Positions 1 to 64,000 of a stretch of 64,000 bases of DNA are shown here, piece after piece. The stretch is from Spirirestis rafaelensis WJT71-NPBG6. GTDB taxonomy: Bacteria; Cyanobacteriota; Cyanobacteriia; Cyanobacteriales; Nostocaceae. Made by a program: the position numbers and the translations under genes. Each line of letters opens with the position of its first letter. Positions within the stretch are counted from its first letter, which is position 1. The notes under the pieces were generated by a model. It was not told the DNA's origin, ran no database searches, and worked only from the letters and a program-made list of their open reading frames with translations. Where the stretch lies: positions 1-64,000 of the forward strand of contig JAHHID010000009.1 of assembly GCA_019359015.1 (NCBI GenBank), in the 5' to 3' direction.

Positions 1-57
1 CGCTAACGAAGGGACTGCACCTAAAGGTGCTTCGCATTCATCCCACCCCTGAAGGAC

Positions 58-96
58 GTAACAGCCTGAAAATTTTTTGGATTTTCAGGCTGTTAC
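58..96. repeat. Perfect 15-bp inverted repeat
   Basis: GTAACAGCCTGAAAA (58-72) is the exact reverse complement of 82-96, with a 9-base loop. No T-run follows on the plus strand, so it is more likely a palindromic repeat than a clear terminator. Confidence 0.7.
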
Positions 97-708
97 TGGT
101 GGGCTTTCTGCTTCAATACTTGTAAAATCCTCCTGAAACTTTGCAAACTAATGGTGGTCATAACGCAGATAATTGCAGTTACTTGAGTTGGGCTTGAACT
201 GTTACAAGTATTAATCAGTCCCATTTCTGGGTTTTACGTAAATTCAGAATAATATTTACATTTCTTTACAACTCACATGACTGATGATTTCTCACTCTGA
301 CAAAGCTGTCTTGACACATCTGCAAAGATTTAACTTGTAGTACTCCATATTACAATAAAACATAACTGCTAGCTATTAGATTAAACCTAAGACCAAATCT
401 TTTCCGGCGATTTCTATAATGGTGAGATAAAATTATAAAAATTTTCAGGTATTGATTAAGTTTAAAGTCAGCGTTAACCTGTAATCAGTTACCATCTACC
501 CCCGAAGGGGACTTTTGCAAGAGATCGATTATTATACATTGGCATTGGCAGATAAGTTAGGAAGGGTTAGTTATAACCTTCTCAAATCATGTTTGAAAGA
601 CTTTAAATTCCAAGTAAGAGGAAATTAAATTTTAGCTAAGGCGTAATATAAATTCAAATATACAAAAAGTCAACCTGACTTAATATAACTTAATAAGTTT
701 GATTATTT
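97..708. other. AT-rich gene-free stretch
   Basis: No reading frame here has a convincing start or family match. It holds short palindromes (CCCCGAAGGGG near 499-509 and a weak stem near 566-585) and AT-rich DNA just upstream of the VOC gene. Any promoter for that gene should lie here, but no -10/-35 pair stands out. Confidence 0.5.
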
Positions 709-1104
709 ATGAAAGTAGGATCTGCATACACAAGACTCTTAGTCTCTGACTTTAAAGCTTCCTTGGAGTTTTACAGAGATGTCATGCAATTTGAAGTAAA
801 AATCGAAAACCTAGAAGACGGATATGCTGAATTTAAAGTTGGAGACATGAAACTAAGTTTATTTCGGCGACAAGAAATGGCACAGATGATTGCCAACACT
901 CACAAGCCACCCCATGCCGAATGTCAAGATAACGTAGCCTTAATTTTTACAGTGCATGATGTAGAAGAAGAATATGAGAAATTAATACATCAAGGTGTTA
1001 AGTTTACCGCAGCTCCAATGAACAATCCCTACTACGGAATTAAAACAGCTTATCTACGAGATCCTGACGGAACTTTAATAGGGCTATTTGAACTGTTAGT
1101 GTAA
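709..1104 (+). CDS. VOC-fold (glyoxalase/bleomycin-resistance type) protein
   Basis: A 131-residue single-domain vicinal oxygen chelate protein. The beginning (YTRLLVSDFKASLEFYRDVM) is the typical first beta-alpha unit with the FYRDVM helix, and the end (RDPDGTLIGLFE) is the typical last strand carrying a metal-ligand Glu. These folds usually dimerise around a divalent metal and act as lyases, dioxygenases or drug-binding proteins. The substrate cannot be read from the sequence. It precedes the receiver-flavoprotein gene by 180 bp of repeat-rich DNA, so an operon link is uncertain. Confidence 0.85.
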   Translation: MKVGSAYTRLLVSDFKASLEFYRDVMQFEVKIENLEDGYAEFKVGDMKLSLFRRQEMAQMIANTHKPPHAECQDNVALIFTVHDVEEEYEKLIHQGVKFTAAPMNNPYYGIKTAYLRDPDGTLIGLFELLV

Positions 1105-1284
1105 CTGTTAATTGTTGGGCAATGGGCAATGGGCACGCTCGCAATGGGAATTAAACAAGTTATTTGAAAGTAATGCGCGAACGATCCGAGGATTCTTTCC
1201 ATGCCCGATTCCCCATGTCCCATGCCCCATTCTCCATTCCCCATTTTGAATTTTGAATTTTGAATTTTGAATTAGTGAGGCGCT
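1105..1284. repeat. Short tandem repeats between genes
   Basis: The gap carries GGGCAAT-like and CCCCAT-like 7-mers, then four exact copies of TTTTGAA at 1244-1271. This is the 7-bp repeat style common in heterocystous cyanobacteria. The next start codon (1285) lies 13 bases beyond the array. Confidence 0.8.
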
Positions 1285-2949
1285 ATGGCTAAACCTGTGA
1301 TTCTGACGGTTGATGACGATCCAGAAGTTTTGCAAGCTGTGGCGCGAGATTTGCGCCAGGAATATGGCGATCGCTTTCGCATCTTGCGTGCCGAATCAGG
1401 TGCCAGTGCCTTAGAAGCATTGGAACAACTAAAACTCCGCAACCAGCCAGTGGCGTTATTCCTCGCCGATCAGCGGATGCCGCAAATGTCTGGTGTCGAG
1501 TTCCTCGAACAAGCGCTATCCATGTTCCCAGACGCAAAACGCGCACTGCTTACCGCTTATGCAGACACCGATGCTGCTATCCGTGCCATCAACACCACAA
1601 GAATCGATTACTACTTAATGAAGCCGTGGGACCCCCCACAAGAACGCTTGTACCCTGTGCTGAACGATTTGCTTGATGATTGGCAAGCCACATTCCATCC
1701 ACCATTTGAAGGCATTCGCGTCATAGGCAACCGCTGGTCTCCCCATTCCCATCAAGCCAAAGACTTTCTCGCGCGAAATCAAATCCCTTATCAGTGGATG
1801 GACATCGAATTATCATCAGAAGCACAGCAGCTAGTTGAATACGCCGATTGTGATAAATTACACCTGCCCCTTGTTCTCTTCGCCGACGGTTCCAACTTGA
1901 TGCAGCCAAGCAACGCGCAAATTGCCGAGAAAATTGGCTTGAAAACTCAAGCAGAAAAACCCTTTTATGACTTAATTATCATCGGTGGCGGTCCCGGTGG
2001 TTTAGCTGCTGCGGTATATGGTGCATCAGAAGGGCTACGCACCGTCATGATTGAACGCGAGGCTCCAGGCGGGCAAGCGGGTACAAGTTCGCGAATTGAA
2101 AATTACCTCGGCTTCCCTGTAGGTTTGAGCGGCGGCGATTTAGCGCGGCGTGCGGTGACTCAAGCAAAACGCTTCGGTGTAGAGATTCTCACACCGCAAG
2201 AAGTTACGGGAATTCGCGTAGAAAACCCGTATCGTTTTGTGCAGTTGTCCGACGGCAGCGAAATCAGTTGCCACGCCCTCATTTTGGCGCTGGGTGTCTC
2301 GTGGCGGCGGCTGAACGTACCCGGACTCGAAAAACTAACTGGCGCAGGCGTGTATTACGGCGCAGCGCAAACAGAAGCGATGAGTTGCCAAGGGGAAGAA
2401 GTGTATATCATTGGTGGCGCAAACTCTGCCGGACAAGCTGCAATGTACTTTTCTAAATACGCCAAGCATGTAACGATGTTGGTACGTGGCGACTCGTTGA
2501 CAAAGAGTATGTCTCAGTACCTGATTGACCAAATTGGTGAAACAGCGAATATCACCGTACAAACGCATTCTAGTGTGATTGAGGCAAAAGGTGAGACTTC
2601 TTTAGAAGCGCTGACAATTGTGAATGCGCTGACTGGTGAAACGCAAACGGTGCCGGCGACATCACTATTTATCTTTATTGGCGCACAACCGCGCACCGAC
2701 TGGTTAGATGGTGTGGTGGAAAAAGGCGATCGCGGCTTTATTTTAACAGGTCCCGATTTACAACTCAATCAACGCCGCCCCAAAGGATGGACGCTCGAAC
2801 GCGATCCTTATTTATTAGAAACAAATATCCCCGGTGTCTTTGCAGTCGGTGACGTGCGTCAAGGTTCAGTTAAGCGAGTGGCTTCCAGCGTCGGTGAAGG
2901 ATCAATTTGCGTTCAATTTGTGCATCAATATCTTAGCAACGTAGTGTGA
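1285..2949 (+). CDS. Response regulator fused to thioredoxin-reductase-like flavoprotein
   Basis: 554 residues in three parts. Residues 1-125 are a receiver domain with DDD at 10-12, the probable phosphoacceptor D62 (ADQRMP) and the conserved MKPW lysine. Residues ~143-215 look like a glutaredoxin/thioredoxin fold, but the usual CPxC position reads WSPHSH (151-156). Residues ~225-554 are a thioredoxin-reductase-like module with an FAD motif (GGGPGG, 234-239), a nucleotide motif (IIGGANSAG, ~375) and the C-terminal VFAVGDVR. The place of the catalytic CxxC reads VYYGAAQTEA (~357), so both redox disulfides are absent. It may thus be an FAD/NAD(P)H sensor or a different oxidoreductase, gated by phosphorylation of the receiver. 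The two histidine kinases downstream are likely partners (inference). Confidence 0.9.
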   Translation: MAKPVILTVDDDPEVLQAVARDLRQEYGDRFRILRAESGASALEALEQLKLRNQPVALFLADQRMPQMSGVEFLEQALSMFPDAKRALLTAYADTDAAIRAINTTRIDYYLMKPWDPPQERLYPVLNDLLDDWQATFHPPFEGIRVIGNRWSPHSHQAKDFLARNQIPYQWMDIELSSEAQQLVEYADCDKLHLPLVLFADGSNLMQPSNAQIAEKIGLKTQAEKPFYDLIIIGGGPGGLAAAVYGASEGLRTVMIEREAPGGQAGTSSRIENYLGFPVGLSGGDLARRAVTQAKRFGVEILTPQEVTGIRVENPYRFVQLSDGSEISCHALILALGVSWRRLNVPGLEKLTGAGVYYGAAQTEAMSCQGEEVYIIGGANSAGQAAMYFSKYAKHVTMLVRGDSLTKSMSQYLIDQIGETANITVQTHSSVIEAKGETSLEALTIVNALTGETQTVPATSLFIFIGAQPRTDWLDGVVEKGDRGFILTGPDLQLNQRRPKGWTLERDPYLLETNIPGVFAVGDVRQGSVKRVASSVGEGSICVQFVHQYLSNVV

Positions 2950-2963
2950 AACCTCTCCCCCAG

Positions 2964-3020
2964 CCCCTCCCCTCGTAGGGGAGGGGAGCAATTCTCCCCC
3001 TTCCCTTGTAGGGAAGGGGG
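2964..3020. repeat. Two adjacent GC-rich hairpins
   Basis: CCCCTCCCC (2964-2972) pairs with GGGGAGGGG (2978-2986), and CCCCCTTCCCT (2996-3006) pairs with 3010-3020. They sit in an AACCTCTCCCCC...GGGGTTAGGT context that resembles the other AACCTCACCC-type elements in the window. There is no poly-T tail, so termination is not supported. Confidence 0.8.
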
Positions 3021-3084
3021 TAAGGGGTTAGGTAACAATGAATTTTTGATGTCACAATGAAATAAAAATAGAGAGGTAAAATCC

Positions 3085-3309
3085 ATGCAAGAAATAACTC
3101 TCGCTGAAGCATCTCAAAATTTGCCAGAATTAATTGAAGCCGCAATGAATGGTGAAGAAATCGTGATTACAAAAGACGAGCAACCAGTTGTGAAACTAAC
3201 TCCTGTATCGCCAGTGAAACGTCGCCCCCTATTTGGAAGCGCTAAAGACTTGATTACGATATCTGATGACTTTGATGAGCCTTTAGAAGACTTTAAGGAT
3301 TATATGTAA
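3085..3309 (+). CDS. Phd/YefM-type antitoxin
   Basis: 74 residues. The N-terminus (ITLAEASQNLPELIEAAMNG) and the following strand (EEIVITKDEQPVVKL) match the Phd/YefM antitoxin fold, which binds DNA as a dimer and wraps its C-terminal tail around the toxin. AGAGAGG lies upstream of the ATG. The stop TAA overlaps the ATG of the toxin frame by one base, the usual coupling for such pairs. The partner toxin is frameshifted, so the antitoxin may be an orphan repressor. Confidence 0.85.
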   Translation: MQEITLAEASQNLPELIEAAMNGEEIVITKDEQPVVKLTPVSPVKRRPLFGSAKDLITISDDFDEPLEDFKDYM

Positions 3310-3694
3310 TGAGATTACTGCTAGATACTCACACCTTTATTTGGTTTTTTAAGGGCAATACCCAACTGAGTAATCAAATACGGGTGTTAATTGAGGATGA
3401 AAATAACGAAAAGCTAATTAGTACAGCCAGCATGTGGAAATGGCGATTAAACAAAGCATCGGGAAGCTGAGTTTTCATCTGCCCTTTGAGGAATTCATCA
3501 CACAGCAACTCAGTCTTAACGACTTCAATTTGCTGGAGATTAAAATAGACCATCTTATTGTAGTTGCAAAGCTACCTCTTCACCATCGCGACCCATTTGA
3601 CAGACTTTTAATTGCACAAGCAATGGTTGAGCAAATACCGATTTTAAGTGCTGATTCTGCTTTTGATGCTTATCCGATTCAGCGGTTGTGGTAA
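3309..3694 (+). pseudogene. Frameshifted PIN-domain (VapC-like) toxin
   Basis: Translation from 3309 begins MRLLLDTHTFIWFF, the PIN start with its first acidic residue, and runs to ISTASMW at ~3436. The frame then reads WKWRLNK and stops. One base downstream, the correct continuation (EMAIKQSIGKLSF) resumes and runs to 3694 with the later PIN motifs DPFDRLLIAQ and ILSADSAFD. A single missing base in the codon after TGG (about 3437) explains this. The predicted RNase is therefore disrupted, unless the base was lost by sequencing error or is bypassed. Confidence 0.88.
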
Positions 3695-3765
3695 GTAGTA
3701 AAGGAGAAGAAATTTTGCGCGGTCGCCTCACAAAATTTGTCAATCACTATTGATACGGAGTTGCC

Positions 3766-5148
3766 ATGCTGCACGATCCCAACCAGAACACACTCTTCCC
3801 GAAACTGCCTGATGAAGCATTACAGGAGATGCAGCAATTTGGCAAAGAAATTAAGCTCAACAAAGGCGATATCCTATTTAATGAAGGCGAATCAAACTAT
3901 AACTTTCATGTTGTTTTAGAAGGCGAAATCGAGATTACTAAGCAAGTTGGTGATGAAACAAGACTGTTAGCAGTACATCGCCGAGGTGAATTTATGGGTG
4001 AATTGTCGATGTTGACTGGTTCCGCATCAATTGCTAATGCTAAAGCCTTATCACCAAGTCGCGTCTTGCAAGTTGAAATTGATACTTTTAGACAAATTAT
4101 GGCAGAATGTTCGCCTTTAGCTGATGTGATTCTTAGCGCAATGGCAGGGCGAACTAAAGACGTAGAAGCACAACTTAGACAACAAGAAAAGCTGGCAGCG
4201 CTGGGTAAAATGTCAGCGGGACTGGCACACGAATTAAATAATCCCGCCGCAGCCGGAAGACGCGCAGCAGGGCAACTGCGGGAGAATTTTCAAAGCTTAC
4301 AAAATATGGCTTTGCAGTTAAATTCACTTAATAAAGAACAACTAAATTTTATTATCAATTTTCAACTGCAAGCAACGCAACACACAACCAAATTTGACAC
4401 ACTTACCCAAAGCGATAAAGAAGACGAAGTAACAGAGTGGCTAGAAGACCATGATGTTAGTAATGCTTGGAAACTTGCCTCTACATTAGTTTCCGCTGGC
4501 ATTGATGCCGAGAAGTTAGATACTCTTGCCGACAACATACCCCAAGACTGTCTCAGCAACGTTTTAATTTGGTTAGAAGCATCACTTACTTCTCATGGAC
4601 TTATCAACGACATTGAACAAAGTACCAGCCGAATCTCGGAATTAGTGAAAGCAATTAAAGGCTATTCCTATATGGATCAAGCCCCATTGCAAGAGATAGA
4701 TTTGCATGATGGAATTGAAAATACTCTACTTATTCTCAATCATTGCTTAAAAAAAGGAGTCATCGTCAACCGCGAATATGATAGGACTCTCCCACGTATT
4801 TGCGCTTATGCTAGCGAACTCAATCAAGTGTGGACAAATCTAATTGATAATGCCATTTATGCGATGGATGGAAAAGGCGATTTAACAATACGCACATACC
4901 GAGAAAATAGCTGCCTTGTAGTCGAAATTGCCGATACCGGAATGGGTATTCCGCCAGTAATTCAAACCCGTATTTTTGAGCCTTTTTTTACTACAAAACG
5001 CGTTGGACAAGGCACAGGTTTAGGTTTAGAAATTGCCTACCGAATTATTGTTAAAAGACACAAAGGTGATATTCACTTTGAATCTCAACCTGGTAATACT
5101 CGTTTTCGGGTGCGTTTGCCAATACCTACAGAAAAATGTGACGAATAA
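3766..5148 (+). CDS. Cyclic-nucleotide-domain sensor histidine kinase
   Basis: 460 residues. Residues ~15-135 are a cNMP-binding (CRP-like effector) fold with GEFMGELSMLTG in the phosphate-binding-cassette region. A coiled linker leads to the H-box AGLAHELNNP (His near 155), and a helical region precedes the ATPase domain: N-box NLIDNAIYAM, G1 ADTGMGIP and G2 GTGLGL. No membrane segment is seen, so it is probably cytosolic. A CGGAG ribosome site precedes the ATG. It is a close paralogue of the next gene, which starts 57 bp on. It should phosphorylate a receiver, and the receiver-flavoprotein at 1285 is the nearest candidate (inference). The ligand, if any, is unknown. Confidence 0.9.
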   Translation: MLHDPNQNTLFPKLPDEALQEMQQFGKEIKLNKGDILFNEGESNYNFHVVLEGEIEITKQVGDETRLLAVHRRGEFMGELSMLTGSASIANAKALSPSRVLQVEIDTFRQIMAECSPLADVILSAMAGRTKDVEAQLRQQEKLAALGKMSAGLAHELNNPAAAGRRAAGQLRENFQSLQNMALQLNSLNKEQLNFIINFQLQATQHTTKFDTLTQSDKEDEVTEWLEDHDVSNAWKLASTLVSAGIDAEKLDTLADNIPQDCLSNVLIWLEASLTSHGLINDIEQSTSRISELVKAIKGYSYMDQAPLQEIDLHDGIENTLLILNHCLKKGVIVNREYDRTLPRICAYASELNQVWTNLIDNAIYAMDGKGDLTIRTYRENSCLVVEIADTGMGIPPVIQTRIFEPFFTTKRVGQGTGLGLEIAYRIIVKRHKGDIHFESQPGNTRFRVRLPIPTEKCDE

Positions 5149-5204
5149 AGTTGAGTAATTTGCATGACTGGTAATGTTTAAAATACCAAATATCAAATTT
5201 ATTT

Positions 5205-6668
5205 ATGCTTGATATCAACACTTTACGCCAAGTACCAACTTTCAAAAAATTACCGGAACAACGTTTGCAATGGCTACTTGAACAAATTACAGAGGTATGG
5301 TTAGAGCCTGGTGAAATTCATCGCCAAGAAGGAGATCCAGTAGATCATGTTTTTGTACTGTTAGAAGGTGAAATTAGAATTTCGCAAAAAGTTGGAAATC
5401 AAGAAGTTTTATTAGTGACATTTAAGCCGAAAACATTGTTTGGTGAATTGCCCGTTTTAATGGGTGATAAAAACTTCTGGGTAACTAGTCGTGCCGTGAC
5501 TCGCAGCCATATTTTAGAATTGCCAAATAAAGCTTTTTGGGAAATGCTTTCTAGTTGTACTTGTGTGATGAAAAATATTTTGCAAAACATGGCACAACGG
5601 CTGCAAACAGTGCAGTCAATATCACAACATCGAGAAAAATTAGTATCATTAGGCACTTTAGCCGCCGGATTAGCACACGAGTTGAATAATCCTGCCTCAG
5701 CAGGTCGCAGAGCTGCTGGACAATTACGCCAAACTGTGCAGCTATTGCAACCATTGACAATTAAATTAAATCAACAGCAGATGAACTGTGCCCAAAAAGC
5801 CTTTCTTGCAGAGTTACAAGAAGATGCAATAGAACGGGCAAAATCAGCAACAAAACTCGATCCAATAACTCAAAGCGATCGCGAAGATGAAATCACACAA
5901 TGGCTAGAAGTACACAACATACAAAATGGCTGGAAACTTGCTCCAAACCTGGTTACAGCCGGAGTTGACATCGAATGGGTGGCGAATGTTCAACAAAAAG
6001 TAGGCGATTTATTGCTGGGTGATGTCCTCACTTGGATACAAGTAACTTTGCAAGAACTAGATTTGTTAGAAGAAATCGAGCATAGCACTGACCGTATTTC
6101 TACTTTAGTACAGGCAGTCAAAGATTACTCGTACATGGATCAAGCACCCTTACAAGAAATAGATATTCATGAAGGGTTGGAAAGTACCTTAACAATCTTG
6201 AATCACAAGCTGAAACAAGGTGTAATCGTGAAGCGTGAATATGACTGTGATACACCGCGTATCAGCGTTTATGGCAGTGAATTAAATCAAGTGTGGACTA
6301 ACTTAATTGATAATGCCATTCATGCAATGACAGTAGGAACTGGGAAAGGAGGACGCGGGGATGTTTCTACAAATGTCTCCTCATCTTCTTCCCAATCCTC
6401 AATCCCTACCATCTGGATTCGCACCGCTTGCGAAAACGACTTTTTGCTAGTAGAAATTACTGACAATGGTCCAGGAATTCCCCCAGAAATTCAATGTCAC
6501 ATTTTCGAGCCTTTTTTCACTACCAAAAGTGTGGGACAAGGAACCGGCTTAGGTTTGCACATTGCCTATCGCGTCATCGTTGGGCAACACCTAGGCGATA
6601 TCAGCGTATTTTCTGAACCAGGAAAGACAAAGTTTCAAGTTCGTTTGCCGATGAATTTATCTTCGTAG
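5205..6668 (+). CDS. Cyclic-nucleotide-domain sensor histidine kinase (paralogue)
   Basis: 487 residues with the same order as the preceding kinase: cNMP-binding fold (~20-135, LFGELPVLMG), H-box AGLAHELNNP (His near 158), long helical middle, then N-box NLIDNAIHAM, G1 TDNGPGIP and G2 GTGLGL. Between the N-box and the next strand it has about 20 extra Ser/Gly-rich residues (encoded near 6340-6410) that the paralogue lacks. Their DNA reads like the CCCAATCC-type repeats seen elsewhere, so they look like an in-frame repeat insertion. Tandem duplication with divergence suggests the kinases read different signals or form heterodimers (inference). Confidence 0.9.
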   Translation: MLDINTLRQVPTFKKLPEQRLQWLLEQITEVWLEPGEIHRQEGDPVDHVFVLLEGEIRISQKVGNQEVLLVTFKPKTLFGELPVLMGDKNFWVTSRAVTRSHILELPNKAFWEMLSSCTCVMKNILQNMAQRLQTVQSISQHREKLVSLGTLAAGLAHELNNPASAGRRAAGQLRQTVQLLQPLTIKLNQQQMNCAQKAFLAELQEDAIERAKSATKLDPITQSDREDEITQWLEVHNIQNGWKLAPNLVTAGVDIEWVANVQQKVGDLLLGDVLTWIQVTLQELDLLEEIEHSTDRISTLVQAVKDYSYMDQAPLQEIDIHEGLESTLTILNHKLKQGVIVKREYDCDTPRISVYGSELNQVWTNLIDNAIHAMTVGTGKGGRGDVSTNVSSSSSQSSIPTIWIRTACENDFLLVEITDNGPGIPPEIQCHIFEPFFTTKSVGQGTGLGLHIAYRVIVGQHLGDISVFSEPGKTKFQVRLPMNLSS

Positions 6669-6709
6669 TAAGCACTTCAGTGCTTAAATACAAGCACTAA
6701 AGTGCTTAC
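6668..6709. repeat. 18-bp inverted repeat between kinase and zinc finger genes
   Basis: GTAAGCACTTCAGTGCTT (6668-6685) pairs with 6692-6709 with one mismatch and a 6-base loop. It overlaps the end of the kinase stop codon. It may attenuate or stabilise the mRNA between the two genes, but no T-run follows. Confidence 0.8.
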
Positions 6710-6731
6710 TACTAATTTATCAGGAGATTTT

Positions 6732-6986
6732 ATGACTACATGCACACATCTCAATGAAATTCAAGAAGTTACAGCCAGCGCTAACGGTTGTGAAGAATGT
6801 TTAAAAATGGGGGACAGATGGGTGCATTTGCGCCAATGTCTTCTTTGCGGACACATCGGTTGCTGCGACTCTTCAAAAAACAAACACGCCACCAAGCACT
6901 TTCACGCCAGCAATCATCCGATTGTCAAGTCTGCTGAACCGGGTGAAGAATGGCGCTGGTGTTATATCGATAAAACTTTCGTTTAG
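6732..6986 (+). CDS. UBP-type zinc finger protein
   Basis: 84 residues starting at the ATG preceded by AGGAG; a GTG at 6702 in the same frame lies within the hairpin and is unlikely. The spaced ligands (CTHL, CEEC, CLLCGHIGCC, HATKHFHASNH) and the ending GEEWRWCYID are those of the ZnF-UBP fold. In eukaryotes this fold binds the free C-terminal Gly-Gly of ubiquitin. Cyanobacteria lack ubiquitin, so the ligand is unknown. Binding another protein's C-terminus is one possibility (inference). It follows the kinases closely and is probably co-transcribed with them. Confidence 0.88.
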   Translation: MTTCTHLNEIQEVTASANGCEECLKMGDRWVHLRQCLLCGHIGCCDSSKNKHATKHFHASNHPIVKSAEPGEEWRWCYIDKTFV

Positions 6987-6997
6987 AAAATAAATTC

Positions 6998-7090
6998 TCA
7001 GCTGCTGCGACTAAAAAACACAGCAGCTATAACGATTAAACTCAAAAGCGCCAAGGGAACCCAAAGATTAGGAATATCTGATAGACTCAT
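6998..7090 (-). CDS. Possible 30-residue single-span membrane peptide
   Basis: An ATG frame on the minus strand encodes MSLSDIPNLW followed by about 17 hydrophobic residues and a SRSS end. The shape is that of a tiny one-helix membrane protein. There is no good ribosome site and I recognise no family, so this may be chance. It lies antisense between two plus-strand genes of the signalling locus. Confidence 0.2.
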   Translation of the reverse strand: MSLSDIPNLWVPLALLSLIVIAAVFFSRSS

Positions 7091-7210
7091 AATTTAAAAT
7101 TAATCCGCACAAAAGCGATAATTGCTCTCATACATAGCAGCCTGAGTGGAATATTTACATCAATTAGATTTCTTAATTTTGAACTTTTAATTTTGAATTT
7201 TGAATTTATT

Positions 7211-9739
7211 ATGACATCTCCAGTAACAGTAACATGGCTAGAAGAACGCACAGCTTTAGGAATTCTTGAAGCTGAAGTGTTAAATGCGATCGCCCAACAA
7301 ATCGAAGAACAAATCATCCCACCTCAAACCAACCTAGTTGTAGAAAAAACAGAACCAGAAGCACTTTACATTCTTGTTGAAGGTCAACTCGAAAGCGATA
7401 GCAGCAACCAAGCTAACCCAGCGTTAGCGATCGGCTTCCTTCCTGGTGCCGTGATTCACCTGCAAGAATTGCTGTTAAACCAGCCGACGCAACGCACCAT
7501 CACCACCCTTACAGAATGCCATGTTTGGGTTGTGCCTGCCGAAAAATTTCGCGCTTTAGTCAGTGAATACCCGGAAATTTTTCAAGCTGTTTCTCGTCAA
7601 TTGGCGCAAGAATTGGCGGATTTAACATCAGCCTTTACCTACGAACAAGAACGAGCGATCGCCTTACGACCGTATTTAGTCACCAAAGCCAAACGGGGAA
7701 TTGTTGGTACAAGTCGCTATGCGGTGCGTTTGCGCGAGGAAATTCGCGAAGCTGCGAATGACCGCAAATCTGTCTTGATTTTCGGCGAACCAGGTTTAGA
7801 AAAAGACAATATAGCCGCTTTAATTCACTTTGGTTCTAAACAGCGACGCGAACCGATTATCAAAGTTAACTGTGGTATCCTCCAAACCAGCGGTGCAGAT
7901 TTATTCGGACGTGCTGGCGGCAAACCAGGACTGCTGGAATGGTTGGGGGAAGGTACTCTTGTCCTTAATAACATTCAAGAAACTCCCCCAGAGTTGCTGC
8001 CACAATTAGTCAATGTCATTAAGAATTCTACGTTTAGTCCCGTAAGCCGTTCTGAAGAACCACCCGCCGCACCGCGCACTTCTCGCGCTCGGATTATGAT
8101 TGTTTCCGAAAAAAATCAGCCGCAAATAGAACGCTGTATCGGTCATAACATCAAAGTGCCACCGCTGCGAGTGCGAAAATCTGATATCAAGGCTCAAGTA
8201 GATTATTACATCAGTCTTTATACTCAGGCTAGGGGTCTTCAGAAACAAAAATTAGCGCCAGAAGCATTGCGTCGCTTGCAATCTTATGATTTTCCTGGCA
8301 ATTTGAAAGAGTTGGAAAGTTTGGTACAAAGGGCAATTGTTCAAGCTGGGTCAGCGCGGGAGTTAACAGAAGAAATTTTCTGGTCAGCGGACACGAAGAA
8401 AAGGCGATTTCGGGTGAATTTATTGAATGTCTATCCAGATTTGCGGAAATTTCTCCGCAGTCCGTGGTGGCCCGATCGCATTAATTATGGCTTTACTGCC
8501 ACTGCTTTTGCCTTGATTGTCGCAGTGTTATTTATTGGTCCGCAAACACGCGATCGCAATTTCGTTCTCAATCTATTTTGGGCTTGGTGGTGGGCTTTTT
8601 TCCTGTTTCTCTTTCCCTTTCTCGGTCGCGTGTGGTGCGCTGTTTGTCCCTTCATGATTTATGGGGAAATTACGCAAAAGCTCTCTTTATGGTTGTTTCC
8701 TCGACAACTTAAACGTTGGAATCGACAGCTAGCTGAAAAATGGGGTGGATGGTTTATTTTTGGACTATTTACCCTAATTTTCCTGTGGGAAGAACTTTGG
8801 GATTTAGAAAATACAGCTTACCTTTCTGCTTGTTTGCTGTTGTTGATTACCGCTGGCGCAATGATTTTCTCTGCCATTTTTGAACGGCGGTTTTGGTGTC
8901 GATATCTCTGTCCCATCGGTGGAATGAATGGTTTATTTGCTAAACTTTCAATGACCGAACTTCGAGCGCAGCAAGGTATTTGTTCTGCCACTTGCACCAC
9001 TTATCAATGCTACAAAGGTGGACCCCAAAAAGGGGAGGGAATGGAAACTAATGGATGTCCTTTGTATTCGCACCCAGCACAATTAGAAGATAACAAAGAC
9101 TGCGTGCTGTGCATGACTTGTCTTAAAGCTTGTCCCCATCGTTCCGTTGAGTTTAATTTGCGTCCCCCTGGTATTGAATTGTGGACAACTCACGTATCCC
9201 ACGCTTATGAAGTAGCATTGTTATTTTTACTATTGGGTGGAGTGTATCTGCATCGTTTACCAGAATTGCAATCTTGGTTAGGATTACATCTCGATTTAAC
9301 CCAGTTTTGGCAACATTTAGGATTATCGCTACTAGCTTTGATTATCCCTGTAGCTGTTCCTTTTGCGGCATATGGTTTGACGAAAATAATAAATTTTGGA
9401 CGTAAGCCAAAAGCATTTATAGAACTTGCTTATGGCTATCTACCATTAGTTCTGGGAGGTAACTTAGCTCACTATCTGCGTTTGAGCCTAGAAGAAGGCG
9501 GACGCATTCTCCCGGTAACTTTTGCCACTTTTGGTCTAAATGGTCAGCAATTGCCTGTATTGGTCGCTCATCCAGCGGTGGTTGACTTTTTGCAGGGTTT
9601 CACTCTGATTTTTTCAGTTTTATTAACGATAGTGTTAACGCAAAAAATTGCTCGTCAATCGATGCGATCGCTCTTTTGGCAACACTTAGCAGCTATTACA
9701 CTAGGCGCTAGTATGTGGGCAATTATAGTATCTAATTAG
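7211..9739 (+). CDS. cNMP-domain / degenerate AAA+ / membrane 4Fe-4S fusion protein
   Basis: 842 residues from the ATG at 7211; an upstream TTG at 7193 lies in TTTTGAA repeats. Residues ~15-135 are a CRP-like cNMP fold. Residues ~155-400 match the sigma-54-activator AAA+ domain, ending with PGNLKELESLVQRA (~362). The Walker A position reads GEPGLEKDN, the Walker B position reads LVLNNIQE in place of LFLDEI, and no GAFTGA loop is seen, so ATP hydrolysis and sigma-54 contact are doubtful. From ~430 on come several membrane helices with WCAVCPF, RYLCPIGG, a CSATC-CYKGG-GCPLY region and a ferredoxin motif CVLCMTCLKACP (~632), then more helices. This half resembles NosR/CcoG-type membrane ferredoxins that pass electrons across the membrane. 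It may link redox state to the kinases (inference). Confidence 0.87.
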   Translation: MTSPVTVTWLEERTALGILEAEVLNAIAQQIEEQIIPPQTNLVVEKTEPEALYILVEGQLESDSSNQANPALAIGFLPGAVIHLQELLLNQPTQRTITTLTECHVWVVPAEKFRALVSEYPEIFQAVSRQLAQELADLTSAFTYEQERAIALRPYLVTKAKRGIVGTSRYAVRLREEIREAANDRKSVLIFGEPGLEKDNIAALIHFGSKQRREPIIKVNCGILQTSGADLFGRAGGKPGLLEWLGEGTLVLNNIQETPPELLPQLVNVIKNSTFSPVSRSEEPPAAPRTSRARIMIVSEKNQPQIERCIGHNIKVPPLRVRKSDIKAQVDYYISLYTQARGLQKQKLAPEALRRLQSYDFPGNLKELESLVQRAIVQAGSARELTEEIFWSADTKKRRFRVNLLNVYPDLRKFLRSPWWPDRINYGFTATAFALIVAVLFIGPQTRDRNFVLNLFWAWWWAFFLFLFPFLGRVWCAVCPFMIYGEITQKLSLWLFPRQLKRWNRQLAEKWGGWFIFGLFTLIFLWEELWDLENTAYLSACLLLLITAGAMIFSAIFERRFWCRYLCPIGGMNGLFAKLSMTELRAQQGICSATCTTYQCYKGGPQKGEGMETNGCPLYSHPAQLEDNKDCVLCMTCLKACPHRSVEFNLRPPGIELWTTHVSHAYEVALLFLLLGGVYLHRLPELQSWLGLHLDLTQFWQHLGLSLLALIIPVAVPFAAYGLTKIINFGRKPKAFIELAYGYLPLVLGGNLAHYLRLSLEEGGRILPVTFATFGLNGQQLPVLVAHPAVVDFLQGFTLIFSVLLTIVLTQKIARQSMRSLFWQHLAAITLGASMWAIIVSN

Positions 9740-9856
9740 TGGTTAGTAGAACCATTTTCAGTTTGAGAAAATAAACTTATTACAAAACTCATTTTCTTGG
9801 TGTTCTTCTTTGCGTGAGACAAAAAACTATTTATGCAACAGGTCTAATGAACCGTA

Positions 9857-12412
9857 ATGTTCCAATCAAGCAGTAGAAACTTTACAGATCATCATCAGAA
9901 ACTGTTGCAATTTAACAGCTTGGCAGAATCTTTTTCCAGAGACTTGCTTGGTGAAGTAGACCTTGTGAGAATTACCGCCAGAGCGAAACAAAAGCAAAAA
10001 GATAAGCAAACACTGGGTCAATTTTTGACTCCTGCGAGCGTAGCAGAATTAATGGCTGGGATGTTTGAAAAACTTGATTATCCTCAAATATCTCTGCTTG
10101 ATGCTGGAGCCGGATCTGGTTCATTACTTGCAGCATTCGTGGCTAACCTTTGTCATCAGCAACAACACCCAATAAATTTAGACATTGTTGCCTATGAAAT
10201 AGATCCGTTTCTAATTAAATATTTACGTCAAACATTAAAATTATGTGCAAGCGAATGTCAGATAGCTGGTATTTCCTTTAATTATGAAATCCGTGAAAGA
10301 GACTTTATTGAGGATGCCGTTACAATTGTTAGCGACAATTCAATATTTACTCACGCTATTCTCAATCCTCCGTATTTGAAAATCAAAGCTAATTCTAAGG
10401 TTCGTACATTGTTACGTTCTTTAGGATTAGAAACCAGCAATCTCTATACGGGTTTTATCGCTGCTACAGCACATCTCCTCAAGTCAGGAGGGGAACTTGT
10501 AGCCATCTCACCGCGTAGTTTCTGTAATGGACTGTATTTTAGAGACTTCCGTAAGATGTTTTTAGAGATGATGGCTTTACGCCAGATACATCTTTTTGAA
10601 TCCCGACAAAAAGCATTTAGCGATGATGAAGTTTTGCAGGAAACAGTTATCATTCATGCTATAAAACAAAAGCAAAAGTTTGATAATGTACTCATCAGCA
10701 CAAGTTCAAGTGCTGATGACGATTTTGTTATGTCAAACTCCTTATCTTATACAGAAATAGTTCATCCTAACGACTCAGAACAATTTATTCATATTATTCC
10801 AGATACTTTTAGTCAGCAGGTCGTTCAACAAATGGGAAATTTAACCTGCACTTTGAAAGACCTAGGATTGACAGTATCAACTGGACGTGTGGTAGATTTT
10901 CGGGCAAAAGAATATTTGCGTTTAATACCGGAAGAAAACACAGTTCCTTTAATTTATCCTGTGAATTTATCTCAAGGATATGTTGAGTATCCAAAGACAA
11001 CTAGAAAACATCAAGCCTTGGTGCATGTAGAACAAACGGCTTCGCTTTTGATACCGAATGAACACTATGTTTTGAACAAACGCTTCACCTCAAAAGAAGA
11101 AAAAAAAAGAGTAGTTGCTGTTGTATACGATGCTGAAAGAATTAACTCTTCCTGGGTTGGTTTTGAAAATCACCTAAATTACTTTCATAAAAATGGACGG
11201 GGACTCGATCTTACTCTGGCACGCGGTCTTGCTGCTTATCTTAACTCCAGCCTCGTAGATACTTTTTTTCGACTGTTTAATGGGCACACTCAAGTTAATG
11301 CAACTGATTTACGAAATTTAAAATATCCGACAATGCAGCAGCTTATGTCGGTGGGTGTACGAATTCAGGATAAGTTGCCCTCACAAAAAGAAATTGATGA
11401 ATTTGTGTCAGAATTTTTGAGTATGACGGATCAATTTGAAAATAATTTATTCACAATTAAATCTCGTATTGATGAAGCACTGCAAATACTAATTGAACTT
11501 GGACTTCCACGGGCACAACTTAATGAACGTTCAGCATTAACCCTTCTTGCCCTACTAGATTTGAAGCCAACCGAACCTTGGAAATCTGCGGTATCTCCTT
11601 TAATGGGAATCACGCCAATGATGCAATTTATGGCACAGCATTATGGCAAAACATATAAACCCAATACGCGGGAAACTGTTCGCCGCCAAACAGTCCATCA
11701 ATTCTTAGACGCTGCTTTGATAGTTGCAAATCCAGATAATCTAGGTCGTCCGATTAACAGCCCGAAAACCGTATATCAGATTGAAGAAAGTGTACTTGAA
11801 TTATTACGTACTTATAAAACCCCCGAATGGGAAAAAAGTATTCGTACCTACCTTGCATCAGTTGAAACTCTGAAAAAACGATATGCTCAAGAGCGCGAAT
11901 TGTCACGTATTCCTGTAATGATTGAAGGAGAACTTAAGACTCTATCGCCAGGTGGTCAAAACGTTTTAATTGAGAAGATTATTAATGAGTTTGCACCACG
12001 TTTTACACCAGGAGGAAAACTAGTTTATGTAGGCGATACAGATGAAAAATTCGCGCATTTCAACCAAGCGGCATTATTAGATTTAGGTGTGACAGTCGAT
12101 TCTCACGGTAAAATGCCTGATGTAATTATCCATCATCTAAAGAATAACTGGTTAGTTTTAATTGAAGCTGTAACTTCTCACGGTCCAATTAACCCCAAGC
12201 GAAAGAAAGAACTTGAAACTATCTTTGCTAATACAAAAATTCCGCTTGTAATGGTGACGACGTTTCTCAGCCGTAAGGCTATTGTGGAGTATTTGGCGGA
12301 AATTGCTTGGGAAACAGATGTCTGGGTTGCTGAAGATGCTACTCATCTGATTCATTTCAATGGAGAATATTTACTACAGGCTTACAAAGTAGATAAATCT
12401 GACACAGAATAA
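9857..12412 (+). CDS. Fused BsuBI/PstI-type restriction-modification enzyme
   Basis: 851 residues. The first ~540 form an N6-adenine methyltransferase: SAM motif LLDAGAGSGSLLAAF (~81-95), catalytic NPPY (~170) and the N-terminal QFLTPASVAELMA signature. The rest matches the BsuBI/PstI endonuclease: a helical N-part (~560-680) and a PD-(D/E)xK-like core with VYVGDTDEK, PDVIIHH (~754) and IEAVTSHGPINPKRKKELE (~769). In typical BsuBI/PstI systems, methylase and nuclease are separate genes; here they are one chain. By family, the target may be CTGCAG or a related site (inference). No separate specificity or control gene is adjacent. Confidence 0.88.
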   Translation: MFQSSSRNFTDHHQKLLQFNSLAESFSRDLLGEVDLVRITARAKQKQKDKQTLGQFLTPASVAELMAGMFEKLDYPQISLLDAGAGSGSLLAAFVANLCHQQQHPINLDIVAYEIDPFLIKYLRQTLKLCASECQIAGISFNYEIRERDFIEDAVTIVSDNSIFTHAILNPPYLKIKANSKVRTLLRSLGLETSNLYTGFIAATAHLLKSGGELVAISPRSFCNGLYFRDFRKMFLEMMALRQIHLFESRQKAFSDDEVLQETVIIHAIKQKQKFDNVLISTSSSADDDFVMSNSLSYTEIVHPNDSEQFIHIIPDTFSQQVVQQMGNLTCTLKDLGLTVSTGRVVDFRAKEYLRLIPEENTVPLIYPVNLSQGYVEYPKTTRKHQALVHVEQTASLLIPNEHYVLNKRFTSKEEKKRVVAVVYDAERINSSWVGFENHLNYFHKNGRGLDLTLARGLAAYLNSSLVDTFFRLFNGHTQVNATDLRNLKYPTMQQLMSVGVRIQDKLPSQKEIDEFVSEFLSMTDQFENNLFTIKSRIDEALQILIELGLPRAQLNERSALTLLALLDLKPTEPWKSAVSPLMGITPMMQFMAQHYGKTYKPNTRETVRRQTVHQFLDAALIVANPDNLGRPINSPKTVYQIEESVLELLRTYKTPEWEKSIRTYLASVETLKKRYAQERELSRIPVMIEGELKTLSPGGQNVLIEKIINEFAPRFTPGGKLVYVGDTDEKFAHFNQAALLDLGVTVDSHGKMPDVIIHHLKNNWLVLIEAVTSHGPINPKRKKELETIFANTKIPLVMVTTFLSRKAIVEYLAEIAWETDVWVAEDATHLIHFNGEYLLQAYKVDKSDTE

Positions 12413-12433
12413 ACACAAATCACGTTTAACAAT

Positions 12434-13615
12434 ATGGCAAATTTTCTACAGCCACCAAGATTACGCATTGGCGAAGAAACCGAAGAAGAACGTCGCGCTA
12501 CTTGGCTGGAACTTTTTTATGATTTGGTATTTGTAGTTGCAGTTTCTCAACTGGCACACAATCTCCATGATGATGTCACTTTCTCAGGTTTTTTTGGCTT
12601 TGTTGTTTTGTTTATACCAGTTTGGTGGTCATGGATTGGCAGTACAATGTACGCAAACCGCTTTGATAGCGATGATGTAGGACATCGGGTGCTGACTGGT
12701 TTACAAATGCTGGCAGCGGCTGCATTGGCTATCAATATACACCACGGTTTAAGTGATAGTTCGGCTGGTTTCGCTCTTTGTTACGCTCTCGGTCGTGCTG
12801 TACTTGTCGCCGAATATATCCGTGCGGGAATGCATATCCCAGCAGCGCGGATTTTGACAAATTCTTATGCTACAGGTTTTGCGATCGCTGCTTTATGTTG
12901 GCTAGTATCCGCATTTCTACCGATTCCTTGGCGGTTTGGATTTTGGGTTTTGGGACTAATTATTGATTTTGCCACACCGCTGATATGCAGCAAGATACAA
13001 ATACAATTACCCCCTCACCCTTCCCACTTACCGGAGCGTTTCGGGCTTTTTACGATAATTGTTTTAGGTGAGGCTATTATTGCCGTAGTTGATGGTGTTT
13101 CTGAGCAGAAATGGGATGTTTCCAGTGCGATCGCTGCTTTGTTCGGTTCAGGTATTGCTTTTAGTTTGTGGTGGGTTTACTTTGATAACCTTGGTGGCAC
13201 ACCTATTAAAAAAGCACGGACAGAAGGAAAAATCGGTCCGATGACTATCTGGCTCTACACTCATCTACCGCTAGTGATTGGCATTGCTGCAACTGGAGTT
13301 GGTGTAGAAAAACTATTACTGAGCGAGCAGCAAATAGCTTTACCCCATGCAGTCCGCTGGTTAATTTGTGGCTCGGTAGCTTTGTGCTGGTTAACATTAG
13401 GTATTCTCCACCGCTTGGGAGTTATTCGGTACTGCAAAATCCGTGCCAAATATCGAATTGGGGCTGTTCCCGTTGTGTTGGCGATCGCACTTTTTGGTTC
13501 ATCTTTGTTACCGATTGCAGTCATCGGGTTACTAGCTTTAGTTTGTGTTGTACAAGTTGTTCAAGACTTCTCCCAAAGTCGTCCCACCACTCGCTTAAGT
13601 GAACCAGAGATTTAA
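12434..13615 (+). CDS. ltrA: Low temperature requirement protein A (LtrA) family
   Basis: 393 residues with a charged N-terminus (EEERRATWLELFYDLVFVVA) that is the LtrA signature, followed by about ten hydrophobic helices and the conserved ERFGLFTIIVLGEAII segment. LtrA was named for growth at low temperature in Listeria; its transport or signalling role is unknown. It begins 21 bp after the restriction-modification stop and may be read from the same transcript. No sign of truncation. Confidence 0.88.
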   Translation: MANFLQPPRLRIGEETEEERRATWLELFYDLVFVVAVSQLAHNLHDDVTFSGFFGFVVLFIPVWWSWIGSTMYANRFDSDDVGHRVLTGLQMLAAAALAINIHHGLSDSSAGFALCYALGRAVLVAEYIRAGMHIPAARILTNSYATGFAIAALCWLVSAFLPIPWRFGFWVLGLIIDFATPLICSKIQIQLPPHPSHLPERFGLFTIIVLGEAIIAVVDGVSEQKWDVSSAIAALFGSGIAFSLWWVYFDNLGGTPIKKARTEGKIGPMTIWLYTHLPLVIGIAATGVGVEKLLLSEQQIALPHAVRWLICGSVALCWLTLGILHRLGVIRYCKIRAKYRIGAVPVVLAIALFGSSLLPIAVIGLLALVCVVQVVQDFSQSRPTTRLSEPEI

Positions 13616-13621
13616 GTTAAG

Positions 13622-13643
13622 GTAGGACACTTAAGTGTCCTAC
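13622..13643. repeat. 22-bp perfect palindrome
   Basis: A self-complementary sequence (GTAGGACACTT and its complement) lies 7 bases after the ltrA stop. It resembles the hairpin at 6668 in arrangement (AGTG...CTAC) and may be the same repeat family. It could also act as the 3' end of the ltrA mRNA. Confidence 0.75.
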
Positions 13644-13804
13644 TCTTGTCAGTCTCTACTTGAGGAATTCTTCGAGGGTGAGGGACGGAGTAAGTGCTGT
13701 TGTCATTGCCTCAAAATTTTATCGTCTTTTAAATTATCGCCTTTTTCTAAGCATCTAAATTTGTCAAGTCGCTTCTCCCAGGGGGAGACGCTGCGCGAAC
13801 GCTC

Positions 13805-13833
13805 CAATTCAAAATTCAAAATTCAAAATTCAA
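13805..13833. repeat. AATTCAA heptamer array
   Basis: Tandem AATTCAA/AATTCAA units directly before the 84-bp repeats; the reverse complement of the TTTTGAA units at 1244-1271 and near 7181-7206. A CTTCTCCC...GGGAGACGCTGCGCGAACG motif, seen elsewhere in the window, lies just upstream at ~13771-13801. Confidence 0.8.
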
Positions 13834-13845
13834 AAAAAAAGACAT

Positions 13846-14230
13846 AATGCGTGATCTACCGAAATGAGAAAGCATTCAAGCATTTTGAGAAAGCAATATG
13901 CCTTTTTGCTTGCCCAAAACACCAAAATGAATGCGTGATTTACCGAAATGAGAAAGCATTCAAGCATTTTGAGAAAGCAATATGCCTTTTTGCTTGCCCA
14001 AAACACCAAAATGAATGCGTGATCTACTGAAATGAGAAAGCATTCAAGCATTTTGAGAAAGCAATATGCCTTTTTGCTTACCCAAAACATCAAAATGAAT
14101 GCGTGATTTACCGAAATGAGAAAGCATTCAAGCATTTTGAGAAAGCAATCTACCATTTTGCTTGCCCAAAACACCAAAATGAATTAGTGAATTATTCAAA
14201 TGAGAAAGCATTCAAGCATTTTGAGATGAT
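13846..14230. repeat. 84-bp tandem repeat array, about 4.5 copies
   Basis: The GTGAT/GTGAA landmark recurs at 13851, 13935, 14019, 14103 and 14187, exactly 84 bp apart. Each unit contains ATGAGAAAGCATTCAAGC, a second TGAGAAAGCA, and TTTTGCTTGCCCAAAACACC. The first three copies are nearly identical and the last is truncated at TTTTGAGATG. There are no unique spacers, so this is a minisatellite, not a CRISPR array. 84 is a multiple of three, so the minus strand stays open as a 28-residue repeat, but nothing supports translation. It lies just downstream of the TIR-TPR gene. Confidence 0.9.
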
Positions 14231-14265
14231 CGCACACCGTTGAGATGAAAAAAACTGCGAATATT

Positions 14266-16338
14266 CTACGCACCAAATAAACGTCCCCAAAAACCCTTGT
14301 TCTTATTCCTATAAATCTCTAAGTTGTCACGAATCACAGTGTTACTAGGATCGAGGCGAACAGCTATTTCCAGTTCTGCGATCGCTTCATCTAGTTTGCC
14401 TTGATCGTACAGCGCATTCCCCAGCCTATAGTGAGCAAATGCATAGTTTGGGTCGATTTGCAAGGCTTGGCGATAGGACGCGATCGCTTCATCTAGTTTG
14501 CCTTGATTGTACAGCGCTAACCCCAGGTCATTGTGAGCAGTTGCTAAGTTTGGGTCGATTTGCAACGCTTGGCGATAGGAGGCGATCGCTTGATCTAGTT
14601 TGCCTTGATTGGAGAGCGCATTCCCCAGGTTATTGTGAGCAAGCGCATAGTTTGGGTCGATTTGCAACGCTTTGCGGAAAGAGGCGATCGCTTGATCTAG
14701 TTTGCCTTGATTGGAGAGCGCTAACCCCAGGTTATTGTGAGCAGGTGCTAAGTTTGGGTCGATTTGCAACGCTTGGCGATAGGAGGCGATCGCTTGATCT
14801 AGTTTGCCTTGATTGGAGAGCGCAATCCCCAGGTTATTGTGAACATCTGCTAAGTTTGGGTCGATTTGCAACGCTTGGCGATAGGAGGCGATCGCTTGAT
14901 CTAGTTTGCCTTGATTGAAGAGCGCAATCCCCAGGTTATTGTGAACATCTGCTAAGTTTGGGTCGATTTGCAACGCTTGGCGATAGGAGGCGATCGCTTG
15001 ATCTAGTTTCCCTTGCTTGGACAGCGCTAACCCCAGGTTATTGTGAACATCTGCTAAGTTTGGGTCGATTTGCAAGGCTTGGCGATAGGAGGCGATCGCT
15101 TCATCTAGTTTGCCTTGATTGAAGAGCGCAATCCCCAGGTTATTGTGAACATCTGCTAAGTTTGGGTCGATTTGCAAGGCTTGGCGATAGGAGGCGATCG
15201 CTTCATCTAGTTTGCCTTGATCAGACAGCGCAATCCCCAGGCAATTGTGAGCATACACAGAGTTGGGGTCAAGATTGAGGGCTGCTTTGTATTTGAGGGC
15301 TGCTTCCTCGAACTTTTTATTTTCGCGTAAACGATCTGCTTCGTTGATCAGGCTAGTGACTTGATATTCGCGCTTTTCTAGCTCTTGTGCAGTGACTTGC
15401 TCTTCAATCAGGGTTACATCCTCATCCCTGAGTTTTAGCATGTGCTGATAATTCTTTAATCCTTCACGGCTGTGGTCACTGAGTGGATACTCCCATTGCT
15501 GGACTTTGATTAATTCTTGCTCATATCGTCGTAACTTTTGCTGATAGTCCTCCAGCGACACCTCTACCTTTTGAACACTGACAACCTTTAGATATAAATC
15601 TCCCCGTTTATTGGTTATCGGGTTAAGTTTACCTTTACCTCGAATCCGCAGCTTCTTACCAGGACTAAAACTAGATGGAACAGTCACAGTAATTGAGCCA
15701 TCCTCCAGCGCAATCTTCTTTTCTGTGCCGTAGGTCAATTCACCAATGCTAAGAGGGAGTTCTAGCGTCAGGTCAGTTTCAACTTGATTGCCAGACTGAG
15801 GTGGAGCTTTATCTGCTGAGGGTTTCAGAGCAAGGGGCTTTTGGTTTGCAGAATTTTGTTTGGGTGGTGAGTAATTCGAGCTAGCAACTAATCGCTTAAC
15901 TTCCTCCCGAATGCCTTTGACAACTTCTAAGAATGCTTCATCTCGGTCAGTCCAGCTTTTTATTGGTTTACGATTACTAGGCAAGGGAGATAGTTTATCA
16001 ATGGGAGGAGCGTCCCAATCCGCATAACGCAGTAACACTGGGATAACACTAGCCTTCCCTGCTGCATTCTGCTCTAATGCTCGTGTAATTTCAACTGTCC
16101 AATGATAATCTGAAGCAATGAAATCTGGACTCACCAACAACAGGATAAGCCCAGCTTGGTTGAGAGACTTATTAATTTCACCTTTAAATTCCTGCCCAGC
16201 GACGATTTGGCGATCGCTCCAACTGATAATAGTTTTTTCCCGCAGCAAAGTCGCTAGATGCTTCTCTAACTCTTCGCGTAAGTCGTTATCCTTTTGGTGG
16301 TAAGAAATAAAAACTTCAACAGATTTCATAGGGGGCAT
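14266..16338 (-). CDS. TIR - DnaJ C-terminal-like - TPR protein
   Basis: 690 residues. Residues 5-150 are a TIR domain (VEVFISYHQKDNDL, LILLLVSPDFIASDYHW) with a Glu at 83 at the place of the NADase catalytic Glu. A Pro/Lys linker follows. Residues ~190-265 match the DnaJ C-terminal substrate-binding domain (SIGELTYGTEKKIAL, GKKLRIRGKGKL, RGDLYLKVVSV), but no J-domain is present. A coiled stretch (~265-345) leads to about ten 34-residue TPRs, most reading IASYRQALQIDPN. The C-terminus (RNKNKGFWGRLFGA) is basic and amphipathic. The repeats are near-identical in DNA, so copy number may vary. It starts 17 bp after the other TIR gene and is probably its operon partner. Possible role: protein-complex sensing with NAD-linked signalling (inference). 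Confidence 0.88.
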   Translation of the reverse strand: MPPMKSVEVFISYHQKDNDLREELEKHLATLLREKTIISWSDRQIVAGQEFKGEINKSLNQAGLILLLVSPDFIASDYHWTVEITRALEQNAAGKASVIPVLLRYADWDAPPIDKLSPLPSNRKPIKSWTDRDEAFLEVVKGIREEVKRLVASSNYSPPKQNSANQKPLALKPSADKAPPQSGNQVETDLTLELPLSIGELTYGTEKKIALEDGSITVTVPSSFSPGKKLRIRGKGKLNPITNKRGDLYLKVVSVQKVEVSLEDYQQKLRRYEQELIKVQQWEYPLSDHSREGLKNYQHMLKLRDEDVTLIEEQVTAQELEKREYQVTSLINEADRLRENKKFEEAALKYKAALNLDPNSVYAHNCLGIALSDQGKLDEAIASYRQALQIDPNLADVHNNLGIALFNQGKLDEAIASYRQALQIDPNLADVHNNLGLALSKQGKLDQAIASYRQALQIDPNLADVHNNLGIALFNQGKLDQAIASYRQALQIDPNLADVHNNLGIALSNQGKLDQAIASYRQALQIDPNLAPAHNNLGLALSNQGKLDQAIASFRKALQIDPNYALAHNNLGNALSNQGKLDQAIASYRQALQIDPNLATAHNDLGLALYNQGKLDEAIASYRQALQIDPNYAFAHYRLGNALYDQGKLDEAIAELEIAVRLDPSNTVIRDNLEIYRNKNKGFWGRLFGA

Positions 16339-16355
16339 TATTTATATATAGAAGA

Positions 16356-17093
16356 CTACACAAGCTTTTGCTCGATTTCCTCAAGCTGCCGATCTAACCG
16401 ATTTAGTTCTGTTTCGCTTTCCTGAATTTGTTTCTCTAGCTTAAACTTTGTAGTTGTATCTGTTTCAATCGAGTATGCTAGGCGCAACCGACTTAATTTT
16501 TCGCTCTCTCGGTCATACTGTTGTTGTAGTGAATTGTGTTCTTCCTCTAATCTACGACGTTGGCGATCACCCCCACTCGTTGCAGGAGGGTTGAAAGTCG
16601 CAGGTGTAGTACTTCCAGAAGCAGTTGAGGAGGAGGATTTTGATTTAGCAATATCTTCAACTACCCTGCGAATTCCTTGAGCAACATTTAAAAAAGCCTC
16701 ATCTTGGTCTTGCCAGGTTGTGACAGCTTTAGCATTTTTAGGAAGTGCTTGCAGTTTACCAAAAGGTGCATCACTCCAGTCTGACGGCTTTAAAATAATG
16801 GGAATTACGCGAGCTTCTTTGGCTTCATGTCGCTCCATTGCTCGCTGCATCTCAATGTCGTAGCAGTAATCTGAAGCCAGAAAGTTAGCGCTCACCAGCA
16901 ACAAAATGATATCCGCAGCGTTAAGATTGTCATCGATCGCATTTGCCCATTCCGCACCAGCACTAATTTCGCGATCGTGCCAAGCTTCAATAAATCCCCG
17001 ACGTTTCATCAAGCTCAGATGAGTTGCCAATTCGTCTCGCAAGGCTTCATCTTTATGGGAGTAGGAAAAAAATACTTTAACTGCATTAGACAT
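16356..17093 (-). CDS. TIR domain - coiled coil protein
   Basis: 245 residues. Residues 5-150 are a TIR domain (VKVFFSYSHKDEALRDELA, IILLLVSANFLASDYCYDIE) with Glu81 at the likely catalytic site. A Ser/Thr/Pro linker (~155-178) leads to a C-terminal coiled coil (~180-245) rich in Gln, Glu, Arg and Leu, which suggests oligomerisation. It is the first gene of a two-gene minus-strand unit with the TIR-DnaJC-TPR protein. Bacterial TIR proteins often serve in anti-phage NAD depletion or signal production, but many in cyanobacteria are of unknown role. Neighbours include a restriction-modification gene. Confidence 0.87.
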   Translation of the reverse strand: MSNAVKVFFSYSHKDEALRDELATHLSLMKRRGFIEAWHDREISAGAEWANAIDDNLNAADIILLLVSANFLASDYCYDIEMQRAMERHEAKEARVIPIILKPSDWSDAPFGKLQALPKNAKAVTTWQDQDEAFLNVAQGIRRVVEDIAKSKSSSSTASGSTTPATFNPPATSGGDRQRRRLEEEHNSLQQQYDRESEKLSRLRLAYSIETDTTTKFKLEKQIQESETELNRLDRQLEEIEQKLV

Positions 17094-17166
17094 ATTATTT
17101 AAATCTACTTTTTGAAATTACTGTATATGAATATATATAGCGGGTTGCACTTGGATACAATATAGA

Positions 17167-17505
17167 ACCTCACCCCGTCCGTTCCGGACACCCCTCTCCT
17201 TGCTAAGGCTACGGTGTACACACAAATCGGAGTTACTTTGAGATCCGGGTTTTACCCCCCTTAATCCCACGCCACTTGCTACAACGGAACGGCAGTCGCT
17301 ACAACGCGGGGAACCCGCGCAACGCGCTGCCTCGGAAACCTCCGCAACGCAGTGGCTCCCCTTTCCAAGGGGGGAAACAAGAAAATCTAGTTCCCTCCCC
17401 TTGACAAGGTCCGGGTTAGGGTGGGGTAATTCGAGAACTGGTAGTGATTCGATAACTTGTGTGTACACCGTAGCCTTAGCAAGGAGAGGGGAAGGGGGTG
17501 AGGTT
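17167..17505. repeat. MITE-like element with 35-bp perfect inverted repeats
   Basis: 17191-17225 is the exact reverse complement of 17457-17491. Outer arms AACCTCACCC (17167-17176) and GGGTGAGGTT (17496-17505) extend the symmetry. The 231-bp centre has no gene and carries GC-rich pieces (GCGGGGAACCCGCGCAACGC, CCCCTTTCCAAGGGGGG). The layout fits a non-autonomous mobile element or nested palindromic repeats. No target duplication was identified. Confidence 0.75.
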
Positions 17506-17652
17506 TTATGTACCTCAGGTAGATTTTTTTATATGAAAGCCTGAGAAAAAATCTTTCTCAGTACAGCATGAGCGTAAAATCGTAGCGTTTTTAAATGCAC
17601 AAGCAATGCATCGGGATGCACAAGCAATACAGGGTATTGCTAAATTTAATGG

Positions 17653-17810
17653 GAGCATCCCAATTTGGCAAAAAGCCCCTCAGGCTATAAGCCTGGGGCT
17701 AAATAAACAAAGCCTGCCTTCGCAGGCTTGAATACTCACAGCCTGCGAAGGCAGGCTTCGTACGTATAGCGATACCCTTCTAGGGTATTGCGGCTTTCAT
17801 TGGGATGCTC
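17653..17810. repeat. Nested palindromes bounded by GAGCATCCCAAT inverted repeats
   Basis: GAGCATCCCAAT (17653-17664) pairs with ATTGGGATGCTC (17799-17810). Inside are an AGCCCC-TCAGGCT/AGCCTG-GGGGCT hairpin and two palindromes, AGCCTGCCTTCGCAGGCT and AGCCTGCGAAGGCAGGCT, that are also complements of each other. A related but degraded copy is seen in opposite orientation at 36370-36415. Confidence 0.75.
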
Positions 17811-17987
17811 GCAAATTTAATTCGCTACAAATTAATAAAATGCTGTACTAAATTCACTCTAAGTCAAAGTTCTACCAAACTCGCAATAATCGTGTTTTCA
17901 GCTACAGTTAACAGCTAAGAAAATAAGCAACAATGAAAATCAAAACTTGAGACGTGCAGCTTTGTCTGTAAATCATGCTGCTGTTCG

Positions 17988-19679
17988 ATGAAACCCCGAA
18001 TCATTGTTTGTAACTTAGGACGTACCGGATATAAAGTCTTTCGCTTGCTCAGACAGCAGGGAGCGTTAGTTGTTGGTATTCATCACCAAGTTATTCCTGG
18101 CGAAGCAGCAGGAGATATAATTGTTGGCGAATTACATGCAGCTAGTACGCTCACAGCAGCGGGAATTCAGCAAGCACACACTTTAGTGATAACTGGATCT
18201 GACGATGCTGTGAATTTGTCAATAATGATGCAAGCGCGGGTGCTAAATCCGTGCATTCGGATTATCAACCGCTTTTATAATACAAACTTAGGCGATCGCC
18301 TAGATCAAACTTTGCCAAATCATGTGAGTATGAGTGTTGTAAAATTAGCAGCACCACTATTCACGTTTGCCGCACTCGGAAATCAAGCGATCGGACAAAT
18401 CAAATTATTTCAGCAAACTGGGCTGATCCGCGAAGAATATATTGACGAAAATCATCCTTTGAAAGGTTGCAAACTTAGTGATTTGTGGAATTCTCCAGCG
18501 CGGATGCTGATTTATTATCAGCCAGTCGAAGGTGAAATGAATTTGGTATCTGCGGTACTTTCTGGACAAGAATTAAAAGTAGGCGATCGCTTAATTGTTG
18601 CTATCCAACCCCGCATCCGTCAGCGACGAAAATCACTGATTAAAAAAGGAATGAAAATCCTTGGCAATCTCAGGCAACTTCAACAACACGGGCGATCGGT
18701 TGTAGCGGGGGGTATTGTACTTGTAGCGATTATTATCATTGCCACGCTCACCTACATGTGTACCGAGGTGAGAATGCCCATAATCGATGCTTTATACTTT
18801 TCTGTAGGTATGATTACTGGAGCAGGGGGTAATGATAAAATTGTCGAAAAAGCTCCTAACATAATTAAATTATTCACTGTTTTTATCATGTTGATTGGGG
18901 CTGTGGTGATTGGTATTTGGTATGCCCTACTCAATGATTTTGTTCTGGGAAACCGTTTCAAGCAATTTTGGGATGCCGTGAGAATTCCTCAAAGCGATCA
19001 CTACATCGTCTGTGGCTTAAGCGGTATCGGGATAGCAATTGTCCAGCAACTCCATGCCAGTGGACATGAGGTGGTAGTAATTGAAACCGACCCCAATAAC
19101 AAATTTATCAACACTGTCCGTGAATTAGGTATTCCTGTAATTGAAGGCGATACTAGCTTTAGAATCACACTCAAAGCAAGCAACATCAACTCTGCCGCTG
19201 CTGTGCTTGCCGTTACCCTCAATGACGCTACCAACCTAGAGATTGCCCTGAAAGCAAAAGGATTGACACCCAACATTCCCGTAATTGTCAATTATGCCGA
19301 TCCTGATTTTGCTGGCATGGCGCAACAAGTGTTCGGCTTTGAGGCAGTACTGAGTCCTGCTGAACTTGCGGCTCCAGCTTTTGCCGCTGCTGCATTAGGT
19401 GGACGAATCCTCGGTAATGGCATCACAGGAGATAGCCTTTGGGTAGCTTTCGCAACTTTGATTACACCCTCACATCCCTTTTGCGGGCAACAAGTGAAAG
19501 ATGCGGCAATATCCGCCGACTGTGTGCCTTTGTATGTGCAAAGAAATTCCCAGACTTTTCACGGTTGGGATTTACTAGAAATCAACCTCAGCGACGGAGA
19601 TATCTTGTATTTAACAATACATGCAACTCGGTTATATCAATTGTGGCGCAACACACCCTCACAATTAATGGCGAGTTAG
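17988..19679 (+). CDS. Double-RCK, two-helix channel-like TrkA-N protein
   Basis: 563 residues: RCK N- and C-domains (~1-205; IIVCNLGRTGYKVFRLL), two membrane helices (~240-262 and ~300-322) around a pore-like loop, then a second RCK pair (~340-560; YIVCGLSGIGIAIVQQL). The loop at the selectivity-filter position reads MITGAGGND (275-283) in place of the usual TVGYGD, so normal K+ selectivity is doubtful. RCK domains usually bind NAD(H), ATP or Ca2+ to gate K+ channels. Having one RCK pair before and one after the pore in one chain is unusual. Alternatives are a non-selective pore or a membrane-bound NAD-binding regulator. Confidence 0.82.
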   Translation: MKPRIIVCNLGRTGYKVFRLLRQQGALVVGIHHQVIPGEAAGDIIVGELHAASTLTAAGIQQAHTLVITGSDDAVNLSIMMQARVLNPCIRIINRFYNTNLGDRLDQTLPNHVSMSVVKLAAPLFTFAALGNQAIGQIKLFQQTGLIREEYIDENHPLKGCKLSDLWNSPARMLIYYQPVEGEMNLVSAVLSGQELKVGDRLIVAIQPRIRQRRKSLIKKGMKILGNLRQLQQHGRSVVAGGIVLVAIIIIATLTYMCTEVRMPIIDALYFSVGMITGAGGNDKIVEKAPNIIKLFTVFIMLIGAVVIGIWYALLNDFVLGNRFKQFWDAVRIPQSDHYIVCGLSGIGIAIVQQLHASGHEVVVIETDPNNKFINTVRELGIPVIEGDTSFRITLKASNINSAAAVLAVTLNDATNLEIALKAKGLTPNIPVIVNYADPDFAGMAQQVFGFEAVLSPAELAAPAFAAAALGGRILGNGITGDSLWVAFATLITPSHPFCGQQVKDAAISADCVPLYVQRNSQTFHGWDLLEINLSDGDILYLTIHATRLYQLWRNTPSQLMAS

Positions 19680-19788
19680 TTTACACTCCCACGGCTTTTA
19701 GCCGATGAGCTTTCTGCTTCCAATGCTGTAACTAGCAACTTGAATTAATAGATAATCAGGGGGCGGTAGGAAAATAAACTTTTTATAC

Positions 19789-20667
19789 TTACCGCCCAGC
19801 CGATTCCATCCAATCAATACACTTGTGCATCTGCTCTTTCATAGCTTCAGCATCAGCATGATATCGTCGCCCGTGACCTGGTAGCACCCACTCAAATGTA
19901 TAATTAGCTAAATTTCGCATTGATTTAAGCTGTTCTGACCAAGAATACCAGCAGACATCGCGAAAGGCAATCAACTGTTTATATGTATCAGACCAAGCCA
20001 GATGGTCGCCAGTGAAAAGAAACTTCTGTTTGTAAAGTAGAACAGTGTGGCCTTTAGTGTGACCGGGAACGGGAATAATTAGTAAATCAGGAGTCAGATC
20101 AAATGGTTCACTACCAGTTAGCTGAATTTCTACATCGCTAGTAGAGGCTGTAATCTCGTCAGTGTGGAGAATCCGCTGACACTGAAAATGCTCGGCAAAC
20201 TTTTGATGATCCGCTACATCATCTTTGTGAGTCATATACATATAACGTATGCCCCCCATTTTTTCTATCCGCTTCACCAATGGCGGCGTAAACCGGGGAG
20301 AATCTACCAAAATATTACCTTCTGGTAATTCAATCAAATAACTAGCAGCACCAAAAGAATCTTCCGAATGATAACCGCAGTGGTAAACATTTTCCGCAAC
20401 TAAAATTGGAAAAGTCAGTTGAGCGTATTTGATATCTTGCGGCTTCTCGATTGTACCAATGGAACTTGTCGGACAAGCCAACAAAGCTTGTAGCGCAGCC
20501 AATCGTTCCGCTTCATTAGCTGGTTGATGATGAACCGCCGATTGATCACCAACTTCAATAAATACTTCCGGAGCCATCCAGCGACAGGTGTCACAATCAA
20601 TACAGGAAGTATCGACATAAAAATCGCCGTTGACGTTTTCCGGACGCCGCAGATTTAAATGAGCCAT
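19789..20667 (-). CDS. Ferredoxin-like domain fused to metallo-beta-lactamase hydrolase
   Basis: 292 residues. Residues ~14-75 resemble a ferredoxin (YVDTSCIDCDTCRWMAPEVF, then ACPTSSIG), with four possible [4Fe-4S] ligands of one cluster. Residues ~85-290 are a metallo-beta-lactamase fold: THKDDVADH (the HxxxDH-like metal motif), PVPGHTKGHTVLL, FTGDHLAW and LPGHGRRYHAD. MBL hydrolases bind two metal ions and split esters, thioesters or nucleic acids, or act with flavodiiron centres. The substrate is unknown. The fused cluster suggests redox control or electron transfer (inference). It stands alone, facing the channel-like gene. Confidence 0.87.
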   Translation of the reverse strand: MAHLNLRRPENVNGDFYVDTSCIDCDTCRWMAPEVFIEVGDQSAVHHQPANEAERLAALQALLACPTSSIGTIEKPQDIKYAQLTFPILVAENVYHCGYHSEDSFGAASYLIELPEGNILVDSPRFTPPLVKRIEKMGGIRYMYMTHKDDVADHQKFAEHFQCQRILHTDEITASTSDVEIQLTGSEPFDLTPDLLIIPVPGHTKGHTVLLYKQKFLFTGDHLAWSDTYKQLIAFRDVCWYSWSEQLKSMRNLANYTFEWVLPGHGRRYHADAEAMKEQMHKCIDWMESAGR

Positions 20668-21070
20668 ATTAAACCTCTTTTACCCACTCAGCAGGTGGCT
20701 GGGTAATTAACCCTTCATTACTAGGTTAGCAAAAGCGGCAAAAGACTTGAGTTGGAAGCGCTGTTAATGAGATGCTTATTTATGTTCATAAGAGCATGAA
20801 TTAGTGCGATCGCTCTTAGCGTTGCTTGCATATATCGCCTGTTCTTTATTTTTAGTTACTCAGACAAGCGATCGCCTTCAACTACACATAAATTTTCATA
20901 ACATTTATTCTCGCTTCCTCTCAAAAGTTACTCGCTATGCTACCATCGATATGAGAATTAATTCGGCGACAGCGTTTGTTTTTAGCATTGACAGGTATTC
21001 TTCTTTTGGTGTTTACAGACTTCTCTCCGAAATCTAAATCTCCACACACTCATGATTTTGGAGACAATCT
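20668..21070. other. Upstream region of RNA-binding protein gene
   Basis: About 400 bp with no convincing gene. A 77-codon frame at 20804-21037 lacks a ribosome site and family match. TTTTGGAGACAATCT just before 21071 gives the ribosome site. Long leaders are common for cold-induced RRM genes in cyanobacteria, but no specific element is recognisable here. Confidence 0.4.
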
Positions 21071-21400
21071 ATGTCTATCTATGTAGGTAACCTCTCTTAT
21101 GAAGTTACACAAGACGCTCTGAATGAAGTTTTTGCAGAATATGGTTCTGTAAAACGAGTTCAGTTGCCTACCGACCGTGAAACAGGTCGTTTACGTGGCT
21201 TTGCTTTTGTAGAAATGGGTTCAGAAGCTGAAGAAACAGCAGCCATCGACGCGCTTGATGGTGCTGAGTGGATGGGACGCGATCTCAAAGTTAACAAAGC
21301 GAAACCCAAGGAAGACAGAGGTGGTTCTTTCGGTGGTAATCGTGGCGGTGGCGGTGGCGGCGGTGGCGGTGGCTACAACTCCCGCAACAGCCGTTACTAA
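21071..21400 (+). CDS. Cyanobacterial RRM RNA-binding protein, Gly-rich tail
   Basis: 109 residues with one RRM: RNP2 IYVGNL (3-8) and RNP1 RGFAFVEM (~44-51). The tail (~80-109) is a Gly run ending in YNSRNSRY, the type-I Rbp layout of cyanobacteria, where these proteins are often cold-induced and bind single-stranded RNA. GGAG lies upstream of the ATG, and a strong terminator follows 40 bp after the stop, so it is probably a single-gene transcript. Confidence 0.93.
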   Translation: MSIYVGNLSYEVTQDALNEVFAEYGSVKRVQLPTDRETGRLRGFAFVEMGSEAEETAAIDALDGAEWMGRDLKVNKAKPKEDRGGSFGGNRGGGGGGGGGGYNSRNSRY

Positions 21401-21440
21401 GCCTAGTTAGATTGAATTGTTAAGTTAATTTAATTTAGGA

Positions 21441-21476
21441 AAGGCTCAAGCACTAAGTACTGCTTGAGCCTTTTTT
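21441..21476 (+). terminator. Rho-independent terminator after RRM gene
   Basis: AAGGCTCAAGCA pairs with TGCTTGAGCCTT around an 8-base loop (CTAAGTAC), with six Ts ending the stem. It is well placed for the 21071 gene. Confidence 0.92.
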
Positions 21477-21558
21477 GGCATATTAAAAGCAGTTAGCATG
21501 CGATCGCACATTTTGATTGACCGGGTTTTCCTGAAAAACCCGGTTTATTATCAGCCAA

Positions 21559-22512
21559 TTAGCTAACCAAATGCAACTGACTTGCCAGAACATTAATTAC
21601 ACGATGAGTCAGGCTAAGACTATCAATCACCATACTCAGACACAACAGCATCATGTAAGAGATGGAATAGAGAAATAAATCTTTAGCCAAAGTGCGATCG
21701 TCTGGATTGTGTAACAAGCGCCAAGCCTTGAGAATAAATAATCCTCCCAAAGCAAGTGCGATCGCTGCGTAGACAATTCCCGTCGCATGTAACGGATACA
21801 CTAACAGCAGTGTAGTTGGTACCAAAATCAGCGTGTAAAACCAAATCTGCCGCACCGTCACTTCATTTCCGGCGACAACTGGTAACATTGGTATCCCAAC
21901 TTTTGCGTAATCATCCCGAATCATCAACGCCAAAGCCCAGAAATGGGGAGGTGTCCAAACAAAGACGATAGTAAAAAGTAACCAAGCAACCCAACTTAAA
22001 GTTCCCGTAACAGCTGCCCAGCCAACCAGCGCCGGAATCGCCCCCGCAGCCCCACCAATGACGATGTTTTGTGTGCTAGAGCGTTTTAGCCAGTGAGTGT
22101 AGACCAAAATATAGAACACAATACCAGACATTGCCAGCATTGCAGCTAGTAAATTGGCAAATACCGTCAATAGACTGAAAGAAAGAACACCCAAAGCGAT
22201 CGCAAAAATCAAAGCATCGCGAGGCTGTATCCTACCAGATGGCAAAGGACGATGCCGCGTGCGCTCCATATCATAATCAATATCTCGGTCATAGATACAA
22301 TTAATCGTTTGAGCGCTAGCAGCTGCCAAAGTACCACCAGTTAGAGTTACTAACAACAGCAATGGATCTACTTTTCCCTCACCAGCAATCCACATACTAC
22401 CAGCAGTGGTAATCAATAGCAGCGGAATAATCCGAGGCTTAGTTAGTTGGTAGTAGCTTTGAATAACTTGGGGAAATGTTTGGTGGTGCTTCGAGACATT
22501 AGTCTCAATCAT
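21559..22512 (-). CDS. ctaB: Heme O synthase (protoheme IX farnesyltransferase)
   Basis: 317 residues, a UbiA-type polytopic membrane prenyltransferase. The catalytic Asp-rich motif is visible ([19 protein letters not shown], ~85-103), as are about eight to nine hydrophobic helices. It adds farnesyl to heme b to make heme o, the first step toward the heme a used by the oxidase encoded nearby. It lies 104 bp after ctaA in the same direction and both are divergent from coxBAC, so they likely form an operon. Confidence 0.95.
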
Positions 22513-22616
22513 GTTGACTCTAATTCCTTATTTGTTCAATAACTTCTGTGCTATCGTTGTCGCGTCTGGCTTTCATAGTCCAACAAAAATACAGACTTGC
22601 AGCACTCGCATTTAAT

Positions 22617-23591
22617 TTATGGATTCACTCCATCTACACTTATAGTCGCCGCGACACCAGATGAGTAAGCCTTAATACCACGACTAGTAGCAAAATCACG
22701 CAAGGAGAGAACCGTGAAAATTACCAAAGTACCCAGCAAACAGGCACCGATAAGTTGGTGAGAGACGGTAAGTGGCTCGACTTGGAGATGTAACTTAAAA
22801 GTGCCAACTCCCAACAAAATCTGTAAAACTAGCAGTCCAGCAGTTATCTTAGCTAATTGCCGTAAAGCTGGATGTAGTGCTGGTGTACGCAATGAGAGAA
22901 ATACTACAGCCAAACTTGCTACTGTTGGCGGCACCACCCCACCGATATGACTGTACATTACAGCACAAAGTTGAGATCCGCCAAAGCATTGATGTAGCGC
23001 CCAACGAGATCCTACCAAAGCACCAAGCAAACTTTGTAAATAAACCAAAATAGCGGCGGTTAAACTTACCCAAGGTAACTTACCAACAGTTCCAGTTCCT
23101 TGGTAGGGGGCGAGTGCTGTGCCGATAACTAGTAGAGTAGTGAAAAATAACAATGCCGTTGCCAAATGCGCGGTAACGATATCAAAGCGCAAAAGTTGAG
23201 TAACGGTGAGTCCACCCAAGATGCCTTGGAAGACAATTAAAAACAGCGAGAAAAGAGAAGCCCAAGGAAGCCACCTTGGTAAAGAACGACGATGCCACCA
23301 GCTTAATGCAAAAAGAGCGATCGCACTCAATCCAATCAACGAAGCATCCAACCTGTGAAACCACTCCAGAAAAACTTGGAAATTCATTTGTTTAGCTGGC
23401 ACAAGTTCCCCGTAGCACAAAGGCCAATCTGGGCAAGCGAGTCCAGCATTCATCACGCGGGTGGCACTGCCTATTGCCATCAAAATTAAGGTGGCTACAC
23501 AAATTTTCCACACCAAGCGACGAATCATTTGCTTGGGTTTTTGCTGCTCTTGTGCCGCTTGATTTTGTTGTTCTAGGACAAATTCGCTCAT
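22617..23591 (-). CDS. ctaA: Heme A synthase (CtaA/COX15)
   Basis: 324 residues from the ATG at 23591; a GTG at 23606 in the same frame is less likely. The chain has eight hydrophobic helices and the signatures SATRVMNAGLACPDWPLCYG and EWFHRLDASLIG, with later conserved His in SHIGG and VSHQLIGA that act as heme ligands. It oxidises the heme o methyl group to the formyl of heme a. The Cys pair of some family members appears as HQCFGGSQLCAV. First gene of the ctaA-ctaB unit and back-to-back with coxB. Confidence 0.95.
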   Translation of the reverse strand: MSEFVLEQQNQAAQEQQKPKQMIRRLVWKICVATLILMAIGSATRVMNAGLACPDWPLCYGELVPAKQMNFQVFLEWFHRLDASLIGLSAIALFALSWWHRRSLPRWLPWASLFSLFLIVFQGILGGLTVTQLLRFDIVTAHLATALLFFTTLLVIGTALAPYQGTGTVGKLPWVSLTAAILVYLQSLLGALVGSRWALHQCFGGSQLCAVMYSHIGGVVPPTVASLAVVFLSLRTPALHPALRQLAKITAGLLVLQILLGVGTFKLHLQVEPLTVSHQLIGACLLGTLVIFTVLSLRDFATSRGIKAYSSGVAATISVDGVNP

Positions 23592-23606
23592 GAATGGTAC
23601 CTTCAC

Positions 23607-24320
23607 ACCAGCTGTTTGTAAGCCTTTAAAATTCTAAAAATTGTCACATATGAGACACTCTGCCCGAAAAGCGCAAGTGTCTCTTCTCATTTCCACCCTA
23701 GCGTATAAACCAAGGTTAAACATTAGCTCTGATTTATACTGTGAATGAACGAATCGACTTTTAGCCAAAAGCTTTAGAGAATTTTCTCTTTTGGGGGGAA
23801 CCATAAAAATAAAATCCTGCGCCGTGTATTGAAATTCTTCTCCCTTGGCGCTAGCCTCTCCCTTTGGGAGAAGGGGAGACGAGTAGCGCGAACGTTAGTA
23901 TCGTGGATCTAGGTTTGACGGTGAATCAGTCGGCGGGGTCGGTGAGGGGGTCGCAGTCTTGGCGGTTCCCGTCGATTGCGAACCCCCGAACCCGCAAGGG
24001 TTTCCGTCTATTCGTACTGATGAACCCGCAGGGCTGGGTATTTATTTCGCGGGTTTGTGCCTTGTCAGGATTTGATTAATGGCAATCATTTAACTCTTCT
24101 AAATTCTTTGTTAAATTTTTACCTGATGTTTACATCTATCCTTGGCAATATCTAGCAAATACCCTTTACTCAAAATGAAAAATGCTCCGAAAAAATTAAT
24201 AAAAATTTCAGACCTATATACTCAATGTCTTATAGGCTGGACTACCGTAGTAAGTAAGTAAGTAAGTAAGTAACTAAGCAGCTCTGTCCAAAATAGTAAA
24301 GTCATTAACTCTAATCAACC
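23607..24320. promoter_or_regulatory. Divergent ctaA / coxB intergenic region
   Basis: 714 bp between divergent operons, so promoters for both must be here. It holds a GC-rich, repeat-like block at ~23840-24060 (CTCTCCCTTTGGGAGAAGGGGAG, paired AACCCGC-AGGG motifs) and five TAAG units at 24251-24270, about 50 bp before coxB. I found no unambiguous -10/-35 or GTA-N8-TAC site. Confidence 0.5.
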
Positions 24321-25406
24321 GTGAAAATTCCAAGTTCAATCTGGACGTTACTCATTGGCATCCTGCTGACACTGGTCAGCCTCTGGTACGGTCAAAATCA
24401 CGGTCTGTTGCCTACAGCAGCAACTGACGAAGCCGAGTTGGTGGATGGTCTGTTTAACACGATGATGACCGTCTCGACAGGTATATTTTTGCTCGTCGAG
24501 GGTATTTTGATTTATAGTGCCATTAAATACCGTCGTCGTCCTGGCGACAATGAAGACGGACCACCCGTCGAAGGCAACGTACCTTTAGAAATTCTCTGGA
24601 CAGCGATCCCCGCAATTATCGTTCTCGGTATTTCTGTTTACAGCTTTGACGTGTACAACGAAATCGGTGGCTTTAACCCCCACGCCGTCCACGAAGCCCC
24701 GATTACTCAGCAGCAGTCGATGAAAATGCCTGGGGCAGCTATAGCAGCAACTTTAAACGATACGCCACCCAGTACAGGTCCCAACCTCAATCAGGAAAGA
24801 TCTGATAAGGCAATGCAAGACCCTGCGACAGCAGCAGTCCGCAATGCTGACCAAATTCCCCAACTGCGAGATGCCTCTGGCGTAGGTATTGTTTCTCCCA
24901 TCATTGGTCCGGTTCCCGGAAAAGAAGGCAAACCACCCGCACTTCTGGTGAACGTCACGGGTTTGCAGTTTGCCTGGATTTTCACCTACCCTGAAACTAG
25001 TGTCACTTCGGGTGAACTGCACCTTCCCATCGGGCGCGAAGTGCAAATCAATATGACAGCGAACGATGTCATCCACGCCTTTTGGGTGCCAGAGTTTCGC
25101 CTCAAGCAAGATGCGATCCCCGGTCGGCAAAGCGAGATTCGCTTTACTCCCAACAAAGAGGGTGAATATACGCTCATCTGTGCTGAACTTTGCGGTCCGT
25201 ACCACGGTGCAATGAGAACACAAGTTATTGTGGAAAAGCAGGAAGCTTTTGATAACTGGGTACAAGAGCAGCTAGTTGCCAGCGCCGAAACACTAAACCA
25301 AGCCGTTGCTGTCAACACGCAGGACATATCACCAGATAAATTTCTCGCTCCTTACACCAAGGACATGGGAATTCAGCCAGAACTACTTCATCAAATTCAC
25401 CATTAG
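24321..25406 (+). CDS. coxB: Cytochrome c oxidase subunit II
   Basis: 361 residues from a GTG start. Two membrane helices (~5-22 and ~42-65) are followed by a long linker of about 90 residues, rich in Pro, Gln and Ala. The CuA domain follows, with FWVPEFRLKQD and the ligand motif CAELCGPYHGAM. The intact CuA site marks a cytochrome c oxidase, not a quinol oxidase. It transfers electrons from cytochrome c6 or plastocyanin to subunit I. First gene of coxBAC. The linker is longer than in many bacterial homologues. Confidence 0.95.
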   Translation: MKIPSSIWTLLIGILLTLVSLWYGQNHGLLPTAATDEAELVDGLFNTMMTVSTGIFLLVEGILIYSAIKYRRRPGDNEDGPPVEGNVPLEILWTAIPAIIVLGISVYSFDVYNEIGGFNPHAVHEAPITQQQSMKMPGAAIAATLNDTPPSTGPNLNQERSDKAMQDPATAAVRNADQIPQLRDASGVGIVSPIIGPVPGKEGKPPALLVNVTGLQFAWIFTYPETSVTSGELHLPIGREVQINMTANDVIHAFWVPEFRLKQDAIPGRQSEIRFTPNKEGEYTLICAELCGPYHGAMRTQVIVEKQEAFDNWVQEQLVASAETLNQAVAVNTQDISPDKFLAPYTKDMGIQPELLHQIHH

Positions 25407-25537
25407 TCAATAATCAATAGTCAAGAGTCAATGGTCAAGAGTCAAGAGTCAATAATTAAGAATTTTGGACTCTGGACTCTAGACTCTAGACTTTGGACTT
25501 TGGACTCTAGACTTTGGACTTTGGACTTTGGACTTTT
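25407..25537. repeat. GGACTTT/AGAGTCA heptamer arrays between coxB and coxA
   Basis: The gap is almost entirely 7-bp units: AGTCAAT/AGTCAAG at ~25407-25452, then GACTCTG, GACTCTA and GACTTTG from ~25467 to 25535. It reaches the base before the coxA ATG, so it must replace or contain the ribosome-binding region; no clear AGGAG is present. Confidence 0.85.
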
Positions 25538-27280
25538 ATGACACAAGCACAGTTGCAGGAAACTGCGAATACCCCTGCCCTGAGTGAAGAACCAGGGGTA
25601 AGAAAATGGCAAGACTACTTTGGCTTTAATACCGACCATAAGGTAATTGGCATTCAATACCTGGTAACAACATTCATTTTTTACTGTATTGGCGGGGTAA
25701 TGGCTGACTTAGTTCGCACGGAACTGCGAACGCCAGAAACCGATTTTGTCACGCCAGAAGTATATAACAGCTTATTTACGCTGCACGCCACAATCATGAT
25801 TTTCTTGTGGATTGTGCCTGCGGGTGCGGGGTTTGCTAACTACTTGATCCCCTTGATGATTGGGGCAAAAGATATGGCATTCCCCCGCTTGAATGCCGTT
25901 GCCTTTTGGATGATTCCGCCAGCTGGTATATTGCTAATCAGCAGTTTATTAGTAGGCGATGCACCGGATGCAGGTTGGACTTCCTACCCTCCCTTGAGCT
26001 TGGTTACAGGTCAGGTGGGTGAGGGAATATGGATTATGAGCGTCCTTTTGCTGGGGACATCTGCGATTTTGGGGGCAATTAATTTCCTTGTCACCCTGCT
26101 GAAGATGCGTATCCCTAGTATGGGTTTTCATCAAATGCCCTTGTTCTGCTGGTCAATGTTTGCTACCTCAGCACTGACTCTGGTATCAACACCAGTGTTG
26201 GCAGCGGGTTTGATTTTGTTGTCTTTTGACTTGATTGCAGGAACGACATTTTTTAACCCGACTGGTGGTGGCGATCCAGTTGTGTACCAGCATATGTTCT
26301 GGTTTTACTCGCACCCAGCGGTTTACATCATGATTTTGCCCTTTTTTGGGGCGATTTCTGAGGTGATCCCAGTTAATTCCCGCAAGCCGATTTTCGGATA
26401 TAAAGCGATCGCCTACTCCAGTCTCGCCATCAGCTTCTTGGGACTAATCGTCTGGGCGCACCACATGTTTACCAGCGGTATTCCTGGTTGGTTGCGGATG
26501 TTCTTCATGATCACCACCATGATTATCGCCGTACCTACTGGTATTAAAATTTTCAGTTGGTTGGCGACCATGTGGGGTGGAAAAATTCGCTTTACTAGCG
26601 CCATGTTATTTGCAATGGGCTTTGTCGGCACCTTTGTAATTGGCGGTATTAGTGGCGTAATGTTGGCCGCAGTGCCTTTTGATATTCACGTCCACGACAC
26701 CTATTTTGTCGTCGCACACTTGCATTATGTCCTGTTTGGTGGTAGCGTTCTCGGCATTTATTCGGCAATTTACCACTGGTTCCCGAAAATGACGGGACGA
26801 ATGATCAACGAATTTTGGGGTAAGGTTCACTTTACCTTAACTATCGTCGGTCTAAATATGACATTCTTACCGATGCACAAGCTGGGAATGATGGGCATGA
26901 ACCGACGCATTGCCCAGTATGACCCCAAATTTACATTCTTGAATGAAATTTGCACTTACGGTGCTTATATACTGGCGGTTTCCACATTCCCCTTCATCAT
27001 CAATGCGATTTGGAGTTGGATGTATGGTCCCAAAGCAGCTAACAATCCTTGGGACGCACTGACCTTAGAGTGGATGACAACCTCACCACCAGCGATCGAG
27101 AATTTCGATCAACTCCCAGTATTGGCTACCGGACCCTACGACTACGGTTTGGAAAAAGCGAAAGAAGGTGTACCCTTAGACGATCCCAACCCAGTTTTGT
27201 CTGGCGGTCCTAACTCAGTGTTACGCGCCAAACCCGACGAACCATATCCAACTATTGAGTCTGGTACTGAAAAACGCTAA
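25538..27280 (+). CDS. coxA: Cytochrome c oxidase subunit I
   Basis: 580 residues from the ATG at 25538; in-frame upstream codons fall in tandem repeats. Twelve hydrophobic helices are expected. Heme and CuB ligands are visible: LFTLHATIM, FWFYSHPAVYIMIL (with the His-Tyr cross-link pair), HHMFTSG and HDTYFVVAHLHYV. This is the catalytic oxygen-reducing, proton-pumping subunit. The context (ctaA, ctaB, CuA-bearing coxB) supports an aa3-type terminal oxidase of the thylakoid or plasma membrane. Confidence 0.97.
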   Translation: MTQAQLQETANTPALSEEPGVRKWQDYFGFNTDHKVIGIQYLVTTFIFYCIGGVMADLVRTELRTPETDFVTPEVYNSLFTLHATIMIFLWIVPAGAGFANYLIPLMIGAKDMAFPRLNAVAFWMIPPAGILLISSLLVGDAPDAGWTSYPPLSLVTGQVGEGIWIMSVLLLGTSAILGAINFLVTLLKMRIPSMGFHQMPLFCWSMFATSALTLVSTPVLAAGLILLSFDLIAGTTFFNPTGGGDPVVYQHMFWFYSHPAVYIMILPFFGAISEVIPVNSRKPIFGYKAIAYSSLAISFLGLIVWAHHMFTSGIPGWLRMFFMITTMIIAVPTGIKIFSWLATMWGGKIRFTSAMLFAMGFVGTFVIGGISGVMLAAVPFDIHVHDTYFVVAHLHYVLFGGSVLGIYSAIYHWFPKMTGRMINEFWGKVHFTLTIVGLNMTFLPMHKLGMMGMNRRIAQYDPKFTFLNEICTYGAYILAVSTFPFIINAIWSWMYGPKAANNPWDALTLEWMTTSPPAIENFDQLPVLATGPYDYGLEKAKEGVPLDDPNPVLSGGPNSVLRAKPDEPYPTIESGTEKR

Positions 27281-27433
27281 TAAAGTTAGGAGTTATGAGT
27301 GAATAGTGATGAGTTAAAGAAATTATTGAATTCAAAAGCTCTTAACTGCTGAATTCTTAATCCTAACTTTTAACTTGTAACTCCTCACTTCTAACTCCTA
27401 ACTTTTAACTTGTCCTCTAAACATTAAAGATTC
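27281..27433. repeat. Heptamer repeats between coxA and coxC
   Basis: TAACTCC/TAACTTT/TCACTTC units fill ~27355-27420. They are a different 7-mer from the coxB-coxA gap. A short AT-rich leader precedes the coxC ATG. Confidence 0.75.
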
Positions 27434-28057
27434 ATGCAAAGTCAAACTATTGACCCAGCTAAAACAGAACTTAATCATCACCATGCGGCTACAGCAGAGG
27501 CTCATCACGAAGAACATCCAGACCATCGCATATTTGGGCTAATTGTCTTCCTCGTCGCTGAGGGGATGATTTTTCTGGGGTTATTCGGAGCTTATCTGGC
27601 TTTTCGTGCTATTTTACCAGCGTGGCCCCCAGAAGGCACGCCAGAGTTAGAATTGTTGCTCCCCGGAGTCAACACTGTGAATTTGATTGCTAGCAGTTTT
27701 GTCATGCACAATGCTGACACCGCCATTAAAAAGAACGATGCGCGGGGAATGCGAATTTGGTTGGCGATAACTGCCGCAATGGGTATTACTTTCTTATTCG
27801 GGCAGGTATATGAGTATACCCATCTTGAATTTGGTCTGACTACCAATTTGTTTGCTAGTGCATTTTACGTCTTAACAGGCTTCCACGGATTGCACGTTAC
27901 CATCGGCGTTGTCGCGATTCTTGCGGTATTGTGGCGATCGCGCACCAAGGATCACTACAATAGCGAAAAGCACTTTGGGATCGAAGCTGCGGAAATTTAC
28001 TGGCACTTCGTTGACGTAATTTGGATCATCCTTTTTGGATTGTTATACCTACTTTAA
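27434..28057 (+). CDS. coxC: Cytochrome c oxidase subunit III
   Basis: 207 residues with a His-rich N-terminus (HHHAATAEAHHEEHPDH) and about five hydrophobic helices, including FLVAEGMIFLGLFGAYLAF, TGFHGLHVTIGV and the final EIYWHFVDVIWIILF. This is the short five-helix form of subunit III, which stabilises the oxidase core. Last gene of coxBAC; a terminator follows 29 bp on. Confidence 0.95.
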   Translation: MQSQTIDPAKTELNHHHAATAEAHHEEHPDHRIFGLIVFLVAEGMIFLGLFGAYLAFRAILPAWPPEGTPELELLLPGVNTVNLIASSFVMHNADTAIKKNDARGMRIWLAITAAMGITFLFGQVYEYTHLEFGLTTNLFASAFYVLTGFHGLHVTIGVVAILAVLWRSRTKDHYNSEKHFGIEAAEIYWHFVDVIWIILFGLLYLL

Positions 28058-28086
28058 CTATCAATTTTTTTTGAGGCTATAAGTGA

Positions 28087-28110
28087 AACCCCCTGTTATA
28101 GGGGGTTTTT
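28087..28110 (+). terminator. Terminator of the coxBAC operon
   Basis: AACCCCCT pairs with AGGGGGTT around GTTAT, running into TTTTTATT. It lies 29 bp past the coxC stop. Confidence 0.92.
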
Positions 28111-28329
28111 TATTAGAAGCTTTATTAATTTCAGTAAATTTTTTGCTTATACCAAGTTGCAATCTCATCGGTAGTACTCAGTCCGAAGCAACGTTCGCGT
28201 AGCGTCTCCGACAGGAGAAGGAAGCAATCTCATGGACAAAGACATGAAAAATTCAGTATTGACTAAAAGTACCAAAAAAGGTACAAAAGTAATAGTATCA
28301 GGTCTGACTAGTTTAAACAGATTTGATAT

Positions 28330-28671
28330 ATGACAGAGAAACGAATTCCAGCAAAGTTCTATCAAAATGAAAATGGTAAGGAGCCAGTTCGTGATTGGTT
28401 AAAAAACTTAGACCGACAAGAACGTAGGTTAATCGGTGCTGACATTAAAACAGTGGAATTTGGTTTTCCAATTGGAATGCCGATTTGTCGTCCAATGGGT
28501 GATGGACTTTTTGAAGTCCGTACAAATTTAACTCAAGGTATAGCCCGTGTACTGTTTTGTATCCATGAAGGTGAGATGGTTTTACTTCATGGATTTATAA
28601 AAAAATCTCAAAAAACTCCTAAACAAGAGTTGAATTTAGCGAAGGAGCGGAAATTAGAGGTGAAAGGATGA
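28330..28671 (+). CDS. HigB/RelE-like toxin (phage Gp49-like family)
   Basis: 113 residues. The sequence PVRDWLKNLDRQERRLIGADI, the GDGLFEVRTNL strand and IARVLFCIHEGEMVLLHGF match the Gp49/HigB branch of RelE-type mRNA interferases. The tail KKSQKTPKQELNLA is the usual basic helix. It ends in an ATGA overlap with the antitoxin gene, with the toxin first, as is typical for higBA. AT-rich DNA upstream holds the probable autoregulated promoter. Confidence 0.9.
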   Translation: MTEKRIPAKFYQNENGKEPVRDWLKNLDRQERRLIGADIKTVEFGFPIGMPICRPMGDGLFEVRTNLTQGIARVLFCIHEGEMVLLHGFIKKSQKTPKQELNLAKERKLEVKG

Positions 28672-28961
28672 ACAAAAACTTACATATTGGTTCGTCTCTT
28701 GATGATTTTCTAGAAGATGAAGGCATACTTGAAGAGATTAATTTAATTGCCATCAAGCGAGTTATAGCTTGGCAAATTAAACATGCGATGGAAGAGAAAA
28801 AGCTAACTAAGTCAGATATGGCGAAACAGATGAAAACTAGCAGGTCATCTCTTGACAGACTTTTAGATCCAAACAATACATCCGTAACCTTAGACACTAT
28901 TGATCGTGCAGCAAAAATCATTGGTAAGCGAGTACGTTTTGAATTAGTAGATGTAGCTTAA
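28668..28961 (+). CDS. XRE-family antitoxin
   Basis: 97 residues. Residues ~35-85 form a helix-turn-helix (MEEKKLTKSDMAKQMKTSRS and SLDRLLDPNNTSVTLDTIDR) of the Cro/CI type. It should neutralise the upstream toxin and repress the shared promoter. The start overlaps the toxin stop by 4 bp. The N-terminal 30 residues are acidic and may contact the toxin. Confidence 0.9.
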   Translation: MNKNLHIGSSLDDFLEDEGILEEINLIAIKRVIAWQIKHAMEEKKLTKSDMAKQMKTSRSSLDRLLDPNNTSVTLDTIDRAAKIIGKRVRFELVDVA

Positions 28962-29511
28962 AACGCCAAAATTAAAACTAAAGCACCCTTACATACTTTA
29001 TAAGTAGGTCGGCGTTAAAAATTCTCGTTATGACAAGGCAGAGGGCAGAAGGCAGAAGGCAGAAGGCAGAAGGGAAGAGGTTTTTGGACAACTTTACTTT
29101 TCGTTACATGCTTCGGTTTTTTTGCGCCTTTTTACTTACACGGGTGCTTTTTTATTAAACTGAGCGCTAGCACTCTTTGACAAGGCTGTTTTACCAAAGG
29201 TCGCGATCTGTGTGAATCTGGTGAGAATGTCGGGAAATAATATAAATCTTTCACCCACAATTAACAAAAGAAAAAACGTTTGAACAAGAAAAAAACCTAA
29301 CAACCCTTTCCAATAGTCCGCTAACTTGCCCCCCTCAAGCCTTCAATGGTGTGGGGGTTTTGTTTTAGCTACTAAATTAATATATGTACGGTAGTGGCTG
29401 TAAGTAATGCGTGGATTGATTGGGATGCTTTTGAAAATGCGTAAATTCTGATCTGATTGTATTTGTGCTTGACGCAAAGCTGCATAAGCACGTGCGATCG
29501 CTTACTTTAAT
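28962..29511. other. Gene-free stretch with GCAGAAG repeats
   Basis: About 550 bp without a supported gene. Tandem GGCAGAA/GCAGAAG units lie at ~29037-29078. A CCCCC...GGGGG stem followed by TTTTG at ~29325-29365 may be a weak plus-strand terminator. Confidence 0.55.
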
Positions 29512-30567
29512 TTACTGACTGCGCCAAAGCTTCACCTTTTTATCAAAACCACCGCTAGCCAGCATTTTACCATCAGGACTAAAAGCGATCGCACTCACCC
29601 AATCTGAATGTCCGTAAAGTGTCTTTATTAACTCGCCTGTAGTCAAATTCCACACTTTAATACCATCTCTACCACCACTAGCCAGAGTTTGTCCATCTGG
29701 ATTGATGGCGATCGCATTCACCCAGTTATTATGTCCTGTGAGAGTTTTAGCGAGTTCTCCACTGTTCAAATTCCAAAGTTTAATCGTGCGATCGCGGCTA
29801 GCACTAACTAAAGTTTTACCGTCTGCTGTAAAAGCTACCGCGCTGACTGTATTAGAATGCGCTGGAAATTCACGAATTAACTTACCAGTACTCAAATCCC
29901 ACAGTTTAATTACACCTTTATTATCACCACTAGCGATCTGCTGACCATCGGGACTTATCGCCAACGTATAAATCGCATTATCAAAGCGTACCAAAGTAGC
30001 CAGAGGGCGCTGCTGTAACAAATCCCACATGCGAATTCCGTCTAAAGCACCGCTCACAAGAACCTTACTATCAGGCGACACCGCTAAAGACAATATATTA
30101 CTGGTATGCCCGACAAAAGAGCGGGTGAAGTAATTGTTTTTCAGATTCCAAAGATTAATAGTGTTGTCAGCACCACAGCTGACTAAGGTTTTACCATCCG
30201 GTGAAATCAGCAAAGATTCCACAGATGTTTTGTGCGCTTTGCGAATAGTTCCCGCCTTTTTGCCATTCTGCGTATTCCATAACAGAATTACACCTTCATT
30301 TTCACCACCACCACTCACCACAACGTTGCTATCTGGACTGAACGCTAAAGATTTAATCGTTCCCGCGTGTCCACTAAAAGCATAAACCAACTCTGGATTG
30401 GCAAAGTTTTGAGGAGCTTGGGATGGTATTACTTCAACAGGAGCATCAGCCGCACGAACATAAAACCCTTCCCAGAACGTAACAGGAAGGGCAACAGCAG
30501 TAGCAAATGCCACGAGAATATACGGGTGCAAGAAAATACCGCCCCTACCTTTTCCCTTACTCCTCAC
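29512..30567 (-). CDS. WD40 repeat protein with N-terminal membrane anchor
   Basis: 351 residues from a GTG start; no ATG is available before the first repeat. Residues ~12-38 are hydrophobic (HPYILVAFATAVALPVTF), a signal anchor. Seven WD40 repeats follow, with SPDGK/LASGG and WNLTTGE/LWDLSTG motifs, enough for one closed seven-blade propeller. Such proteins act as scaffolds; a periplasmic or lumenal position is likely (inference). The next gene upstream is also on the minus strand. Confidence 0.87.
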   Translation of the reverse strand: MRSKGKGRGGIFLHPYILVAFATAVALPVTFWEGFYVRAADAPVEVIPSQAPQNFANPELVYAFSGHAGTIKSLAFSPDSNVVVSGGGENEGVILLWNTQNGKKAGTIRKAHKTSVESLLISPDGKTLVSCGADNTINLWNLKNNYFTRSFVGHTSNILSLAVSPDSKVLVSGALDGIRMWDLLQQRPLATLVRFDNAIYTLAISPDGQQIASGDNKGVIKLWDLSTGKLIREFPAHSNTVSAVAFTADGKTLVSASRDRTIKLWNLNSGELAKTLTGHNNWVNAIAINPDGQTLASGGRDGIKVWNLTTGELIKTLYGHSDWVSAIAFSPDGKMLASGGFDKKVKLWRSQ

Positions 30568-30658
30568 TCTTTTTCCTCACTTTTTAAATAGGCGCGTTAA
30601 TTAATTTTTCCAAGTTACTAAGTTACGAGTTCTATTGCTGACTCTTAACTCTAACTTT

Positions 30659-30952
30659 TTACAGAGGTGGTTTTTTCTTAGAAACCGTTAGCAGCGGTAA
30701 AGCAGAACTAGACGAGCGAGAGGGCAAATAATGTTGCACCACAGGCTCCTCTGGCAAAGGGCGACTCTGCTGGATACGCCACCACCGCCATGCAAGGGTT
30801 ATGCCAGCAGTTCCCAAGCCAAAAGCAAACAACGACCAGCTATCGTCAAATCCACCAATCAGGGCATCGACAATACCCATCGTAATTAATACACTAATTA
30901 ATGGTTCTCTACGGTACGCTGACTTCAAAAAACGAGGTAATACAGCATTCAT
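30659..30952 (-). CDS. Small membrane protein, unrecognised
   Basis: 97 residues with two hydrophobic stretches (~18-34 and ~40-56: SVLITMGIVDALIGG, LFAFGLGTAGITLAW), followed by a Pro/Ser-rich tail ending in KKKPPL. I do not recognise a named family. It lies 91 bp upstream of the WD40 gene on the same strand and may share its transcript. Confidence 0.65.
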   Translation of the reverse strand: MNAVLPRFLKSAYRREPLISVLITMGIVDALIGGFDDSWSLFAFGLGTAGITLAWRWWRIQQSRPLPEEPVVQHYLPSRSSSSALPLLTVSKKKPPL

Positions 30953-31212
30953 CTTTTGCTTGATTGGTTCCTGTTCACATGCTTGTCTAAATTTACCAAG
31001 AATACCTTACCCGAAGAAGGCACTTTTAATCAGAGCCACTAAGAAATTATAATTTTTCTAGTAGGGGAGAGAAGTGTAGAATTTAACCCGCTTGCATATA
31101 TTTTAGTTTCAAGTCTAGGATAACACTTACACTCAAAGCGTGTGGTGTGCTGTTGAGCAGCTTTAAACGACTTGTGGCGCAAAGTAGTTCGCAATTAAAT
31201 TACTAAAGTTAA

Positions 31213-31309
31213 AACCAGTTGGGTTTACTCAAAGATTGCACCAGCCTTCAGGCTTTAGCCCTAGTCAACGGTAATGGTAGGTGGTGCATTCCCCTGATAC
31301 CAACTGGTT
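31213..31309. repeat. Nested inverted-repeat element
   Basis: AACCAGTTGG (31213-31222) pairs with 31300-31309, and GCACCA (31238-31243) pairs with TGGTGC (31282-31287). The centre includes GCCTTCAGGCTTTAGCCC, like the element at 17653. It is a compact palindromic element with no coding content. Confidence 0.6.
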
Positions 31310-31388
31310 AAAATTTCAACAACTCACGCTTACAACTTTCAACAAGTCAGTAACCAGAAGTAATGGTGAAGCTTGCGCGTAAGCAGCT

Positions 31389-31559
31389 CTACCTTAGACC
31401 GAGCCATGATAGCACTCCTTGATTGGTGAAGAATTCAATCATCACCATCAAGATGAACCCAATCATGGCAGCTCGACCATTCAAGCGTTCAGCATATTCA
31501 TTAAAGCCAAATTTTGGCTCTTCTAGTTTGGGCGTAACAGTCGGTTGTGGTTGTGTCAT
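31389..31559 (-). CDS. High-light-inducible protein (HLIP)
   Basis: 56 residues: MTQPQPTVTPKLEEPKFG, then the one-helix chlorophyll-binding motif NEYAERLNGRAAMIGF and VMIEFFTNQGVL, ending SWLGLR. The ERLNGRAAMIGF segment carries the family's chlorophyll-ligand Glu/Asn and Arg. HLIPs bind chlorophyll and carotenoid in the thylakoid membrane and protect newly made pigment proteins under high light. TAGGAG lies upstream; an ATG one codon earlier (31562) is an equal alternative. Confidence 0.93.
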   Translation of the reverse strand: MTQPQPTVTPKLEEPKFGFNEYAERLNGRAAMIGFILMVMIEFFTNQGVLSWLGLR

Positions 31560-32002
31560 CATAAAGAACTCCTATTTTGGGCAAACTGAACTTTACATTA
31601 GGCTTGTTTGACTTATTCGGGGAAAGGGTAAGGGGTAAAGGGAAAGTAAGAAAAATCCTTGCCAAATAACCATGAACTTGTTTTCCCACCTCTTGCAGTC
31701 AGAAATGAGTGCAAGGCATGTCTACTGATAAGTCGGAACTACGGGTTTTGAGCCGCTTAGTAGTGCTTAAATGTCAACCAAAAAATTGGGAAAATTTCCG
31801 CACTATTGCCCTTGCGTTACAATTTTTAATTATTCTTTATATATTCTAAGAATACTGGAGCAATAGTCAAGGGCAATTCAAGCATAGGGTAAGTAAGGAT
31901 AACAGAGCTAGGGCAATAAATAATTAGCTATCTGTAATACGGAAGTAGCAACCTAGAAACTGGCAGGCTAAAGTTAAACAAAAAATAAATCAGAGGCAGT
32001 AA

Positions 32003-33094
32003 ATGGAAATTGGCGTTCCTAAGGAAAGTAAAGATCAAGAGTTTCGGGTAGGGTTGAGTCCTTCAAGCGTGCGGGTGTTGCGGGAAAATGGTCACAACAT
32101 CTTTGTAGAAACACACGCTGGTACTGGTGCTGGATTTACAGATGATGATTATAAAACCGCTGGAGCAGAAATTGTTTCTACACCTGATGCTGCTTGGAAT
32201 CGGGATTTAATTGTCAAGGTGAAAGAACCATTGACATCAGAGTACAAATTTTTACACAAAGGGCAATTACTGTTTACTTATCTGCATTTAGCAGCCGATC
32301 GCAAATTGACCGAGCATTTAATAGATTCTGGCACATGTGCGATCGCCTACGAAACTGTAGAACAATCAGGTGCTAACAAATTACCTTTGCTCTCTCCTAT
32401 GAGCATCATTGCTGGTCGCCTATCTGTACAATTTGGCGCAAGGTTCCTCGAACGTCAGCAAGGTGGTAGAGGCGTGCTTTTGGGGGGTGTTCCCGGTGTC
32501 AAACCTGGCAAAGTAGTGATTTTAGGCGGTGGTGTCGTTGGCACAGAAGCCGCGAAAATTGCTGTAGGTATGGGTGCTGCTGTCCAGATTTTAGATGTTA
32601 ATGTTGAGCGTTTATCTTACTTAGAAACTTTGTTTGGCTCTAGAGTCGAACTCATGTACAGTAACTCCGCCCACATCGAAGCGGCTGTTAAAGAAGCCGA
32701 CTTGCTCATTGGTGCAGTTTTAATTCCAGGACGTAGAGCACCGATTTTAGTCAAGCGTGACTTGGTTAAACAAATGCGTCCTGGTTCTGTAATTATCGAT
32801 GTTGCCGTAGATCAAGGCGGTTGCGTAGAAACTTTACATCCTACGTCCCACACCAGTCCAATATATCTCGAAGAAGATGTGGTGCATTATGGCGTTCCCA
32901 ATATGCCAGGGGCAGTACCTTGGACAGCAACCCAAGCTCTGAATAACAGTACCTTACCATACGTTGTCGAGTTAGCGAACTTCGGAACCAAAGCGTTAGA
33001 AATTAACCCCGCATTAGCTAAAGGTGTCAATGTACAAAATCATCGCTTAGTCCATCCTGCGGTGCAGTCAGTTTTTCCTGACTTAGTAAATTAA
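32003..33094 (+). CDS. ald: Alanine dehydrogenase
   Basis: 363 residues, full length. The N-terminus (MEIGVPKESKDQEFRVGLSP) and the NAD-binding GGGVVGTEAAKIA (~174) are diagnostic. Catalytic Lys (VKVKEPL, ~74) and His (YLHLAADR, ~95) are present. It catalyses reversible oxidative deamination of L-alanine to pyruvate and ammonia; in heterocystous cyanobacteria it helps use alanine as a nitrogen source. It appears monocistronic. A purine-rich GAGGCAG precedes the ATG. Confidence 0.97.
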   Translation: MEIGVPKESKDQEFRVGLSPSSVRVLRENGHNIFVETHAGTGAGFTDDDYKTAGAEIVSTPDAAWNRDLIVKVKEPLTSEYKFLHKGQLLFTYLHLAADRKLTEHLIDSGTCAIAYETVEQSGANKLPLLSPMSIIAGRLSVQFGARFLERQQGGRGVLLGGVPGVKPGKVVILGGGVVGTEAAKIAVGMGAAVQILDVNVERLSYLETLFGSRVELMYSNSAHIEAAVKEADLLIGAVLIPGRRAPILVKRDLVKQMRPGSVIIDVAVDQGGCVETLHPTSHTSPIYLEEDVVHYGVPNMPGAVPWTATQALNNSTLPYVVELANFGTKALEINPALAKGVNVQNHRLVHPAVQSVFPDLVN

Positions 33095-33227
33095 TTTTTC
33101 ACGACACTATCTACGTAAAATCACCTTTACTAATTTCTCGCTCTTGTATCAATATGCAATTATAGAAGTACACACATGAGCTTGTAGCATCGAACGTGGA
33201 GTCATTCTCAGGCACATCAGCCTAAAC

Positions 33228-33352
33228 AAATCTCCAGCCCAATGCGAGAATCAGTACGAATAGACAAAAACTGACTCCGCCGACTCCCAACACCGTCACA
33301 CCTGGATATTGGCAACGCAAGAGTAATTCCTTAATGCGGCTGGAGATTTATT
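33228..33352 (+). ncRNA. Candidate structured RNA with 12-bp closing stem
   Basis: AAATCTCCAGCC (33228-33239) is perfectly complementary to GGCTGGAGATTT (33338-33349), which is followed by ATTTTTAT. This would close an RNA of about 120 nt. I cannot match it to a known family; 6S RNA was considered and not supported. The opposite strand also has a short hydrophobic frame (33222-33320), so the true product is uncertain. Confidence 0.22.
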
Positions 33353-33424
33353 TTTATGGTTCCCTCTCAGTGAAAGCAAAAAGTGGAAACTTACTAGCTT
33401 GAGAAAGACACCATACTTGTATCG

Positions 33425-33474
33425 GACTTACGCGGCGGATCTAATTCCGTTGAAATGCGTAAGTCTTCTTTTTT
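33425..33474 (+). terminator. Possible rho-independent terminator
   Basis: GACTTACGC (33425-33433) pairs with GCGTAAGTC (33457-33465), followed by TTCTTTTTT. The loop of 23 bases is long, so strength is uncertain. It could end the candidate RNA or the ald transcript. Confidence 0.5.
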
Positions 33475-33696
33475 GGAAAATATTTAGTAAGTTATTTGTT
33501 ATTTGTCAATACTATTAATCAAAACTTTAGGCTAATAGATTTAACTTTGTATTTTTTATAAATAAGAAAAAATAACATTAGGTATGCTTTGAATAAAGAT
33601 TACTTAAAGGTGATCAATAATAGCTATAATGAACAAACAATAAAAAGAGTTGTATATAACAATGCTTTTTATACTACAAGTTAAAAACACATCATT

Positions 33697-33937
33697 ATGG
33701 CTCTAGCTAAAGAAGTTTTTGGCAGTAGTTTAAAGCCAAGCTTAGAAAAAGAAGATAAGGAGGTGTCGAATATTTAGCGCAAAAAGTATTTGCAAAACTT
33801 CCAAGTTGATGAATACGAGAAAGAAACTACTGATGGAATGAATTAAAAGAAGCTGTCTCGCAACCGGTACGAGAAAAAAAGCTTACAAATTAATCGAATC
33901 TTTACGTAGCGTTAGTCAAATGTTTTCCAAAGGATAG
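33697..33937 (+). pseudogene. Decayed small gene, family unknown
   Basis: An ATG frame starts MALAKEVFGSSLKPSLEKED and stops after 26 codons. Shifting frame gives GVEYLAQKVFAKLPS, and a further shift gives KEAVSQPVREKKAYKLIESL to a stop at 33935. All three pieces are amphipathic and alpha-helical, fitting one protein of ~75-80 residues broken by indels. I do not recognise the parent family. It lies in a degraded stretch between ald and zds. Confidence 0.4.
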
Positions 33938-34607
33938 TGGAAATCTATGCAATTTATCGTTTTTACATCGGTTTGTTAAGTGATTCAGCGGTGAAAAGCT
34001 CTAGTATTCAAGATGTAAAAATGTTTCAAGTCTACCTTTGGGTATGTGGTCTAGAAGAGATATCTGCTATTCAACAAGAGTCATTTCGATTGTCTGTAAT
34101 GCTTTATCTCACATTAAAAGTGCAGTGTAAACTTATTCGTCAAATGCTGCACTTGCTTGGACAGGAAATTCGCGATCGCTTAATTCCCAAACAAGCGGAC
34201 ACGTTAATCCCATATTTTCAGGTTTTGTAGCAGATGTTTTCTCCAGAAGTTTTTGCCGAACTCGATCTGGGTAGAAAATCACACAATGTTATGACGAATT
34301 TTGGCAAGCGTCATTTAGCTAGCAGAAGGTATTTCAACTTAATCTATAAAATTTTGCATTATGGCTTAAGTTATTCTGTCACTGACTGTATCTCCTTTAA
34401 CAGCCAGTGTGCGCTCTATGTCCTGTCACAACAGCAACAATTAAGTTTTCCTTTTTATTATTTTATTAGAAAATAAGGAATCCTGTGACAAAACCACCAT
34501 TTTTCGTCTTAGTGGCGCTGCTTGTTTCCTGACAAGAACTCTGATATTCTTATCAACTTCGTCTCTGAGTTAGATTCTCCCAATAATCTTAATAGATAGC
34601 AAATAAC
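33938..34607. other. Low-coding-quality stretch
   Basis: Two frames of 97 and 80 codons (33937-34230 and 34234-34476, plus strand) are open, but lack ribosome sites and recognisable motifs, and have abnormal composition (many Tyr, Phe, Cys, Ser). They probably belong to decayed DNA. No repeats of note. Confidence 0.4.
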
Positions 34608-34784
34608 ATGATAATGACTAATAAAAAGTGGGCTGTGAAGCGTATTACTGTAAATCTTGCAACACAAGAAGCAGAAAAACTGGAAAGATATTGTCAGATA
34701 ACAGGTAGACCAGCAACTGATGTGATTCGCGAATTGATCCGAGGGTTGCAAGTTACTGACGATACCAACGGGACGAAAAGCTGA
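34608..34784 (+). CDS. Ribbon-helix-helix (CopG-like) small protein
   Basis: 58 residues, or 56 from the second ATG at 34614. VKRITVNLATQEAEKLERYC gives the beta strand and first helix, and TGRPATDVIRELIRGL gives the turn and second helix of an RHH DNA-binding protein. Such proteins are often antitoxins or plasmid repressors. No toxin frame is adjacent, and only degraded DNA lies upstream. It ends 97 bp before zds. Confidence 0.75.
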   Translation: MIMTNKKWAVKRITVNLATQEAEKLERYCQITGRPATDVIRELIRGLQVTDDTNGTKS

Positions 34785-34881
34785 GGACAAAGAGGACTCT
34801 TGACTCTTGACTGAATACTAGTAGCAAATTCCGGCACCAACCCAGTTACAATCTGTAAAGAAGCTGAAAAGGAAAGACGGA

Positions 34882-36318
34882 ATGCGCGTTGCAATCGTAG
34901 GTGCGGGACTGGCTGGGCTAGCAACCGCAGTAGATTTAGCTGATGCTGGTTGTGAAGTCCAGATTTTTGAGTCCCGTCCGTTTGTCGGTGGTAAAGTTGG
35001 CAGTTGGGTTGATGGCGATGGCAATCACGTTGAAATGGGGTTGCATGTATTTTTTGGCTGTTATTATCAGCTATTTGAGTTGATGAAGAAAGTGGGGGCG
35101 TTTGATAATTTACGCCTCAAAGAACACACCCACACCTTTGTCAACAAAGGGGGACGCACTGGAGAATTAGATTTTCGTTTCTTTACAGGTGCGCCATTCA
35201 ATGGGTTCAAAGCATTTTTTACTACTTCCCAACTCTCGGTTCTCGATAAATTGCAGAATGCGATCGCTCTGGCTACAAGCCCAGTAGTACGCGGTTTGGT
35301 AGACTTTGATGGAGCGATGAGAAACATCCGCAACTTGGATAAAGTCAGCTTTGCCGACTGGTTCCGCAGTCATGGCGGCAGTAATGGTAGCATCAAACGC
35401 ATGTGGAACCCGATCGCTTACGCATTGGGCTTTATTGATTGCGAAAATATGTCTGCCCGTTGTATGTTGACAATTTTCCAGTTATTTGCCGTTAGAACTG
35501 AAGCGTCAATACTGCGAATGCTTGAAGGTTCCCCGCATGAGTATTTACATAAACCGATCCTCGAATATTTAGAAGCCAGAGGAACCAAAGTTTATACACG
35601 TCGCCAAGTCCGGGAAATTAAGTTTACTTCAGGTGAAGAAACTCACGTTACTGGTATCACCGTTGCCCAAGGTGAGACAGAAGAAAATATCACCGCTGAT
35701 GCTTACGTCTTTGCTTGCGATGTTCCCGGAATTCAGCGTATTATACCACAAGAGTGGCGCAAGTGGTCAGAATTTGACAACATTTATAAATTAGAAGCAG
35801 TGCCAGTAGCAACAGTGCAGTTGCGTTTTGATGGGTGGGTAACAGAATTGCAAGATCCTGAGAAACGCAAACAGCTAAATCATGCGGCGGGGATAGATAA
35901 TTTGTTATATACCGCTGATGCTGACTTTTCTTGTTTTGCGGATATGGCTTTGACTAGCCCTGCTGATTATTACCGAGAAGGTGAGGGTTCGTTGATGCAA
36001 TTGGTGCTGACACCGGGAGATGCGTTTATTAAACAAAGTAATGAGGCGATCGCTTCTCACGTCCTCAAACAAGTACATGAGTTGTTTCCCTCATCGCGAG
36101 AGCTAAATATGACTTGGTACAGTGTAGTGAAGCTTGCTCAGTCTCTTTATCGGGAAGCACCAGGAATGGATGTTTACCGTCCTCACCAAAAGACACCAGT
36201 AGCTAACTTCTTTCTTGCGGGTAGTTACACCCAGCAAGATTATATCGATAGCATGGAGGGAGCGACAATTTCTGGGCGGCGTGCGGCGAAGGTAATTTTA
36301 GAAAATGTGAAGAAATAA
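34882..36318 (+). CDS. zds: Zeta-carotene desaturase
   Basis: 478 residues, full length. The FAD-binding N-terminus ([20 protein letters not shown], 3-22), [20 protein letters not shown] and [17 protein letters not shown] are diagnostic of plant/cyanobacterial-type ZDS (CrtQ), and the C-terminal motif is [19 protein letters not shown]. It converts zeta-carotene to lycopene via neurosporene on the membrane, passing electrons to quinone. AGGAAAG precedes the ATG. The following SRPBCC gene may be linked: in cyanobacteria such a gene often follows zds (from memory). Confidence 0.96.
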
Positions 36319-36369
36319 AAATTAGGGAAACTCTTATTTTGCAGGAACCGCTTATGCGGACTACGGATT

Positions 36370-36415
36370 TAGAGCCTGCGCTCGTCAGGCTTTGTATGTT
36401 TAGCCCTACCCCAGG
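36370..36415. repeat. Degraded copy of the AGCCTG palindromic repeat
   Basis: AGCCTGCGCTCGTCAGGCTTT...TTTAGCCC...CCAGGCT matches, with changes, the reverse complement of the middle of the 17653-17810 element. It lies between zds and the SRPBCC gene. Confidence 0.6.
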
Positions 36416-36473
36416 CTAGGTGCATTATGAGCGAGGAAACGAACCACAAAGACGCCAAGGACGCAAAGAAACA

Positions 36474-36917
36474 ATGGCAGACTGGCTAGAGCATAGTGTG
36501 CAGGTGGAGGTAGAGGCTCCCATAGACTTAGTATGGAGCCTCTGGTCAGATTTGGAGCAAATGCCGCGCTGGATGAAGTGGATTGATTCTGTGAAGATTC
36601 CCGAAGATAATCCAGAGCTATCTTTTTGGACACTTAATACTGGCGGTTTGCAGTTTACCTGGAAATCCCGCATTTTGAAAATGATTCCCAACCAGATTAT
36701 TCAATGGGAATCGATTGATGGTTTGCCCAATCAGGGAGCTATCCGCTTTTACGATCGCAAAAATAGCAGCGTTGTTAAACTTACCATTTCCTATGCTATC
36801 CCCGGTATCCTTGGCAAAATCATGGATAACTTGTTTTTGGGACGAGCGGTAGAATCTACAATTAAAGCTGATTTAGAGCGGTTTAGAGAATACGCTCTCA
36901 ATGTAAAATCTAATTGA
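36474..36917 (+). CDS. SRPBCC (polyketide cyclase/START-like) protein
   Basis: 147 residues from the ATG at 36474 (MADWLEHSVQVEVEAPIDLV); an upstream GTG frame runs into a repeat and is rejected. The strands VEAPIDLVWSLWSDLEQMPRW and the ending long helix (RAVESTIKADLERFREYA) are the SRPBCC fold, which binds lipophilic ligands in a deep cavity. Its place after zds suggests a link to carotenoid or lipid handling (inference). Confidence 0.87.
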   Translation: MADWLEHSVQVEVEAPIDLVWSLWSDLEQMPRWMKWIDSVKIPEDNPELSFWTLNTGGLQFTWKSRILKMIPNQIIQWESIDGLPNQGAIRFYDRKNSSVVKLTISYAIPGILGKIMDNLFLGRAVESTIKADLERFREYALNVKSN

Positions 36918-36980
36918 ATCAGAAACAATCTCAATACTCGCTACGCGGTTAAGCCATTAACGCGTAAGTAGGGAGGCATA

Positions 36981-37070
36981 ATTAAATATAATATAGAAAC
37001 TTCACCCTCAATCCCTCTACGCAGTGTAAGGAGAGGGAAGCCGGAGGCAGGGTGAGGTTTTATATTTAAT
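36981..37070. repeat. Inverted-repeat element, AACTTCACCCT type
   Basis: ATTAAATATAATATAGAAAC plus TTCACCCT on the left pairs imperfectly with AGGGTGAGGTTTTATATTTA and AT on the right. The inner part holds CCCTCT...AGAGGG. Related to the elements at 2950, 17167 and 59180. Confidence 0.7.
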
Positions 37071-37126
37071 TTGACCCACTTACTTAGCGTTAAAAACGCT
37101 ACGCTTTTAGGCAAAGCAAAATTGTA

Positions 37127-40100
37127 CTAAGCTGCTTCTGGAAGCGCACCTTGCATTTTCCCTAAAGCATCGATGAGGTGCTGCAACTGTTGATCTGCTT
37201 TGAGAACTGCTAAACCGCGCACCGTGACTTTACCGGGTGAAAAAACAAAGCGCGATCGCATACTTTCTGATAAATTCGCTGCCAACAAATTCCAAGCAGG
37301 TTCCTCCATCGGCGTTTCTAAAACGATATGCTGTTTAGCTTCGGGTTTAATGCGGCTAAATCCGAGATTCTTCGCTAGCTGTTTCAATTCCATCACCCGC
37401 AAAAGTTGATTTGCGCTCTTGGGAATTGTGCCAAAGCGATCGCTCCACTCGGCAGCAATCATTGATAATTCTTGTTTACTTTTCGCTGCTGCTACCGCAC
37501 GGTAAGCACTCATCTTTTGATCCAAATCGGGAATGTAATCAGCGGGAATAAATGCTGTCATATTGAGGTCAATCTGAGTATCATCAACTTTGGGAATTTT
37601 CTGTCCGCGAATTTCCCGAATTGCCTCTTCTAGCATTTCCATATACAAATCAAAGCCGATCGCTTCCATTTGACCGGATTGTTCTGCACCTAGCAAGTTA
37701 CCCACACCCCTAATTTCCATATCCCGCATCGCCAATTGATATCCAGAACCCAACTGCGTGAATTCCTGAATCGCTCGCAAACGCTGGCGGGCAGCATCAG
37801 ATAATGCTCGTTGCTTCGGGTAAAATAACCAGGCATGAGCTTGTATCCCCGCACGTCCTACCCGTCCCCGCAACTGGTATAATTGCGCTAAACCAAAGCG
37901 ATGAGCATCTTCAATTAAGATAGTGTTGACTCGCGGAATATCCAAACCAGATTCAATAATCGTTGTGCAAAGCAGGATATCAGCTTCGCCATTGCCGAAA
38001 GTGAGCATGGTTGATTCTAACTCGCTTTCATCCATTTGACCGTGAGCGATCGCCAGTCTTGCCCCTGGTATCATTTCTCGCAACTTCGTTGCCGTTTCTT
38101 CAATTCCTTCTACCCGTGGAACTACATAAAATACCTGCCCACCTCTGTCTAATTCTTGACGAATTGCAGTACGGACACTCTCCGGGTTTACGGGTGAGAG
38201 ATGAGTTTGAATCGGGCGTCTTGATGGCGGTGGTGTAGTAATTAAACTCATTTCCCGAATCCCGGACAAGGACATATACAAAGTGCGGGGAATCGGAGTA
38301 GCAGAAAGAGTCAGCACATCAACCTGAGTTTTGAGGCTTTTAATTTTCTCCTTTTGATTCACCCCAAACCGCTGTTCTTCATCGACCACCAAAAGTCCTA
38401 AATCTCGGAATGTGACACCTTTCCCTAAAAGTTGGTGTGTGCCAACAACTACATCTAATTCACCCGTCGCCAGTCGCTTTTGAATTTCGCGACGTTCTTC
38501 AGCACTGCGGAAACGGTTGAGTAAGCCAACATTCACCGGATAAGGGGCAAAACGCTCCTTCAAAGTATGGTAGTGTTGCTGAGTCAAAATAGTTGTTGGT
38601 GCGAGGAGTGCGACTTGCTTACCGGCGGTGACAGCTTTAAAAACAGCGCGAATTGCCACTTCCGTTTTGCCAAAACCGACATCACCACAAACTAAGCGAT
38701 CCATCGGGCGATCGCTTTCCATATCCCGTTTCACATCCTGCACCGCTTTTAGTTGATCTGTTGTCGGTTGGTAAGGAAAAGAATCTTCTAATTCCTCTTG
38801 CCAAGGCATATCTGGTGGATAAGTAAAACCATGTTGTTGCGATCGCGCTGCATACAATTTCAACAAGTCCACTGCCAATTTTCTGATGGCTTTGCGAACT
38901 TTATTTTTTGTATTTTCCCAAGCTTTCCCAGTCATCTTGTTAAGTTCTGGTGCTTTATCCCCAGTACTGCGTAACCGAGATAAAGCACCAACTTGGTCAG
39001 CTGCAACTCTTAATAACCCGTCCGCATACTGCACCACCAGATAATCACGAGTTTCGTTATTAATCGTCAAACTTTCTAGCTTGACAAATTTACCCACACC
39101 ATGATTTCTGTGAACTACATAATCGCCAGGACGCAACTTCTGAGGGTCAACTTGCTTAGAAGCAGCTTTGCGACGCTTGCGGATATAACTGGGAGTAGCT
39201 AGCGAGTGTTGCCCAAAAAATTCCCGATCCGTGACAACAACCATCCGGAATGTCGGCAAAATAAAGCCTTCCAACTCTGCCAAACCAGAATATTTTAAAG
39301 CGATGGGTGTGTGATTAATTTGTAGCTTGTCGATCGCTTGATAATCGCGGGGATTAGGAATAAACTGTGCCGGACAGTCGTGTTCTTGCAAAAGAGACAC
39401 AGAACGACTTGGTTGAGCCGAAATCAACCACACAGAGAAATTGCGATCGCGTTCTTGTCGGAGAGTTTCTGCAAGTTTGGCAAATTGATGCGGTGTAACT
39501 GGAACAGCTCTACTAGCAAGATTAATACCGCTATTTTCTTCTACCAGTTCCGATAAATATAATGTTTTAAATTTTGCCGCATCTGCCAGAGAATCATCAA
39601 ACGAACGATGGATTTTCGGTAATGTAGAGACGCGATTAATCGCGTCTGTACCAAAGTTGGGATTAATCGCGTCTGTACCAAAGTTGGCAGTGAGAGTAGA
39701 TTCTTCCTCATCGTCTATTAGCGATTGCCCATTGCCGATTGCCCATTGTTCTTCAGCATTTTCTACCCAGCGATCGCTATGAGCATGACACTGTTCTGGC
39801 TCATCAATCGCAATCAAAGTATTTTCTGGCAAATAATCTAGCAAAGAAGCGGGTTTATCAAAAGCTAACCCCAAAAAGCGACGACTACCTTCTAGTACTT
39901 CTGAATCAAATTCCAACTCAGCACTGTTTTTGAGTGCTGCCATCACAATCGGAGCAAAGCTAGTGGGAGTAAGAATTAACTGGTCAATTTTGTCAAGGGC
40001 AGAACGTTGAGTTGAAGGGTCAAATTCACGTATTTGCTCAATTTCGTCGCCAAACCATTCCAATCTTACTGGCAATTCCGAAGAAACTGGAAACACATCA

Positions 40101-40783
40101 ACAATATCGCCACGCCGACTCCATTGACCTTCCATTTCTACCATAGGCACTCGGTCGTATCCCAAAGTAGCTAATTTTTCACTAAAGCTACCTAAATCAA
40201 ATTCCATCCCCCGCTTGAGAGTGAGACAAAAAGGTTTAAAAGCCAATGGAGGTGGTAAATGAGGTTGCAGCGCTCTTTCCGTTGCCACAATCGCCACCTT
40301 AGAGGAGGGGAGGATGGTGAGTCCAGCGCCGTGCGCGGGTTCCCCGCGTTGAGGCGACTGGCGAACCCGAAGGGGGGAAATGGAAGATGGGGAAAAATTC
40401 TCCCTCTCTTCCTCTCCCCCTCTCTCCCCCTCTTTCCCTTTCCTTAATTTCACCAAATCCGCCAAAACCTGCATTTGTCCCCAAGTCATTTCCGTTTCCG
40501 GGTCAAAGGGTTCGTAGGGGGATGCTTCAGAGGTAGGGTAAAAATGTACAGTTTCCCATCCCATAGCCTCTAACTGAGCATAAGCGCGTCCAGCTTCTTC
40601 CAGAGTGGCACACACCACCAACAAATTTTGCTTATCAGTTTGCGCTAATGCCGAAGTAATAAAGCCCTTAGGTAAGCGGGAAATGCCACTTAAGCGTAAA
40701 TTATGTTGTCGATTTAACTTAGAAACGAGTTCAGTGGTGAGAGGCGATCGCCCTAAAGCACGCACAATCGAAGAAAATGCCAT
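37127..40783 (-). CDS. mfd: Transcription-repair coupling factor
   Basis: 1218 residues, longer than the usual ~1150. Order: UvrB-like N-terminus, RNA-polymerase-interacting CarD-like domain ([20 protein letters not shown], ~550), helicase with Walker [11 protein letters not shown] (~698), Walker B DEEQRFGV, then C-terminal RecG-like helicase and TRCF domain. It removes stalled RNA polymerase at lesions and recruits UvrA. The extra length comes from two in-frame low-complexity insertions (residues ~111-161 and ~340-388) encoded by interspersed repeats, both in the UvrB-like half. Frame and motifs are intact, so it is probably functional. Confidence 0.96.
39628..39687. repeat. Palindrome and 27-bp duplication inside mfd
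   Basis: AGACGCGATTAATCGCGTCT (39628-39647) is a perfect palindrome of the GTAGAGACGCGA family also seen at 44797. A 27-bp unit beginning GATTAATCGCGTCTGTACC is exactly repeated at 39634-39660 and 39661-39687, adding nine residues per copy (FGTDAINPN). Confidence 0.9.
40318..40385. repeat. Interspersed GC-rich repeat inside mfd
   Basis: The segment with GGGTTCCCCGCGTTGAGGCG and ACTGGCGAACCCGAAGGG matches, as a reverse complement, repeat DNA at ~49650-49720 and is similar to 42600-42670 and 17310-17350. It is read in frame as a Pro/Arg/Ser-rich stretch. Confidence 0.85.
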
Positions 40784-41231
40784 AAGTTTTACTATAAGTG
40801 GAAGTCGTTGCTCTTTGCAGGCGCTGTGCGCCTAACTCAATTATTTTAAAAGTGTCAGCTCTCGGTAGTACTCTTGCTTGAGAATCATTAGTCTCTAGTA
40901 CAATAACCATTGACTAATCGCTAAGATACGAACAGTGTTCTACCCGTAATGACTAATAACTAGTTTTTCTGCATTCCGATTCTTTTATTATTGGAACACC
41001 TTCGATACTAGATACTAATAAAGTATGAAGTATGAAGTATGAAATCACCCTACCCATAAAGGAACGGGGGACTCGGCATGAGAAATTTGGGTTTTTCGCC
41101 TACCATTGCACTCGACATGTACCAAGTTCTTACTTTATCCTTCTCCTGTCAAAGACGCACTCGCGTTCATCCTTTACACTTCAAACTTCTTTAGTCAAGC
41201 GCACTTAGCCAATAAATCGGCAATTCAAGGA
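40784..41231. other. Intergenic region between mfd and CNNM gene
   Basis: About 450 bp between divergent genes. It contains AAGTATG triplets (~41022-41042) and AT-rich DNA suitable for promoters, but no clear sites. An in-frame extension of the CNNM gene back to 41106 is possible but has no ribosome site or conserved sequence. Confidence 0.4.
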
Positions 41232-42563
41232 ATGTCTCCAACTATAGAAATTCTAATTATTTTCTTACTAATTTTCGCCAACGGTGTATTTGTCATGTCG
41301 GAGTTGGCGGTTGTCTCATCACGCAAGGTGCGCTTGCAGCAACTTGCCGAACGAGGTGATCTCAAAGCCCGTGCTGCTTTGCAACTAGCATCTTCCCCAA
41401 ATCAGTTTTTAGGAACCGTTCAGATTGGGATCACACTTTTGACAATTTTATCTGGTGCTTACGGCGAAGGGACGATCGCCAATAGAATAGCACCTATCTT
41501 AAGTTATGTCGCTTTGCCCGCACCTTATAAGCAACAGTTAGCTAGAATATTAGCCATTATAATTATTACTTATTTAACGCTGATTCTTGGCGAATTAGTA
41601 CCCAAGCGGTTGGCGTTAAATCATCCAGAACCGATTGCCAGTGTAGTTGCTATACCCATGCAATTGTTGGCTAAAATTGGCTCACCTATTGTTCATTTAT
41701 TAACTATTTCTACGGAGGCAGTTCTGCGGTTATTGGGTATCAGACCGTCTACAGAGCCACAAATTACAGAAGAAGAAATTAGAGTTTTAATTGAACAAGG
41801 TACTGAAGAGGGAACCTTTGAGGAAGCAGAACAAGATATGGTGGAGCGAGTATTTCGCTTAGGCGATCGCCCCGTCAGTTCTTTTATGACACCTCGTCCG
41901 GATATTGTCTGGCTGGACTTGGAAGACTTGCCGGAAGAAAACCGCCAAAAGATTGTAGATAGTGGTTATTCCCGATATCCAGTTTGTCAGGGGGGACTTG
42001 ACAACGTGTTGGGTGTCATACCCGTCACAGACTTGTTGGCTCGAAGTTTCTCTAATCAAGAACTAGATTTAACCGTCGGATTGCGACAGCCTGTTTTTGT
42101 GCCAGAAAGCACCCGTGGTTTAAAAGTTTTGGAGTTATTCAAAGAAACCATAACTCACATCGCGTTGGTAGTCGATGAATACGGTGTAATTCAAGGATTA
42201 GTAACACTCAACGATATTATGAGCGAAATAGTTGGCGATGTTGCTTCTAATGACGATGAGGAAAATCCCCAAGCGGTGCAACGCGAGGATGGTTCCTGGT
42301 TATTGGATGGAATGTTGCCTGTAGATGAGTTTCTAGAACTTTTTGAGATGGAAGAGTTACAGTTTGAGGAACGCGGTAGCTATCAAACATTAGGTGGTTT
42401 TGTCATCACCCATTTAGGACGTATCCCCGCTGCTGCGGATAATTTTCAATGGCAGGGTATGCGTTTTGAGGTGATGGATATGGACGGCAACCGTGTTGAT
42501 AAAGTTTTAGTCGTGCCAAGCGAAAATAAATTGCCTGATTCGACAAATAAAAATAGGGAATAG
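41232..42563 (+). CDS. CNNM/CorC (hemolysin C) family transporter
   Basis: 443 residues from the ATG at 41232. Residues ~1-170 are a DUF21/CNNM membrane domain (LLIFANGVFVMSELAVVSSR, TLILGELVPKRLAL). A CBS pair follows (~195-320; SSFMTPRPDIVWLD, HIALVVDEYGVIQGLVT) and then a CorC_HlyC domain (~345-430; DGSWLLDGMLPVDEFLELF). Family members regulate or carry Mg2+ or Na+/Co2+ ions, with the CBS pair binding ATP. The name hemolysin is historical and does not imply toxicity. Confidence 0.92.
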   Translation: MSPTIEILIIFLLIFANGVFVMSELAVVSSRKVRLQQLAERGDLKARAALQLASSPNQFLGTVQIGITLLTILSGAYGEGTIANRIAPILSYVALPAPYKQQLARILAIIIITYLTLILGELVPKRLALNHPEPIASVVAIPMQLLAKIGSPIVHLLTISTEAVLRLLGIRPSTEPQITEEEIRVLIEQGTEEGTFEEAEQDMVERVFRLGDRPVSSFMTPRPDIVWLDLEDLPEENRQKIVDSGYSRYPVCQGGLDNVLGVIPVTDLLARSFSNQELDLTVGLRQPVFVPESTRGLKVLELFKETITHIALVVDEYGVIQGLVTLNDIMSEIVGDVASNDDEENPQAVQREDGSWLLDGMLPVDEFLELFEMEELQFEERGSYQTLGGFVITHLGRIPAAADNFQWQGMRFEVMDMDGNRVDKVLVVPSENKLPDSTNKNRE

Positions 42564-42579
42564 AGCATTATTGAGGGGT

Positions 42580-42760
42580 AAAGGGGAGGCAGTGCGTTGC
42601 GGAGCCAGTGCCGTGCGGGGGTGGAGGAGTTTGAGGCATCTGGCGTTGGGGTTCCCCCCCGTTGAGGCATCTGGCGTGAAAGGAAAAAAGGGGAAAGGAG
42701 GGAGGGGGAAGGGGACGGAGTTATTTAAAATTACTTCTTCACCTTTACCCTTTACCCTTC
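42580..42760. repeat. GC-rich interspersed repeat cluster
   Basis: GAGGCATCTGGCGT occurs twice within about 45 bp (~42630-42675), preceded by GGAGGCAGTGCGTTGCGGAGCC and followed by GGGAAAGGAGGG runs. The same words recur at ~49490-49740 and ~62640-62700. Confidence 0.75.
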
Positions 42761-42772
42761 TGAAATTTACCC

Positions 42773-43954
42773 CTATTTTTGAGACAAACGTTTAACTGCT
42801 TCCCCTCCCAACATTTGATGCGCTTGTGCAAGCAAGTGGGGAATTTTGTCAGCGTGGGGACTGCGGATAAGACATTGCTGCAAGTTCAGTTTGTCTACTT
42901 GGTCTGCTTTGTTACCGGGAAACCAGTCACCACCATTACCAAGGAGGTTGTAGCGCATTTTCGCATATTCCGTCATATCGTAAGCGATCGCTAAATTCCT
43001 CAACCACAAAATCACCGGAATATTTACGTTTCCTGGTGTTTCGTCATAGCTGGGCAAATTCACATTCCAGGTTTTTACCCAGTCTTCTCCGAAAGAAGCG
43101 ATCGCTTCTGCCTCCAAAGAAGCCAAAATCGGTGGTAAAATTTCTGATGCATTATCCAGCAATTCTAAAGTCTTCAGGTGCTCATCAAAATCTTCGGGTT
43201 TTGACGCTCCCAAACTTAGAGTATGCACCTCTCGATGACTCAGACAAAATAAATCATTAAACACCATCGGACTCAATGGCGCACAAAGATTTACTAACTT
43301 TTGTGACGGTTCGTATAACTTTCCCCCTTTATCTGATGGGCTAATAATAAATACCCCCATATCATGGCGAGTTGCCGCTTCAATTGCCGCCCAATTATTT
43401 TGATTAATGTAGTACCAGTGCAAATTAACATAATCGAATTGATTGGTATTAATTGCCTTGATAATAATATCTGTTGAACCGTGCGTTGAAAAACCAATAA
43501 ATTTAACTTTACCTTGTGCTTGCAGCTTTCTTGCCACATCCAAACAGCCACCGGGACGAATACAATAATCTAACGTTTCCGGATTATTAATACCGTGTAA
43601 CCCCAGCAAATCTATATAATCGAGTTGGAGATTTTGCAGCGACTTTTCAAGATTGTCTTGAAATTGTTTTGCATCCGCTAGAGGATTAACTTTAGTTTGA
43701 ACAATCAACTTTGCGCGGGGAAATTTCGGCAAGATTCTTCCCAACTGCACCTCAGAAGTACCATAACCACGGGCAGTTTCAATGTGATTAATGCCAACTT
43801 CTAAAGAACGTCGAATAGTAGCTTCGAGATTTTCTTGATTATGGCGTGGAATTTCCGACTGCGGAACATCCTGCCATTTATATTGATATCTCATACCACC
43901 GCAGGAGAATACAGGCATTTGTAATTCTGTACGTCCAAATCGTCTATATAGCAT
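42773..43954 (-). CDS. Aldo/keto reductase with degenerate ferredoxin tail
   Basis: 393 residues. Residues 1-260 form an aldo/keto reductase barrel: RRFGRTELQMPVFSCGGM, GINHIETARGYGTSEVQLG (catalytic Asp-equivalent and Tyr) and KFIGFSTHGS. The C-terminal ~90 residues correspond to the helical/4Fe-4S extension of this subfamily (ending LLAQAHQMLGGEAVKRLS), but the Cys cluster is reduced to a lone Cys in QCLIRSPHADKIPHL. NADPH-dependent carbonyl reduction is likely, without an iron-sulfur cluster. Confidence 0.9.
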   Translation of the reverse strand: MLYRRFGRTELQMPVFSCGGMRYQYKWQDVPQSEIPRHNQENLEATIRRSLEVGINHIETARGYGTSEVQLGRILPKFPRAKLIVQTKVNPLADAKQFQDNLEKSLQNLQLDYIDLLGLHGINNPETLDYCIRPGGCLDVARKLQAQGKVKFIGFSTHGSTDIIIKAINTNQFDYVNLHWYYINQNNWAAIEAATRHDMGVFIISPSDKGGKLYEPSQKLVNLCAPLSPMVFNDLFCLSHREVHTLSLGASKPEDFDEHLKTLELLDNASEILPPILASLEAEAIASFGEDWVKTWNVNLPSYDETPGNVNIPVILWLRNLAIAYDMTEYAKMRYNLLGNGGDWFPGNKADQVDKLNLQQCLIRSPHADKIPHLLAQAHQMLGGEAVKRLSQK

Positions 43955-44544
43955 CTGTAAATTTTTGATTTTGGATAAGTTACTAATAATAGTGGCGAAT
44001 TTTCGATAGTACGTTCATTCCTATGATGACAAAAATCTGGTTAATAAGTATTTATAACCAGACATGCACGCAGATAATTCATCTCAAATTTAAAATAAAT
44101 TAAATTACATGCCCACTACAAAAAGTTCTAAAACCTCGTAAATATGACAAAAATTGTAGTATGTTCAGGCAATTTTTGCGAAATATAAAAAATACCCTTA
44201 AAAATCAGAAACATAAACGGTTAGATGTGAAGTCTTTAAAAGCGACGCACTTGCTTAACAAGTAGTTGCGTGAATTAACAACACGAAGCCTTACACCCTT
44301 CGCTCAATGCTTACATCTCATGTTCAGTCTGGGAAAAAGCTAATTTTTTCCAATTTCTATCCCAAAAGTGCATAACTTGACTTTGCTCACACCATTAAAA
44401 AGACATAAGGAGAAGCAAACATATCCAAACTTAACTGACTTTCAGTAAATTAAGTTCTTACTTAACTCACACAAGAAAACTTTTGTCAATGTGTAAATCG
44501 AAATCTTATTAGTAAAACTACAAAATAATTATACGGAGGAACTA
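43955..44544. other. 590-bp gene-free stretch
   Basis: AT-rich DNA between the divergent aldo/keto reductase and small membrane protein genes. A GGAAAAAGCTAATTTTTTCC stem (~44332-44352) is the clearest structure. No gene recognised. Confidence 0.5.
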
Positions 44545-44772
44545 ATGCAACACAATTCAACAACTCAAACAACAAATAACAGCCTTGATTTACGCTCCCA
44601 TGACGCACACGGTTCTGTTAACAATGTTATGGCAGCTTTGATTATTATGTTTCCCATTATGCTATTTGTAGGGGTCAAAGCTTATAAAGGATATCGTATT
44701 GCTGTTCTACGCAAACAAATGGCAATTTTAGAAAAACTATGGCATTTAGATGTCAAAAACAAGCACTATTAA
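44545..44772 (+). CDS. Small single-span membrane protein, unrecognised
   Basis: 75 residues. A polar Gln/Asn/Thr-rich N-terminus (1-28), one hydrophobic helix (~30-46; VMAALIIMFPIMLFVGVKAY) and a basic C-terminus with KGYRIAVLRKQMAILEKLW that looks like a short coiled segment. A strong GGAGGA lies 7 bases before the ATG, which supports expression. Long AT-rich leader upstream. Family unknown. Confidence 0.7.
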   Translation: MQHNSTTQTTNNSLDLRSHDAHGSVNNVMAALIIMFPIMLFVGVKAYKGYRIAVLRKQMAILEKLWHLDVKNKHY

Positions 44773-44796
44773 AAAGTAATCTAGTTAGTGGTTAGA

Positions 44797-44826
44797 GTAG
44801 AGACGCGATGTCCCTCGCGTCTCTAC
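44797..44826. repeat. GTAGAGACGCGA hairpin
   Basis: GTAGAGACGCGA (44797-44808) pairs perfectly with TCGCGTCTCTAC (44815-44826). This is a widespread cyanobacterial intergenic palindrome; the same family sits inside mfd at 39628. Confidence 0.88.
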
Positions 44827-44912
44827 AGAAGTTAAGAGTTAGTGCGAGCGTGGGTAATGGGTAGGAGTAGTTTTTTACAACCAACAGCTAAGAAGCAACA
44901 ACTAACCTATAA

Positions 44913-45623
44913 CTAAATTTGTCTGACTAAAGGCTGACCATCTTTGACTTCACCAATTAAAACTAAATCTGCACAGTTGACAAAGATGCCATTTTCTAAT
45001 ACGCCAGGAATATTATTTAGTGTTTTTTCCAGGCTAACCGGATCGTCGATATTATCAAATCTAACATCAACAACCATATTGCCTTGGTCGGTGATCACTG
45101 GTCCAGCTTTTTTCACACCCATGCGAAGTTCTGGTTTACCACCGAGTTTTTTAATTGCATTAATAACCGGAGTAATTGCCATCGGTATGACTTCAACAGG
45201 CACGGGAAAACTAGAACCCAATCGTTCAACTAACTTACCGCTATCGACAACGACGATAAACTGATTTGCTAAGTAGTCTACTACTTTTTCGCGGGTATGT
45301 GCCGCGCCACCACCTTTAATCAAATTCTTTTGCGGATCAACTTCATCAGCGCCGTCAATGGCGATATCGATATGGTCAATAGCATCTAAAGTGGTGAGAG
45401 GGACACCGTACTGCTTTGCCAACACTTCTGATTGAAACGATGTAGGCACACCAACAATATCTTTAAGTTCACCAGTTTTTAGGCGATCGCCTAAAAACTG
45501 TATTGTATACGCTGTGGTTGACCCTGTACCCAACCCAACAATCGAACCTGATTTTACTAAATTGGCGGCGGCTTTGCCAACTTCTTGCTTCATCAACTTC
45601 ACCGGGTCTTCTGCTGCGGTCAT
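44913..45623 (-). CDS. rpiA: Ribose-5-phosphate isomerase A
   Basis: 236 residues from the ATG at 45623, which has AGGAG 8 bases upstream; a TTG-started frame reaches 45656 but is unlikely. The motifs [34 protein letters not shown] and [16 protein letters not shown] are diagnostic, with the active-site Asp/Glu and Lys present. It interconverts ribose-5-phosphate and ribulose-5-phosphate in the Calvin and pentose-phosphate cycles. Confidence 0.97.
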
Positions 45624-45725
45624 TCCCAAATCTCCTGAAAAACTGACTATAGTCAATAGTAGTGGGCAGTTGACACTAGCGGCTTATTATAATTTCTAAA
45701 ATCTTCATTGTAATTACGTGCGATC

Positions 45726-46502
45726 GTGCCAAAATTAGCCAAAATTATCATCTACCCGATTAAGTCACTCGATGGCGTTGCTGTCAATCAAGCAACAATT
45801 CTTCCTGGTGGGGCACTACAGCATGACCGTGAGTTAGCGTTAGTTGACGAAAATGGTAAATTTGTCAATGCCAAGCGTACTGCGAAAATACATTTAGTGC
45901 GATCGCGATTTGACTTGCAAAATAGAACCGTCTCACTGCAAGTTATGGGAACCAAAAAACAACTTTTTCAATTGGACGAGGAACGCAAGGCGATAGAAGA
46001 TTGGTTTAGTGACTTTTTTGGCTTTCAAGTCAAATTGCAAGAAAATTTGTTTACGGGCTTTCCAGATGACTTAAACTCACCTGGACCAACAGTAGTAAGT
46101 ACCGCAACTTTAACAGAAGTCGCTTCCTGGTTTCCCGATCTTAGTCTGGAGCAAATACGCGATCGCTTTCGTGCAAATCTGGAAATTGACGACGTACCCC
46201 CATTTTGGGAAGATCAGCTATATGCCGAAAAAGGTGATATTTCAGCCTTTCAGGTTGGAGATGTGCTGTTTGAGGGCACTTATCCCTGTCAGCGTTGTCC
46301 TGTCCCGACACGAGATGCATTTACTGGGGAAGCTTACCTGAACTTTGAGAAAATTTTTGTAGAAAAACGTAAAGAAACCTTACCTGACTGGGCGAATTTA
46401 TCTCAGTTTAATCACTTTTTTCGATTGACTGCGAATACTCAAATCCCTGCATCAGAAACCGGAAAAATTTTAAAAGTCGGTGACGTAGTTCATCGACTTT
46501 GA
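45726..46502 (+). CDS. MOSC domain protein
   Basis: 258 residues from a GTG start. The N-terminal MOSC_N beta-barrel part reads IIIYPIKSLDGVAVNQATI, and the C-terminal MOSC part carries the conserved Cys in GTYPCQRCPVPTRD. MOSC proteins bind molybdenum cofactor through such a Cys and reduce N-hydroxylated substrates or carry sulfur. No molybdenum genes are adjacent. It is divergent from rpiA with a ~100-bp gap. Confidence 0.92.
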   Translation: MPKLAKIIIYPIKSLDGVAVNQATILPGGALQHDRELALVDENGKFVNAKRTAKIHLVRSRFDLQNRTVSLQVMGTKKQLFQLDEERKAIEDWFSDFFGFQVKLQENLFTGFPDDLNSPGPTVVSTATLTEVASWFPDLSLEQIRDRFRANLEIDDVPPFWEDQLYAEKGDISAFQVGDVLFEGTYPCQRCPVPTRDAFTGEAYLNFEKIFVEKRKETLPDWANLSQFNHFFRLTANTQIPASETGKILKVGDVVHRL

Positions 46503-47037
46503 GCCAATATCAACTTAAGTCTCAAATCATTGACCAGCAATCTTTTTGGATATATCAAAAAGATTAATTTTAGTGCAAATAATTTATTTTTACATCGTCG
46601 CCTACCTGGAAGAACACATTTACACAGAGTACACGGGGTTTGGGAGAGTTCCAGAGCTATTTTGCGTAAGTCCTAATATTATCTGAAATAGCCGCTCATG
46701 CTTACGATATAAGTCTTTTTTATTTTGTCTTCGGGTGACGCTGGTTGCGATCGCTAATGCTGCGCTAACACTACTTACTTACTGAATAAGGAAACCCGTC
46801 CACTATAAGTGGGTTCGCTCCTAGCCCGCACTAATGCTCCGCAACGTAGGAGTGCGATTGAAAGGGGAACCAGGAGAATTGTGCTGGACTCACCGCAGTG
46901 CTTCACATGAATGACTTTTGACTTTTGAGGAATCGGACTAGTCCCTATTTTCTGGTGAAATCTATCCACCTTCTACTCACGAGTGCGATAATTCCGAAGA
47001 GGGACGCGCTCTACACTGGTAAGTTAAGGGGGGAGAA
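46503..47037. other. 535-bp gene-free stretch
   Basis: Holds short repeat-like fragments (GCGATCGCTAATGCTGCGCTAAC at ~46750 and GAGTGCGAT words), but no supported gene. An ATG frame on the minus strand (46775-46969) has no family match. Confidence 0.45.
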
Positions 47038-48612
47038 ATGACAATTAAGCGGTTAATTCTAATTGTGCTGACGCTGGTGGCGATCATCATAGCTGGTTCC
47101 TCTTTATTTAAGAGTTGGAAAGAGCCTCAGTTCCAAAGCCGTCTGGAACTGTACCAAACAAATATTGCCCTGCAAGCTGCCCAATGGGAACCGCAAAACG
47201 ATAATAGCGGCAATTTGAAGCCAGCGCGTAAAGCAATACTCGGCGAGAAACCTCTAGAAGCAGCGCTAAAGCAGTATCAAGATGTGCGCGAAGCTGCTGA
47301 GACTAATTTGGAAAAAACCAAAAACCAATTAGCAGAACTGCAATCTCAACCGATTACTACTCCTACCACCCCTAAACCTCAACCCGAAATCCCCCCCGTT
47401 ACAAACGCTTCCCGCGAAGTACAGCAAAAACAGTTGCAGCAGTCGCGAAATCAGCTGCAAAAATTCATTGCTGAATTAGACTTGCGACTAGGAATTTTAC
47501 AAACACAGCAAGGACAGTCGCAGACAGCCATCAAAACTTGGACACAATTGTCCGAATCAAACATCGATTCTAAATTGAAGGAAACTGCTGCTGTGTTGAC
47601 TGGGCTGTGGAGCGATCCCCCGCGTTTGTTGCCAAATGCTCAACAACTCATTCAAGAAAATTTAGAAGGTTGGTTTAGTTCTACTGCTCTCACCGAGCTA
47701 TATCAACTCCAGCAACGTCAAGAAGCACTTTCAAGTCTCGAAGTTGCAAAACAAGCAGCGGCTTCTCAAGCTTTGGTGAAATTAGCCATCATCGGCATCA
47801 TCCCCACTTTAACAGCTTTGATCGGTATGGGACTGCTGATTTTTTTAATTGGTGAGCGTTTGATAAAGGGAAAAGCCGCTTTATTAGCTCAAAATGGCGA
47901 TCGCTCTTGGACAACCCCTTGGGATGCTGAAACGATTGTGCAAGTCTTCGTTGTCGGCTTTTTCTTATTGGGACAATTAGTAGTGCCTATTTTGTTTTCG
48001 CTGCTCCCGATTCCGCGTCCTGTGGGTAATGTGCGAATTCAGGCTGTTTATGTTTTAGTTAGTTACTTGCTGTTAGCATTGGGTGCGTTATCAGTGCTGT
48101 ATTTCTCGCTCAAGCGCTTTTTACCGTTAGAGTCGGACTGGTTTCGCTTTCGAGTGCTAGACAAGTGGTTTTTATGGGGATTCGGTGGTTATTGTGCGGC
48201 TTTGCCCATAGTGGTGGTAGTCTCTTTAATTAATCAACAGCTATGGCAAGGACAAGGTGGCAGTAATCCCTTGTTGCAACTAGCGCTAGAAAGCCAAGAT
48301 ACTACCGCACTAAGCATATTTTTCTTTACGGCAGCGATCGCAGCACCTTTATTTGAAGAAGTTTTGTTTCGCGGCTTTTTGTTGCCCTCGCTCACTCGTT
48401 ACTTTTCTGTCTGGGGAGCAATTATTGTTAGTGCTTTGTTGTTTGCGATCGCTCACCTCAGCTTATCGGAAATTCTCCCCCTATCTGCTTTGGGAGTCGT
48501 TTTAGGAGTCGTTTACACGCGATCGCGCAACCTGCTCGCTCCAATGCTCGTCCACAGTCTCTGGAATAGTGGTACATTACTCAGCTTATTTTTATTAGGG
48601 AGTAATAAATAG
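47038..48612 (+). CDS. CPBP-family intramembrane protease
   Basis: 524 residues. One N-terminal helix (~5-25), then a long soluble, coiled, Gln-rich region (~30-240), then about eight hydrophobic helices. The CPBP (Abi) motifs are EEVLFRGF (~440), FAIAHLS and HSLWN, giving the Glu-Glu and His active-site residues of this glutamic-type protease family. The soluble extension is longer than in typical 250-residue members and may recruit a partner. Roles in the family include maturation of prenylated or peptide substrates; none is assignable here. Confidence 0.92.
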   Translation: MTIKRLILIVLTLVAIIIAGSSLFKSWKEPQFQSRLELYQTNIALQAAQWEPQNDNSGNLKPARKAILGEKPLEAALKQYQDVREAAETNLEKTKNQLAELQSQPITTPTTPKPQPEIPPVTNASREVQQKQLQQSRNQLQKFIAELDLRLGILQTQQGQSQTAIKTWTQLSESNIDSKLKETAAVLTGLWSDPPRLLPNAQQLIQENLEGWFSSTALTELYQLQQRQEALSSLEVAKQAAASQALVKLAIIGIIPTLTALIGMGLLIFLIGERLIKGKAALLAQNGDRSWTTPWDAETIVQVFVVGFFLLGQLVVPILFSLLPIPRPVGNVRIQAVYVLVSYLLLALGALSVLYFSLKRFLPLESDWFRFRVLDKWFLWGFGGYCAALPIVVVVSLINQQLWQGQGGSNPLLQLALESQDTTALSIFFFTAAIAAPLFEEVLFRGFLLPSLTRYFSVWGAIIVSALLFAIAHLSLSEILPLSALGVVLGVVYTRSRNLLAPMLVHSLWNSGTLLSLFLLGSNK

Positions 48613-49849
48613 TACTTTTTTTCTACGGTTGCCAAAATCTATTTTTATTGTTTACATCTCTAGGTGTAACTAGTATTTACTGGTTAAAATTGGTAATTAA
48701 ATATGAATAAAAGCTAGCTTGACAGCAATCGGCTGTGGGCAAAAATAACAGAACCAAGTCTGTTAAATAGCTAACAAAATAGCTATGTAGCACTAAATCT
48801 CAATGTGGCAATTAAAGCCAATGTTGAGATAGAAATTACATTCTCAAGCCTTTTTGGGCTGAAATTATTTAGTTGCAAATCCCCGTTTGACTCAAGAGCG
48901 TAAAAATCCGCTGCAAAGCAGATTCATTCCTACGCTCTAGTTTGGCATACAGGTAAGGGAAAGATTATTCTCCCCATCAAAGGACACTGTTATAAATGCT
49001 CTTGCAAAACGTTCATAATAGCGTTCTACTTCTTGCAACAATCTCAAAAAAAAATCCGGACAGAAACACCTTTACCTGTAGAAAGTCATATAGCAGAGTA
49101 GTTGTTGACGATTATTGCGATTAATTCTTTCTACATTGAATTATCTCGCGTCACATAAGCATAAAGCTGCTGTGCTGGGATTTTATCTCGCCTCAAAGTT
49201 ACCAATACTCATTCAGAACAGGGATGGTTTTAGACCAAGCTGAAAACCTCTCTGATACTTCTAGCGTTGCTTATCAAGGAGGGGGAAAGGGAAGCCAGTC
49301 GCTTGGAAAGGCTCTGCCGACTTGGGCGAACTAGCGTGAAAGGGGAAGAATTAAAACACGCATAGAATTCTTTTTTCCAATTCTTTCCCCAATCGGGTTT
49401 AAGATCCCCACTTCAAAGGTTGTGGTCTATTAAGTTGGGTGGGGTCGCAATCCCAATACATTTTCTTCCACGGCAGATGCTACAACGTGGTAAACCCAAC
49501 GCCAGATGCCTCACTCCTCCACCCCCCCACGAAACTAGCGCTCCCTTCTCCTGTCGGAGACCAAGGCGAACGGGTGACGCTCCTGCGTCGCTAACGCTTC
49601 GCTAACAACACTTTGGCGGGACGGTACAGGCAACCGCCAAGTGTTTCACCCTTCGGGTTCGCCAGTCGCCTGCGGGAGGGTTTCCCTCCCGCAGCGCTGG
49701 TCTCACCGCAACGCACTGCCTCCCCTTTACCTCTTCCCCTTTTCCCTTTACCCCTCTTCATGAAGCAATAGTGCCACAAGGAATTGAAGCTATTTTTAAT
49801 TACACAAAAATCCGGAAACTTTATACATCCATAAAGGAGCAACATTAAT
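48613..49849. other. 1.2-kb gene-poor, repeat-rich stretch
   Basis: No supported gene. The first half is AT-rich with short hairpins (TTGAGA...TCTCAA near 48826, GCGTAAAAATCC...ACGCTC near 48898-48939). From ~49260 to 49760 it is a patchwork of GC-rich interspersed repeats: CCCTTCGGGTTCGCCAGTCG, GCGGGAGGGTTTCCCTCCCGC (a palindrome) and CCGCAACGCACTGCCTCCCC. Part of this matches the insertion in mfd. Confidence 0.7.
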
Positions 49850-50125
49850 ATGGCAAATGTCAACCCAAGTCACGCTAATAAACAAATTCTAGCTAGTTAT
49901 TGTGGCATTCTTTTCGGTGGTTTTGGCGTTCATAAGTTTATTCTGGGGTACACTCCAGAAGGCTTAATTATGCTGGTTATTTCCGCAGTTGGCGGTTATT
50001 TCACCTACGGCTTAAGCTTGTTAATTATGCAACTTGTAGGTTTAATTGAAGCCATGATTTATTTGAACAAGAACCATGAAGAATTTATTAATACTTATTA
50101 TGTCAAGAAGCAGGGATGGTTCTAA
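49850..50125 (+). CDS. TM2 domain membrane protein
   Basis: 91 residues with two hydrophobic helices separated by a short loop: LASYCGILFGGFGVHKFILG, then LIMLVISAVGG and LLIMQLVGLIEAM. These are the TM2 fold signatures (FGxHxFxLG). A good AAGGAG precedes the ATG. The function of TM2 proteins in bacteria is unknown. The next small membrane gene follows in the same direction. Confidence 0.9.
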   Translation: MANVNPSHANKQILASYCGILFGGFGVHKFILGYTPEGLIMLVISAVGGYFTYGLSLLIMQLVGLIEAMIYLNKNHEEFINTYYVKKQGWF

Positions 50126-50201
50126 TAAAATCACAAGAAAAACTAATTTTTATTTTCTAATAATTAGAAAATAATCCTCACAAATTACTATTACTGCTCA
50201 T

Positions 50202-50405
50202 ATGCTGACACTTAAAAATAAAAAACTAAAGTTGATAATTTTCCTGCTGTTTGGCTTTGGGTATTTTAACGGTATATCTGGTTTGCAAATCAGCGATTTT
50301 TGGAAAAGCCAGATTGCGTTTATACCACTACAGATAGCCGCGCTCATCTATGTAACTTATTTACGCTCGAATCAACACGTTAACTCACCTTCTACGGAGA
50401 GATGA
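50202..50405 (+). CDS. Small two-helix membrane protein, unrecognised
   Basis: 67 residues with two hydrophobic segments (~10-28: LKLIIFLLFGFGYFNGISG; ~38-53: IAFIPLQIAALIYVTYL) and a polar tail. No family recognised and no strong ribosome site. 76 bp after the TM2 gene, possibly co-transcribed. Confidence 0.55.
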   Translation: MLTLKNKKLKLIIFLLFGFGYFNGISGLQISDFWKSQIAFIPLQIAALIYVTYLRSNQHVNSPSTER

Positions 50406-50551
50406 GGAGTGGGGGAGGGGGGGAGTCGGGATGATAACTTAAAAAAGTTATTAGGATTTACTGCCTGTCGTAGTTGCGGATTTAGCCTACCCTCGAAATA
50501 GAGACGCTTTTATTTTGGCGTTGAAGTTTCGTAGCAAATCCCACACTTTCC

Positions 50552-53047
50552 ATGCAACTTGTCCCAAAAACTCAACTCCCAGCAGAACCAGCCCTGACAA
50601 CAGAGAAAATCACCTTAGATGTCAGGGGGATGAAGTGTGCTGGGTGTGTGAAAGCCGTAGAACGGCAGTTAATCGAACATCCTGGAGTCAAAAGCGCCTG
50701 TGTAAATCTGGCGACAGAAGTAGCAGTTGTAGAGTCTGAAGCTGGTGCGGTAGATCCAGATGCAGTGGCGAAGCGATTGACCGATGCTGGATTTCCAACT
50801 CAACCCCGGCAAACTGGCAATAAAATATTAGGCGATAAGCAAGATGACGAAGATCCGGCAAAACGACAGCGCCGAGAAATGCGTTCTTCACTTAGGCAGT
50901 TAGCGATCGCTATAATATTGCTGCTGCTGTCAGGAATTGGGCATTTTGGTCATATGACTGGCTCAATGCAGCCACTTGATAATATCTGGCTTCACTGTGG
51001 ACTAGCAACAGTGGCGTTATTAATTCCCGGACGCCCGATTTTAGTAGATGGCTGGCGCGGTTGGCGGCGAAATGCGCCTAACATGAACACTTTAGTGGGA
51101 TTGGGAACCCTTACGGCTTACACTGCTAGTTTAGTAGCGCTGCTGTTCCCCCAAATGGGTTGGGATTGCTTCTTTGATGAGCCAGTGATGATGATTGGCT
51201 TTATTCTGTTGGGGCGGACATTAGAAAGATATGCTAGAGGTCGTGCTGCTGCTGCATTTAGGCAATTGCTAGCACTTCAGCCCCAAGTAGCGCGATTAAT
51301 TGCCAACCCAGAAAAAGCCGGTGCCGGCTCGCCTGCTGTCGAAATTCCAGCAGAGCAAGTACGTGTGGGAGAATGGTTGCAAGTACTGCCAGGAGATAAA
51401 ATCCCCGTTGATGCCAAAGTGATGGTAGGGCAAACAACGGTGGATGAGTCGATGTTGACTGGGGAAGCTGTGCCGATAATTAAGCAACCCGGAGATGTGG
51501 TGACAGCCGGAACACTAAATCAGTCAGGAGCGATCGCTATTCAAGCCACACGTACTGGAAGTGATACAACTTTAGCTCAAATTGTCGCTCTGGTAGAAGA
51601 CGCACAAACTCGTAAAGCACCAGTACAAAAATTAGCAGATACAGTCGCTGGTTACTTTACATATGGTGTCTTGACAGCGGCTGTGTTGACATTTGTCTTT
51701 TGGTACTTTTTCGGTACCCACATTTGGCAAAATGTCAGCATGGAGAGCGCAATGGATATGTCTCACCACGGGCAAAGTTATCCTGCCCCAGCTATGTCCG
51801 GGCTATTGTTGAGTTTAAAGTTAGCGATCGCTGTGATGGTAGTTGCTTGTCCTTGTGCTTTAGGACTTGCCACACCTACAGCTATTCTCGTAGGCACCGG
51901 CATCGGTGCGGAACGAGGTTTGTTAATTAAAGGTGGCGACGTTTTAGAACGAGTACATCAGCTAGATACGATAGTTTTTGACAAAACAGGCACTCTGACT
52001 ACTGGTAATCCCACTGTTACTGACTGCCTTGTAATTAAAGTCGAGGAAGAGAAAAAAGTAATTTCTCCCCCCACTCCCTACTCCCTAATACAACTAGCAG
52101 CGGCAGTAGAAAGCGGTACTTGCCATCCACTCGCAAAAGCTATTCAGCAAGAAGCGCAGCAGCAACAGTTATTAATCCCAGATGCCAAAGACTTTCATAC
52201 TGAACCTGGACTTGGCGTATCTGCTGTAGTAGAAGGCATAAACGTAATTTTAGGTAATTGCGACTGGTTAAGTTGGCACGGAGTTTCTATGAATGAAACT
52301 GCACGCCAGATGGCGGAGGAATTGGCAGCAAATGGTAAAACTGTCGTTTACGTTGCAGTAGAAGGGATTTTAACAGGGTTAATCGCGGTTCAAGATACCC
52401 TCAGACCAGACGCTAAAGCAGCGGTTGACAAGTTACGCTTGATGGGTTTGCGGGTGATGCTGCTGAGTGGCGATAGATTAGAGGCAGCTAGTGCTATAGC
52501 CAACCAATTAGGGCTAGATAGCGAGAATGTAATGGCAGGTGTCCCTCCTAGCAAAAAAGCAGCTGCAATTGAGTCTTTGCAGAAAGGTGCAAAGGTCACG
52601 AACGTTGAGCAAACTGGTGTGACAAGCAACTGGGGACTGGGAAAACTTCTTCCCAATCACCAATCCTCAATCCGCAATCCCCAATCCTTAGTGGCGATGG
52701 TCGGGGATGGTATAAATGATGCTCCAGCGTTATCGCAAGCCGATGTGGGAATTGCTTTACATTCTGGGACGGATGTGGCAATGGAAACTGCTGAAATTGT
52801 GCTGATGCGCGATCGCTTAACCGACGTTGTAGAATCTATTCAGCTTAGTCGTGCAACTTTCAACAAAATCCGTCAAAACTTATTTTGGGCTTTTGCATAC
52901 AATACATTGGGCATTCCCTTAGCTGCTGGTGTGTTGTTCCCCAGTTTCGGTTTTGTCCTGAGTCCATCTGGTGCTGCTGCTTTAATGGCGTTTAGTTCTG
53001 TTAGCGTCGTTAGCAATTCACTATTATTACGTCGATTTGCACGCTAG
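50552..53047 (+). CDS. Copper-type heavy-metal P-type ATPase
   Basis: 831 residues. One HMA metal-binding domain with GMKCAGCV (~26-33), eight membrane helices, the CPx motif VACPCALGLATPTA (~432), phosphorylation site DKTGTLT (~477), SGTCHPLAKAI and the hinge VAMVGDGINDAPA. CPC marks a Cu+ (or Ag+) pump of the CtaA/PacS/CopA type. An Asp/Met/His-rich loop (MDMSHHG) before the CPC helix may bind metal. About 30 extra residues of repeat-like DNA lie just before the hinge (~52600-52690), and a short Pro/Ser insertion is near 52060. It may supply copper to oxidase or plastocyanin, or export it. Confidence 0.94.
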   Translation: MQLVPKTQLPAEPALTTEKITLDVRGMKCAGCVKAVERQLIEHPGVKSACVNLATEVAVVESEAGAVDPDAVAKRLTDAGFPTQPRQTGNKILGDKQDDEDPAKRQRREMRSSLRQLAIAIILLLLSGIGHFGHMTGSMQPLDNIWLHCGLATVALLIPGRPILVDGWRGWRRNAPNMNTLVGLGTLTAYTASLVALLFPQMGWDCFFDEPVMMIGFILLGRTLERYARGRAAAAFRQLLALQPQVARLIANPEKAGAGSPAVEIPAEQVRVGEWLQVLPGDKIPVDAKVMVGQTTVDESMLTGEAVPIIKQPGDVVTAGTLNQSGAIAIQATRTGSDTTLAQIVALVEDAQTRKAPVQKLADTVAGYFTYGVLTAAVLTFVFWYFFGTHIWQNVSMESAMDMSHHGQSYPAPAMSGLLLSLKLAIAVMVVACPCALGLATPTAILVGTGIGAERGLLIKGGDVLERVHQLDTIVFDKTGTLTTGNPTVTDCLVIKVEEEKKVISPPTPYSLIQLAAAVESGTCHPLAKAIQQEAQQQQLLIPDAKDFHTEPGLGVSAVVEGINVILGNCDWLSWHGVSMNETARQMAEELAANGKTVVYVAVEGILTGLIAVQDTLRPDAKAAVDKLRLMGLRVMLLSGDRLEAASAIANQLGLDSENVMAGVPPSKKAAAIESLQKGAKVTNVEQTGVTSNWGLGKLLPNHQSSIRNPQSLVAMVGDGINDAPALSQADVGIALHSGTDVAMETAEIVLMRDRLTDVVESIQLSRATFNKIRQNLFWAFAYNTLGIPLAAGVLFPSFGFVLSPSGAAALMAFSSVSVVSNSLLLRRFAR

Positions 53048-53281
53048 TGCGTAAAATCCCCCTCTAGAGGTAAAATTTTTCAGCGCAGGTCTTGGTTTTG
53101 CCCATATCAGGTTAAACTAAGTCGTTAGTCAGCTTCGGATCGCATCTCAGAAAGCCTGTTGATACTCTTAAAAGAGCAACAGCAGCCAAAACAGTAGAAC
53201 CAAGTTCTTCTTTCATATTGCAAGTCAATATGCAATTGAACTGCATATTAAATTAGTAGTACAGACTTTGAGTGCGCGAGA

Positions 53282-53806
53282 ATGGCAAGAAACTACACTA
53301 AACAAATTTTAATTAATTACACAACCACTTCTAGCAACGATTTGTCAATGGCAGCAGAAACTAAGCTAGCAGAAACTAATGAAAGCCATCTACTGATTAT
53401 TGAAGATGATCAAGGGCGCAAAGAATTTACGCTTGATCGCCCTTTGTATTCTATCGGTAGACGCGAGTGCGATATTACTTTAGTATCGCAGTTTGTCTCA
53501 CGCCGTCATGCCACATTAGTTAGACTGCCACGAGACGATAAAAGTCATAATTATTATTATCGCATTGTCGATGGTGATGCCAAAGGCAAGCCTAGCGCCA
53601 ACGGTTTAATGATCAACGGTCGCAAGATACCAACACATGATCTCAAAAATGAAGACGAGATTGTTTTTGGTCCTGAGGTACGTGCTATTTATTATTTGTT
53701 AAGAGATACTGCACGACCCGTAATACAAACAGATGCCACAGAGTATGATATCACACTCATAAACCCCGGCATGGCTGAAGATATAGACGAGGATATTGAA
53801 GATTGA
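53282..53806 (+). CDS. FHA domain protein
   Basis: 174 residues; a start at 53348 (MAAETKLAETNE) is also possible. Residues ~50-145 are a forkhead-associated domain: LYSIGRRECDITL, FVSRRHATLVRL and the loop SANGLMINGRKIP, with the phosphothreonine-binding Arg, Ser and His/Asn visible. The C-terminus is acidic (MAEDIDEDIED). It should bind Thr-phosphorylated partners of Ser/Thr kinases. No kinase is adjacent. Confidence 0.92.
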   Translation: MARNYTKQILINYTTTSSNDLSMAAETKLAETNESHLLIIEDDQGRKEFTLDRPLYSIGRRECDITLVSQFVSRRHATLVRLPRDDKSHNYYYRIVDGDAKGKPSANGLMINGRKIPTHDLKNEDEIVFGPEVRAIYYLLRDTARPVIQTDATEYDITLINPGMAEDIDEDIED

Positions 53807-53939
53807 AAACCTGCCAAGACTGGTGTGTTTTTATTATGATCTTCCTTTCCTTTCCTTTTTTGCCAAAGGCGTATTGCTTAAGCTAGCTTGATATTCTCGC
53901 GCTAGCTACAGCAAACGCCTTGCTCGTATGTGCCACTGG

Positions 53940-54287
53940 CTACCCCGCAATGCTTTCAATCAAATGCCAATGGCGATTATGTTCGATCGCCTGCTTGACG
54001 TATTCAAACACTTGTCGGCAGTGATTATCAAGTTGAAGAGGCAGTTCCTCATTTTTAATCACAATACTCATCCGGGTTTCGGTTTCAGTAGCTGTTGACT
54101 TATCAATCAAAACTTCCACCCTCACTAACTTCGAGAAGGAAACACTACCAGGAATTTCACGAGCCATAATGTAATCGGCTGTATAGTACTGAACATCAAA
54201 CTCACAGTCATGTAGAAGTTCTACAAGCAATGGCTGGAGATGGTCAATAGTCACAGAAACAATAAATGAACACGTATAGCGAGCCAT
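53940..54287 (-). CDS. Conserved-type hypothetical protein, unrecognised
   Basis: 115 residues of mixed alpha/beta pattern with no membrane segment. It starts MARYTCSFIVSVTIDHLQPL and ends with an amphipathic helix (QVFEYVKQAIEHNRHWHLIE). The regular strand pattern and normal codon use support a real gene, perhaps a small alpha-beta sandwich. I do not recognise a family. Confidence 0.65.
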   Translation of the reverse strand: MARYTCSFIVSVTIDHLQPLLVELLHDCEFDVQYYTADYIMAREIPGSVSFSKLVRVEVLIDKSTATETETRMSIVIKNEELPLQLDNHCRQVFEYVKQAIEHNRHWHLIESIAG

Positions 54288-54736
54288 AATAGCCCCAAGC
54301 CTTGCAACACTCCGTCCATCCTATAATATCGAAGCATGTAAAAGCCAAGTAAGTAGGTTGGTACAATTAAATATCACTTTGGGCAGCGTTTACATGTGGC
54401 GTTTTCCCTCTCAATCACAAATCCGTGCGATCGCCTGTGCCGGCTCTCCACCAAGCTGAAGGTAGGTCACAAACGTTGTTCGCCTTGGTCTCCGTAAAAA
54501 GAGGGATCTGGCATCATGGGACATAGGAAGAAAACATGCTTTTTACATTTGTTTACATCGATATTTTTATTTATGCATAGTTATTTAGTTATAGATTCAT
54601 GAGAAAGCCAAAGTTGTTAGTGAAAAAATAAAGCAAAACAACAGACAATCAAATTTCTGTTACCTAAAGTGGAAGGTAAAACAAGCTAAAAATTTGATAA
54701 AAAACTTTAATATACTAAGCTGGGCAGAAAAGCAAA
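54288..54736. other. 450-bp intergenic stretch
   Basis: No gene seen. GTCTCCGTAAAAAGAGGGATC (~54489) resembles degraded interspersed repeats. AT-rich DNA before 54737 could hold the epimerase promoter. Confidence 0.45.
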
Positions 54737-55657
54737 ATGAAAGTAGCAATTACCGGAGCAACAGGATTTGTCGGCAGTCGTTTGGTAGAGCGACTTCACA
54801 AGGAAGGTCAAACAGTGGTAGTGTTAACTCGTAACACCGCCTTTGCCCAAAAAGTTTTTCCTTCTCAGGCTTTCCCGAATGTAAAAATTATTGCCTATAC
54901 ACCAACTGTCTCTGGTTCTTGGCAGGATACCTTATCAGGTTGTGATGCTGTAGTTAATCTTGCTGGAGAACCCATCGGTGAGGGACGTTGGACACCAGAA
55001 CGGAAGCAGGAAATCCTCAACAGTCGCCAACTCAGTACGCAAAAAATTGTCGAAGCGATCGCCAAAGCTAACCCTAAGCCAACTGTGTTAGTAAATGCTT
55101 CGGCTATTGGGTACTATGGCACTAGTGAAACCGCTACGTTTGACGAAAATAGCCCTTCTGGTAACGATTTTCTCGCTCACGTCTGCCAAGCTTGGGAAAC
55201 TGAAGCGCAAAAAGTACAAGCATCTGGTGTGCGATTGGTAATTCTACGTTTCGGTATTGTTTTGGGAACCGGGGGTGCTTTAGGCAAAATGATTACCCCC
55301 TTCAAACTGTTCGCTGGTGGTCCCATTGGCAGCGGTCAGCAGTGGTTCTCGTGGATTCACTTAGATGATATAGTTAATTTAATAGTGGAAGCCTTAAGCA
55401 AACCAGAAATGCAAGGCGTATATAATGCCACTGCGCCTAACCCCGTCCGCATGGGAGAATTATCGCAGACTATGGGGCAAATAATGAATCGTCCTTCTTG
55501 GTTGCCGGTTCCTAGTTTTGCAATTGAAGCTCTTTTGGGTGATGGAGCAATTGTAGTTCTCGAAGGTCAACAAGTCCAGCCTAAACGCACCTTAGAAACT
55601 GGGTTTAAGTACCAATATCCTAATTTGAACCCTGCACTGGCACAAATTCTTAAATAA
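54737..55657 (+). CDS. TIGR01777-family NAD-dependent epimerase-like protein
   Basis: 306 residues, a short-chain-dehydrogenase extended type. The N-terminus AITGATGFVGSRLVERL gives the NAD-binding motif, GYYGTSE gives the Tyr-containing active-site strand, and FSWIHLDDIV and YNATAPNPVRM are typical of the TIGR01777 (SulA/YfcH) family. The C-terminal DUF1731 part ends GDGAIVVLEGQQVQPKR. Family members include proteins linked to cell division inhibition in cyanobacteria. Full length. Confidence 0.94.
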   Translation: MKVAITGATGFVGSRLVERLHKEGQTVVVLTRNTAFAQKVFPSQAFPNVKIIAYTPTVSGSWQDTLSGCDAVVNLAGEPIGEGRWTPERKQEILNSRQLSTQKIVEAIAKANPKPTVLVNASAIGYYGTSETATFDENSPSGNDFLAHVCQAWETEAQKVQASGVRLVILRFGIVLGTGGALGKMITPFKLFAGGPIGSGQQWFSWIHLDDIVNLIVEALSKPEMQGVYNATAPNPVRMGELSQTMGQIMNRPSWLPVPSFAIEALLGDGAIVVLEGQQVQPKRTLETGFKYQYPNLNPALAQILK

Positions 55658-55662
55658 AGGCA

Positions 55663-55705
<43 letters not shown>

Positions 55706-55924
55706 GGAAAAGGCTTTATATTTAGCTTTCTTTCCTTAGATACTGTACTTCATAAACCTGCAATCTGCTGTATTAGTTGGTAGTGAGCGGTTTACCGCTC
55801 ATTATTAGTAGCTTATGTTAGCCGAAGTACGGCATCAAAAATACAAGTTTTTTTGTGCGTTAGGACGACTGTCCGTAACGCACCCTAAATTTTATATTTT
55901 TTATGGTTCTTCGTGAACAGCTAA

Positions 55925-56185
55925 CTATTGACTTGAAAGGAATTTCCGCGAAACCCAACTGATAATACCGCTAAGAATAGCACCACCCATGAGGATGCCG
56001 ATCGCAGGGTTAAATACAGGTTGCCAAAGTTGATGCCATAAATCTAAACCTAGATTTATTCCAGCAGCATCACCAATCGCAGCGATCACCAACCAGGCAA
56101 ATCCTAACAAAACCAAGAATACATCAGCCACCAAAACCAAGTTTAACCAGCTTAACAATTTATCTTTCATATGCAAAATGGGCAT
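55925..56185 (-). CDS. Small two-helix membrane protein
   Basis: 86 residues with two hydrophobic helices (~12-34: LNLVLVADVFLVLLGFAWLV; ~58-76: IGILMGGAILSGIISW) and a basic C-terminus. I do not recognise the family. The TPR gene ends upstream on the same strand, but the gap holds 7-bp repeat fragments. Confidence 0.6.
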   Translation of the reverse strand: MPILHMKDKLLSWLNLVLVADVFLVLLGFAWLVIAAIGDAAGINLGLDLWHQLWQPVFNPAIGILMGGAILSGIISWVSRKFLSSQ

Positions 56186-56271
56186 AGCTTGTAGGGAATG
56201 GGCAGTGGGGAGTGGTTAGTGAGAATTTTTGATAACTAACCACGCTCCCACTAACAATTACCAATCATTAA

Positions 56272-56706
56272 TTACTCTGGAAACAGCCAGTTTTTGACTT
56301 TTGTCAAACTCTGCCAATCTGGTTTTCTGGTTAAACCGTCTTCAATGCTGCTCTTGATATCATCCCGCCATTCTGGGTTAACAAATATTAATTGTTGGGC
56401 AAAATCAATATGTTGCCTTAACCCTTTTTCGCCTTTTTCGAGCATCGCCAGGGCAAGATTAATTCTTGCCTGAGCGTCTTGTGGATTTAATTTTACTGCC
56501 TTTTGCGCGGCTTTATGAGCAGAGTTTGGTTTATCATCTAGCAGATACAACCACGCCAAACAAGTCCAAGCGGAACTACTTTTAGGAGCGCGATCGCATA
56601 CTTCTTGAAACACAGGGATTAAAGAATCTACTGATTCTCCGGCTTTATAGCGTTCTAAACCTGTATCAAACAGAGAGTCAACAGTATTAGTCATATCAAG
56701 AGTCAA
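56272..56706 (-). CDS. TPR-domain protein
   Basis: 144 residues with about two to three tetratricopeptide repeats (SAWTCLAWLYLLDDKPNSAH, KAVKLNPQDAQARINLALA) and helical ends. It is a short scaffold-type protein. It lies ~100 bp downstream of the IscA-type gene on the same strand, so a common transcript is possible. Partner unknown. Confidence 0.88.
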   Translation of the reverse strand: MTLDMTNTVDSLFDTGLERYKAGESVDSLIPVFQEVCDRAPKSSSAWTCLAWLYLLDDKPNSAHKAAQKAVKLNPQDAQARINLALAMLEKGEKGLRQHIDFAQQLIFVNPEWRDDIKSSIEDGLTRKPDWQSLTKVKNWLFPE

Positions 56707-56809
56707 GAATCATTAGTCATGAGTCAATAGTCATTAATTGCTTGTGTATTAGTCAATAGTCAAAAACCCTTCAACTGTGGACTGTTGACTATGGACTTTG
56801 AACTAATGA

Positions 56810-57163
56810 CTAAACACCAAATGACTTACCGCAACCGCAGGTTTGATTGGCGTTGGGGTTAGTGAATTGGAAACCACCGCCGATCATGGCATCGCTATAA
56901 TCAAGCATCAAGCCATAAAGATATAATAAGCTTTTGCGATCGCAAAGAATTTTGAAGCCATCATAATCAAACATTTCATCTTCGGGGGTAATCTTACTAG
57001 CGTCTTCAAAATCCATCATGTAAGACATCCCAGAACAGCCACCTTGACGCACTCCTACCCGCAAGCAGAGGTCTGTACCTTGACTATCCCGCAACCGTTT
57101 CACTTGTTGCAATGCGGCTTCACTCAGTTGAATTCCCCGTTGAGATACTTGTGCTTGTGTCAT
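56810..57163 (-). CDS. A-type iron-sulfur cluster assembly protein
   Basis: 117 residues from the ATG at 57163, with AGGAG 11 bases before; an upstream in-frame extension to 57286 is unlikely. The conserved Cys in [11 protein letters not shown] and the C-terminal pair CGCGKSFGV are the three A-type (IscA/SufA/ErpA) ligands. These carriers hold Fe or [2Fe-2S]/[4Fe-4S] clusters and pass them to apo-proteins. No other suf/isc genes are adjacent. Confidence 0.94.
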
Positions 57164-57525
57164 CTGCTTTTCAACTCCTTTATGTGGTATAACCAGAACT
57201 TTATCTGGGCAAGTTTGTAAGTTGAAACCCCAAGCTCTCGCGCCGAGGTCGCTCCTTGCTGTTGAGTGTATCCATTCTAGCGACATTGATGTCCCAGAGT
57301 ACCAAATTGTAAATACTCCTTTAAAAGCCGCAAAAAGCTGCCAAAGATTTTTATTCTAGAATTGAGGGACTCGGTCTTTCTAATTTGGTGTTTTTGAATA
57401 GCAGGCATTGGTAGCCAGCAGCCTAACCCCTATAAAAGTGTAGCCGTGTTAATTAATTTTTAGCTAACGGTCGCCATTTTGCTTAATTTTACTTGCACAT
57501 TGCTTGTTTTGACCTTCTTTACTTT

Positions 57526-59157
57526 ATGACAAGTTTTAATCGCTCTACCAGTCGTCGGTTGCAGAAATTAATTCAAATTCCTTCTGTATGGGAGGGCGAT
57601 CGCCGTCCGATGTCATCACCAAGTAGAGATGACTCGGAAGGAAAAGGAGAATGCATTCTTTGGGTGGATGGCTCTCAAGGAATTGTGCGCGGAATGGATG
57701 TTGTCGATCCCGACACTGGTCCAGAGGCGATCGTTCGCACTCTCATGCGAGCAATGGAGCATCCCCACAGTCCCGCTAAACCAGCTCGTCCGCAAAGAAT
57801 AGTAGTTAGAGACCGGGAGATCCAATTTTACTTGCGCGGGGTACTGCAAGATTTGGATATTGCCATTGACTACGCACCCGAATTGCATTTAATTGATGAA
57901 CTATTTCGCGGATTTGCGGAAATCGTTGATAGCCAAGTCCCCGAATTACCTCCACAGTATGCCTCAACCCTGCGCGATAAAGCATTGGCAATATGGAGCG
58001 CAGCTCCTTGGGAATTTTTGGAAGAACAACAAATCTTATCAATAGAAATTAATAAGTGGGATGTTGGTACACTTTACGCCTCAGTCATGGGAATGCTGGG
58101 GATGGAGTATGGGATTTTGTTTTATCGCTCAGAAGATTCTCTCAAGCGATTTCGTGCCACGGTTTTAAGAGATGATGAATCGCAAGAGCGTTTAGAAGAA
58201 GCTTTCCTCAAGCAAGATTGTCTGTTTCTCACCTTTGAGCGTAGCAACGCCATTGATGAAGATGAGGATGATGTTGACGATCTTGCAGATTTGCCGTTAT
58301 CGGAAATTGACCCTACATTCGGCAATATCCACCCTTTAGAAGGGCTGCGGTCTGTTTTGTATGACGAAGAAGGTATTGTAGTCTTGGTGGCTCTAGAAAG
58401 CTTCTCTCGCTTTATCCGCGACCATCGACGCCAGCTTCAAGGAGAAACTTTCGTTACCCTAAGCCGTCGCTATCGTATTACACTGCCATCGGATGAATTA
58501 ACTAAATCAGTGAGTGTTACTGTCTCGACGATGCCGCAGTTAGCAGGCGAATTAGAGGAAATGGCAGGCTTTGGCAGTCAAGACGAGGGGGATTTTCCCG
58601 ATAACCCGATGTTCCGGTCATTGCGAGATGACTTGATTCCCGAAGATTCCTTCCTCAGTTTGGGGGTGGTGTCTTGGGAAATGTTGGAATATTTACGCAA
58701 CGGTGTAACATACCATCAAGCAGGCGAAATTGAACAAGTAGGTGACGGATTGCCTGTGATTTTAATTCAGACTTCTCGTCCCAAGGCGAAGATTGTAATT
58801 GAAAATATTGAAGCGGCAGGGAAACTTAAAGCAATTTGTTTTAATCCCGGTGCCGATGCCTTCGATGGCGATCGCTACGACTTAGGTTTATTGCAAACTA
58901 ACAACGGCGAATTATTTCTCTTTGGTGAGTTTTTGGATGATGACCCGATTCATGTAGAAGCACGGAAAAAATGGAATCAGCGGTGTAAAAATACTCATGG
59001 CTACTGTGGCTTAATTATTGCCAAAGGACTTACAGGTGCTTCTCGCGGAAATCCTCAGTTGCGCGATATGATGGCTTTATTTGAAGCGCGATCGCTTTCG
59101 CCGAAAGAGTTAGGTATTGGCACTCTCCAGCTGATGCCTCAACTTCAATTTGAATGA
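57526..59157 (+). CDS. Conserved cyanobacterial protein, DUF6930-like
   Basis: 543 residues from the ATG at 57526; a GTG/TTG-type start at 57493 gives a poor leader. The N-terminus (SVWEGDRRPM, ECILWVDGSQGIVRGMDVVD) and the acidic middle (DEDEDDVDDLADLPLSEIDP, ~248-267) are followed by alternating alpha/beta parts. There is no membrane segment or known catalytic motif. From memory it resembles the DUF6930-containing proteins of cyanobacteria. Function unknown. Confidence 0.7.
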   Translation: MTSFNRSTSRRLQKLIQIPSVWEGDRRPMSSPSRDDSEGKGECILWVDGSQGIVRGMDVVDPDTGPEAIVRTLMRAMEHPHSPAKPARPQRIVVRDREIQFYLRGVLQDLDIAIDYAPELHLIDELFRGFAEIVDSQVPELPPQYASTLRDKALAIWSAAPWEFLEEQQILSIEINKWDVGTLYASVMGMLGMEYGILFYRSEDSLKRFRATVLRDDESQERLEEAFLKQDCLFLTFERSNAIDEDEDDVDDLADLPLSEIDPTFGNIHPLEGLRSVLYDEEGIVVLVALESFSRFIRDHRRQLQGETFVTLSRRYRITLPSDELTKSVSVTVSTMPQLAGELEEMAGFGSQDEGDFPDNPMFRSLRDDLIPEDSFLSLGVVSWEMLEYLRNGVTYHQAGEIEQVGDGLPVILIQTSRPKAKIVIENIEAAGKLKAICFNPGADAFDGDRYDLGLLQTNNGELFLFGEFLDDDPIHVEARKKWNQRCKNTHGYCGLIIAKGLTGASRGNPQLRDMMALFEARSLSPKELGIGTLQLMPQLQFE

Positions 59158-59179
59158 TGTTCTATACAATAACCATTGA

Positions 59180-59250
59180 AAACCTCACGCCAAACCCCTC
59201 TCCTTACCAAGGAGAGGGGAGATAAAGCGAAGCTTTATCGGGGTGAGGTC
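59180..59250. repeat. Cloverleaf-like inverted-repeat element
   Basis: An outer AACCTCAC/GTGAGGT stem encloses two hairpins: CCCCTCTCCTT (59195-59205) with 59209-59219, and GATAAAGC (59221-59228) with GCTTTATC (59232-59239). It is the same family as 17167 and 36981, lying between convergent genes. Confidence 0.85.
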
Positions 59251-59285
59251 ATAGCCTGTACCTCACCAAACCGAAAATCGCTATA

Positions 59286-62200
59286 TTAACTCTTTGTTTT
59301 TGTCGAATGGGAAACAGTTTCTCTTTCGACTACAGCTGTATCTGTTTGGAGTTGATGCCGTCGATTAGGATTAGTAAAACGCTCGGTTGTCATTTTAATC
59401 ACGATGTACAAAATTGGCACTACAAACAAACTTAGAAAAGTAGCAATCAACATACCGCCAAACACGGCTGTTCCTAAAGATTGACGACTTCCCGCACCTG
59501 CACCTGTGGCAGTAGTCAAGGGGAAAATCCCCAACAAAGTAGAAAATGCCGTCATCAAAATTGGACGCAACCGCTCTTGAGAAGCTTCAATTGTCGCTTT
59601 CGTAATCGACATACCTTGTTCTCGCAATTGGTTGGCAAATTCCACAATCAAAATAGCATTTTTACTAGCCAAACCAATCAACATTACTAGACCAATTTGA
59701 CAGTAAACATCATTAGAAAAACCGCGCATTGATTGAGCGATAAGTGCGCCAAAAATCGCCAATGGAACCGAAAGCAGAATAATGATTGGGTCAATATAGT
59801 TTTCATATTGAGCCGCTAGAACTAAAAAGACAAAGACAAGTCCTAAACCAAAGATAATCGGTGCTAAATTACCAGATTCGATTTCTTCTAAAGCAGTTCC
59901 TGACCATTCATAGCCATAGCTTGCTGGTAAAACTTCTTTAGATACCTGCTCCATTTTCTTAATAGCATCTCCAGAACTAAAACCGGCAGCAGCGGCACCG
60001 TTAATTTCAATTGAGCGGAACAAATTGTAATGATTAATTGTTTGCCCTCCCACAGTCGGAGTAACTTTAACTAAGTTACCTAAAGAAATCATTTCATTTT
60101 TTTGAGAACGAACATACAGTTGTTCGATATCTTTTGGATTAGAGCGAAATTGTTGGTCGGCTTGGACATACACTCGGTAATTGCGCCGTTGGAGATTGAA
60201 ATCATTTACGTATTGTGACCCCAAAGCAGTTTGTAAGGTGCTGAAAATATCATCTATAGAGACTTGCAATGTTTTAGCTTTGTTGCGGTCTACTTCAACT
60301 AGCAATTGTGGTGTGTTGGCGGCAAAAGTGCTAAATACAGCTTGTAATCCTTGTGTCTGATTGGCGCGACCGAGTAACTGTCCCATTGATTTAACTAAAT
60401 CTTGTAACTCAGTGTTACCTCTGCGGTCTTGAAGTTGATATGCAAAGCCGCCAAAGTTACCCAAACCTTGAATAGCAGGTGGATTCACAGGCAAAATTCG
60501 CGCTTCTGGAATTGTGGATAATTTCCCACGCAACTTACCCAAAATTCCCTGGACTGATTGATCGGGTTTCGAGCGCTCGTCCCAAGGTTTTAAAGTTGTA
60601 AATATGATGCCACTATTGGCAGTGCTACCGCTAAAACCAAAGCCTCCCACAGCAAAAGTTCCTAGAACTTCAGGAAGTGGTAAAATTTCTTTTTCTATCT
60701 TTGCCATGACTTCGCTGGTGTATTGCAGCGAAACTCCTTGAGGTCCTTGGATAATTGTCAGGAAATAGCCTTGGTCTTCTTCAGGTAGAAAGGCTGTAGG
60801 TACTGTTGTGTAAAGCCAAGCAGTCATCCCTAAAGAGACGATAAACAGCCCAATAACGATGCTTTTAATGCCTGTTAAAAAGGTAAGCGATCGCTTGTAA
60901 CCCCGCGTTACCCAGTCTAAAAAGCGATTAATTTGCTTAAAAATCCAACCAAGCCAGCCGGAAGCTTGTTGACCTGGACGCAGTAACAATGCACACAAAG
61001 AAGGTGTCAGCGTCAAAGCCAGAAATGTGGAAATGACAATCGAAAAGGCGATCGTTAGCGCAAATTGCCGATAAAGCGCTCCGGTTGTTCCCGGAAAAAA
61101 CGCCACCGGCACAAACACCGCCATCAATACTAGTGAAGTAGCAATAACTGCTCCAAAAAGTTCAGCCATTGATTCACTAGCAGCTTGGCGGGGGTTAATT
61201 CCTTTATCTTGAATAAAGCGGCTGATTTGCTCAACCACAACGATAGCATCGTCTACTACCATCCCCGATGCTAAAGTTAAACCAAACAAAGTCAAACTAT
61301 TAATCGAAAAGTTAAAAGCTCTGATGAAAATGAATGTCCCAACCAAAGCTAGAGGAATCGTCAGCGTTGGAATTAAAGTAGTGCGCCAGTCCTGCAAGAA
61401 AACAAAAATAACAATAATAACCAGCACTACCGCTTCAATCAAAGTCTTGACAACTTCTGCCAAAGACTCTTCCACAAATGTTGTTGTGTCAAAACCTATC
61501 TGATATTTCAACCCAGGCGGAAAACTAACAGCCAATCGCTGCATTTCTGCTTTCACGCCTTTAGCAACATCCAAGGCATTACTACCAGGAACCTGATAAA
61601 TACCTACGCCTACAGCATCTTTGCCGCGAAATCGCAAAAATGTGTTATAATTTTCTGCTCCTAATTCTGCCCTGCCGACGTCTTTAAGCTTAACTAAAGT
61701 GCCATCATCCTCAGTTTTCAGAACAATTTCTTGAAATTCAGAGGTATTTGTCAATCTGCTGGTAGCACGCACGTCAATTTGATACTCTTGTCCCTTTGGG
61801 GCTGGTTCTTGTCCAATTCTCCCAGCGCCGACTTGCAAGTTTTGTTCGGAGAGTGCGTTGATGACATCCTGAGTCGTTAATCCCCGACTAGCAAGTTGAT
61901 TTGGGTTTAACCACAACCGCATTGCGTACCGACGTTCGCCAAAAATTCGCACATCACCAACGCCTTTGACTCTTTTTATGGCGTCTGCCACATAAAGGTC
62001 AGCATAATTGCTTAAAAAGATATTGTCGTACTCATTGTTATCGGTATATAAACCAAATGCTAAGAGAATGTTGCTAGATTGCTTTGATACTCTAACTCCC
62101 GTGCGCTGTACGTTATCTGGTAGTTGCGGTTGGGCTACAGAAACACGATTTTGAACATCGACAGCAGCAATATCTTTATCCCGCGATGCTTCAAAGGTGG

Positions 62201-62477
62201 CTGTAATTGTACTGGTGCCATCATTACTGCTGCTGGAAGTCATATATCTTAGACCCTCAACGCCGTTGATTTGCCTTTCTAAGATATTTGTTACCCCACT
62301 TTCGACGACTTCCGCACTGGCTCCACTATAGTTGGCGGTAACGCTGATTTGGTTGGGACTAATTTCTGGAAAACGAGCGATCGGCAGTGTTGGAATACTA
62401 ATTAATCCCAACAAAAGGATAATGATAGCGCAGACCGTAGCAAAGACTGGTCGCTTAATAAAAAAATCAACAAACAT
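59286..62477 (-). CDS. RND-family efflux permease (AcrB/HAE1 type)
   Basis: 1063 residues with the twelve-helix RND layout: an N-terminal helix (FIKRPVFATVCAIIILLLGL), two large periplasmic loops and the proton-relay Asp pair in SGMVVDDAIVVVEQI. The end reads PILYIVIKMTTERF followed by a polar tail. This is a proton-driven inner-membrane pump for hydrophobic drugs or metabolites. Its adaptor lies upstream on the same strand; no outer-membrane channel gene is in the window. Intact. Confidence 0.96.
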   Translation of the reverse strand: MFVDFFIKRPVFATVCAIIILLLGLISIPTLPIARFPEISPNQISVTANYSGASAEVVESGVTNILERQINGVEGLRYMTSSSSNDGTSTITATFEASRDKDIAAVDVQNRVSVAQPQLPDNVQRTGVRVSKQSSNILLAFGLYTDNNEYDNIFLSNYADLYVADAIKRVKGVGDVRIFGERRYAMRLWLNPNQLASRGLTTQDVINALSEQNLQVGAGRIGQEPAPKGQEYQIDVRATSRLTNTSEFQEIVLKTEDDGTLVKLKDVGRAELGAENYNTFLRFRGKDAVGVGIYQVPGSNALDVAKGVKAEMQRLAVSFPPGLKYQIGFDTTTFVEESLAEVVKTLIEAVVLVIIVIFVFLQDWRTTLIPTLTIPLALVGTFIFIRAFNFSINSLTLFGLTLASGMVVDDAIVVVEQISRFIQDKGINPRQAASESMAELFGAVIATSLVLMAVFVPVAFFPGTTGALYRQFALTIAFSIVISTFLALTLTPSLCALLLRPGQQASGWLGWIFKQINRFLDWVTRGYKRSLTFLTGIKSIVIGLFIVSLGMTAWLYTTVPTAFLPEEDQGYFLTIIQGPQGVSLQYTSEVMAKIEKEILPLPEVLGTFAVGGFGFSGSTANSGIIFTTLKPWDERSKPDQSVQGILGKLRGKLSTIPEARILPVNPPAIQGLGNFGGFAYQLQDRRGNTELQDLVKSMGQLLGRANQTQGLQAVFSTFAANTPQLLVEVDRNKAKTLQVSIDDIFSTLQTALGSQYVNDFNLQRRNYRVYVQADQQFRSNPKDIEQLYVRSQKNEMISLGNLVKVTPTVGGQTINHYNLFRSIEINGAAAAGFSSGDAIKKMEQVSKEVLPASYGYEWSGTALEEIESGNLAPIIFGLGLVFVFLVLAAQYENYIDPIIILLSVPLAIFGALIAQSMRGFSNDVYCQIGLVMLIGLASKNAILIVEFANQLREQGMSITKATIEASQERLRPILMTAFSTLLGIFPLTTATGAGAGSRQSLGTAVFGGMLIATFLSLFVVPILYIVIKMTTERFTNPNRRHQLQTDTAVVERETVSHSTKTKS

Positions 62478-62788
62478 TGTTTTGTAATATTAGGGATTGG
62501 GCATTGGGAATTACTAATGGCTAATTGCTAAGTAAGTGGGCGTAATTAAACATAAAATACGCTTTGTTCGTAGTGAGCCAGCGCGGTCTTCTTCAAAGGC
62601 GAAGCGCCTCTCTATGAGAAAGAAGGGGAGACGCCAAGGGCGAAGGGGAGGCAGTGCGCTATCGCGGCTTTGCCAACACTCCCGCACCTGCCGTGGTTCC
62701 CCCTACTCGCTGAGTGGCGACACGGAACGTGCACCGTCTTTGCGAGCGAGCGTTTGGTTTATTTACACTCATTTACTTATTAGCCATG
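62478..62788. repeat. Repeat-rich gap between adaptor and permease
   Basis: 311 bp holding CTTCTTCAAAGGCGAAGCGCC, GAAGGGGAGACGCCAAGGGC and GGGGAGGCAGTGCGC words related to other interspersed repeats (~42600, ~49700). No gene is supported. A gap this wide is unusual inside an RND operon. Confidence 0.7.
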
Positions 62789-64000
62789 TTAGGGATTCTG
62801 ATTGCTGGCTTCTTCAGGCTTGATAGCAGCGCCATTAGTTAAGTTGAGAATGCCGGAAACAACGATTTTTTCACCAGCCTTCAATCCTTCAACAACTTGA
62901 TAATTATTTCCTTCAATTGCTCCTAGCTTCACGGGTTTTTGTTGAGCCACTAAAGTCGGCATTCCCGCTTTGGGATTTTCTGCCGCTTGAGCCACAAATA
63001 CAAAAGTCTCTCCACCGATAGGAGAGACTGCTGTAACTGGAATTAAAATTCCTGCGCGCTGATCCCAGATGACTCTGGTTGGCACTGACTGACGATTGAG
63101 CAATGGTCCACCGGCATTGCCAAAAGTCGCTTTAACTAAAACTGTCTGCGAATTTGCACTAGCATTTGGAGAGATAAAACTTATTCTACCGCCTGCTGTT
63201 GGTTTGCCTTGGGCATCGAGCATTTGTACTGCTAATCCCAAGCGCAATTGTTTGGCTTGGTTGAGAGGAACGTTTATATTCAGTTCCAGAGAGTCGTTTT
63301 TGGTGAGTGTGGTGAGTTCGTCTCCTTTGCCTACATAGTCTCCCACTTTCACCGGGATATCACCAACAACGCCAGTGAAAGGAGCTAGAACTCTTGTATA
63401 CTTTAGTTGGGCTTGTGCAGCTTGCACTTGTCCTACCCCTTGAGTAACTTGCGATCGCGCTTGGGCAATTTCTTCAGTGCGCGGTCCGTTCTCCAACTGC
63501 GTCAAATTTTGTTTTTCTTGTTCAACGGCTGCGGTTAACTCGCTAATATCAGAGCTTCTACTTTTGCGAAGTTGCTCTAGCTTTCTTTGAGCCTCTCGCA
63601 GTCTAGCTTCAGCACTTCGTTGTTCTTGCAGATATCCTTCTAGCTGATCTTGGGAAACCGCACCCTCTGTTCTTAATTGTTGGTATCGCTTGCCTCTTGA
63701 CTGTGCCAAGACGACATCGGCTTGAGCTGCTTCAATTTGCGCTTGAGCCTGAGCAATTTCTTCTGGTTGCGCTCCGGCTTGGGCATCTGCCAGACGGGCT
63801 TGTGCTTGAGCTAACTTGGCTCTGGCTTGGGCAATTTCTTCTTTGCGCGTACCCGCTTTTAGCTGGGCAAGACGTGCGTTGGATTGTTCTAGTGTTCCTT
63901 TTGCTTGTACTAGTTGAGCTTCCGCATCGTCGCTTTGCAGGCGAACTATTACTTGCCCATCTCTGACGCGATCGCCTTCTTTCACTAAAATCTGACTTAC
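62789..64000 (-). CDS. RND efflux periplasmic adaptor (partial)
   Basis: 403 codons lie in the window and the 5' end is beyond 64000. The biotinyl-lipoyl-like beginning (VKEGDRVRDGQVIVRLQSDD) is followed by a long alpha-helical hairpin rich in Ala, Gln, Arg and Glu (AQARAKLAQAQARLADAQAG), a second lipoyl half (RVLAPFTGVVGDIPVKVGDY), and beta-barrel and membrane-proximal domains. This is the HlyD/AcrA adaptor family, tethering the permease to an outer-membrane channel. The signal peptide or lipobox should lie outside the window. Confidence 0.95.
   Translation of the reverse strand, partial: VSQILVKEGDRVRDGQVIVRLQSDDAEAQLVQAKGTLEQSNARLAQLKAGTRKEEIAQARAKLAQAQARLADAQAGAQPEEIAQAQAQIEAAQADVVLAQSRGKRYQQLRTEGAVSQDQLEGYLQEQRSAEARLREAQRKLEQLRKSRSSDISELTAAVEQEKQNLTQLENGPRTEEIAQARSQVTQGVGQVQAAQAQLKYTRVLAPFTGVVGDIPVKVGDYVGKGDELTTLTKNDSLELNINVPLNQAKQLRLGLAVQMLDAQGKPTAGGRISFISPNASANSQTVLVKATFGNAGGPLLNRQSVPTRVIWDQRAGILIPVTAVSPIGGETFVFVAQAAENPKAGMPTLVAQQKPVKLGAIEGNNYQVVEGLKAGEKIVVSGILNLTNGAAIKPEEASNQNP

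Follow-up and report, generated by a model that had tools for sequence, protein, structure and literature searches.

A gene that joins three modules

What could a protein do that carries, in one chain, a cNMP-binding fold, an AAA+ domain of the sigma-54 activator type and a membrane module with iron-sulphur ligands? This question is raised by a gene of Spirirestis rafaelensis WJT71-NPBG6 found in the window, which we have defined as the whole stretch of 64,000 nucleotides that was analysed. The initial annotation had read the gene as a fusion of three modules that normally act separately, and this was borne out: in the protein, a cNMP-type domain is followed by an AAA+ domain of the sigma-54-activator type and its lid, and then by a polytopic membrane module in which 12 cysteines are conserved. 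The frame is open without interruption from 7211 to 9736 on the forward strand, with the stop codon reaching 9739 and a TTG at 7193 as a possible alternative start, and a genome search showed the gene to be single-copy in its own genome. Its main parts are as follows:

7211..9736, + strand: whole fused gene, 842 aa (open frame, Pfam matches, relatives)
7211..7588, + strand: cNMP-binding-fold domain, residues 1-126 (Pfam PF00027, E 5.5e-11)
7574..7675, + strand: long connecting helix, residues 122-155 (AlphaFold2 model)
7691..8398, + strand: bEBP-type AAA+ domain with lid, residues 161-396 (Pfam PF00158/PF25601; structural match)
8420..9736, + strand: membrane Fe-S module with nine predicted transmembrane helices, residues 404-842 (AlphaFold2 models; Fer4_5)

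The Pfam matches above cut-off were cNMP_binding (residues 37-120), Sigma54_activat (164-285), AAA_lid_14 (320-386) and two copies of Fer4_5; no DNA-binding or HTH domain and no receiver or enzymatic output domain was among the Pfam matches of the 842-aa protein. The NCBIfam matches shown for it are partial (bEBPs, NapH and a CRP-type regulator), all of them below their cut-offs. The full-length AlphaFold2 model had a pTM of 0.57, and the orientation of the domains relative to each other is uncertain. A search of the open literature returned no description of this domain architecture. To us, the fused protein looks like a conserved, unstudied redox protein in which a motor domain has been turned into a non-hydrolysing control head.

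Distribution and origin of the fusion

Using a class-wide sample (E 1e-80), we found relatives in 204 of 291 class genomes and in 101 of 129 genera, so that about 70% of the sampled cyanobacterial genomes carry one. In a search of 386 phylum genomes, near full-length relatives appeared throughout the class, and the matches outside it were weak and covered the AAA+ or the Fe-S part only. The cyanobacterial proteins fall into three groups: a main clade with the order cNBD-AAA+-membrane and 54-92% identity, a picocyanobacterial clade in which the cNBD is absent, the AAA+ domain shortened and the membrane half kept, and a paralogous clade B with about 40% identity. Beyond cyanobacteria, we looked for relatives of the membrane module, using a stand-alone relative from Deinococcus to lead the search, and found stand-alone modules in Bacillota, Chloroflexota, Actinomycetota and others. 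The same fusion, plus an additional N-terminal segment, is present in Desulfofustis and in one Desulfobulbaceae genome, and dozens of Desulfobulbales genomes encode fused proteins, some in multiple copies, alongside stand-alone modules. Hence, the search for the same domain order that had been suggested as a check yielded more than 200 class genomes and a parallel fused family in Desulfobulbales, and a module order repeated in so many genomes is far from a chance event.

Regarding the origin of the fusion, trees of the AAA+ domain placed every Fe-S-fused AAA+ domain on one side versus six bEBPs (100/98 and 100/99). Such sequence trees are consistent with a bEBP AAA+ domain having been taken over once. 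A tree of the membrane module, which has long branches, left a single fused clade neither supported nor rejected (p-AU 0.35). One genus (g150; L230-L232) has the degenerate AAA+ domain tandemly duplicated within one chain in three genomes, and this duplication suggests that AAA+-AAA+ contacts matter.

The membrane module retains all of its cysteines

The membrane half contains the following elements:

8636..8650, + strand: CX2CP motif, C476-P480 (invariant)
8897..8914, + strand: CX3CP motif, C563-P568 (Cys invariant)
8981..9058, + strand: first 4Fe-4S ligand set, atypical CX3CX4CX15CP, C591, C595, C600 and C616 (Cys invariant)
9101..9133, + strand: second 4Fe-4S ligand set, canonical CX2CX2CX3C, C631-C641 (Cys invariant)
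9203..9727, + strand: C-terminal helices TM5-TM9 with the conserved YGYLPLV..LAHYL..GL.E.G (alignment; AlphaFold2 models)

The statement that the ferredoxin half keeps its Cys clusters stands, as all 12 of 12 cysteines of the membrane half are invariant. Eight cysteines that could supply two 4Fe-4S ligand sets are present, the first set with an unusual spacing; the first motif is CX2CP in 91 of 91 main-clade proteins, and the 255 positions of the NapH profile are too few to reach the TM5-TM9 region. In one Desulfobulbales subfamily (L193-L212), the first Cys-Pro motif becomes CX2C[STAG], and some of the cNMP domains have the phosphate-binding signature. The model of the membrane module (pLDDT 88.7, pTM 0.89) has nine membrane helices and places both Cys-Pro motifs on the same side as the head. 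Counting from a cytosolic head, we infer from this model that both Cys-Pro motifs and both cluster sets would face the cytosol. With the membrane module alone, Foldseek gave no solved-structure match at E <=0.001, a result that is not proof of a new fold. The description of this half as NosR/CcoG-like had to be revised, the nearest curated family being NapH/MauN, with scores short of all curated cut-offs.

The AAA+ head keeps its P-loop and has lost the catalytic machinery

The AAA+ domain matched the structures of NtrC1, FleQ and NtrX, with Z 24 over about 227 residues. To contextualize its motifs, we scored them in a single alignment that included six bEBPs as the control (6/6 intact). The sites concerned are:

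7784..7810, + strand: derived P-loop GEPGLEKDN, residues 192-200 (Lys198 invariant)
7901..7942, + strand: LFGRAGGKPGLLEW, residues 231-244, the site of the GAFTGA loop deletion (motif alignment)
7967..7972, + strand: Asn253-Asn254 instead of the Walker B Asp-Glu pair, LNN (Asn at each position in 87/89 of the main clade)

The claimed loss of Walker A was contradicted, since all 111 cyanobacterial proteins that could be scored have the P-loop Lys, as do 113 of 113 overall (88/88 main clade, 14/14 picocyanobacterial, 9/9 clade B and 2/2 Desulfobulbales). The main clade shows no variation at Lys198, Gly192 or Gly195; the only Gly that has changed is the residue before the Lys, which is Glu in 63 and Gly in 17 of the 88 main-clade proteins. 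The loop ends in KD in the fused protein, and bEBP P-loops end naturally in GKE. The stretch GEPGLxKDN is among the best conserved of the domain: in the main clade, 33 of 237 AAA+ columns are conserved at >=98%, and seven of them are P-loop positions (G192, E193, G195, L196, K198, D199 and N200). This conservation argues for selection on a derived site and not for decay. Clade B keeps a GxxGxGKT P-loop, with the Walker B Asp mostly present and the Glu never. In the wider Desulfobulbales set, many P-loops are of the GxxGxG[KR] type, some with Arg instead of the Lys, the GAFTGA is replaced and the Walker B Glu is absent in every protein that covers the site.

As for Walker B and the GAFTGA loop, both reported losses were confirmed. 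The Asp-Glu pair has become Asn-Asn, and the catalytic Glu is missing in 114 of 114 fused proteins of the motif alignment; GAFTGA has been deleted from all 89 main-clade and all nine clade-B proteins scored and is vestigial in the two aligned Desulfobulbales proteins (GAFSFS and GAFPQA). The arginine-finger segment is deleted in the fused proteins of the same alignment. The question whether Walker residues are consistently lost therefore has two answers: yes for the Walker B Glu, no for the P-loop Lys. Homologues with a complete AAA+ motif set were sought and none was found, some P-loops being intact and the Walker B Glu never. Judged by its motifs, the AAA+ domain of the fused proteins is consistently hydrolysis-dead. 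The proposal of a scaffold or nucleotide-independent switch is accordingly half kept: a scaffold or switch fits the loss of the Glu, the arginine finger and GAFTGA in two phyla, but nucleotide independence sits badly with a P-loop under strong selection, for which nucleotide binding without hydrolysis is the better guess.

A similar division applies to the cNMP sensor. The cNMP fold is there (PF00027 above its cut-off), but the sensor part is not sustained, as none of the 91 main-clade and nine clade-B proteins has the phosphate-binding GE...R[ST] signature, and the domain as a whole is missing from picocyanobacteria and from genus g75. One Desulfobulbales group has the signature in 8 of 19 proteins. 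Mean pairwise identity was lowest in the cNMP domain (38.5%), followed by the AAA+ domain (58.5%), and highest in the Fe-S core (79.8%).

Genomic neighbourhoods and alternative functions

The neighbourhood comparison gave no conserved gene neighbours for the main clade, and hence no pathway is indicated. Within the window, a receiver-glutaredoxin-like-thioredoxin reductase fusion, two tandem cNMP-histidine kinases and a UBP-type zinc finger protein stand in a row at 1285-6986 (+ strand), and these genes look like one signalling cassette; they were considered as partners and dropped, as they do not adjoin the gene even in a same-genus genome. At 9857-12412 (+ strand), an N6-adenine methylase and a restriction endonuclease of the BsuBI/PstI type are combined in a single 851-aa protein (Pfam), whose gene also lies next to the fused gene in L169, a genome of the same genus (92% identity). 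About four head-to-tail repeat copies of some 90 bases each, with spurious minus-strand frames, occupy 13835-14230, and 14266-16338 (- strand) encodes what is, by eye, a TIR-like protein with near-identical TPR repeats in long succession.

In the clade-B loci, cysK adjoins the gene or lies one frame away in four, and psbA copies and rhodanese-like, persulphide-dioxygenase-like, Hdr-like and Rieske genes occur in several (partly by eye). The clade-B paralogue with GxxGxGKT is found on plasmids and chromosomes (L046, L049, L071 and L072), next to cysK, extra psbA, Rieske, rhodanese, DsrE, Hdr-like or persulphide-dioxygenase-like genes, surroundings that are possibly a sulphide or low-oxygen island. 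Some picocyanobacteria have an overlapping short-chain dehydrogenase upstream and, in three genomes, a Fur-family gene directly downstream, which could not be equated with Zur SYNW2401. The neighbours of one Desulfobulbales subgroup are housekeeping genes. Overall, these hints favour redox or metal work and single out no one pathway.

One could argue that the protein is a redox sensor and not an enzyme, with the Fe-S module monitoring the state of a metal or of the quinone pool, and a protein partner receiving the signal from the AAA+ head. We regard this as rather unlikely, albeit the best of the alternatives. Its head does derive from a signalling protein family; by eye, the Desulfofustis relative adjoins SpoIIE/RsbW/STAS-type partner-switching genes and another Desulfobulbales copy a STAS gene, one stand-alone relative from Bacteroidales adjoins an RsbW-type ATPase, and the picocyanobacterial Fur-family gene points the same way. 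However, cyanobacteria show no conserved output partner, the protein has no receiver, HTH or enzymatic output domain, and its most conserved part is the Fe-S core and not the head, which suggests electron flow itself as the function.

A CcoG-like reductase of metal (copper), or a maturation factor of cuproenzymes, is a weaker candidate, and we find it doubtful. The same broad superfamily also contains CcoG, an Fe-S protein that acts as a cupric reductase (PMC7558416). In 29 of 32 loci of the stand-alone relatives, a gene abuts the module on its upstream side; it mostly encodes a protein with two hydrophobic segments, which is YtkA-like where tested and, as judged by eye, His/Met-rich in some cases, and six loci also have a CopA-like ATPase in the flank. 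That partner is, however, missing from the fused cyanobacterial genes (12 of 40 have any abutting upstream gene), its His enrichment in the stand-alone relatives was not significant (p 0.12), and the membrane half of the window protein gave no match to the CcoG model at <=0.01. In Bacillota and others (L077-L104), the stand-alone Fe-S module and an upstream secreted, anchored YtkA-like or His/Met-rich protein make up an uncharacterised two-gene unit.

A working bEBP-type transcription activator, acting via sigma-54 or, VpsR-like, via another sigma factor, is very improbable. AAA+ homology speaks for it, VpsR is the best PDB sequence match, and one relative is annotated, misleadingly, as a 'nitrogen assimilation regulatory protein'. 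Yet GAFTGA, the Walker B Glu, the arginine finger and an HTH are all missing, and the protein is membrane anchored. Furthermore, a profile search for the sigma-54 DNA-binding family gave no match in the protein's own genome and one above cut-off, a 38-residue piece, among 195 class genomes, with the positive controls (E. coli, B. subtilis and others) matching as they should. This agrees with Francke et al., who reported sigma-54 and its activators to be missing from 29 cyanobacteria (PMC3162934). Without sigma-54 and an HTH, there is little room for an activator.

Finally, misassembly or a chance read-through joining separate genes can be set aside despite split frames on a few contigs (L114, L146), as the same fusion recurs in more than 200 genomes, many of them single-contig.

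A nucleotide-binding head on an electron-transfer protein

The explanation that we favour, with modest confidence, is a quinone-linked, cytosol-facing Fe-S electron-transfer protein that forms a separate clade of the NapH/NosR/CcoG superfamily and bears a nucleotide-binding, non-hydrolysing AAA+ regulatory head. Reading from sequence, this head would have lost hydrolysis and the contact with sigma-54 and kept the phosphate-binding loop; its ligand, the redox partner and the physiological role are inferred. Two [4Fe-4S] clusters would lie on the cytosolic side, beside the head, and the protein would connect the quinone pool on one side with a cytosolic partner on the other, exchanging electrons with both. 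The head may bind nucleotide without hydrolysis, as a dimer or ring, and its nucleotide-bound form could set the position or accessibility of the cytosolic clusters, thus gating or organising electron transfer and not transcription. Such control has a precedent in PspF E108Q, a bEBP variant that acts upon ATP binding without hydrolysis (PMC4132715). Against this explanation, Arg replaces the P-loop Lys in some Desulfobulbales relatives, and the head may matter less in picocyanobacteria, where the AAA+ domain shrinks further and the cNBD is dropped.

A bolder version, which we put forward as a speculation more likely wrong than right, is that nucleotide-gated membrane redox proteins form a new class, shared by most oxygenic phototrophs and with a parallel in Desulfobulbales, in which the AAA+ head would sense the adenylate state and switch the electron flow that links a cytosolic Fe-S partner to the quinone pool. 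The results point to an unstudied membrane electron-transfer protein that may be a missing component in how phototrophs balance their quinone and ferredoxin pools. A motor retained within a redox protein would also account for sigma-54-activator domains in cyanobacteria that have no sigma-54, and the pseudo-ATPase head is amenable to single residue changes.

Comparison with known systems

The head shares with bEBPs (NtrC1, FleQ, NtrX, PspF; PF00158) the AAA+ fold with lid and the P-loop Lys. It differs from them in the missing GAFTGA, Walker B Glu, arginine finger and HTH, in the attached membrane protein and in a cell devoid of sigma-54. Non-canonical bEBPs of the VpsR type also have a bEBP AAA+ domain without the GAFTGA element (PMC3162934), but VpsR is a soluble regulator, whereas the fused protein lacks a DNA-binding domain and sits in the membrane as a redox protein.

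Among redox proteins, CcoG/RdxA/FixG is likewise a membrane Fe-S protein and has the two 4Fe-4S clusters that are predicted for the fused protein, and the YtkA-like and CopA-like neighbours of the stand-alone relatives recall it. In contrast, the membrane half of the window protein does not match the CcoG profile (TIGR02745) at E <=0.01, the fused protein has an N-terminal cNBD-AAA+ head, and it ends in helices where CcoG has an Ig-like C-terminus. NosR and RdhC (PceC) also have a membrane module with a Cys-Pro motif (PMC5928378), but no FMN-binding family is among the Pfam matches of the fused protein, and its membrane half scores 18 bits against the NosR cut-off of 1000. Two CX3CP motifs are common to RdhC, NapH and NosR (PMC5928378), from which the fused clade, with CX2CP and CX3CP, differs. 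The best curated match is NapH/MauN (TIGR02163; E 5.6e-14), in which membrane segments bearing Cys-Pro motifs, as in the fused protein, go together with two 4Fe-4S ligand sets, for which the fused protein has eight candidate cysteines; relative to it, the membrane half reaches 52.3 bits against a cut-off of 213, and the fused protein has CX2CP instead of CX3CP as its first motif and five additional C-terminal helices.

Follow-up and report, generated by a model that had tools for sequence, protein, structure and literature searches.

Two adjacent genes, A and B, were distinguished on the minus strand of the window, i.e., the whole stretch of 64,000 nucleotides of Spirirestis rafaelensis WJT71-NPBG6 DNA analyzed in this work (the genome is 7.07 Mb in size, and its relatives are filamentous Nostoc-type cyanobacteria). 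Gene B is localized upstream of gene A on the same strand, with a gap of 17 bp between them. The features of both genes are as follows:

14266..16338, minus strand: gene A, an ORF with exactly these borders, encoding a 690-aa TIR-DnaJ_C-LK-TPR protein
15889..16338, minus strand: TIR domain of A, aa 1-150 (Pfam TIR_2, E 5.9e-15)
15583..15783, minus strand: single, accessory DnaJ C-terminal lobe of A, aa 186-252 (PF01556)
15322..15555, minus strand: LK of A, a three-helix segment, aa 262-339 (distinguished by its recurrence in caspase, kinase, and TIR proteins)
14314..15321, minus strand: TPR array of A, about 10 repeats followed by the tail GFWGRLFG (Pfam TPR, 10 stretches)
16356..17093, minus strand: gene B, the first gene of the pair, encoding a 245-aa TIR-EAD9 protein (ORF, Pfam)
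16644..17081, minus strand: TIR domain of B, aa 5-150 (Pfam TIR_2, 3e-18)
16374..16565, minus strand: EAD9-type helical hairpin (coiled coil) of B, aa 177-240 (Pfam EAD9 in homologues, AF2)

In most homologues of A, the start codon corresponds to aa 4 (MKS) of the protein presented here. The TIR domains of both proteins contain a glutamate which we take, by comparison with familiar TIR motifs, to be the catalytic residue of TIR NADases, i.e., aa 83 of A (in SDYHWTVE), kept in 29 of the 30 A homologues, and aa 81 of B (in SDYCYDIE), kept in all 29 B homologues. The nearest TIR of solved structure, by a weak sequence match, is that of the filament-forming Cat1. The AF2 models of A (aa 1-420) and B were middling (mean pLDDT 71 and 61, respectively), with the TIR parts modelled poorly; the former has strands at residues 190-254 and three helices for LK, and the latter has helices at residues 174-209 and 213-244, with pLDDT mostly >90. 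Structure searches with the 420-residue model of A were dominated by TPR and gave little information on TIR, DnaJ_C, and LK.

The TPRs of A are encoded by near-identical 102-bp DNA units (positions 14378-15254; 8.6 x 102 bp, 91%), and the number of repeats differs widely among homologues. The conserved tail KKKGFWGRLFGG, which closes many A proteins (positions 14266-14320 of the window, and homologues), is a possible membrane or docking motif. An 84-bp tandem repeat (positions 13846-14226, 4.5 copies, 93% alike) is localized just downstream of A. No clear defence island was recognized in the surroundings of the pair, apart from a single restriction-modification gene (9857-12412, plus strand), in which an N6-methylase is fused with a BsuBI/PstI-type endonuclease.

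The DnaJ lobe and the LK segment of A

The initial annotation described A as a TIR domain joined to a DnaJ substrate-binding region and about ten TPRs, without a J-domain, and this architecture was confirmed, with one DnaJ lobe present and not two. The DnaJ_C-like region was recognized by a profile search, as PF01556 matched this segment, when scanned alone, with 42.9 bits (cut-off 26.6; E 6.4e-11). The match covers 66 of the 152 profile positions and fits only one of the two DnaJ C-terminal lobes, i.e., A does not contain the complete two-lobed C-terminal substrate-binding domain of DnaJ/Hsp40. At the sequence level, this segment is also similar to DnaJ proteins of solved structure (E 1e-9), and the application of Foldseek to the model of A indicated the DnaJ structure 9zm4 (E 1.5e-6) among TPR matches. 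In alignments with the class-B (CbpA-type) DnaJs encoded in the same genome, the lobe of A was closest to lobe I (score 153 vs 94 for lobe II, where the best of 200 shuffles scored 53). A chance match as the source of DnaJ_C in A was thus ruled out by the profile, the structures, the lobe alignment, and the occurrence of the lobe in seven carrier genomes. Although alignable with lobe I of class-B DnaJs, A differs from these proteins by the lack of the second lobe and of the J-domain. Its N-terminus is a TIR domain and no HPD motif was found in A, which shows that the J-domain is missing; stimulation of Hsp70 is therefore not expected.

LK was found in 27 of 59 relatives. Amongst 29 LK proteins, there were those with caspase (19), FGE-sulfatase (9), protein kinase (5), GUN4 (5), and WD40 (3) domains. 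This recurrence indicates that LK is a recurrent segment placed between an effector and a C-terminal module, and that various modules are combined with it, the DnaJ lobe among them. LK accompanied by the same lobe and GUN4, in the LK/lobe order reversed relative to A, was found in proteins of three Scytonema genomes. The full order caspase-LK-DnaJ_C-GUN4 is present in Scytonema NIES-4073; the other two frames gave no caspase match, and GUN4 of RU_4_4, the third Scytonema, was read from the translation. The C-terminal GUN4 module is thought to bind tetrapyrroles. Cyanobacterial orthocaspases, in which a linker is combined with GUN4, FGE-sulfatase, or WD40 (PMC8283722, PMC7517822), share with A the LK segment and, within the three Scytonema genomes, also the DnaJ lobe (48-49% identity for the two compared), but their effector is a caspase and not a TIR, LK precedes DnaJ_C, and GUN4 replaces the TPRs. 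DnaJ_C is absent from the list of accessory domains of orthocaspases given in PMC8283722.

Distribution of the pair and of the DnaJ_C+LK cassette in Nostocaceae

The survey of 217 Nostocaceae genomes yielded 30 close matches to the TIR of A (E up to 1e-50). For 29 of them, the coordinates placed B directly upstream on the same strand, so the neighboring TIR gene, in which the initial annotation saw a partner of A, is indeed conserved with it. The only exception was a 63%-identical TIR localized near another pair in genome G456. The chromosomal sites of the pair vary, i.e., it follows nadE or a ROK kinase gene, lies close to agmatinase, or adjoins a TrkA-type channel gene, and this 29/30 pairing at several different sites rules out a local accident. 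A third gene common to all loci of the pair was looked for, and none was found besides A and B. Three genes encoding full-length B proteins without a close A were identified (in G339, G473, and G460), and in G460 a remnant of A (the linker end and TPR) follows B.

In six Nostoc genomes, nadE is localized directly upstream of these genes on the same strand, at a distance of about 190-395 bp; four of these loci (L149, L154, L156, and L158) contain the pair, and two (L145 and L146) contain B only. A NUDIX/NrtR-like gene (of the ADP-ribose-responsive repressor family) lies beside nadE in five of the six loci, and nadD and pncB were found further upstream at four of them. The location of an NADase-type pair beside NAD synthesis genes may be functional or may come from one inherited insertion. 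Two other arrangements of TIR genes were also observed. Genome G456 encodes a 1073-aa TIR-TPR protein (L148:5418-8639, minus strand), in which several TPR blocks are separated by copies of the C-terminal segment of A, as though entire A tails had undergone tandem duplication. Moreover, more distant tandem TIR genes (L044-L056) encode a CHAT-TIR protein followed by a TIR protein with a hydrophobic C-terminal part; in L044, the locus on which the domain scan was run, the second TIR is devoid of the glutamate (SDYNWDVLAKQ).

The DnaJ lobe is present in seven of the 30 A homologues, and the other 23 pass directly from TIR to TPR, which rules out DnaJ_C as a fixed part of the system. Besides the window's genome, the same architecture of A was found in six Nostocaceae genomes, and the scan of the genome collection named five carriers, i.e., Nostoc sp. 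T09, Nostoc sp. S13, Nostoc foliaceum FACHB-393, Nostoc sp. KVJ20, and Nostoc sp. CMAA1605. In all five, B is localized upstream, being truncated to 155 aa in CMAA1605. Because in the lobe-less A proteins the TIR (...NYSPP) goes directly into the TPR (...YQVTSLINEADRL), DnaJ_C+LK can be recognized as a clean insertion. Two contig ends of G081 with LK-TPR, whose upstream part is missing, are probably the DnaJ_C version broken by assembly, and they were excluded from the counts. In the search of plasmids, no record spanned TIR and DnaJ_C, and among the matches listed there was TIR only, with <60% identity.

Among the carriers, the mean dN/dS values were 0.16 for TIR, 0.52 for the linker preceding DnaJ_C, 0.14 for DnaJ_C, and 0.18 for LK; the value for DnaJ_C indicates that the lobe is under purifying selection. 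By dN, the lobe is the slowest-changing part of A (0.027 vs 0.051 for TIR). In the trees, the TIR of the window's A and its entire B group with the lobe-less clade (100/99 in the B tree), and the synonymous distances between the window and other carriers are 0.4-1.0 for TIR and 0.1-0.3 for DnaJ_C. Taken together, these sequence comparisons suggest an exchange of this stretch, i.e., that the DnaJ_C+LK cassette in the window was moved by recombination. Furthermore, in the trees of 29 pairs, the presence of the lobe needs four (A) or five (B) changes, with two or three gains or losses forced by well-supported branches, and pairs with and without the lobe were found at the same chromosomal site (L149 vs L154, and L150 vs L155).

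EAD9 of B and its putative partners within the genome

Pfam EAD9 (Effector-associated domain 9) was matched in five of six B homologues (best E 7.8e-11), the sixth being truncated and without the EAD9 region, and EAD9 of the window's own B falls under the Pfam cut-off (E 0.0012; 19 vs 25 bits). Two further EAD9 proteins are encoded in the same genome, i.e., caspase-LK-EAD9 (at C66) and EAD9-iSTAND (at C11), EAD9 of the latter being just below the cut-off (23.3 vs 25 bits). EAD9 of B shares 48 of 69 residues with that of the caspase protein and 27 of 60 residues with that of iSTAND, both far above shuffles. The gene encoding EAD9-iSTAND adjoins a MoxR-type AAA+ gene, a vWA-like ORF (read from the translation motif LLLLIDDDGSM), and a gene of an FGE-sulfatase protein. 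Judging from the sequence, these genes are arranged as in the iSTAND ternary conflict systems that Kaur et al. 2020 (PMC7159879) described. In that work, EADs were proposed as homotypic couplers of effectors to cores, EAD9 was classed among the EADs mainly recruiting signalling components, and DnaJ is named once only, for GAP1-N2 GTPase systems in which this domain is joined to FNIII repeats.

Two features of an EAD-coupled effector were thus found, i.e., the fusion of an EAD with an effector domain (TIR-EAD9 in B homologues) and the same EAD on a core component encoded in the same genome (EAD9-iSTAND). Of the 31 B-bearing genomes, 22 contained the EAD9-iSTAND core, vs 35 of 186 genomes without B (Fisher p 1.7e-8, not corrected for kinship). 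The remaining nine B-bearing genomes lack the core, and one of them is Nostoc sp. T09, which has the complete pair with DnaJ_C; B may therefore not need this core or may have a different partner. In having a TIR-EAD9 protein, an EAD9-iSTAND core, and a caspase-LK-EAD9 protein within one genome, the set resembles the EAD-coupled iSTAND/MoxR-vWA systems. However, B is not placed beside the core but is paired with A, which does not carry EAD9 and has TIR, TPR, and sometimes the DnaJ lobe. The best reading of these sequences takes B as an EAD9-coupled TIR effector within a predicted EAD conflict system and A as its putative TIR partner. The initial annotation suggested that the TIR-coiled-coil protein might act as an effector or nucleator, and this view is supported by the presence of EAD9, for which homotypic adaptor function is predicted.

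Proposed mechanism and alternative explanations

We give roughly even chances to the view that the pair is a two-gene TIR effector arm of EAD-coupled conflict systems in multicellular cyanobacteria, with the DnaJ lobe as an optional regulator. Conflict systems of this type are predicted to act in immunity or cell suicide. Through its EAD9, B would dock to EAD9-iSTAND of the MoxR/vWA ternary system, whose genes lie at another place in the genome; the caspase bearing the same EAD9 may be a further docking partner. A would supply the partner TIR and, as an input, the fast-changing TPR array, in some lineages together with the DnaJ lobe and LK. Upon sensing, contacts between their TIR domains would join A and B in an oligomer, which would cleave NAD+ and halt a cell that is infected or damaged. 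The DnaJ lobe would be an optional, exchangeable module, whose ligand is most likely a general one, either hydrophobic peptide in an exposed state or the chaperone machinery of the host, and it would tune the threshold rather than define the trigger.

Another explanation is close to that of the initial annotation, which presented A as a sensor detecting aggregated or phage protein. In this view, unfolded, aggregated, or nascent phage protein would be bound by the DnaJ lobe itself, and this binding would activate the two TIR proteins, B being only an effector or nucleator. Lobe I of class-B DnaJ, to which the conserved lobe of A is nearest, is the main client-binding lobe. A precedent by analogy may be seen in CmdTAC, a toxin-antitoxin-chaperone system in which the toxin is released once a SecB-like chaperone detects freshly synthesized capsid protein of the phage (PMC11618068). 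Common to CmdTAC and the putative A/B system is a chaperone-derived part that may detect phage protein, but the chaperone of CmdTAC is a separate SecB-like protein, its toxin is an ADP-ribosyltransferase, and no homology to the pair is claimed. As 23 of the 30 homologous pairs do not have the lobe, it cannot be the essential trigger. Moreover, A has one lobe instead of the usual two, the lobe occurs also in the caspase-GUN4 proteins, and its high conservation seems unlike that of a fast-evolving pathogen receptor. The claim of direct sensing through DnaJ_C is thus weakened and we consider it unlikely, an unfolded-protein trigger for A being possible as far as the sequences tell. Similarly doubtful is a broader form, in which the client-binding lobe of J-proteins would be an exchangeable input of TIR and caspase effectors that senses hydrophobic or nascent (phage) protein and gates NAD+ cleavage, EAD9 of B coupling the second TIR protein to iSTAND/MoxR/vWA.

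Quite unlikely, in our estimation, is a role of the DnaJ_C+LK insert as a passive spacer or oligomerization element acquired by domain shuffling, with sensing left to the TPRs alone. It would agree with the repeated gain or loss of the insert, with the otherwise alike homologues without it, and with the recurrence of LK as a linker in many architectures, but the low dN of the lobe, the slowest part of A, would not be needed for a mere spacer.

The lobe might also dock A to the host Hsp70 machinery (the DnaK tail or a DnaJ/DnaK complex), A being inactive until stress or infection titrates the chaperones. In eukaryotic class-B J-proteins, lobe I binds the EEVD tail of Hsp70, TPR arrays often bind chaperone tails, and the lobe of A changes little, as expected of a binder of a host protein. 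However, the genome encodes three DnaK proteins and not one of them ends in EEVD, which makes docking to an Hsp70 EEVD tail unlikely and led to the rejection of this route for A; the explanation as a whole is distinctly improbable.

A Thoeris-like arrangement, in which B makes a signal read by ThsA, a SIR2-SLOG or macro effector, encoded elsewhere, is highly improbable: the PADLOC model of ThsB-type TIR (PDLC00420) matches both B (231 bits) and A (165 bits), but only over the TIR domain, no ThsA-type neighbor or third gene common to all loci was recognized, and the two TIR proteins here carry EAD9 and TPR. The STALD search of the genome gave no match, with the controls likewise silent.

Returning to the preferred reading, i.e., an EAD9-coupled TIR arm with an optional DnaJ lobe, its novelty concerns A. 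The initial annotation pointed to no described system with this order of domains. No TIR-DnaJ_C protein was found in the full-text literature, which, with few subscription papers covered, is weak evidence of absence, but the surrounding grammar of TIR, EAD, helical linker, TPR, caspase, and GUN4 was already known. B fits a known predicted class, and the domain order of A together with its mobile DnaJ lobe is, within the scope of our searches, an undescribed variant of it.

The undescribed TIR-DnaJ_C-TPR order is tied to testable partners, i.e., the adjacent TIR-EAD9 protein, EAD9-iSTAND with MoxR/vWA, and the EAD9 caspase. Since pairs that have the DnaJ lobe and pairs that lack it both exist in nature, they can serve as controls for one another. 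Should the coupling prove real, TIR and caspase outputs in the predicted immunity of cyanobacteria would be linked through a single adaptor, and immune receptors would be seen to gain and lose chaperone parts.
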